From positions 1 through 26,472 of the IMG/VR virus record IMGVR_UViG_3300028388_006348: 26,472 nt of DNA; one strand, given 5' to 3'. Source of the stretch: a virus. Position 1 is the first letter of the stretch, and each line of letters begins with the position of its first letter. Below, in pieces: positions 1 to 26,472 of this stretch. The position numbers and the translations under genes are program-made. The notes under the pieces were generated by a model. The model worked only from the letters and a program-made list of their open reading frames with translations. It had not been told where the DNA came from and searched no databases.

Positions 1-33
1 GGCTCGGAGATAAACCCAGAAAACTGGAGCACA

Positions 34-111
34 GCTACCATGCGGCTTTCAGCCGCATTAGCTGTTCCTGATATAGCTGGATTTGTCCCCAATTGGGGAA
101 AAATTGGGGAC
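34..111. other. two adjacent hairpins near the left edge
   Basis: Two perfect inverted repeats lie downstream of the leftward operon. The first pairs 40-47 with 51-58 (8 bp, 3-nt loop), and the flanking GCTA/TAGC can extend it to 34-62. The second pairs 85-94 with 102-111 (10 bp, 7-nt loop). Neither is followed by a T-run on either strand, so they are not clear intrinsic terminators, although they could act as Rho-independent-like 3' end structures for the leftward genes. Nothing else is recognisable in 1-167. Confidence 0.4.
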
Positions 112-167
112 GCTTTCTAAGGTGTAAACAAGTGATTTTTGCCATCCGACTAAACACAACTGGCTAC

Positions 168-1229
168 CTATTTAGAATCGCCAGCATCACTTTTGTAGAT
201 GTCCCAAAAATTAAATTGGGAACCACACTCTGTGCATCTTAGCTCTGACCTAAGCCAGAAGAGATCCATATCCGACTCACTACAAGAAACTCGCTTTTTA
301 CACGAGTCACAATCAAAAGATAGGTCTTGGAAATTCCGGCGGAGATCATCAAGGGATTCAATACTTTGATAGAACTCTCCATATCGTGTAATTGCCATAT
401 TCCTCATTAACAACTGTATATTTCTAGTTTCTTCATTCCAATCAACAAAGCGGTTAATTACTTTTTCAGATATCTGAATAAAGTAGAGTAAGAAAATGGG
501 TAATACCTTGTAGTAATACTCCCACTGATCCTCAACCGATGACTCGTTTGAAAAAATAAAATTCAAATTACCTGCCTCAGTAGCACTAGCCTTAAAAGAG
601 GTAACTAGATGAGTAGCTTTAGTCCATAAAGTTTCTAGATTATTAGGATCACTCTTATCAAATCTAGTATTCCAAACCAACTCAATACCAAACCAGTCTT
701 CATCTAAAACAGCTAAAGCATCTGAGACAATTTTCTTTCTATCATCAGGCGAGAACTTATCTGCCATATATTTTGCAGAAGACTCCCCGTTAAATTTTCT
801 AATAAAGTCACCAGGGTTTCCACAAAGCCACTCAAGCATTAGCAAATTTTCTTTAAATGGCTTTCTTAACAAAGAAAATGCAACCGAAGTTTTACCCTTG
901 GCACATGCACTTAATGACTCAAAAATAAAATGTGTAGCGTCTGAAATTAGCGCTATCGTAACCTGTCTATATGACATATTGAACAAAACATCATGTTTCC
1001 CATTCGACTCTAGCCAGCCCCATAACTCTTCGCCTTCTAACTCTTGAATTTCTTTTATTTCAGATTGTGTTAGCTCAACGTTAACCGCTAACGAATTAGT
1101 TGACTCTAAATCTGCAACAATTTTTGCTAACTCATCATGGAATTTAAATGCCACAGCGTGTGCTAAATCATAATATTCAGGAATATTTTTCCTTTCACCT
1201 GGGTACACTGACCTTAACAAATCACTCAA
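168..1229 (-). CDS. 353-aa protein of unknown function with C-terminal zinc ribbon; candidate phage cargo/defence gene
   Basis: The start is a TTG at 1229, preceded at proper spacing by AAGGAG on the minus strand. No ATG competes with it. The protein is mostly helical. Its middle (about residues 90-140) has an alternating aliphatic, Lys/Arg-rich character reminiscent of helical-bundle HEPN-like families, but I cannot name a family. The C-terminus carries Cys307, Cys310, Cys332 and Cys335 (CxxC...CxxC), a probable zinc ribbon, with an extra Cys316. There is no signal peptide or clear membrane segment. It is the second gene of a leftward operon, 24 bp after the DUF4145 gene, which also has a zinc ribbon. 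The AT-rich composition contrasts with the phage core and suggests recent acquisition. The position, between the early region and cos and transcribed leftward, is where P2 carries old and tin. A defence or exclusion role is inference from position only. Confidence 0.85.
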   Translation of the reverse strand: MSDLLRSVYPGERKNIPEYYDLAHAVAFKFHDELAKIVADLESTNSLAVNVELTQSEIKEIQELEGEELWGWLESNGKHDVLFNMSYRQVTIALISDATHFIFESLSACAKGKTSVAFSLLRKPFKENLLMLEWLCGNPGDFIRKFNGESSAKYMADKFSPDDRKKIVSDALAVLDEDWFGIELVWNTRFDKSDPNNLETLWTKATHLVTSFKASATEAGNLNFIFSNESSVEDQWEYYYKVLPIFLLYFIQISEKVINRFVDWNEETRNIQLLMRNMAITRYGEFYQSIESLDDLRRNFQDLSFDCDSCKKRVSCSESDMDLFWLRSELRCTECGSQFNFWDIYKSDAGDSK

Positions 1230-1253
1230 ACTAACTACTCCTTAAAATAAACC

Positions 1254-1877
1254 CTAATCCTTAGCCTCATCTCTTTTCCTAACTGCCTCCAAGGCACCTT
1301 CTGGAAGAACTTTGTATAAATCGGCTATCTTTTTTGGTTGTGAAATCCGAGATTCCACGATGAAATTGACCATTTCAAACAAGCCGTGAGCAATTTCAGG
1401 CTTGTCATCAATTATCAATTCGCCTGGATGCACTGCGTTATTACCAACAACACGGCAGTAATCAAGCGCTTGCTGAACTTCCACAGGGAGACCTTTCCTA
1501 ACCAACGAAGCAATGTCATTGTTTAAATTTTCTCCACTTTCACCAAGTTCAATCATCAATTTCTGAAGGGTCAGACGTAATAAAGCTGCCGCAGCCCTTG
1601 GAGAACGAGAAACAATATCTCTTGCTTCTTCATAGTCCTCAACACAAGCACTCGGCAAATCAATATGCCCACGCGGCACCGGTGCTTCCAATGGCAAAAT
1701 CATTCTATCTTTGTACCAGTAACAAATTTCCTTACAGTGAAAACACCCTGAATACCTAAGATCACTCTGGCCTCCCCCACTAAATAGCAGATTACCCCAC
1801 CGTTGATGTGCGAAGACTCCACAATGTACACAGTGAAATTGCTCCTCTTTATATTTCGGTGGGAAGTATTCACTCAT
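1254..1877 (-). CDS. DUF4145-domain protein with N-terminal zinc ribbon
   Basis: ATG at 1877 with GGAG upstream on the minus strand. The N-terminus has Cys16, Cys19, Cys45 and Cys48 (two CxxC knuckles), a likely zinc ribbon. The C-terminal half (about residues 85-180) matches DUF4145: an SPRAAAALLRLTLQKL helix, an NLNNDIASLVRKGLP stretch, then RVVGNNAVHPG (Arg142 to His150). DUF4145 is generally placed among HEPN-like helical domains and recurs in restriction and other conflict systems. The Arg...Asn...His stretch is the part most like a HEPN active-site helix, but its spacing is not the canonical RX4-6H, so catalysis is uncertain. First gene of a two-gene AT-rich operon. The shared zinc-ribbon architecture suggests the two products act together, possibly on nucleic acid (inference). 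Confidence 0.9.
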   Translation of the reverse strand: MSEYFPPKYKEEQFHCVHCGVFAHQRWGNLLFSGGGQSDLRYSGCFHCKEICYWYKDRMILPLEAPVPRGHIDLPSACVEDYEEARDIVSRSPRAAAALLRLTLQKLMIELGESGENLNNDIASLVRKGLPVEVQQALDYCRVVGNNAVHPGELIIDDKPEIAHGLFEMVNFIVESRISQPKKIADLYKVLPEGALEAVRKRDEAKD

Positions 1878-1991
1878 ACAAACTCCGTTTGGGTAGCAGG
1901 TGATTGATGTTTAGAAAACCGTTATTCACTGTACTGATAGATAAGCGAGTCCATCTGACACGAATAAAACATGGAAGATTGTCTTAACTAG

Positions 1992-2018
1992 TTGAAGACA
2001 ACAAACCCATAGTATAGA
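1992..2018 (+). promoter_or_regulatory. candidate promoter of the C4 RNA transcript
   Basis: TTGAAG (1992-1997) and TATAGA (2013-2018) with a 15-bp spacer, slightly short for sigma-70. It would start transcription near 2025, just ahead of a 7-bp hairpin (2027-2033 with 2040-2046) and the first C4 target boxes. This is the expected place for the promoter of a P4/P1-type immunity transcript. Judged by eye only. Confidence 0.4.
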
Positions 2019-2048
2019 TTCACCCCGTCGTGGCAAATTCCACGACCG

Positions 2049-2077
2049 GGATTGGAACCCCGGCAAACGATAGTGAG
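2049..2077 (+). promoter_or_regulatory. upstream C4 target boxes a1 and b1
   Basis: TTGGAAC (2052-2058) is perfectly complementary to the C4 stretch GTTCCAA (2197-2203). CGATAG (2068-2073) is perfectly complementary to CTATCG (2185-2190) in the C4 loop. The same pair of boxes recurs downstream at 2226-2232 and 2256-2263. In phages P1/P7 and P4, pairing of the antisense RNA with such upstream boxes changes translation or folding and leads to early termination. Confidence 0.7.
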
Positions 2078-2082
2078 GACAC

Positions 2083-2104
2083 ACCGCCCTCTGGCGGTTT
2101 TTTT
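2083..2104 (+). terminator. intrinsic terminator between C4 target 1 and C4 core
   Basis: Stem ACCGCC (2083-2088) / GGCGGT (2093-2098), loop CTCT, followed by an uninterrupted run of seven T (2098-2104). It sits between the upstream target boxes and the RNA core, where attenuation would separate a short immune transcript from read-through into the downstream gene. Confidence 0.75.
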
Positions 2105-2118
2105 GTGTCCAACGGTTG

Positions 2119-2212
2119 GCCATAATGCCGCAGGCATTCTGTTATGGCGGGCCGTGCGGGGCGCCTTCGGGCGCGCCGGTTTCTCTATCGCCGGTAGTTC
2201 CAACCCGCACGG
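2119..2212 (+). ncRNA. C4-type antisense RNA (P1 c4 / P4 CI RNA class)
   Basis: Fold seen directly. Hairpin I pairs GCCATAA (2119-2125) with TTATGGC (2142-2148), enclosing a small TGCC/GGCA hairpin. A 9-bp closing helix pairs 2152-2160 with 2204-2212. It encloses a GCGCC-TTCG-GGCGC hairpin (2161-2174) and a CCGG/CCGG hairpin (2176-2179 with 2191-2194), whose loop TTTCTCTATCG (2180-2190) carries antisense box b'. Antisense box a' (GTTCCAA, 2197-2203) lies between the last hairpin and the closing helix. Both boxes are complementary to repeated target boxes on each side. This is the arrangement of the C4 family, which controls antirepressor or kil-type phage genes. The extent is defined by helices; true RNA ends are unknown. 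Confidence 0.82.
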
Positions 2213-2225
2213 TGCCGTCACCCGA

Positions 2226-2266
2226 TTGGAACCGGGTGGAGGCGAGAAGCCCAAACGATAGAGGAG
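2226..2266 (+). promoter_or_regulatory. downstream C4 target boxes a2 and b2, covering the Shine-Dalgarno of the 109-aa gene
   Basis: TTGGAAC (2226-2232) pairs with a' over 7 nt. CGATAGAG (2256-2263) pairs with b' (2183-2190) over 8 nt, and with G-U pairs the duplex can extend through CGATAGAGGAG (2256-2266). That segment contains the GAGGAG ribosome-binding site eight bases before the ATG at 2274. Antisense pairing would therefore block translation of the downstream gene directly. Confidence 0.72.
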
Positions 2267-2273
2267 TCACCCC

Positions 2274-2603
2274 ATGACTCAAGCCACTCCGCACACCCCA
2301 GAACCCGGCTATTGGCTGCCGGAAGACGCCTACGAACAGATCCGCACCGCTTGCGCCACTGCTGAAACCCTGCTCGATTTCCTGGACGCTATGAACGGCG
2401 ACCGGGTGGAGCTGACCATCGGCGGCCTGCGCGAAATGCTGGCGGGTAGCATCGTCGATAACCTCAATCTTAACCCCTTCGAGACCTTCCCTTGCCCTCG
2501 CCCTGAACGCTCTGCGAGGGATGAACGGGTGGATCGAGGTATTCAGGCGGTGTTGGGTGATCTCTTCACCAGGCCGACATTGAGGCGGCGGGACCTGCGC
2601 TAA
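2274..2603 (+). CDS. 109-aa protein under C4 RNA control; possible antirepressor/kil-position gene
   Basis: ATG at 2274 with GAGGAG eight bases upstream. I do not recognise the family. The protein is acidic and helical in its first 80 residues (PEDAYEQIRTACATAETLLD, then a GGLREML segment) and has an arginine-rich C-terminus (about residues 80-109). No signal peptide, membrane segment or HTH is obvious. It is the first gene after the C4 RNA. In P1 that slot holds the antirepressor operon and in P4 the kil/early genes, so a host-takeover or anti-immunity function is a position-based inference. GC-rich like the phage core. The codon pattern and strong RBS support a real gene. Confidence 0.75.
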   Translation: MTQATPHTPEPGYWLPEDAYEQIRTACATAETLLDFLDAMNGDRVELTIGGLREMLAGSIVDNLNLNPFETFPCPRPERSARDERVDRGIQAVLGDLFTRPTLRRRDLR

Positions 2604-2612
2604 GACGTTGAT

Positions 2613-2650
2613 GGCGGTGCTGACCGGCAGGAGTTGAGAAAAGCACCGCC
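2613..2650 (+). other. 9-bp inverted repeat after the C4-controlled gene
   Basis: GGCGGTGCT (2613-2621) pairs perfectly with AGCACCGCC (2642-2650) across a 20-nt loop, ten bases after the stop codon. There is no T-run behind it, so it is at best a weak or factor-dependent terminator. Confidence 0.35.
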
Positions 2651-2723
2651 GCATTTGGCGTTTCTATGACAGGCCGTTCGCTCTAAACTCAGGTGTTCTG
2701 TTCTGCACGTTCGAGGTAACCGA

Positions 2724-3023
2724 GTGATATTTCTGCATATAGCCATTGCCGCTGTTGGCGCAGCGATCGCCTTAAACGTCTTTGTTTTGCTTTTTCGGTG
2801 TTTTCTCATCGAATGGCGTTACTTCGAAGAACTTGGGTTCTTGAAAAACGCTTTGAAATTCGACCGAACAGAAGCAGAGAAACGGACAATACGCCGTGCA
2901 CTCATCAGCATGGCAATCGCCGCTCTCTACTTCCTCTTTGTATTGCTGATTGATAACGCATTCTTCGAGAATCACTTGATTGATCACGCTAGCCTGGGAT
3001 TCATAGCTTTTCCGCAAGTTTAA
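2724..3023 (+). CDS. small integral membrane protein, 99 aa, unknown function
   Basis: GTG start at 2724 with GAGGT at 2713-2717. Two hydrophobic segments are visible: residues 3-27 (IFLHIAIAAVGAAIALNVFVLL) and about 61-82 (ALISMAIAALYFLFVLLIDNAFF). Between them lies a charged cytoplasmic-type loop rich in Lys, Arg and Glu. The C-terminus is short. No family recognised. It lies 120 bp after the C4-controlled gene and may share its transcript. Small two-TM proteins in phage early regions are often superinfection-exclusion or inner-membrane modulators, but nothing in the sequence proves that here. Confidence 0.65.
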   Translation: MIFLHIAIAAVGAAIALNVFVLLFRCFLIEWRYFEELGFLKNALKFDRTEAEKRTIRRALISMAIAALYFLFVLLIDNAFFENHLIDHASLGFIAFPQV

Positions 3024-3046
3024 ACACTTTTCGGCCTGCCTTTAGT

Positions 3047-3484
3047 TCACGCCCGAACGTCGATGCTACCTGGCTGGACCTGATAAGCCCGCACGATCTT
3101 CAACGCCGATTCCAGCCTGGCGAGGGTGTCGTCATCGTTGCGCGATTTCGCGCCCTCGATGCCGGCCTGGATCTTCTCAACAAAGTTATGCCGCGTGGTG
3201 TTATCGAGCTCGGCGGGCAATTCACCGTTCACAGGTATGTTGATGGTCATGGCCAGGAATGGGCTGCTTTCCTCAAAGCTCATGCGGCCGGCTTTGATTT
3301 CACCATTCATCCAGTCGAACAACTCCTGGTTGGTCATGTTGGTGAAGTCCACCTTATTAAGTGGCTGGGCTTCGTCAGTGCTTTCCTGTGAGCTGCTGGG
3401 TGCCTGGGAGGCCACTGAAGTTGGGTTGGACGTTGATTGACGCTGCTGGATGTACGTTTGGCTAATCCCTGTATCGATTCGCAT
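3047..3484 (-). CDS. 145-aa hypothetical protein
   Basis: ATG at 3484 with AAGGAG 8-9 bases upstream on the minus strand. Residues 1-42 are Ser/Gln/Thr-rich and low complexity, probably disordered (QRQSTSNPTSVASQAPSSSQ). The rest is a compact acidic domain containing the motif TNMTNQELFDWMNGEIKAGRM and a helical C-terminus (LARLESALKIVRAYQV). No signal peptide or membrane segment. I do not recognise the family. It faces the membrane-protein gene tail to tail, with 23 bp between stops, and is alone on its strand, so it is probably a separately expressed accessory gene between the early region and cos. Confidence 0.72.
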   Translation of the reverse strand: MRIDTGISQTYIQQRQSTSNPTSVASQAPSSSQESTDEAQPLNKVDFTNMTNQELFDWMNGEIKAGRMSFEESSPFLAMTINIPVNGELPAELDNTTRHNFVEKIQAGIEGAKSRNDDDTLARLESALKIVRAYQVQPGSIDVRA

Positions 3485-3705
3485 TGGCCTGGCTCCTTCA
3501 CGCGGTCAAATTCGGTGGAGGTAGAGCAACAGTCGGGCCAGTGCACCAAAGCGCGAGAAACAGCGTTCTGAACGGGTGGCTAACACTCCACCCAGGGAGA
3601 ACAGCGGCAAAGTATTGCCGGCTTTGTGGCCACAAACTTCATGAGTGGATTGATAGGGTTTAACGCGTGCGTATGCGTGCGCGTGGAACCACCCCCGCTA
3701 AAGTT

Positions 3706-4024
3706 GGTGGCCATCGGAAAAGAGTAACAAAAGTAACAGAGTGCCAAATAACGCTCTAACCTATTGTTTTATATGGCTTTTCCAGACTTTTGAAAAAGTA
3801 ACATTTAAGGAACAAAAGAGTAACAATGTTACTTTTTAATATGTAACAGAGACGAAAATCGAAACCCTTATAAATCAATGACTTACGATCTTGTTACTAA
3901 ACCTGTTACTTCATTGCTACTTAATTGTTACTAAACTGAAAAACCCGCCAACCCGCACCGTTATTGGCTTTGACTATGGTTATGGCCATCCTGTTACCTT
4001 TGTTACTCTTTTCCGATGGCCACC
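3706..4024. repeat. 34-bp inverted repeats enclosing eleven GTAACA iterons; candidate replication or partition site
   Basis: The left arm 3706-3739 and right arm 3991-4024 are reverse complements with one mismatch (33 of 34). Inside the block the hexamer GTAACA occurs forward at 3724, 3733, 3798, 3820 and 3843, and inverted (TGTTAC) at 3827, 3892, 3904, 3926, 3992 and 4001. The polarity switches around a perfect 15-bp palindrome at 3819-3833. The interior is AT-rich. P4's origin and crr also use short iterons inside inverted repeats, bound by the alpha primase-helicase. Here no primase is in view, so the ligand is unknown. A MITE is an alternative, but I see no target-site duplication. Confidence 0.75.
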
Positions 4025-4182
4025 TGTTTTAAAGACTGGGGCGAGCCCAGCCAATTGCCTGAATAAACCGGTCAAAAACTGACGAAATCCGACTGATTCA
4101 CCCGCCCTATACACCCACCGCGCAGCCCAGCACTGGCGCGGCTTGCCGGGCGTTGAGCAATTGAAGAAAAACCCACACAAAA

Positions 4183-4217
4183 AGCGCGCAGGCGGGGCGA
4201 GGGGACAACGGCGCGCT
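4183..4217. other. cos: cos (cohesive-end) site, P2-like
   Basis: The 19 nt GGCGGGGCGAGGGGACAAC (4191-4209) matches the P2 cos overhang as I recall it (GGCGAGGCGGGGAAAGCAC) at 13 of 19 positions. It is bounded by the dyad AGCGCGC (4183-4189) / GCGCGCT (4211-4217), with the GCGCGCT flank as in P2. It lies just beyond the 3' end of the portal gene, with only the SRAP gene between, which fits the cos-Q arrangement of P2. Exact nick positions are inferred by analogy. Confidence 0.65.
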
Positions 4218-4271
4218 CGCGTTTCAGATGCTACTTTTAACTGGTCGCCGTGGATGTGAAGTTGTCGCTCG

Positions 4272-5039
4272 ATGTGTGGAGCTCTGAAGAACGTTATTGA
4301 GATGCCTGTTTTGCCGCCAATCCTTACGGAGCTGGGGTATTCAGAGGAAGAGATAAAAGACATTTTGAATTTACCGGGCAGGAAGAAGAAAGAGGCCCGG
4401 CCAACAGATCCCGTACTCAGCCTGATACCTACCCGCACGGGGCCAAAGTTGATGAACGCCACCTGGTGGCTCAAGCTGCACAACGATACTCTTGAACCCG
4501 ATACCCAGTGGTCGACGTTCAATTGCCGGTCCACCCAGCTACTGAGTAGCCCCCTCCATAAGATTCCACCGAAGAGCTATCGATCTATTGTGATTGCTGA
4601 AGGTTTCTACGAATGGCAGCCCATCTACCAAGGTGGCGTGTTGTATTCAGGACTGTCTGAGGAAGAGAAAAAGAAACCACCCAAGCCGGTCTCCAAGCAA
4701 AAGTACCTGATCCACAAGCCCGGCCAACTAATGTTCCTGGCGGCTATGTGCAAACACTGGGTGGATGATGATGGTAACGCTAAGGCGTCGACGGGGGTCA
4801 TTACACTGCCGCCGCACCCAGCGTTCAGCGATATACACCACAAGTCATTCCCGTTGGTGATCAAAGACGAAGAGCTCAGCGACTGGCTGGACCGAACAAT
4901 GCCAACCGAACACTTTGAGCCGTTGTTCAACCTCACCGACGTGCGTGAACCCTTTGAAGCGATTGTCGCTGATGAGCCCGAGTTGCTGGGCACCGACCAA
5001 CACCCCTATCTACTGACACCTGGTAAAATTAAGACGTAG
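4272..5039 (+). CDS. SRAP-family protein (HMCES/YedK-like abasic-site DNA-protein crosslinking)
   Basis: The start is fixed by the obligatory MCG N-terminus: Cys2 becomes the catalytic N-terminal cysteine after Met removal and bonds to ring-opened abasic sites in single-stranded DNA. Other family landmarks are Asn84 in the NCRS motif, Glu110 in AEGFYEW, and His189 in the IHHKSFPLVI segment (YedK IHDRMP). Length 255 aa is slightly above the usual 220-230, owing to a 20-residue insert around 115-140 (GGVLYSGLSEEEKKKPPKPV). The Shine-Dalgarno is poor. The gene runs from cos toward the portal gene and overlaps its 3' end by 11 bp, tail to tail. It probably protects replicating or incoming phage ssDNA (inference). 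Cytoplasmic. Confidence 0.93.
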   Translation: MCGALKNVIEMPVLPPILTELGYSEEEIKDILNLPGRKKKEARPTDPVLSLIPTRTGPKLMNATWWLKLHNDTLEPDTQWSTFNCRSTQLLSSPLHKIPPKSYRSIVIAEGFYEWQPIYQGGVLYSGLSEEEKKKPPKPVSKQKYLIHKPGQLMFLAAMCKHWVDDDGNAKASTGVITLPPHPAFSDIHHKSFPLVIKDEELSDWLDRTMPTEHFEPLFNLTDVREPFEAIVADEPELLGTDQHPYLLTPGKIKT

Positions 5040-6012
5040 GCATAGGCAAGTTGTATTCGTTGAAGCGCACCACCTCCCTGCCCATCACCTCATTCAACTC
5101 CCTGAACCGTTCCTGCAAGGGCTCCAGCTCGTTGGCCACGAACACCCGTGCGGCTTTCTCGGCGTCACCAAAGCCACCGGTGTTGGCGGGGATGATACCC
5201 ATGAGCTGTGGCGGCACGCGGTGGCCGGCGAGTTGGTCGTCGCGGCTGACGTTTTTGATGTTCCAGAAATCGTCCTTGGCAGCGACCTCGCTGACCGGGA
5301 TCAGTTGCAGTCCGTCTTTCTTGCCGTTGGGCGCATACATGAACAGGTTGCGGAAGTTGCCGGGGCCTTTGGATTCGCGCAGGGCGGTGCGCATGGCATC
5401 GACGTCTTCCTGCGAGTGGGCGGCGTCGGTCATGTAGAGGATGAAACCGGCGTGGCTGCCGTTCTCGTAGTACTTGCGCCGGAACAGCGTGGCCGATTCG
5501 TTCAGCCAGGCGGCTTGCAAGCTGCCCAGGTAATCTGGCACGCCATAGAGCTCCTGGTCGATGTCCGGCTCCATCAGGTGGCAGATGCTGTCGCGTTTGA
5601 ATTCGGTCTCCTGCTTCCAGCCATGCACCCACCAATAGGAACCCGGCTCAATACCGCGCCGCACATACTTGGCACGCGCCGGGCGGATCTGCAGCAAGCT
5701 GCTCAGCCGGGAACGCACCTGCTCGGCGTAGGCATTGCCGAACACCAGGTAATCGAGCGCCAGGCAGGCGAAGTCGCTGCGGCTGAGCCACTGCGTTGGC
5801 TGGAACGTCTTCACCAAAATGTTGCGCTTCACCTGCAAGGCACTGCCATGGTGAGCGGTGGCGCGGTACGACTTGCTCAGCGCGCTCAAATCGACCGGCG
5901 GTTCGTACCAGCGGCTGCCCGCCATCCAGCAACCCAGATACAGCATGTCGTAGCGGTCCATCACCGGCGTCGGGTCGCCAAAGGTGAAGGCTTCATAGTG
6001 GGCGGTGCTCAT
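5029..6012 (-). CDS. Q: portal protein (P2 gpQ family)
   Basis: A 327-aa portal (PBSX/P2 Q family; P2 gpQ is 344 aa). It forms the dodecameric ring at the unique capsid vertex, through which DNA is packaged and to which the tail attaches. Recognisable stretches: RHHGSAL-like HHGSALQVKRN (about 54-64), YLVFGNAYAEQVRSRL (about 88-103), VPDYLGSLQAAWLNESATLFRRKYYENGSHAGFILYMTD (about 177-215) and HRVPPQLMGIIPANTGGFGD (about 264-283). Its ATG overlaps the terminase stop as ATGA, so the two are translationally coupled on a leftward late transcript, as in P2. Its 3' end overlaps the convergent SRAP gene. Confidence 0.96.
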   Translation of the reverse strand: MSTAHYEAFTFGDPTPVMDRYDMLYLGCWMAGSRWYEPPVDLSALSKSYRATAHHGSALQVKRNILVKTFQPTQWLSRSDFACLALDYLVFGNAYAEQVRSRLSSLLQIRPARAKYVRRGIEPGSYWWVHGWKQETEFKRDSICHLMEPDIDQELYGVPDYLGSLQAAWLNESATLFRRKYYENGSHAGFILYMTDAAHSQEDVDAMRTALRESKGPGNFRNLFMYAPNGKKDGLQLIPVSEVAAKDDFWNIKNVSRDDQLAGHRVPPQLMGIIPANTGGFGDAEKAARVFVANELEPLQERFRELNEVMGREVVRFNEYNLPMPTS

Positions 6013-7802
6013 TCGTAAATCTCCATCATGCCCTGGAGCGTGCCCTCGGCCGGGCCTTCCAGGGGTTCATTAGAAAGGGCATGCATGGTGGCCCATGCAA
6101 GTTCAGCGTGGCCGGTGTCTTTGCGTCGACCGGCGCTATAGGTGAGATGGCGGCCGGAATCCGTCAGGTTGCGGCGAATGGCCATAAAGCTGTGCACGAT
6201 GTCGGTCGCGCCTGCGTCGAATTCCAGGCGGCCGTTGTTGATCACGTTCTGGGTTTTCAGCACCAGTTGATATTTCACTTCCGGGCTGTATTGGAAACGG
6301 CGCACGTTGGGAAAAAACTTACTCACCAATTCGGCGACGGCACCGCCCAAACCAGTGACATCGATGCCAATAAATTCGACATTGAACCGGCCGCACAATG
6401 TGCGGATTTCCTCGGCCTGTTGTTCATAATCCAGCCCGCGCAATCGGTGCCGCTCAATGATGCGATGCTTACCCAGGCGCGAGCGCGACGGCGCCAAAAC
6501 CACCAAGCCCGCGCCATCGCCCTCCTCGCTCTCGCCCGACGGGTCGTAACCGATCCACACCGGATGGTTGCCCAACGGCCGCTCAGCGAACGGTTTTAAA
6601 TCGCGCCAGGCAATCCAGCTATCGACCAAACACGCCTGCAGAGTACTCAGCGGGAATACACTCAGGGTGTCGTCGACAAACTGACACATCAGCAAATTGG
6701 CGTATTCGTCGTCGCTGTATTCCAGGCGCAATTGATCCAAATCGAACAAATCGCAGCCGCCGGCAACGGCGTCTTCCACCGTGATAATTTGCCGCCACTG
6801 CTTGTCGCCACCGAGCACACCCGACCGCAACGCCGCATGCGATACATCGATCTCAATACGCTCGCTTTTCGGGCGTCGCTTATTGAACAGATCGCCATTC
6901 CAGAACGGATAGGCTTCGTGCGTGAACGCCGACGGCGTCGAGAAATAGGTTTGCGACCACTGCTTGTGCATCGCCATACCACTGGCCACTTTACGGAACT
7001 CCTGGAAACGATGAATCCAGAAGTACTCATCCATGTAGATGTCGCCGTGGTAACTCTGCGCCGTGCGCGCATTGGTTCCGAGAAAATACAGGTGCGCCCC
7101 GTTCGGCAACACAATCGGATCGCCGCGCAACTCCACCCCGGTGTGCTCATGCACGAACTGCACAATGTACTGGCGGAACACATGCGCCTGCGCCTTACTG
7201 GCCGACATAAAAATCTTGTTTTTGCCCGTCTCCATCGCATCGACGATGGCCTCGCGGGCGAAGTACCAGGTCGCGCCAATTTGGCGGCTTTTTAGAATGT
7301 TGCGGATACGGTGTTTTTGCCCGGCCACACGCCAACCGGTTTGATATTCAAACAGCGACGCCTCGAATGCATCGCGCAATTTCAGCGCGCCATCGTCACC
7401 CACTTCATTGCGTTTGGCTTTGCGCTTTGGCTCCGCATTGCGATTGCGAACCTTGGGGTTTAAGTCCGCCTCATTGCCCGTTTCTTCATAACGACGCACC
7501 CGCGCCAGGCGTTCCATTTGCCGGCCGAGCAAATCGATTTCTTTGTAGTCTTTCCCCTCTTTCACGTCCTTGGCAATGAGCTGCACCAGACGTTGCTCAA
7601 GCGTCGATTCCACCCGGTCGATCGGTTGCGATTCTTCCCAACCATCGCGCCGTTTCCAGTTATGCAGCGTCGCAGGTTTTTCATCGAGCAATTCCGCAAT
7701 GCGCGCAATGCGCCACCCCTGCCAATACAGCTCGCGAGCGCGTTGGCGGGGGTCTCGATGGTCATCAATGGAAGGTGCAAAAGTGAGGTTGGTCGTCGTC
7801 AT
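6009..7802 (-). CDS. P: terminase large subunit (P2 gpP family)
   Basis: 597 aa (P2 gpP 590). The N-terminal 60 residues form the DNA-recognition HTH typical of gpP (ARELYWQGWRIARIAELL, LHNWKRRDGW). The ATPase has a degenerate Walker A, KSRQIGAT (171-178), and Walker B DIYMDE (254-259). The C-terminal RNase H-like nuclease shows Asp420 in IGYDPSGE, Asp481 in GIDVTG and a DTGHAELAW segment near the end, as expected for the metal-binding triad. It cuts at cos and pumps DNA through the portal. First gene of the leftward pair. The start at 7802 matches the P2 N-terminus, though its Shine-Dalgarno is weak. Confidence 0.96.
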   Translation of the reverse strand: MTTTNLTFAPSIDDHRDPRQRARELYWQGWRIARIAELLDEKPATLHNWKRRDGWEESQPIDRVESTLEQRLVQLIAKDVKEGKDYKEIDLLGRQMERLARVRRYEETGNEADLNPKVRNRNAEPKRKAKRNEVGDDGALKLRDAFEASLFEYQTGWRVAGQKHRIRNILKSRQIGATWYFAREAIVDAMETGKNKIFMSASKAQAHVFRQYIVQFVHEHTGVELRGDPIVLPNGAHLYFLGTNARTAQSYHGDIYMDEYFWIHRFQEFRKVASGMAMHKQWSQTYFSTPSAFTHEAYPFWNGDLFNKRRPKSERIEIDVSHAALRSGVLGGDKQWRQIITVEDAVAGGCDLFDLDQLRLEYSDDEYANLLMCQFVDDTLSVFPLSTLQACLVDSWIAWRDLKPFAERPLGNHPVWIGYDPSGESEEGDGAGLVVLAPSRSRLGKHRIIERHRLRGLDYEQQAEEIRTLCGRFNVEFIGIDVTGLGGAVAELVSKFFPNVRRFQYSPEVKYQLVLKTQNVINNGRLEFDAGATDIVHSFMAIRRNLTDSGRHLTYSAGRRKDTGHAELAWATMHALSNEPLEGPAEGTLQGMMEIYE

Positions 7803-7847
7803 GGCGCCAGCCTAACCGCGCCGTTTTAAGGCCCCGCCGCAGGCCCG

Positions 7848-7868
7848 CTGTAAGTTCTGGACCGACAG
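7848..7868. promoter_or_regulatory. late-promoter activator site (TGT-N13-ACA dyad) between P and O
   Basis: TGT (7849-7851), 13 nt, ACA (7865-7867), flanked to give the 7-bp dyad CCGCTGT...ACAGCGG. The core CTGTAAG-N10-ACAG recurs before W and FI. In P2 the zinc-finger activator Ogr binds a TGT-N12-ACA dyad centred near -55 of each late promoter. The one-base wider spacing here is shared by all three copies, so it is likely a property of this phage's activator. Rightward transcription would start near 7913, ahead of O. A second, P-specific site was not found. Confidence 0.75.
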
Positions 7869-7952
7869 CGGCACAGGGCTGACAGCACTCCCGGCCGCGC
7901 CGACCCTGACCACCACCAACCGCCTGCCCAAACGATGCAAAGGCTCCAGCCC

Positions 7953-8756
7953 ATGAAGAAGAGCAAGTTTTTTGTCGTCGCCACCGAAGGCGCGACCACC
8001 GACGGCCGCACCATTTCGCGCGAATGGATCGAAAAAATGGCCGCCAACTACAACCCGAAAACATACGGCGCTCGGGTCAACCTGGAACACCTGCGCGGCG
8101 TTCTGCCCGACGGCCCGTTCCGCGCCTATGGCGACGTACTCGCCCTGAAATCCGAAGAGCGCGACGGCAAGCTGCAACTGCTGGCGCAAATCTCACCGAC
8201 CGACGACCTGGTCACGCTGAACAAAGCCCGCCAGAAGGTCTACACCTCCATGGAAGTGGACCCCGATTTTGCCGACACCAAAGAGCCCTACATGGTCGGC
8301 CTGGCCGTCACCGACAGCCCCGCATCACTCGGCACCGAGATGCTGCAATTCTCAGCCAACGCGCAGCACAACCCGCTGGCAGATCGCAAACAAAAACCGG
8401 ACAACCTGTTCAGCGAAGCCGTGGAAGCCGACCTCGACTTCAGTGAAGAAACAGCCACACCCAAGCTGCTGGAAAAAGTCACTCAACTGTTCCAACGCCA
8501 CGCCAAAGCCTTGGACGCCGACCAAGCCACCTTCCGCACCGACCTCGAAAAGACTCTCGAACTGATCGCTGACCAGTTCAACCAACTGCACAGCAACGCA
8601 GCCACAGCGGAAGCCCTGGCCGACCTGCAGCAAAAGCACAACGCCCTGCAGGAAGCCTTCAACCAACTGCACCAGCAACTCGACAGCGAACCGGCACCGG
8701 GCAACGAACGAGCCCCAGCCACCGGTGGCGGCGACGCCCCGCAAACCGACTGCTAA
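7953..8756 (+). CDS. O: capsid scaffolding protein / prohead protease (P2 gpO family)
   Basis: I chose ATG 7953 (MKKSKFF) over the ATG 18 bases upstream because AAAGG precedes it and P2 gpO starts at the equivalent KKVSKFF. 267 aa. The serine-protease triad of gpO aligns as Asp17 (TTDGR), His46 (NLEHLRG) and Ser99 (VYTSME). The C-terminal third is helical and Gln-rich (LQQKHNALQEAFNQLHQQL), the scaffolding part, and it ends in ATGGGDAPQTDC, very like P2's C-terminal ATGGGGDALMTNC. It guides shell assembly and cleaves itself and capsid. First gene of the rightward head operon. Confidence 0.95.
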   Translation: MKKSKFFVVATEGATTDGRTISREWIEKMAANYNPKTYGARVNLEHLRGVLPDGPFRAYGDVLALKSEERDGKLQLLAQISPTDDLVTLNKARQKVYTSMEVDPDFADTKEPYMVGLAVTDSPASLGTEMLQFSANAQHNPLADRKQKPDNLFSEAVEADLDFSEETATPKLLEKVTQLFQRHAKALDADQATFRTDLEKTLELIADQFNQLHSNAATAEALADLQQKHNALQEAFNQLHQQLDSEPAPGNERAPATGGGDAPQTDC

Positions 8757-8781
8757 GCCGCCCACGCACAGGACTCACTCA

Positions 8782-9795
8782 ATGAAAAACAGCTCACGCC
8801 AAGCCTTTAACGATTTCCGCCGCCGCATCGCCACACTGAATCAGGTGGAAAGCGCCGCCGAAACCTTCGCCGTCGAACCCAGCGTGCAACAAACGCTTGA
8901 AAGCCGCATGCAAGAAAGCAGCGCCTTTCTATCGCGCATCAACATCGTCGGCGTCGACGAACTGATCGGCCAGAAAATCGGCCTGGGTGTTGGCTCCACC
9001 ATCGCCGGCCGCACCAACACCAACGACAAAGACCGCGAACCGCGCTACGTCGGCGACCTGACCGACCAGGGCTACCAGCTCGCCTTCACCGAATTCGACA
9101 CCACCATCCCCTACGCCAAAATCGACGCCTGGGCCAAATTCCCCGACTTCCAAACGCGGCTGCGCGACGCCATCCTGCGCCAGCAAGCGCTCGACCGCAT
9201 CATGATCGGCTTCAACGGCACCGGTGCCGCCGTCGAAACTGACCGCGCCGCCAACCCGCTGCTGCAAGACGTCAACGTCGGCTGGTTACAGAAATACCGC
9301 CTGCACGCAGCCGACCGCGTATTGAAAGAAGGCTCAGTCGCTGGCCAGGTCCGCGTCGGCCCCGGTGGCGACTACGCCAACCTGGATGCCGTGGTGTACG
9401 ACGCCGTCAACGAACTCATCGCCCCCTGGTACCGCGAAAGCACCGACCTGGTGGTCATCGTTGGCCGCAAACTCATGGCCGACAAATACTTCCCGCTGAT
9501 CAACCAAGACCAGCCACCGACCGAAACCATGGCGCTCGACATGCTGATCAGCCAAAAACGCATCGGCGGCCTGCAAGCCGTGCGTGTGCCCTTCATTCCC
9601 GAAGGCACCATGATGATCAACACCCTCGACAACCTGTCGCTCTACTGGCAGACCGGTGGCCGCCGCCGTCACCTGATCGACAACCCCAAGCGTTCGCGCA
9701 TCGAAAACTACGAATCCTCCAACGACGGCTACGTCATCGAGCAATACGACGCTGGCTGTGTGGTGGAAAACATCACCCTCGGCGATTTCAATTAA
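8782..9795 (+). CDS. N: major capsid protein (P2 gpN family)
   Basis: 337 aa from ATG 8782 with AGGA upstream; an earlier in-frame ATG lies inside the end of O and has no RBS. Family features: the N-terminal propeptide region MKNSSRQAFNDFRRRIATLNQV, the long QQTLESRMQESSAFLSRINIVGVDE segment, GWLQKYR (about 170), VVIVGRKLMADKYFPLINQ (about 228-246), the IGGLQAVRVPFIP motif, and the YEQYDAGCVVEN-like C-terminus. HK97-fold shell subunit, probably trimmed at the N-terminus by gpO. Follows O by 25 bp. Confidence 0.96.
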   Translation: MKNSSRQAFNDFRRRIATLNQVESAAETFAVEPSVQQTLESRMQESSAFLSRINIVGVDELIGQKIGLGVGSTIAGRTNTNDKDREPRYVGDLTDQGYQLAFTEFDTTIPYAKIDAWAKFPDFQTRLRDAILRQQALDRIMIGFNGTGAAVETDRAANPLLQDVNVGWLQKYRLHAADRVLKEGSVAGQVRVGPGGDYANLDAVVYDAVNELIAPWYRESTDLVVIVGRKLMADKYFPLINQDQPPTETMALDMLISQKRIGGLQAVRVPFIPEGTMMINTLDNLSLYWQTGGRRRHLIDNPKRSRIENYESSNDGYVIEQYDAGCVVENITLGDFN

Positions 9796-9805
9796 GGGGG
9801 TGACC

Positions 9806-10483
9806 ATGACCAGCCCAGCCCGTCGACACTTCCAGCAAGCCCAGGCCGCGAAAGCGGCCGGGGCCACACCCGCGCATGAACCGCAAAAAGGCGACGCCCA
9901 CGACCTCATGCACATGGCCCTGGTCGAAGACCGCCGACGCCTGCACGACATCCAAAGCATCGAGCGCAAAATCGAGGTCAAAGCCGAACTGCTGCCCAAC
10001 TACCAGCCGTACATCGACGGCGTGCTCGAAGCCGGACAAGGCGCTCAAGACGATGTCTTGATGACCTTAATGATCTGGCACCTCGACGTGGGTGACATCG
10101 AGCGCGGCCTCACCATTGCCACCTACGCCCTGCAGCACGGCCTGGAAACACCCGACCAGCACAAACGCACCACCGCCACCCTGGTCGCCGAAGAAATCGC
10201 CGACCACTATTTATTAAGCCTGACCGACGACCTGCCCGACAGCGCCCTGGCGCTGTTAGAGCAAACCGAAGCGCTCACGCGTGACCACGACATGCACGAC
10301 CAGGTGCGCGCCAAACTGTTTAAAGCCCTGGGCCAAGCTCAGCGCGACAGCGACCCCGCCACCGCATTGGCCAGCCTGAAACGCGCCCTGGAATTGAACG
10401 AGAAAGTCGGTGTGAAGAAAGACATCGAGCGCTTAGAGCGCGAACTGAAAAACACGGCCGCCGGTAATACCCCGGCCACTTGA
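9806..10483 (+). CDS. M: terminase small subunit (P2 gpM family)
   Basis: 225 aa from ATG 9806, which has a strong AAGGGGG eight bases upstream; a start 48 bp earlier would overlap N and lacks an RBS. Family segments: SPARRHFQQAQAAKAA (2-17), HDLMHMALVEDRRRLHDIQSIERKIEVKAELLPNYQPYIDGVL (about 34-76) and DDVLMTLMIWHLDVGDIERGLTIATYALQHGLETPDQ (about 84-120). It recognises cos and recruits the large subunit. The C-terminal 60 residues look like a TPR-style pair of helices (ALASLKRALELNEKVG), which in P2 also touches the prohead. Confidence 0.94.
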   Translation: MTSPARRHFQQAQAAKAAGATPAHEPQKGDAHDLMHMALVEDRRRLHDIQSIERKIEVKAELLPNYQPYIDGVLEAGQGAQDDVLMTLMIWHLDVGDIERGLTIATYALQHGLETPDQHKRTTATLVAEEIADHYLLSLTDDLPDSALALLEQTEALTRDHDMHDQVRAKLFKALGQAQRDSDPATALASLKRALELNEKVGVKKDIERLERELKNTAAGNTPAT

Positions 10484-10498
10484 GTCGACCCTCGACGC

Positions 10499-10568
10499 CA
10501 GGCGGCGCGGCTCTCTCTGGGTTTTCTTCCTTTTCCCAGAACAGAGCCGCCCACCGCCTGTTTTTTTT
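10499..10568 (+). terminator. long GC-rich hairpin with T8 between M and L
   Basis: A three-part stem: CAGGCGG/CCGCCTG (10499-10505 with 10554-10560), GCGGCTCT/AGAGCCGC (10507-10514 with 10543-10550) and TCTGGG/CCCAGA (10516-10521 with 10535-10540), about 21 bp in all. The loop is 13 nt of pyrimidines. Eight T follow (10561-10568). It has every property of an intrinsic terminator on the + strand, yet it sits inside the head operon, three bases before the first possible start of L. Confidence 0.8.
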
Positions 10569-10582
10569 AGATGGGACACCCA

Positions 10583-11044
10583 ATGAGCTTCATCGCCAGC
10601 GGCGCAGCACCGGCCGAAGACACTTTAAGCAACACTGCCTTCTGGCCCGAGCTCAGCGTCGATGCCTTCCGCACTTCCATGCGCGTCGACAGCGTCACCA
10701 CCCCCGAACGCGCCCGCCACGCCCTTAGCATTGCCCTGGTCGAAGCCAACCGTCGCTTATCGCCCTGGCAGCAAACGCAACAGGCCGCTGGCTACGAAAC
10801 GCTCGCCGACGTACCACCCCGGCCCGAACTTCCAGAAGGCAGCCTCGAACGCCTCTACCTCAGCGCCGTCTGGTGCCTGGCGAAAGCCACGCTCATCGAG
10901 CGCTACCGCGACTACGACACCACCCACCAAGGCCAAACCAACGACGCCGACGCCCCCGACATCGCCGCCGATTATCGCCGCGACGCCAGTTGGGCCATCA
11001 GCGACCTCACCGGCGAACGCCGCACCACGGTCGAGCTGATATGA
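10583..11044 (+). CDS. L: head completion protein (P2 gpL family)
   Basis: 153 aa if started at ATG 10583 (MSFIASG); an ATG 12 bases earlier abuts the terminator T-run and has no RBS. P2 gpL is 169 aa. Typical motifs: MSFIASG at the N-terminus, FWPELSVDAFRTSMRVDSVTTPERARHALSIAL (about 23-55), LYLSAVWCLAKATLIERYRDYDTTHQGQ (about 93-120) and the C-terminal YRRDASWAISDLTGERRTTVELI. It seals DNA-filled heads and forms the connector to the tail. Its stop overlaps the gpX start as ATGA. Confidence 0.93.
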   Translation: MSFIASGAAPAEDTLSNTAFWPELSVDAFRTSMRVDSVTTPERARHALSIALVEANRRLSPWQQTQQAAGYETLADVPPRPELPEGSLERLYLSAVWCLAKATLIERYRDYDTTHQGQTNDADAPDIAADYRRDASWAISDLTGERRTTVELI

Positions 11045-11250
11045 GCGAACGCGTCTACGCCCACCAAGGCGACACCCTCGACAAGCTGTGCCACCGCTTC
11101 TATGGCACCACCGCCGGCGTCACCGAAGCCGTGCTCGATGCCAACCCCGGCTTGTGCGAACTCGGCCCGGTGCTGCCTATCGGCACACCGGTCGATCTAC
11201 CAGACCTGCAACCCGCAGCCACCACCCCCAGCATTCAACTTTGGCAGTAA
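11041..11250 (+). CDS. X: tail protein X (P2 gpX family, LysM-like)
   Basis: 69 aa. Starts within the L stop codon (ATGA). The sequence YAHQGDTLDKLCHRFYG, then LDANPGL and LPIGTPVDLPDL, is the LysM-like fold of P2 gpX (67 aa), an essential tail component needed for the baseplate hub. The longer ORF in this frame, starting in the middle of L, is not credible. Confidence 0.94.
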   Translation: MSERVYAHQGDTLDKLCHRFYGTTAGVTEAVLDANPGLCELGPVLPIGTPVDLPDLQPAATTPSIQLWQ

Positions 11251-11259
11251 GAGGCATTC

Positions 11260-11601
11260 ATGGCCGAACCGTCCACCACCACACTCGCCGCGCACACCAC
11301 CTTTGTCATGGTGCTGACCGGGCTGTTCACCGGCCTCGATGCCAGCACGCTCATAGGCGCCGTCGCCGGGGCCAGCCTGTTCGTGCTCGGCCAAAAAGAC
11401 CTCAGCCTCAGCCTGCGCCTGGTCTATCTCATCATCGGCGTCTGCATGGGTTACCTCAGCGGCCCGGCCAGCCTGGGCCACCTCATCAGCGAACCCGCCG
11501 CCGCGGCTTTCTTCTTCGCCGTCGGCATCGTCACCCTCGGCCACAAAGTCATCGACGCCGTTGAGAAATTCGACCTGCACAAATGGATGCATCGCAAATG
11601 A
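11260..11601 (+). CDS. putative holin (first of two)
   Basis: 113 aa. ATG with AAGAGG a few bases upstream. Three to four hydrophobic segments: about 9-27 (LAAHTTFVMVLTGLFTGL), 30-43, 53-68 (LVYLIIGVCMGYL) and 83-97 (AAAFFFAVGIVTLG), with a basic C-terminus (HKWMHRK). This matches the small holin encoded right after X in many P2-like phages. It would form inner-membrane lesions that time lysis. Its stop overlaps the next ORF start as ATGA. Confidence 0.82.
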   Translation: MAEPSTTTLAAHTTFVMVLTGLFTGLDASTLIGAVAGASLFVLGQKDLSLSLRLVYLIIGVCMGYLSGPASLGHLISEPAAAAFFFAVGIVTLGHKVIDAVEKFDLHKWMHRK

Positions 11602-11924
11602 TCGAGCCTCTCTTCGACACTGCTTTGAACGCCTGCGCCGTGCTCGCCGCGCTCATTATTGCTGGCCGGTTACTCAGTTTTCGCCGGCGTGGTCGGCGCT
11701 ACAAACGCCACCTCAACCTGCTCGCCTGGCTGCTGATCAATGCCGCCATCAGCCTCGCCTTGATCCTCATCCAGCAGGGCCTGCCAGCGGCACCGTTCGA
11801 CATTTTGCTAACCGCCGGTCTGGCGCTCGCCGCCACCTGGGTCTGGCACGCCCAAGGCAACGTCGCCCAACTCATCCAGTCGCTCACCCAGTCACTGAGG
11901 CACCCACCATGGACACACCGCTGA
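11598..11924 (+). CDS. putative 3-TM holin (second of two), Phage_holin_3-like
   Basis: 108 aa from ATG 11598, which overlaps the previous stop (ATGA) and gives the family's usual MIEPL start; an alternative ATG 15 bases upstream would add MDASQ. Membrane segments at about 7-26, 41-61 and 66-86, with a strongly basic loop RRRGRRYKR after the first. The family is typically found beside another holin in P2-like lysis cassettes and may be the antiholin partner. Which of the two forms the hole cannot be told from sequence. Confidence 0.8.
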   Translation: MIEPLFDTALNACAVLAALIIAGRLLSFRRRGRRYKRHLNLLAWLLINAAISLALILIQQGLPAAPFDILLTAGLALAATWVWHAQGNVAQLIQSLTQSLRHPPWTHR

Positions 11925-12346
11925 TCACCCTCGAACGCTTCGCCCATACCCACTGGGGCATCTTCGGCACCCTGACAGTCGACGACTGGCAGTGCGTCAC
12001 CGTCGAACGCCCCTGGCTGCAAAACGCCCCGAACATCAGTTGCATTCCGGTCGGCCGCTACGCCCTGCGCCTGCGCGATTCCGGCGTGGTCGAGCGCAGC
12101 ACACACGGCGCGTTTGATCGTGGCTGGGAAGTCTGCGACGTGGTCGACCGCAGCTACATCATGCTGCACCCCGGCAACACCATGGACGACCTGGAAGGCT
12201 GCATCGCAGTCGGCCGTGAGCTCGGCTTCGTCAACGGCAAATGGGCGGTCACCGACAGCCAGGCCACCTTTTCCGATCTCATGGCCCGCCTCGCCCGCGA
12301 CAGCGAATGGCGGCTGGCCATCCAAAACCATCAACCCAAGCCCTAA
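11909..12346 (+). CDS. DUF5675-family protein; candidate cell-wall-active lysis protein
   Basis: 145 aa from ATG 11909, with GAGG about nine bases upstream. Its first bases overlap the end of the second holin gene. The core motif YIMLHPGNTMDDLEGCIAVG has His87 and Cys98, which resembles the His...Gly-Cys layout of L,D-transpeptidase (YkuD) catalytic centres; the family itself has no assigned function. No signal peptide. It occupies the place of P2 endolysin gpK, and no other lysozyme, amidase or transglycosylase is present in the cassette. A muralytic role is therefore inferred from position and from the His/Cys pair. Confidence 0.85.
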   Translation: MDTPLITLERFAHTHWGIFGTLTVDDWQCVTVERPWLQNAPNISCIPVGRYALRLRDSGVVERSTHGAFDRGWEVCDVVDRSYIMLHPGNTMDDLEGCIAVGRELGFVNGKWAVTDSQATFSDLMARLARDSEWRLAIQNHQPKP

Positions 12347-12370
12347 CCCAACCAACTGCGAGAACTCACC

Positions 12371-12676
12371 ATGAACAAAATTTTATTGAGCCTGTTCTTT
12401 GCCCTGGTCGACGTACTGATCACCGCCATCGTCAAAGTCGCCGCCGGCACCACCACCCCGAAAAAACTGATCGAAGCCGTGGTCGAGCAAATCAGCCGCA
12501 GCGACATGACCGGCGAAGAAAAGCTCAACGCCGTCAAAGCGCTGCTCAGCGAAGCCGCAGAGGATCTGCGCAACGAACTGCACGCTCTGCCAGAATCGTT
12601 GAAAAACCTCATAATCGAAACCGCCGTAGCCAAGCTGAAACACAAGTTCGGCCAGCTCAGCGTCAGCCATGAATAA
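12371..12676 (+). CDS. small membrane-anchored helical protein, 101 aa, lysis cassette
   Basis: ATG 12371, weak GAGAA upstream. One N-terminal hydrophobic segment (about 3-25, KILLSLFFALVDVLITAIVKVAA), then an amphipathic helical domain (LIEAVVEQISRSDMTGEEKLNAVKALLSEAAEDL...). This topology resembles an inner-membrane spanin or lysis regulator and the location fits P2 lysA/lysB, but I see no nested Rz1-like lipoprotein frame. Family not recognised. Overlaps gpR by 8 bp. Confidence 0.75.
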   Translation: MNKILLSLFFALVDVLITAIVKVAAGTTTPKKLIEAVVEQISRSDMTGEEKLNAVKALLSEAAEDLRNELHALPESLKNLIIETAVAKLKHKFGQLSVSHE

Positions 12677-13061
12677 ACTGCAAGATCTGCGCGCCTGGCT
12701 CACTCACCGGGTGCCTGCCCTGGCGCGCAACCCCGACCAACTGCTTACTTTCATCGAAGAAGGCCGAATCCGCTTTCATGCTGGCGGCAACCTCTCGCAT
12801 CAATACAGCATGCCGGTGCAAGTCGTCGTCACCGACTGGCGCGACAGTGCCGACACCATCATCCTGCCCGTGCTCGAATGGCTCAGCGTGCGCGAGCCCG
12901 GCTTCGACCCAGAGAACACCCTCAGCTTCGACGCCGAGATCATAGACAAGCACACCATCGACCTGTCATTGCGCATCCAGGTCACCGAGCGCGTCATCGT
13001 TACCACGAATAACGGCAGCCAAGCCATCGAACACGTCCTCCCCGGCGAACTGCCCGCATGA
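12669..13061 (+). CDS. R: tail completion protein (P2 gpR family)
   Basis: 130 aa. Starts inside the preceding gene, ending with ATGA overlap into S. Recognisable gpR pattern: MNKLQDLRAWLTHRVPALARNPDQLLTFIEEGRIRF at the N-terminus, then YSMPVQVVVTDWRDSADTIILPVLEWLSVREPGFDPENTLSFDAEII. It is required for completing the tail and joining it to the head. Confidence 0.93.
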   Translation: MNKLQDLRAWLTHRVPALARNPDQLLTFIEEGRIRFHAGGNLSHQYSMPVQVVVTDWRDSADTIILPVLEWLSVREPGFDPENTLSFDAEIIDKHTIDLSLRIQVTERVIVTTNNGSQAIEHVLPGELPA

Positions 13062-13504
13062 ACGACCTCAGCGCCCTCGAAGACTGGGTCGCCCCACTGT
13101 TGCGAAAGCTCACCCCCGCCGAGCGCCGCAAACTCAGCCGCCAAGTCGCCCTCGACTTGCGCCGTGCCCAACGCAACCGCATCCGCGCCAACCGCAACCC
13201 CGACGGCAGCGCTTTTGAGCCCCGCAAACCCCGGCTGCGTAGCCAAAGCGGCCGCATCAAACGGCGCGCCATGTTTCGCAAGTTGGCTAGTCCCAAACAC
13301 CTCAAAATGACTGCCACCCCGGATGGCCTGACCCTCGGCTTCCTCGGCAAAGTCGGCTTTATCGCCCGCGTCCACCAGTACGGTCTACGCGCCAAAGTCG
13401 CCACCGATGGGCCTTGGTATCAGTATTCAAAGCGGGAGTTACTGGGGTTTGAGCGGGAAGATGTGACGCGGATACAGAACTCGATCATTGATTTTCTTGG
13501 CTAA
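13058..13504 (+). CDS. S: tail completion protein (P2 gpS family)
   Basis: 148 aa, P2 gpS 150 aa. Contains the basic segment LRRAQRNRIRANRNPDGSAFEPRKPR (about 35-60), the FRKLASPKHLKMTATPDGLTLGFLGKVGFIARVHQYG region and WYQYSKRELLGFEREDVTRIQ near the end. Start overlaps the R stop. The last gene before a 1.3-kb insertion of AT-rich DNA. In P2, gpV would follow here but is displaced. Confidence 0.93.
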   Translation: MNDLSALEDWVAPLLRKLTPAERRKLSRQVALDLRRAQRNRIRANRNPDGSAFEPRKPRLRSQSGRIKRRAMFRKLASPKHLKMTATPDGLTLGFLGKVGFIARVHQYGLRAKVATDGPWYQYSKRELLGFEREDVTRIQNSIIDFLG

Positions 13505-13521
13505 TACAAAACTGATCGCTA

Positions 13522-13572
13522 AGTGATGGACTCATCACTAGCACTTGTAGTAGTAACGTTTTTGTTTATACT
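13522..13572 (+). promoter_or_regulatory. candidate hicA promoter with operator-like dyad
   Basis: TTGTAG (13545-13550) and TATACT (13567-13572) with a 16-bp spacer, 27 bp upstream of the hicA start. Immediately upstream is the dyad AGTGATG/CATCACT (13522-13528 with 13533-13539). HicB proteins of this class carry a DNA-binding C-terminus and bind dyads near hicA promoters, so this is a plausible autoregulatory operator. Prediction by eye. Confidence 0.45.
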
Positions 13573-13599
13573 AGCCATTCCACTCAACATGGAGGAAAA

Positions 13600-13779
13600 G
13601 TGACCTACCGACAATTTGCTAAATGGCTAAAGGATCGTGGGGTTATCATCAGACCAGGCAAAAAGCACTGGAAATTGTACTACCGCACTAGCCAATCGAC
13701 TTTACCCAGACACCCAAGTAAGGAAATGGGCGAAGGGCTAAGACAGGCAGTACTTAAACAACTGGATTTGAAAGAGTAA
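13600..13779 (+). CDS. hicA: HicA toxin (mRNA interferase)
   Basis: 59 aa, GTG start at 13600 preceded by GGAGG (13591-13595). The nearby ATG at 13589 is closed by a stop after four codons. The sequence aligns along its length with E. coli HicA (58 aa): N-terminal YRQFAKWLKDRGV, conserved His23 in GKKHWKLY (the catalytic His of the dsRBD-like fold), LPRHPSKEM and the C-terminal LRQAVLKQLDL. HicA cleaves mRNA until neutralised by HicB. Its normal partner gene, usually within tens of bases, is here 582 bp downstream. Confidence 0.92.
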   Translation: MTYRQFAKWLKDRGVIIRPGKKHWKLYYRTSQSTLPRHPSKEMGEGLRQAVLKQLDLKE

Positions 13780-13807
13780 TTGAAGCAATACGTTACGAGT
13801 CGGTAAT

Positions 13808-14033
13808 CATTTCGTCCTAAGACAGACGAAAAAAGTAACCCAACTAGGGTGGAAATTAGGTCACTGGATTGACCTGCGAATAACGCCACTGGATCACTGT
13901 GAATAGGTGTCAGGACGAACCGCAGAGTGACATATACAGAAGGCCGTAATATGGGTGACAGAAGATGGTCAACCCAACCGCACAAAGTGCAACGCGTCCT
14001 AAGATGGACTCGAAAATACAGCCCAGATAGGGC
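13808..14033 (+). repeat. structured non-coding repeat, copy 1 of 2 (226 bp)
   Basis: Tandem with copy 2. By eye the copies differ at about twelve bases and one single-base indel. Each unit opens with CGTCCTAAGACAGACG and carries the same CGTCCTAAGA core again near its end (here 13813 and 13995). Internal hairpins are shared by both copies: GGTCA/TGACC, TGTCA/TGACA and GCCC-AGATA-GGGC. There is no credible ORF in the + direction; the minus-strand ORFs lack RBSs and simply follow the repeat. It lies between hicA and hicB. Confidence 0.88.
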
Positions 14034-14258
14034 CATTCCGTCCTAAGACAGACGAAAGAAATAACCCAATTAGGGTGGAAATTTGGTCAATGGATGACCT
14101 GCGAATAAGGCCACTGGATCATTGTGAATAGGTGTCAGGACGAACCGCAGAGTGACATATACAGAAGGCCGTAAAATGGGTGACAGAAGATGGTCAACCC
14201 AACCGCACAAAGTGCGACGCGTCCTAAGATGGACCCGAAAATACAGCCCAGATAGGGC
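14034..14258 (+). repeat. structured non-coding repeat, copy 2 of 2 (225 bp)
   Basis: Directly abuts copy 1. The CGTCCTAAGA cores are at 14039 and 14220. The single-base indel between copies falls in the loop of the GGTCA/TGACC hairpin, leaving the stem intact, and the terminal stem becomes a 5-bp AGCCC/GGGCT. A TATACT (14262-14267) just after the copy could be a -10 box for hicB, but no good -35 is seen. About 100 bp without other features separates it from hicB. Confidence 0.88.
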
Positions 14259-14361
14259 TTCTATACTGGTTACAGAACAGACCTGCATAGAAACAAAGCG
14301 AGCGCCTTAAGAGAGGCCAGTAGCAAAGCCAATATTGGCGAAGAGATACCAACGATTCGTA

Positions 14362-14769
14362 ATGAAATATCCAGTAAGTATTGAAAAAAATGGTGACGGC
14401 TACTTGGTTACCTTCCCAGACATACCGGAAGCTCTGACTGAGGCCGTCACCTATAATGAAGCTAAAGAGATGGCTCTTGATGCCCTCATTACCGCCTTTG
14501 ACTTCTACTTTGAAGACAAGCGGCCCATTCCAATGCCCAGCCAAGTTGATAGTGATTGCGTCAACATTCCACCCAGCGTTTCCGCAAAAATATTTTTGCT
14601 GAATGAGCTTTTAAAGTCCGGTATTACCTATGCTGAGTTGGCGCGACGAATCGAAGCAAAGCCACAATCAATTCACCGTCTAATAGATTTACACCATGCC
14701 ACCAAAATTGACGCTATCGACCAAGCCCTAAGAGCAATTGGCCGAGAACTTCAGGTAAGCGTTATTTAA
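14362..14769 (+). CDS. hicB: HicB antitoxin
   Basis: 135 aa from ATG 14362, giving the family start MKYPVSIE; an in-frame TTG at 14335 would add nine residues. Neither start has a good Shine-Dalgarno, itself unusual for an antitoxin. N-terminal partial RNase H-like domain (YLVTFPDIPEALTEAVTYNEAKEMALDALITAFDFYFED) and C-terminal HTH (LARRIEAKPQSIHRLIDLHHATKIDAIDQAL), both close to E. coli HicB. It neutralises HicA and represses transcription. The whole hicAB locus replaces gpV between S and W. Confidence 0.93.
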   Translation: MKYPVSIEKNGDGYLVTFPDIPEALTEAVTYNEAKEMALDALITAFDFYFEDKRPIPMPSQVDSDCVNIPPSVSAKIFLLNELLKSGITYAELARRIEAKPQSIHRLIDLHHATKIDAIDQALRAIGRELQVSVI

Positions 14770-14779
14770 CCAACAACAC

Positions 14780-14800
14780 CTGTAAGCTCATATCTCACAG
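14780..14800. promoter_or_regulatory. late-promoter activator site (TGT-N13-ACA) upstream of W
   Basis: CTGTAAG...ACAG with TGT at 14781-14783 and ACA at 14797-14799. Same 13-nt spacing and same CTGTAAG left half as the sites between P and O and before FI, ending in CTCACAG like the FI site. Corresponds to P2's V-promoter position, 69 bp before W. Predicted start of transcription near 14845, which frees the baseplate operon from the hicAB insertion. Confidence 0.75.
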
Positions 14801-14868
14801 CCAATTTACCTCAACCCATACAACGCGCTCGCGCCACACTAGCCCCAGTCCACCACCGCGAGCGCACT

Positions 14869-15225
14869 ATGCGCGGCATGAACGCCCACACCGGCCAGGC
14901 CCTAGCCGGCATCGAGCACATTCAACAAAGCATCAGCGACATTCTGCTCACGCCTCTGGGCAGTCGCGTGATGCGCCGTGAGTACGGTTCGCTGCTGCCC
15001 GACCTGATCGACCAGCCCATCAACGATGCCCTGCTACTTCAACTCTATGCTGCGACCGTCATGGCCGTTCAGCAGTGGGAACCGCGCGTCACCATCAACC
15101 AGGTACGTTTCACTCCGGCCGCCAACACCCTAGCGAGCAACCGGCTCACACTCTCGGTTACAAGACGCGATACAGCTCAGAACTCGCCCGCCAGCCTTAG
15201 CCTCACCTTGGGTAGCGTCTCATGA
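14869..15225 (+). CDS. W: baseplate wedge protein (P2 gpW, GPW/gp25 family)
   Basis: 118 aa. I kept ATG 14869 because its RGMN aligns with P2 gpW's YLGMN; ATG 14878 is possible. Motifs: IEHIQQSISDILLTPLGSRVMRREYGSLLPDLIDQPIND (about 18-56) and the EPR motif WEPRVTI (about 71-77), the hallmark of T4 gp25-type baseplate/T6SS TssE proteins. It joins sheath initiation to the baseplate. Stop overlaps J as ATGA. Confidence 0.94.
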   Translation: MRGMNAHTGQALAGIEHIQQSISDILLTPLGSRVMRREYGSLLPDLIDQPINDALLLQLYAATVMAVQQWEPRVTINQVRFTPAANTLASNRLTLSVTRRDTAQNSPASLSLTLGSVS

Positions 15226-16223
15226 GCAACGAATTCACAGCGGTCGACCTGAGCCAACTACCCGCGCCCGACGTAGTCGAAACGCTCGACTTCGATGTCA
15301 TCTTCGCTGCAATGCTCGCCGACCTTCAGGTGCGCGACAGTCAATTCGATGCCCTGACCGAAGCCGACCCGGCCTATAAAATTCTCCAGGTGGCTGCCTA
15401 TCGCGAATTGCTGCTGCGCCAGCGCATCAACGAAGCTGCACGCGCCAACATGCTCGCCTTTGCCCGCCAGACAGACCTCGACAACCTGGTCGCCTTCTAT
15501 GGTGTTGAACGACTGCAAACCGACCCTGGTAACCCCAACGCCATTCCACCCATCGAGCCCAGCTTTGAAACCGACGATGAACTGCTGCGCCGCGCTCAGG
15601 CCGCCATGCACGGCTTCAGCATCGCTGGGCCGGAACGCGCCTATATCTACCATGCGCTGTCGGCCGATGGCCGCGCACTGGACGTTTCAGCCGACTCCCC
15701 ACAATTCAGCTACGCCGAGTTGGCCCCTGCCCTTGCCGAGCAATTACCACCGGGCACCATTGTGCTGAGAGTGGACTACGACGCGGGCTTATCTCAACCC
15801 ATGCCCGGCGACGTGGCCATCCGCATTCTCGCGCGCGATGGCGACGGCACTGCACCGGCGGATCTGCAAACCTCCGTCGCGACTTACCTTAACCAGGAAG
15901 ACATTCGCCCCCTCACCGATCACGTGCGCGTCAATAGCGCCGACATAATCCCCTACCGCATCGTCGCCGAGCTGTTCCCGTATTCCGGCGCGGGCGCGGA
16001 AGTCGCAGTTGATGTTGCCCACACCCGTGCGACCGAGTACGTCGTTGAAACCCGAAAGCTGGGCCGCAGCCATTACCGCAGCGCCATCATGGCGGCCTTA
16101 CACGCACCCGGCATCGAGCGCGTCAACCTCATCAGCCCAGCGACCGACCTGGTACTGGAACGCTACCAGGCCGGCCACTGCATTGAGCTCAGCATCACCA
16201 ATGGTGAGGCACCGGATGACTGA
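15222..16223 (+). CDS. J: baseplate assembly protein (P2 gpJ family)
   Basis: 333 aa, against 302 in P2. N-terminus VDLSQLPAPDVVETLDFDVIFAAMLADL, central LRQRINEAARANMLAFARQTDLDNLVAFYGVER (about 65-97), then a GFSIAGPERAYIYHALSADGRALDVSADSP stretch typical of T4 gp6-like wedge proteins. It builds the baseplate wedge with W and I. The extra length comes partly from a slightly longer C-terminus. Confidence 0.94.
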   Translation: MSNEFTAVDLSQLPAPDVVETLDFDVIFAAMLADLQVRDSQFDALTEADPAYKILQVAAYRELLLRQRINEAARANMLAFARQTDLDNLVAFYGVERLQTDPGNPNAIPPIEPSFETDDELLRRAQAAMHGFSIAGPERAYIYHALSADGRALDVSADSPQFSYAELAPALAEQLPPGTIVLRVDYDAGLSQPMPGDVAIRILARDGDGTAPADLQTSVATYLNQEDIRPLTDHVRVNSADIIPYRIVAELFPYSGAGAEVAVDVAHTRATEYVVETRKLGRSHYRSAIMAALHAPGIERVNLISPATDLVLERYQAGHCIELSITNGEAPDD

Positions 16224-16764
16224 CCGCGCAAGCCTGCTGCCACCGAAAAGCACCGCCACCGAACGCGACCTGGAAGCGATCACCGCCCAAGCGTTCGATC
16301 TGCCTGTGCCTTTACGCCAGCTCTGGTCGCCAGAAGACTGCCCAGAACCGCTGCTGCCATGGTTAGCCTGGGCGCTGTCATTGGATTCTTGGAAGGATTA
16401 TTGGCCGGTCGAGGTGAAGCGCCGCCGCATTCGCAACGCCATCACCATCGCCCGCCGCAAAGGCACCGTGCAGTCGGTGCGCGATGTCGTCACTGCATTT
16501 GGTTCTGCGCTTTCGATGCGCGAATGGTTCGACCAGGAACCCAAAGCCGTGCCGCACTCGGCGCATTTTGTTCTGACCATCGGCGCTGGCGTGCCACGCA
16601 CTCAGGCGTATCAGGAAGAGATCGTGCGCGAAATTGTCCGTACCAAGCCCCGGCGCACACAATTCACTCTGGTGGCTGGGTTAGAAGCTCGGGGTTCCCT
16701 CGGTGTTCAAGGCAGCGCCCGGCCCGTCACCTATCGCCGCATGTACACTCAGGAGCACCCATGA
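16216..16764 (+). CDS. I: tail protein I (P2 gpI family)
   Basis: 182 aa from ATG 16216, overlapping the J stop by 8 bp, with GGTGAGG upstream; earlier in-frame starts are inside J. Motifs: LLPPKSTATERDLEAITAQAF, LWSPEDCPEPLLPWLAWALSLDSWKDYWP (about 35-63) and RRRIRNAITIARRKGTVQSVRDVV (about 69-92). gpI links the baseplate to the tail fibre. Its stop overlaps the fibre start as ATGA. Confidence 0.94.
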   Translation: MTDRASLLPPKSTATERDLEAITAQAFDLPVPLRQLWSPEDCPEPLLPWLAWALSLDSWKDYWPVEVKRRRIRNAITIARRKGTVQSVRDVVTAFGSALSMREWFDQEPKAVPHSAHFVLTIGAGVPRTQAYQEEIVREIVRTKPRRTQFTLVAGLEARGSLGVQGSARPVTYRRMYTQEHP

Positions 16765-17975
16765 GCGCCCTCAACATCATCATCACCGACGCCGGCCGCG
16801 CCGAACACATCAACGCGCAGAACACCGGCGCCGGGCCATTAGAAATAACCGAGGTGCGACTCGGCTCAGGCCAGTATAGTTTGGACGACACAAATAAGAC
16901 CCAAACAGCCCTGGTGTCGCCGATCAAATCTCTCACTACGCTGGCCGGTGAAGCAGTGGCCGATGACACCTTGCACTTCACCATCAAAGATGAAAGTAGC
17001 GACGCCTACCACGTTGGCGAATTCGGATTATTCACAGCGAGCGGTACGCTCTATGCGGTTTACAGCCAGCCTGCCGACCAAGGTTGGATAATCGAAAAAG
17101 CAGCACCCAGCACTTTATTGCTGGCAGTCGATGTCATTCTGGAATCGCTGAACGCCACCGATCTGACCTTCGGTTCACTGGAATTTTTGAACCCACCGGC
17201 AAGTCATGAGATTCCTGGCGTGGTAAAGCTGGCAACAACTGAAGCAACAATAGCAGGGGTAGACAGTAAATCTGCCGTTACCCCCTACGGACTTAATATT
17301 AGATTTGGGAACGTCGACAATACAAAGGATATTGAAAAACCTCTTTCTCTCGCACAACAGGCTGCATTGGATCTAAAAGCCAATCAAGATGGCGACTATA
17401 CAAACCTTAGAGCCCGTGCGACGACGAAAGAAGACGTCGGTTTATCTAATGTCGATAACTTTGGAAGAGAGCACTTTGATGAGCGTTATGGAATAGCTGG
17501 TGGAGAGGCTAACCAGCATCGCAACAATGGCCAAAACGAAGAAATTTTCTTAAAAAACTTCAATGCCCTACCTAACCCAAACACAGTAGAGATCAGTTCA
17601 TTTTTATCTCTAGCAATTATAGGTTCAAATACTAGAACTCCAGGCCTCTGGGATCTTGGTAATTCAGATCTGAATGTATCTGTCATTAAGTTACTTTGCG
17701 TCACAACGTACAAGGCAAGTATCTCTTGGGAGTGGTACCACTATGGCAGCGGAAGCACTTTCAATCTTTATATAAATGGCACCGAAACCACCTACGACTC
17801 AAACTCGAGAACACAACAATTTGCCAGTCGAAGTGTAGGCTACAGAACATTTACTGCAGGCGACCTGGTTGAATTGAGATTTGGCAATAGCCCGAGGGGT
17901 AGCTTGACCAAATTTAACGTCTCCACGCCGATTCCAATGGAGCGCCCTCTCCTCCCTATTTTTATTCGCTCATGA
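16761..17975 (+). CDS. H: tail fibre protein (P2 gpH-like), host-recognition
   Basis: 404 aa from ATG 16761 (AGGAG upstream). Residues 1-145 match the N-terminal baseplate-attachment domain of P2-type fibres (NIIITDAGRAEHINAQ..., YHVGEFGLFTASGTLYAVYSQPADQGWIIEKA). A fibre repeat IPGVVKLATTEATIAGVDSKSAVTPYGL follows at about 150-178, then the KEDVGLSNVDNF motif common in long fibres. The distal 180 residues are unlike anything I recognise and are encoded by AT-rich DNA, as expected for a receptor-binding tip exchanged between phages. P2 gpH is 669 aa, so this fibre is short. No gpG-type assembly chaperone follows. Confidence 0.9.
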   Translation: MSALNIIITDAGRAEHINAQNTGAGPLEITEVRLGSGQYSLDDTNKTQTALVSPIKSLTTLAGEAVADDTLHFTIKDESSDAYHVGEFGLFTASGTLYAVYSQPADQGWIIEKAAPSTLLLAVDVILESLNATDLTFGSLEFLNPPASHEIPGVVKLATTEATIAGVDSKSAVTPYGLNIRFGNVDNTKDIEKPLSLAQQAALDLKANQDGDYTNLRARATTKEDVGLSNVDNFGREHFDERYGIAGGEANQHRNNGQNEEIFLKNFNALPNPNTVEISSFLSLAIIGSNTRTPGLWDLGNSDLNVSVIKLLCVTTYKASISWEWYHYGSGSTFNLYINGTETTYDSNSRTQQFASRSVGYRTFTAGDLVELRFGNSPRGSLTKFNVSTPIPMERPLLPIFIRS

Positions 17976-18232
17976 GGCAATATATGAGAGCTACTTTATG
18001 GTGCTTCAGCTTATTTATAATGGGCTGTTCAAACCATCAGGTTACTGGCGGTTTAGCGTTTCAACGTGATGTAGATACCAATCAGTATGGATCTCAGATC
18101 GGAATAGTTCGATATATGGCACCTATTGGCGAAAATTTTTATGTCGATTACGGTCATATTTCCGGTATCAACACACCTGAAAGCGACTTTGGTTTGAATT
18201 GGTGTGGTGGCGGTTTCGTTGTCGATTTTTAG
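17972..18232 (+). CDS. small lipoprotein, possible superinfection-exclusion factor
   Basis: 86 aa, starting inside the fibre stop (ATGA); an in-frame ATG at 17984 would shorten the leader by four residues. N-terminal signal ATLWCFSLFIMGC with Cys19 as the probable lipidation site; Ser follows it, so outer-membrane sorting is expected. The mature 68 residues are Gly/Tyr-rich and beta-like (YGSQIGIVRYMAPIGENFYVDYGHISGIN). It takes the slot of the P2 fibre chaperone. Lipoproteins beside a receptor-binding gene, such as T5 Llp, block the phage's own receptor; that role is inferred here from position only. AT-rich. Confidence 0.75.
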   Translation: MRQYMRATLWCFSLFIMGCSNHQVTGGLAFQRDVDTNQYGSQIGIVRYMAPIGENFYVDYGHISGINTPESDFGLNWCGGGFVVDF

Positions 18233-18243
18233 GACAGGTCAAA

Positions 18244-18690
18244 ATGGACAATATAGAGCTACTGCGCCGCCTCGATAACCTGATTCGCCTGGGCAAAATC
18301 ACCGAGGTGAAAGGCAACCGCGCCAGAGTGAAAACCGGTAACAACCTCACGCCGTTTTGCCTATGGCTTACGCAACACGCGGGCGACGACGCCACCTGGT
18401 GGGCTCCGTCCGTTGGCGAGCAAGTTGTCTTGCTGTCCCCCGGTGGCGATCTCGCGCAAGCTGTTATTTTGCCCGCGCTCAATCAAAACGCCTTTCCACC
18501 ACTATCGACCGATCCCGCTATTCACGTAACAAGATTCAAGGATGGTACCCGCATCGAGCTCAACAGCCAGACCAAAACTCTAAGCATTCAACCGGCTGGA
18601 GAATTGAGTATCGAGGTCACAGGGAACTGTACAATCAAAGCCGACGGCATGCTCAACCTGAGCGGCCAAATGGTGAACCTCAACCCATAA
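18244..18690 (+). CDS. V: baseplate spike protein (P2 gpV family), C-terminally short
   Basis: 148 aa from ATG 18244 with AGGACAGGT upstream. The OB-fold part is clear: LLRRLDNLIRLGKITEVKGNRARVKTG (5-32), FCLWLTQHAGDDATWWAPSVGEQVVLLSPGGDL (38-70), closely matching P2's WLTHRAGRSRTWWAPSVGEQVLI. A short beta-helix follows (IQPAGELSIEVTGNCTIKADGMLNLSGQMVNLNP). P2 gpV is 211 aa and ends in an iron-binding HxH apex; this protein stops before any such apex. The tip is presumably supplied by the PAAR protein two genes on. It is displaced from its usual place between S and W. Confidence 0.92.
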   Translation: MDNIELLRRLDNLIRLGKITEVKGNRARVKTGNNLTPFCLWLTQHAGDDATWWAPSVGEQVVLLSPGGDLAQAVILPALNQNAFPPLSTDPAIHVTRFKDGTRIELNSQTKTLSIQPAGELSIEVTGNCTIKADGMLNLSGQMVNLNP

Positions 18691-18700
18691 GGCCCACGCA

Positions 18701-19426
18701 ATGAAATGGCACCAGTTCGAAAGCTGGCAAAGCACTGTGCTCGACCACTGGGCACCTGTCATCGACCAAATCCTGGATGAAGTAGCCAACCAACCCTGGC
18801 AAATACCCTACGACCCAACGACCGATAAAGTCGCCCTCAAAAAACAAGCGAAAAGCCATTTGGCTGCCGTTAAATCCGCAATCGAAAATTACCGCACCGA
18901 CACGACACGCCTTGGCGTATTCATCGACTGCCTGTTGTCGCAACTGTTCTATGTGCAATTGGCATTCGTCGCGCCATCGCCAGTCGCACCCGTCAGCACA
19001 CCGGCGGCCATCCCCGACAACGACTTACGCAACCTCTTCGCCTGGTGGTCGCAGAACCTGCCCTCGCCGTCCGGCTTGTTCCAAGTGCACTACAATGGCG
19101 GCACCGCCATGCCGGTTTATGCGCCCCTCGCAGAGTCTCCCGTTGTCGGCGTTAACGGAACGTTTAGCCTGGCCACCACCAGTGCGTTTACTGCCGCCAT
19201 TGAGGCAATCAACACCTCCGCCCAAGCCGACATAACACGGTTGAAACAACTGCCTGAACAAGTGCAGGCCGTTACCCGCGAGCGGGTGGCCTATGGCATC
19301 TTTGCAAGCAAAGACGCCGTCATCGAACCCGCCGACATTGATGCCAAATCCTACCTGCTCGGCCCCATGCAAACCCAGGCCATACTCGACACCTTTGGCT
19401 GGACGATAAAAGGCTTAAACGCATGA
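18701..19426 (+). CDS. 241-aa protein of unknown function between spike and PAAR tip
   Basis: ATG 18701, AAGG upstream, 10 bp after gpV; stop overlaps the PAAR start (ATGA). No family recognised. Helical N-terminal 90 residues (FESWQSTVLDHWAPVIDQILDEVANQPW..., KKQAKSHLAAVKSAIENYR), a Pro/Ala-rich linker near 93-108 (PSPVAPVSTPAAIP), then a second domain with FQVHYNGGTAMPVY and LPEQVQAVTRERVAYGIF. No signal peptide or membrane segment. Tight coupling to the spike and PAAR genes suggests a spike-loading adaptor, a tip accessory or a protein delivered with the spike (inference). Confidence 0.85.
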   Translation: MKWHQFESWQSTVLDHWAPVIDQILDEVANQPWQIPYDPTTDKVALKKQAKSHLAAVKSAIENYRTDTTRLGVFIDCLLSQLFYVQLAFVAPSPVAPVSTPAAIPDNDLRNLFAWWSQNLPSPSGLFQVHYNGGTAMPVYAPLAESPVVGVNGTFSLATTSAFTAAIEAINTSAQADITRLKQLPEQVQAVTRERVAYGIFASKDAVIEPADIDAKSYLLGPMQTQAILDTFGWTIKGLNA

Positions 19427-19725
19427 GCCTGCCCGTCGCTCGCCTCAACGACCTCACCACCGGCATCTGTTCAGCCCACAGCACCGGCCCCATTCCGGCC
19501 GTCGGCTATGTCGCCTCGGCAGCGGCCAACGTCACCGCCGAAGGCATACCCGTGGCCCGCCTGGGCGACACCGTCATCAGCGCCTGCGGCCACACTGGCA
19601 TCATAGCCAGTGCCAGCCCATCCGTGCTTGTCGAAGGGAATGCAATTGCGAGATCAGGTGAATTGGTAAGCGGATCAATGAACGGGCACTTAGTTTCAAG
19701 TGTTTTAAAAACATCAAGCAAATGA
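19423..19725 (+). CDS. PAAR-motif spike-tip protein
   Basis: 100 aa. PAAR-type repeats of hydrophobic, Pro and Gly pattern: PVARLNDLTTG, then CSAHSTGPIPAVGYVASAAANVTAEGIPVARLGDTVISACGHTGIIASASPSVLVEGNAIARSGELVSGS. His and Cys residues (C17, H19, C54, H56) are positioned to bind the metal that sharpens the cone. There is no C-terminal toxin extension. It caps the gpV trimer. Starts in the stop of the 241-aa gene. The last 30 residues are encoded by AT-richer DNA, hinting at a recombination edge. Confidence 0.92.
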   Translation: MSLPVARLNDLTTGICSAHSTGPIPAVGYVASAAANVTAEGIPVARLGDTVISACGHTGIIASASPSVLVEGNAIARSGELVSGSMNGHLVSSVLKTSSK

Positions 19726-19819
19726 ACCTAAGATTGGAAATAAATCTGTAATATATCGCCACAGGTAACATTCAGATAAATAACGTCACAAATAACCACA
19801 ATAATAATGCCAAGCAGAA

Positions 19820-19848
19820 TTGACTTAGACGTGGATAATTTTTATTTG
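19820..19848 (+). promoter_or_regulatory. candidate autonomous promoter of the AT-rich moron region
   Basis: TTGACT (19820-19825), 17-bp spacer, TATTTG (19843-19848), 30 bp ahead of the 91-aa gene, in a 152-bp AT-rich gap after PAAR. Good -35, weak -10. If active it would let the 91-aa and collagen/resistin genes be expressed from the prophage independently of the late activator. Confidence 0.4.
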
Positions 19849-19877
19849 TAAATAACACTCAAAAACAGGTAATAAAA

Positions 19878-20153
19878 ATGAGCAAAGTAAAGGAACTTCT
19901 TGAAGCAATTGGTGATGCCATCGACAACAACTGGGATAAATTTTTAGACAAGTGCGCCAAAGCAGCACTTAAAATTGAAGAAGATCATGAAGATATTTCT
20001 GAATTTGAAATAGCCCAGGCAATAGCAAAGGCATCATGGGTAACGGATGCGCTTGGACCAGCAGAACCACTCATTATTTTTGGCTATATGATTGGCACAA
20101 AGGCTAATTGGCCGGAGCGAATTAAACGGCGAATGAAAGAATTCAGTCAATAG
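19878..20153 (+). CDS. 91-aa hypothetical protein
   Basis: ATG 19878 with AGGT upstream. Acidic helical N-terminus with possible coiled-coil character (KELLEAIGDAIDNNWDKFLDKCAKAALKIEEDHEDISEFEIAQAIAKASWV), then a short hydrophobic stretch (PLIIFGYMIG, about 63-72) and a basic tail (PERIKRRMKEF). No family recognised. Small acidic helical proteins next to PAAR genes are sometimes immunity proteins, but there is no toxin partner here. AT-rich cargo between the PAAR gene and FI. Confidence 0.75.
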   Translation: MSKVKELLEAIGDAIDNNWDKFLDKCAKAALKIEEDHEDISEFEIAQAIAKASWVTDALGPAEPLIIFGYMIGTKANWPERIKRRMKEFSQ

Positions 20154-20254
20154 CGATCAGGCATTTCTTTTTCGAAAGTAAGTTATTTTAGTAACTCGTT
20201 CGAATTCTGATACCGATGTCATAAAGGAATCCAATTTTTTTGGAGAACTAACTC

Positions 20255-20689
20255 GTGAAAAAAGAAATTCTAATCGCGGTAATTTCATCACTAATAACAG
20301 CAACCGCTGTATTTTTTGTATCTGTCTCTGCTGGATTTTTCGAAAGGAGTATTTCAGAAGAACAAATTAACCAAGTAGCTTCTTCAATTGTTAACACAGA
20401 TACACGTCGAAAAATCCTGCTTGACTATATGAATGAGGATGAAGGGTTTACCGGAAGGCCCGGAGCCAAAGGCGACGAAGGAGATCAAGGGATACCGGGC
20501 CCAGCAAGGAATCTAGTTTGCATGACCACTGAGAGAGTTAGCGGTCAAGTTGCTTCCTGTCCTAGTGGATTTTTAGTTACAGGATGTTCAGCAGGAGGTA
20601 ATAAAGGTTCAATACGTCACAGAAACAATCAGTGTAGAACTGATGAAGCAGTTGATTGGACTGAAGCTCGATGCTGCACGTTGCAATAG
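20255..20689 (+). CDS. membrane-anchored collagen-like protein with resistin-like cysteine domain
   Basis: 144 aa, GTG start at 20255 with GGAGA about eight bases upstream. Layout: membrane anchor or signal-anchor 4-28 (EILIAVISSLITATAVFFVSVSAGF); helical stalk about 35-60; seven uninterrupted Gly-X-Y triplets 64-84 (GFTGRPGAKGDEGDQGIPGP); Cys-rich head 89-144. The head has Cys89, Cys102, Cys111, Cys127, Cys140, Cys141 and the motifs CPSGFLVTGC and DWTEARCC, nearly the same as human resistin CPRGFAVTGC and DWTGARCC. The collagen stretch implies a trimer, as in resistin. Exposed to the periplasm or outside. Function unknown; it may be a tail-tip, adhesin or exclusion protein. AT-rich, so recently acquired. 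Confidence 0.88.
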   Translation: MKKEILIAVISSLITATAVFFVSVSAGFFERSISEEQINQVASSIVNTDTRRKILLDYMNEDEGFTGRPGAKGDEGDQGIPGPARNLVCMTTERVSGQVASCPSGFLVTGCSAGGNKGSIRHRNNQCRTDEAVDWTEARCCTLQ

Positions 20690-20731
20690 TCAAACGGCAC
20701 AAAGTACTAATCATGTACTTAAGTCACCCAA

Positions 20732-20752
20732 CTGTAAGTATTTAGCTCACAG
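20732..20752. promoter_or_regulatory. late-promoter activator site (TGT-N13-ACA) upstream of FI
   Basis: CTGTAAG...CTCACAG with TGT at 20733-20735 and ACA at 20749-20751, 13 nt apart, 93 bp before the FI start. Matches the sites before W and between P and O, and corresponds to P2's F promoter. Predicted transcription start near 20797. Confidence 0.75.
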
Positions 20753-20844
20753 ACCCATCAACTGCCCTGCTCCGGCTGCCGTGGACACACTGGCCGCAAC
20801 ACCCAGCGGGTCGGCCTGCGCCGCCCACCAGCCAGGAGCACCCC

Positions 20845-22017
20845 ATGCCCGAAACCTATCACCACGGCGTGCGCGTTGTTGAAATCAACGACGGCACCCG
20901 AACCTTGCGCACGCCGTCCACCGCCATCATCGGTTTGGTGGCCACGGCGGCCGATGCCGATGCCATCGCCTTCCCATTGAACGAACCCAAGCTGATCACC
21001 GACATCGATGCCGCTTTAGTCGACGCCGGTAGCCAAGGCACACTGGCGCAAACGCTACGGCTGATCGGCCAGCAAGCCCAGCCATTCGTTGTGGTGGTGC
21101 GTGTCGCCGAAGGGGCCGACCTGGAAGAGACCGACGCCAACGTCATCGGCGGCGTTTCGGAAGACGGTCGCAAAACCGGCCTGCAAGCCCTGCTCACCGC
21201 CGAGCAAAAGCTGGGCGTTAAACCGCGCATCCTGGGCGCACCGGGGTTAGACACCCAAAACGTCACCGTCGCCGGCGTCACCCTGGCGCAGCAACTGCGC
21301 GGCTTTTTCTATGCGGGCTGCGACACGTCTGACACCAAAGAAGACGCCGCCAGCTACCGCGCGGGCTTCGATGCGCGCGAGCTCATGCTCATCTGGCCGG
21401 ACTGGCAAGCCTTCGATACCGAAGCCCAAAGCACCCTCACTGCCCCCGCCACCGCCGTTGCTCTGGGCTTGCGCGCCCAGATCGACGCCACCGTCGGTTG
21501 GCACAAAACGCTGTCGAACGTCGCCGTAAACGGCGTCACCGGCATCAGCAAAGACGTGCATTTCGATCTGCAAAACCCGGCCACCGACGCGGGCTATTTG
21601 AATACCGCCGACGTGACGACCTTAATCAACCGCAACGGCTTCCGCTTCTGGGGCTCGCGCACTTGCGCCAGCGACCCCTTGTTCGCATTCGAGAACACCA
21701 CCCGCACCGCTCAGGTCATCGCCGACACCATCGCCGAAGGCCATCAATGGGCGGTCGATAAACCGCTGCACCCCAGCCTTGCGCGCGACATCGTCGAAGG
21801 CATCAACGCCGCCTTCCGTCGGCTGAAAAACCAGGGCTTCATCATCGACGCCAACGCCTGGTTCAACCCAGCCCAGAACAGCGCCGACGATCTCAAAGCC
21901 GGCCGCCTGGTCATCGACTACGACTACACCCCAGTGCCGCCGCTGGAAAACTTGCTGCTGCAACAGCGCATCACCGACCGCTACCTGATCGACTTCGCCA
22001 GCCGCGTCTCAGCCTGA
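20845..22017 (+). CDS. FI: contractile tail sheath protein (P2 gpFI family)
   Basis: 390 aa, P2 gpFI 396 aa. AGGAGC precedes the ATG. Typical: YHHGVRVVEINDGTRTLRTPSTAIIGLVATA (4-34), the central ELMLIWPDWQAF (about 175-186), SKDVHFDLQNPATDAGYLNTADVTTLINRNGFRFWGSRTCASDPLFAFENTTRTAQVIADTI (about 235-296), and the C-terminal handshake strands (IDYDYTPVPPLENLLLQQRITDRYLIDF). It contracts to drive the tube through the envelope. First gene of the F operon. Confidence 0.97.
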   Translation: MPETYHHGVRVVEINDGTRTLRTPSTAIIGLVATAADADAIAFPLNEPKLITDIDAALVDAGSQGTLAQTLRLIGQQAQPFVVVVRVAEGADLEETDANVIGGVSEDGRKTGLQALLTAEQKLGVKPRILGAPGLDTQNVTVAGVTLAQQLRGFFYAGCDTSDTKEDAASYRAGFDARELMLIWPDWQAFDTEAQSTLTAPATAVALGLRAQIDATVGWHKTLSNVAVNGVTGISKDVHFDLQNPATDAGYLNTADVTTLINRNGFRFWGSRTCASDPLFAFENTTRTAQVIADTIAEGHQWAVDKPLHPSLARDIVEGINAAFRRLKNQGFIIDANAWFNPAQNSADDLKAGRLVIDYDYTPVPPLENLLLQQRITDRYLIDFASRVSA

Positions 22018-22032
22018 TAGGAGCCAACCCCC

Positions 22033-22542
22033 ATGGCACTGCCCAAGCAACTGAAAGACTTCAACCTGTTCGGCGACGGCGAAAACTGGCAAGGCCAGAT
22101 CCCCGAACTGAACATCCCCAAGCTCGCCCGTAAGGCTGAGGAATACCGAGCCGGCGGTATGGACGGCACGGTCGAGATCGACCTGGGTATGGAAAAAATC
22201 GAATTCGAGTGGACCGCCGGCGGCCTCATCGATGCCATCTTCGATGGCTTCGGTGCACCCACGCTCGATGCCAACCAACTGCGCTTCACCGGCGCCTACA
22301 TGCGCGACGACACCGCCGAAACCGTGGCGGTGGAAATCATCGTGCGCGGCCGCCACCGCGAGATCGACCCCGGTACCGCCAAAGCCGGCAACAACAACCA
22401 GATCGGCGTGGTCACCAGTTGCAGCTACTACAAGCTGATCGTCGATGGCGAAGACGTCATCGAAATCGACGTGCCTGGCTACGTCTTCAAAATCCGTGGC
22501 GAAGACCGACTCGCCGCCAAACGCACCGCCCTCGGCCTGTAA
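22033..22542 (+). CDS. FII: major tail tube protein (P2 gpFII family)
   Basis: 169 aa, P2 gpFII 172 aa. AGGAG before the ATG, 15 bp after FI. N-terminus MALPKQLKDFNLFGDGENWQGQIPELNIPKL, YRAGGMDGTVEIDLGMEKIEFEWTAGG (about 39-65) and ITSCSYYKLIVDG-like TSCSYYKLIVDGEDVIEIDVPG (about 129-150) are family hallmarks. Hexameric rings stack to form the inner tube, with length set by T. Confidence 0.97.
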   Translation: MALPKQLKDFNLFGDGENWQGQIPELNIPKLARKAEEYRAGGMDGTVEIDLGMEKIEFEWTAGGLIDAIFDGFGAPTLDANQLRFTGAYMRDDTAETVAVEIIVRGRHREIDPGTAKAGNNNQIGVVTSCSYYKLIVDGEDVIEIDVPGYVFKIRGEDRLAAKRTALGL

Positions 22543-22551
22543 GGAACCCTC

Positions 22552-22863
22552 ATGACCGACATCCCTGACGCTCAGCCAGCCAACCAGTTCGAGACCATTG
22601 AGCTCGACACCCCGCTCAAACGCGGCAACAAGACCATCAAAGACATCACCCTGCGCCGCCCCAAAGCCGGCGAGTTGCGCGGCCTGAGCATGACCGACCT
22701 GCTCAACCTCGACGTGAACGCCACCATCACTCTGCTGCCGCGCATCAGCCAACCGGCGCTCACCGAAGCCGAACTGCGCGACATGGACGCCAGCGAAATC
22801 GCCAACCTGGGTGGTGCGGTGGTCGATTTTTTGTTGCCGAAGCGCGCGCGGCGGAACGGCTAA
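22552..22863 (+). CDS. E: tail assembly protein E (P2 gpE family)
   Basis: 103 aa, AAGGAA upstream. Matches P2 gpE (IELDTPLKRGNKTIKDITLRRPKAGELRGLSMTDLLNLDV..., TLLPRISQPALTEAELRDMDASEIANLGG). A tail-assembly chaperone that acts with tape measure T and is absent from mature tails. Near its end it contains the slippery heptamer T TTT TTG (22827-22833), which allows synthesis of the longer E+E' form. Confidence 0.95.
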   Translation: MTDIPDAQPANQFETIELDTPLKRGNKTIKDITLRRPKAGELRGLSMTDLLNLDVNATITLLPRISQPALTEAELRDMDASEIANLGGAVVDFLLPKRARRNG

Positions 22864-23015
22864 ACGCCCACCTCAGCGAGCGCGTGGAAGACGCCATGGC
22901 CGACCTCGCCGTCACCTTCCACTGGCCGCCCGACACCCTGGCGGCCATGTGGCTCGCTGAACTGGCCGACTGGCGCGAACGTGCCCGCCAGCGCACCCAA
23001 CCCGAGAACGAGTAA
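22552..23015 (+). CDS. E': tail assembly fusion E+E' made by -1 frameshift
   Basis: join(22552..22833,22833..23015), 154 aa. At GA T TTT TTG the ribosome can slip back one base, reading GTT from 22833 and passing the E stop. The -1 frame is open for 60 codons and ends TAA at 23013-23015, directly against the T start. The extension HLSERVEDAMADLAVTF, HWPPDTLAAMWLAELADWRERARQR closely resembles the P2 E' domain (HWPP...LEEL..WRERA). The heptamer is identical to the P2 one. Both products together chaperone the tape measure, as lambda G/GT do. Confidence 0.92.
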
Positions 23016-24896
23016 ATGGCCCGCGACCTCAACCTTCAGGTACTGTTCAACGCGGTCGACCGCGTCACCGGCCCGCTGCGCACCATCCAGCGCGGCGGCA
23101 GCCTCACCGCTCGGGCCCTGAAAAACAGCCGCGACGAAGTCAAAAAGCTCAACCAGGCACAAAGCCAGGTGCGCGGCTTCCAGCAATTGCGCGATGGCCT
23201 GCGCCAAACCTCCACCCGGCTCGATGACGCCCGCGAACGGGTGCGCCAACTGCGCGAAGCCCAGCAGCGTGGCGAAGGCACCACCGCCCAGTGGCGCCGG
23301 CAAATGCGCCAAGCCAACGAAGCGGTGCGCGACCTCACCGAACGCCAGAAAACCCAAACCCGCGAGCTGGGCGATTCCCGTCGGGCACTGCGCCAGGCGG
23401 GCATTAACACCCGCAACCTGGCTAGCGAAGAAGAACGGCTGGAACGCCAACTGCAACGCGCCAACAACCGCATACAGCGCCAGCAACGCTTCCTGGAACG
23501 GCTCGGTAAAGCCGACCTCAGCGGCCGCTTTCGCAACATGCGCACCGAGGTGGGCCAGTTTGGCCGCCGTGCCGTGTTCGCCGGCGCAGCGGCCGCCGGT
23601 AGCCTGTTCGCACTGACCAACTCCACCGCCAGCCTGGGTGACGAAGTCGCCAAGACCGGCGACAAAATCGGCATCAACCTCGGCACCTTCCAGGAACTGC
23701 GCTACGCCGCCGAACGCTCAGGCGTGGCCACCGCCTCCTTCGATTCCAGCCTGGAGCGGTTCGTTAAACGCCTGGGCGAAGCCCGCTCTGAGACCGGCGC
23801 CGCCAAAAAAGCCTATGAGGAACTGGGCCTGTCGGCCACCGAGCTCAGCCAACTCGACCCCGACGACGCCCTGGCACAAGTGGCCGACCGCCTCGATGCC
23901 GTCGAAAACCACGCACAAAAAGTCGCCTTGGCCGCGCAATTGTTCGGCCGCGAAGGCGTGTCGATGCTCAACATGCTGCGCGGCGGCAGCGCCGGTTTGC
24001 AGCAGCTCCAAGCCGATGCCCGACGCACTGGCTACGTGCTCAGCGAAGAGGCTGCGCGCGATGCCGAAACCTTCAAAGACCGCCTGCTCGATGCCCAACT
24101 CGGCCTGCAAGGCATGAAAAACACCATCGGCGCAGCACTCATGCCCGCCGTGAGCAACATGATGCGCGACCTCTCGCGCTGGATGGGCGAGAACCGCGCC
24201 CAGGTGCAGGCATTCGCCACGGAGTTCGGCCAGCGTTTCCGCGCCGCCGTGCCAATCATCGTCAGCTTGGCTCAGGGCGTTGCTGCAGGTGCAGCCGCCT
24301 TTGGCAGCGTGACCAAAGCGTTGGCTAACGTGGTCGGCGGGTTCGATAACCTGGGCATTATTCTGGCTGGTCTGTTCGCACTGAAACCGGTGCTGGCCAT
24401 TCTCGGCCTGGGCCAGGCACTGTTCACGGCCGGCGCAGCCGTCATCGGTCTGGCGGGCGGATTACCGGCCATCGCGGCCGGCATCAAAGCCGTCAGCCTG
24501 GCCATGATGACCAACCCCATTGTGCTGGCCATCACCGCCATCGTCGGTGCCATCGCCCTGCTGATCCGCTATTGGGACCGCGTAAAAGCCATCTTCGACA
24601 AACTGCCGGACTGGCTCACCGGTGGCGGTGGCGAATACCAGACCGCCGGTGCGCGTCGGCAAGCCGCCCGCAACGTCGCCACCAGTGCCAGTGAAGCCAG
24701 CGCGGTGCGGCTCGATACCGGCGCACCGGTGCGCACCACCAGCCACACCCGCGTGGAGCAAAACAACCGCATCGAGATTAACGCCCAGCCCGGCCAAAGC
24801 CCGGAAGACATCGGCCGCGAAGTCGAACGTGCCTTGGCGCGCTATGAACAACGCGCCCAATCGCGGCAGCGCTCAGCCCTGCGCGACATCGATTAG
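23016..24896 (+). CDS. T: tail tape measure protein (P2 gpT family)
   Basis: 626 aa, against 815 in P2, predicting a shorter tail since tube length scales with this protein. It starts one base after the E' stop without its own Shine-Dalgarno, so initiation probably depends on E' translation. Residues 25-175 are a long Arg/Gln-rich coiled coil (VRGFQQLRDGLRQTSTRLDDARERVRQLREAQQ...). The conserved tape-measure core is at about 215-400 (LFGREGVSMLNMLRGG...). Several hydrophobic Ala/Gly-rich helices lie at about 410-520 (LVAAGAAAFGSV..., LAGLFALKPVLAILGLGQ), which may insert into the host membrane. Confidence 0.95.
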   Translation: MARDLNLQVLFNAVDRVTGPLRTIQRGGSLTARALKNSRDEVKKLNQAQSQVRGFQQLRDGLRQTSTRLDDARERVRQLREAQQRGEGTTAQWRRQMRQANEAVRDLTERQKTQTRELGDSRRALRQAGINTRNLASEEERLERQLQRANNRIQRQQRFLERLGKADLSGRFRNMRTEVGQFGRRAVFAGAAAAGSLFALTNSTASLGDEVAKTGDKIGINLGTFQELRYAAERSGVATASFDSSLERFVKRLGEARSETGAAKKAYEELGLSATELSQLDPDDALAQVADRLDAVENHAQKVALAAQLFGREGVSMLNMLRGGSAGLQQLQADARRTGYVLSEEAARDAETFKDRLLDAQLGLQGMKNTIGAALMPAVSNMMRDLSRWMGENRAQVQAFATEFGQRFRAAVPIIVSLAQGVAAGAAAFGSVTKALANVVGGFDNLGIILAGLFALKPVLAILGLGQALFTAGAAVIGLAGGLPAIAAGIKAVSLAMMTNPIVLAITAIVGAIALLIRYWDRVKAIFDKLPDWLTGGGGEYQTAGARRQAARNVATSASEASAVRLDTGAPVRTTSHTRVEQNNRIEINAQPGQSPEDIGREVERALARYEQRAQSRQRSALRDID

Positions 24897-24908
24897 GAAG
24901 CCCACACC

Positions 24909-25388
24909 ATGATGATGACCCTCGGCCTGTTCGTATTCGCCCTGCCTACCGCCGCCTACCAGCAACTGGCCCGCACTACGGCCTGGCGTCATGCTGAACA
25001 AGCCCGCGTCGGTGCACGCCCGGCCTACCAATACGCAGGCCCCGGCAGCGACACCCTCACGCTCACCGGCACCCTGTTCCCAGAATTCACTGGCGGCCGC
25101 CTCTCGCTCGACCTGCTGCGCACCATGGCCGACACGGGCAAGGGCTGGCCCCTCATCGAGGGCACCGGCCGGCTCTATGGCAACTGGGCCATCACCGCCA
25201 TCAACGAAACCGACAGCGAACACCTGCGCGACGGTGCACCGCAGAAAATCGACTTCACCGTCGAGCTGGTGCGCGTCGACGACCGCAATCTCGACCTGCT
25301 CGCCACCGGCATCAACGCCGCCCTCTCGGGCGCTACAGGCTTGCTGGCCGGGCCACTGAACAGCCTGCGCGACCGGTTGGGCTTATGA
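24909..25388 (+). CDS. U: tail protein U (P2 gpU family)
   Basis: 159 aa, P2 gpU 159 aa. AGGAAG precedes three consecutive ATGs (24909, 24912, 24915); the first has the best spacing. Family motifs: LGLFVFALPTAAYQQLARTTAWRHAEQARVGARPAYQYAGPGSDTLTLTGTLFPEFTGG (4-62) and ADTGKGWPLIEGTGRLYGNWAI (about 74-95). A LysM-free hub/tube-end protein that bridges tube and baseplate hub. Overlaps D as ATGA. Confidence 0.95.
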   Translation: MMMTLGLFVFALPTAAYQQLARTTAWRHAEQARVGARPAYQYAGPGSDTLTLTGTLFPEFTGGRLSLDLLRTMADTGKGWPLIEGTGRLYGNWAITAINETDSEHLRDGAPQKIDFTVELVRVDDRNLDLLATGINAALSGATGLLAGPLNSLRDRLGL

Positions 25389-26410
25389 CGCTACAAAGCC
25401 GTGCCCAACAAGCCCTCAAAACCACCCACCGGGCCGCCACCTTTCAATTGACCGTGAACGGGCAAGACATCAGCGCCACCGTACGCCCTCGGCTGGTGAG
25501 CCTGACCCTCACCGACCACGGCGGTTTTGAAGCCGACACCCTGGAAGTGACCCTCAGCGACTACGACGGCCAGCTCGCCATTCCACCACGCGGTGCCAAG
25601 CTCACGCTCAAACTCGGCTGGCAAGGCCAGGCGCTGATCGACAAAGGCAACTACACCGTCGACGAAGTGAGCCACCAAGGCCCGCCCGACCAACTGATTC
25701 TGCGCGCCCGCTCAGCCGACCTGCGCGGCAGCCTGCCCGGCCGCAAAAGCCGCAGTTGGGAAGCCATCACCCTCGCCGACCTGGTGCAAACGTTGGCGAG
25801 CGAACACGACCTCACGCCGCGTGTGAGCCCGACCCTCGCCGGTGTGCAGCTCGAATCCCTGCACCAAACCGACGAAAGCGACCTAAACCTGCTCACCCGT
25901 GTCGCCAGCGACCACGATGCCATTGCCGCCGTGAAAGCCGGTTTCCTGTTGCTGTTGCCACACGGTGCCAGCGCCAACGTGAGCGGCCAGCCATTGCCCA
26001 CGCTCAGCCTGAACCGCACCGACCTCGCCGACCACAACTGGACTCTGGCCGACCGCGAAGCCGTGACCGGCATCAAAGCCTGCTGGCACAGCGAAGACGA
26101 CGCCGAACGCCAGGAAGTACTCGTCGGCGACGCCACCCGCACCCAAAGCCTGCGAGGCACCTACGCCAACGAAGAACGCGCCACCATCGCCGCCAACGCC
26201 GAACTGCAACGCCGCCAGCGCGCGCCCATTGAACTGCAACTGCGCCTCGCCATCGGCCAGCCGGATCTCATTGCCGAAACCCCAATCAGCGTGAACGGCA
26301 TCAAGCCCGACATCGACGCGCAGCGCTGGGTAGCCACCCAAGTCACCCACACCCTCAGCGACACAGAGGGCCTTGTAATCCCCCCACAAAACCACTGCAG
26401 TTATAAGTAG
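25385..26410 (+). CDS. D: baseplate hub / late control protein D (P2 gpD family)
   Basis: 341 aa, P2 gpD 387 aa. N-terminal hub domain (FQLTVNGQDISATVRPRLVSLTLTDHGGFEADTLEVTLSDYDGQLAIPPRGAKLTLKLGW), the DEVSHQGPPDQLILRARSADLRGSLPGRKSRSWE motif (about 85-121), LLTRVASDHDAIAAVKAGFLLLLPHG, and the C-terminal RWVATQVTHTLSDTEG. It forms the trimeric hub on which the spike sits. After SDTEG the last 12 residues (LVIPPQNHCSYK) do not look like the usual family ending, where a short beta-strand (GFTT.LELE type) is expected. Confidence 0.94.
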   Translation: MTLQSRAQQALKTTHRAATFQLTVNGQDISATVRPRLVSLTLTDHGGFEADTLEVTLSDYDGQLAIPPRGAKLTLKLGWQGQALIDKGNYTVDEVSHQGPPDQLILRARSADLRGSLPGRKSRSWEAITLADLVQTLASEHDLTPRVSPTLAGVQLESLHQTDESDLNLLTRVASDHDAIAAVKAGFLLLLPHGASANVSGQPLPTLSLNRTDLADHNWTLADREAVTGIKACWHSEDDAERQEVLVGDATRTQSLRGTYANEERATIAANAELQRRQRAPIELQLRLAIGQPDLIAETPISVNGIKPDIDAQRWVATQVTHTLSDTEGLVIPPQNHCSYK

Positions 26411-26453
26411 AAAATTCCATTACAATTGAACGCAACTAGGAGTTTTCTGAACC

Positions 26454-26472
26454 ATGCGACAATCACGCTATT
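26454..26472 (+). CDS. start of a downstream gene, cut by the window edge
   Basis: ATG at 26454 preceded by AGGAG (26438-26442, 11-base spacing). Six codons are visible (MRQSRY). In P2 the ogr activator gene follows D, but these residues do not resemble an Ogr N-terminus. Too little to identify. The 43-bp gap after D has no terminator hairpin with a T-run. Confidence 0.35.

Follow-up and report, generated by a model that had tools for sequence, protein, structure and literature searches.

A resistin-type domain on a collagen-like stalk in the probable cargo region of a P2-like phage

Proteins of the resistin family are familiar as hormones of vertebrates and as antibacterial agents. A gene lying among the tail genes of a phage seems to encode a head of this type; is the likeness genuine, how might such a gene have come to lie there, and what could its product do? 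The window analysed here, the whole of IMG/VR record IMGVR_UViG_3300028388_006348 (26,472 bases), is from a P2-like phage and carries genes for terminase, baseplate proteins, a tail fibre, a gpV-type spike, a PAAR protein, sheath, tube and tape measure. The main landmarks around the resistin-type gene are as follows.

6009-7802, minus strand: terminase.
18220-18690, plus strand: baseplate spike protein of gpV type (PF04717, E=4.4e-15; phrog_9992).
19423-19725, plus strand: PAAR-type protein gene, the last phage-like gene ahead of the cargo block (phrog_281, E=2.4e-11).
19878-20153, plus strand: AT-rich ORF of 91 aa neighbouring the resistin-type gene, of no known family and probably part of the same cargo block.
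20845-22017, plus strand: tail sheath of P2 FI type, the downstream border of the cargo slot (PF17482, PF04984; phrog_23, E=5e-126).

The resistin-type gene begins with a GTG codon and is divided as below; a full-length model predicts its helical stalk and collagen parts at low confidence.

20242-20245, plus strand: Shine-Dalgarno-like GGAG, 9 nt ahead of the GTG (from sequence).
20255-20689, plus strand: whole gene, 144 aa, with membrane helix, short helices, seven Gly-X-Y triplets and resistin-type head.
20261-20338, plus strand: N-terminal membrane helix, residues 3-28 (hydropathy and full-length model; presumed localisation).
20357-20434, plus strand: two short helices, residues 35-45 and 49-60, a possible trimerising stalk (low-confidence full-length model).
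20444-20506, plus strand: collagen-like stalk GFT GRP GAK GDE GDQ GIP GPA, residues 64-84 (from sequence).
20507-20686, plus strand: resistin-type head, residues 85-144, with six cysteines (PF06954, model and PDB matches).

A hydrophobic run of 22 residues directly after MKKE (hydropathy maximum 2.39 over 19 residues) fits an N-in membrane anchor, and VSA/GF is a candidate signal-peptidase site at this helix, which could thus be either a signal anchor or a signal peptide cleaved there. Together with six cysteines that suit an oxidising periplasm, this run suggests export. The seven Gly-X-Y triplets counted in an earlier, sequence-only reading of the locus are present and perfect, and as seven triplets only they score 15.5 bits with Pfam Collagen (PF01391), under its cut-off of 27.2. 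Trimerisation and membrane anchoring of the protein are plausible. Contamination or mis-assembly is an unlikely source of the gene, which is intact, is preceded by the Shine-Dalgarno-like site and has phage genes on both sides.

Several lines of sequence evidence connect the head to resistin. The Pfam Resistin profile (PF06954), the search proposed in the sequence-only reading, matches the head at 45.3 bits (E=1.3e-11) over a curated cut-off of 25, and phmmer against the PDB returns mouse RELM-beta (1.2e-7) and resistin (1.4e-6) as its only significant matches. The head is 47.4% identical to mouse resistin and 44.6% identical to mouse RELM-beta, and these two are 55% identical to one another, making the phage head almost as close to each mouse protein as they are mutually; with the shared cysteines left out, the values are 41% and 38% for the head and 46% for the mouse pair. 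CPxG and DW(T/A)xARCC are conserved motifs common to the head and the resistin family, and the longer CPSGFLVTGC and DWTEARCC, noticed at the outset, both occur in the head. A profile built from the two mouse proteins gives the head 46.3 bits, whereas ~20,000 shuffles with the cysteines fixed score at most 14.2 bits and the best of 20,000 free shuffles reaches 16.5. The score is therefore not cysteine-driven, and chance or a pure cysteine-pattern resemblance is ruled out by these controls.

The predicted structure points in the same direction. A single-sequence AlphaFold2 model of the head, computed with no relatives in the alignment, has six strands and a mean pLDDT of 89.2, a value to be read with the caveat that the structures used to train AlphaFold2 include resistin. 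Foldseek places three resistin-family entries at the top (1RFX, 1RGX and 1RH7; probability 1.00, TM 0.78-0.79). VIA-align gives Z scores of 9.6, 9.4 and 9.4 to three resistin-family structures, with an rmsd of 2.2-2.4 over 60 residues; residues 603-682 of PCSK9 come next (Z up to 8.7), after which values fall to ~4 (Plasmodium APC-beta, 4.1). The head, as a predicted model, matches the six-stranded beta jelly-roll of the resistin domain; no match with E <0.2 came from a viral structure library. Judged by sequence and predicted structure together, the head is, at the domain level, a true resistin-domain homologue, and the real homology proposed at first sight is borne out by profile, shuffles and fold. 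Convergence or chance, in which a short cysteine-rich head merely resembles resistin, could appeal to the length of the domain (just 60 residues), to the fact that no intermediates were found and to the possibility that AlphaFold2 recalls resistin structures from its training, but it is strongly disfavoured and very improbable in light of the profile E-value, the 14-16 bits of the shuffles, the 38-41% identity to the mouse proteins outside the shared cysteines and a structural comparison that scores resistin and PCSK9 mostly at Z 7.5-9.6 but unrelated folds at about 4.

The cysteines show which kind of resistin domain this is. They lie at residues 89, 102, 111, 127, 140 and 141, with gaps of 13, 9, 16, 13 and 1, and align with resistin C1, C2, C3, C6, C9 and C10; C4, C5, C7 and C8 are absent. 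Resistin disulfides pair 1-10, 2-9, 3-6, 4-7 and 5-8, so exactly the pairs 4-7 and 5-8 are missing from the head, and removal of four of ten cysteines at random would leave whole pairs in 10 of 210 cases (5%). The published RELM spacing, C-X11-C-X8-C-X-C-X3-C-X10-C-X-C-X-C-X9-CC, gives 12, 9, 17, 14 and 1 for cysteines 1, 2, 3, 6, 9 and 10, in agreement with the resistin gaps quoted in the sequence-only reading, whose phage gaps also hold, and human resistin has a disulfide between residues 51 and 104, that is, 1-10 (PMC6545779). The same reading spoke of two pairs lost: the absence of exactly 4-7 and 5-8 stands, but ‘loss’ does not, because the three resistin-like modules of PCSK9 likewise have three disulfides each (PMC3820617), and for this reason the six-cysteine set may be an older state instead of a reduced one. 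The head has six of the ten cysteines in the ten-cysteine, five-disulfide RELM signature, and with no cysteine upstream of residue 89 the N-terminal inter-trimer cysteine of RELM is absent as well; by sequence, the phage protein contains a resistin domain yet, on both counts, is not a RELM hormone.

Relatives of the head were sought widely. None was found in phage records, plasmids or IMG/VR, and a pattern scan of genome contigs from 84,980 genomes gave no homologue among the matches listed. Profile searches with PF06954 or a second profile gave no homologue in ~1,800 genomes (250 from the Halomonas family, 369 from its class, 398 from its phylum, and 296, 246 and 251 from three other phyla, some counted twice); as a positive control, the genome profile search picks up the resistin-type gene of the window (46.4 bits). 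Bacterial or phage homologues sharing the signature, which the sequence-only reading had looked to, were thus not found in the collections searched, which are bacterial and phage and in which pattern scans catch only fairly close relatives. Literature searches turned up no report of a resistin in bacteria or phages. Several candidates were rejected: a weak match to gp109 of Gordonia phage Sixama, annotated as a cysteine protease/peptidase; a weak match on a Pseudomonas silvicola plasmid, falling in an unrelated frame; a tail-fibre-like protein that resembles the collagen part only; among the matches listed, DNA-pattern loci from IMG/VR and genome contigs, which lie in wrong frames and reach 17 bits at most with the profile; and further loci whose frames are short or antisense, or which encode a cysteine-rich repeat of another kind.

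Nothing bacterial in these collections is as close to the head as the animal resistins are. It would be most simply explained as a eukaryotic resistin-type domain captured by the phage or by an earlier bacterial host, and because no relative appeared in the bacterial and phage collections, this was probably a rare gene capture. Two fuller histories can be offered tentatively. The phage may have taken a resistin-type gene from an animal or another eukaryote, set it on a collagen stalk and anchor, and used its antibacterial or ligand-binding activity in phage-bacterium conflict; or conversely, the head may be a remnant of an ancient lineage with six cysteines that was the source of the animal hormones.

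The setting of the gene bears on its status. With the preceding 91-aa ORF, for which no relatives were found, it forms an AT-rich island in the interval from PAAR to sheath: GC3 is 0.28 for the resistin-type gene and 0.34 for the ORF, and 0.65, 0.80 and 0.77 for PAAR, sheath and tape measure, respectively. Upstream of the sheath gene, the related phage vB_HboP_4908 (Halomonas) has an ExoZ-type acyltransferase and hypotheticals, and the related phage vB_BpuM-ZY1 has a methyltransferase and two hypotheticals; the resistin-type gene is absent from the related phages examined. Its low GC3, and the different non-structural genes found at this place in the two relatives, indicate that the gene is most likely foreign cargo. 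In P2, Z/fun presumably sits in the same slot, ahead of the sheath gene. Old, Tin and Fun/Z, which are among several anti-phage cargo genes carried by P2 (PMC8594841), are likewise non-structural cargo of a P2-type phage, although they have no shown sequence relation to the resistin-type gene. The present phage also has a PD-T7-4 match elsewhere in the window, in keeping with such cargo, but PADLOC gives no match to the resistin-type protein. Nothing resembling a promoter turned up across 19650-20900, and the gene may simply be transcribed late along with the tail genes, in which case a role in the virion or in lysis would become more likely.

For function, we give about even chances to a foreign-cargo product that is anchored or exported and acts at the cell envelope as a stalked, trimeric resistin-type module. 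In this model, the cargo gene would have entered the phage between its baseplate/spike/PAAR genes and the gene for the tail sheath, and would encode a small protein that is exported and either stays in the inner membrane through its N-terminal helix or is released from there. The short helical and collagen-like stalk would probably trimerise, the head, with the resistin/PCSK9 fold and its cysteines joined in disulfides, would face the periplasm or cell surface, and the resulting trimeric binding module could alter the cell envelope during infection or lysogeny. Our best guess for its role is superinfection exclusion or surface conversion. The C-terminal beta domain lets RELM proteins attach to negatively charged lipids and make bacterial membranes permeable (PMC8253364), which renders an envelope role for the phage protein testable.

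The same RELM activity could instead suit a late lysis or envelope-damage factor, whose anchored head would bind and disturb bacterial membrane lipid and thereby aid lysis or harm competitors. The gene lies on the strand of the late tail genes, inside their run; we nevertheless think this unlikely, given that the head is nearly neutral in charge (K+R 7, D+E 5), that the published membrane activity requires low salt and acid pH (PMC8253364) and that phages of this type have their lysis genes elsewhere. We also doubt that the protein forms part of the virion. A trimeric, receptor-binding appendage on the tail or baseplate would accord with a gene between PAAR and sheath, with the collagen-like segments that phage tail fibres commonly carry and with the suitability of trimeric heads for fibres, but the strong N-terminal membrane helix is unusual in virion proteins, the related phages do without the gene and its base composition is unlike that of the tail genes; the helix and this foreign composition disfavour the tail appendage suggested earlier. 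Finally, a lysogen might display the head as a resistin-type ligand mimic toward a eukaryotic host or matrix. Such an adhesin or host-interaction factor would fit a head nearer to animal resistins than to any bacterial protein found, and adhesins on collagen stalks are known in bacteria, Lcl (a weak, sub-threshold match) among them, but it is improbable for a protein that lacks an outer-membrane anchor and is predicted from its N-terminus to reside in the inner membrane or periplasm.

The cargo module acting at the envelope that we prefer has partial counterparts in known systems. It shares with resistin and RELM a PF06954 score over cut-off, a head identity of 45-47%, a predicted six-strand fold and, in the low-confidence model, a head on a helical stalk, but differs in having six cysteines instead of ten, no cysteine ahead of the head and hence no inter-trimer disulfide, a collagen-like stalk and putative membrane anchor, and a phage genome as its source. 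The C-terminal cysteine-rich region of PCSK9 (V/CHRD) has the same fold as that predicted here and three disulfides per module, as would be expected in the phage head; in contrast, identity is 25% and confined to the structural alignment, there is no Pfam or PDB sequence match, and PCSK9 carries three tandem modules on a protease without a collagen stalk. The collagen-like phage and prophage proteins of E. coli O157 (PMC3368898) and Lcl (NF046116) also combine a Gly-X-Y stalk with a C-terminal non-collagen part, whereas the phage protein has a very short array (7 triplets), an N-terminal membrane helix and a resistin-type head. In the collections searched, no relative was found that could independently back this architecture or the proposed function. 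There are several implications. First, a clear phage homologue with a new architecture and, presumably, just the three-disulfide core bears on the origin of the resistin fold. Second, the phage head offers a minimal natural version of that fold for study. More broadly, the phage cargo repertoire would gain a eukaryotic-type signalling or defence domain.

The rest of the window helps to place the phage. By DNA, the phages nearest in terminase are vB_BpuM-ZY1 (68.7%) and Halomonas phage vB_HboP_4908 (67.4%), and tail genes are matched in 49 of 151 genomes of the Halomonas litopenaei family, with long matches at ~64-73% identity; together, the terminase neighbours and tail-gene matches make a marine-type gammaproteobacterial host probable. 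The terminase's top DNA match among phage records, OR820920.1, is a P2-like phage recorded from the Gram-positive Bacillus pumilus, a host label that looks doubtful.

Other genes in the window deserve mention. A 241-aa protein encoded between the spike and PAAR genes (18701-19426, plus strand) has no match in Pfam, PHROG or PADLOC. An AT-rich gene between the tail fibre and spike genes (17972-18232, plus strand) encodes a small protein of 86 aa with a lipobox-like start, LFIMGC, and no match in Pfam or PHROG; it is possibly a second envelope cargo gene. Between the tail-completion and baseplate genes, at 13808-14258, a ~226-bp unit occurs in two direct copies (a 164-nt part 97% identical, a 62-nt part 90%), directly ahead of a HicB-like antitoxin gene (14335-14769, plus strand; PF15919, E=4.6e-8). 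An SRAP (SOS response associated peptidase) gene (4272-5039, plus strand; E=5.8e-23) adjoins the portal gene. Close to the end of this P2-like phage, a 207-aa protein with a DUF4145 domain (1254-1877, minus strand) matches the anti-phage defence gene PD-T7-4 in PADLOC (E=3.9e-90).
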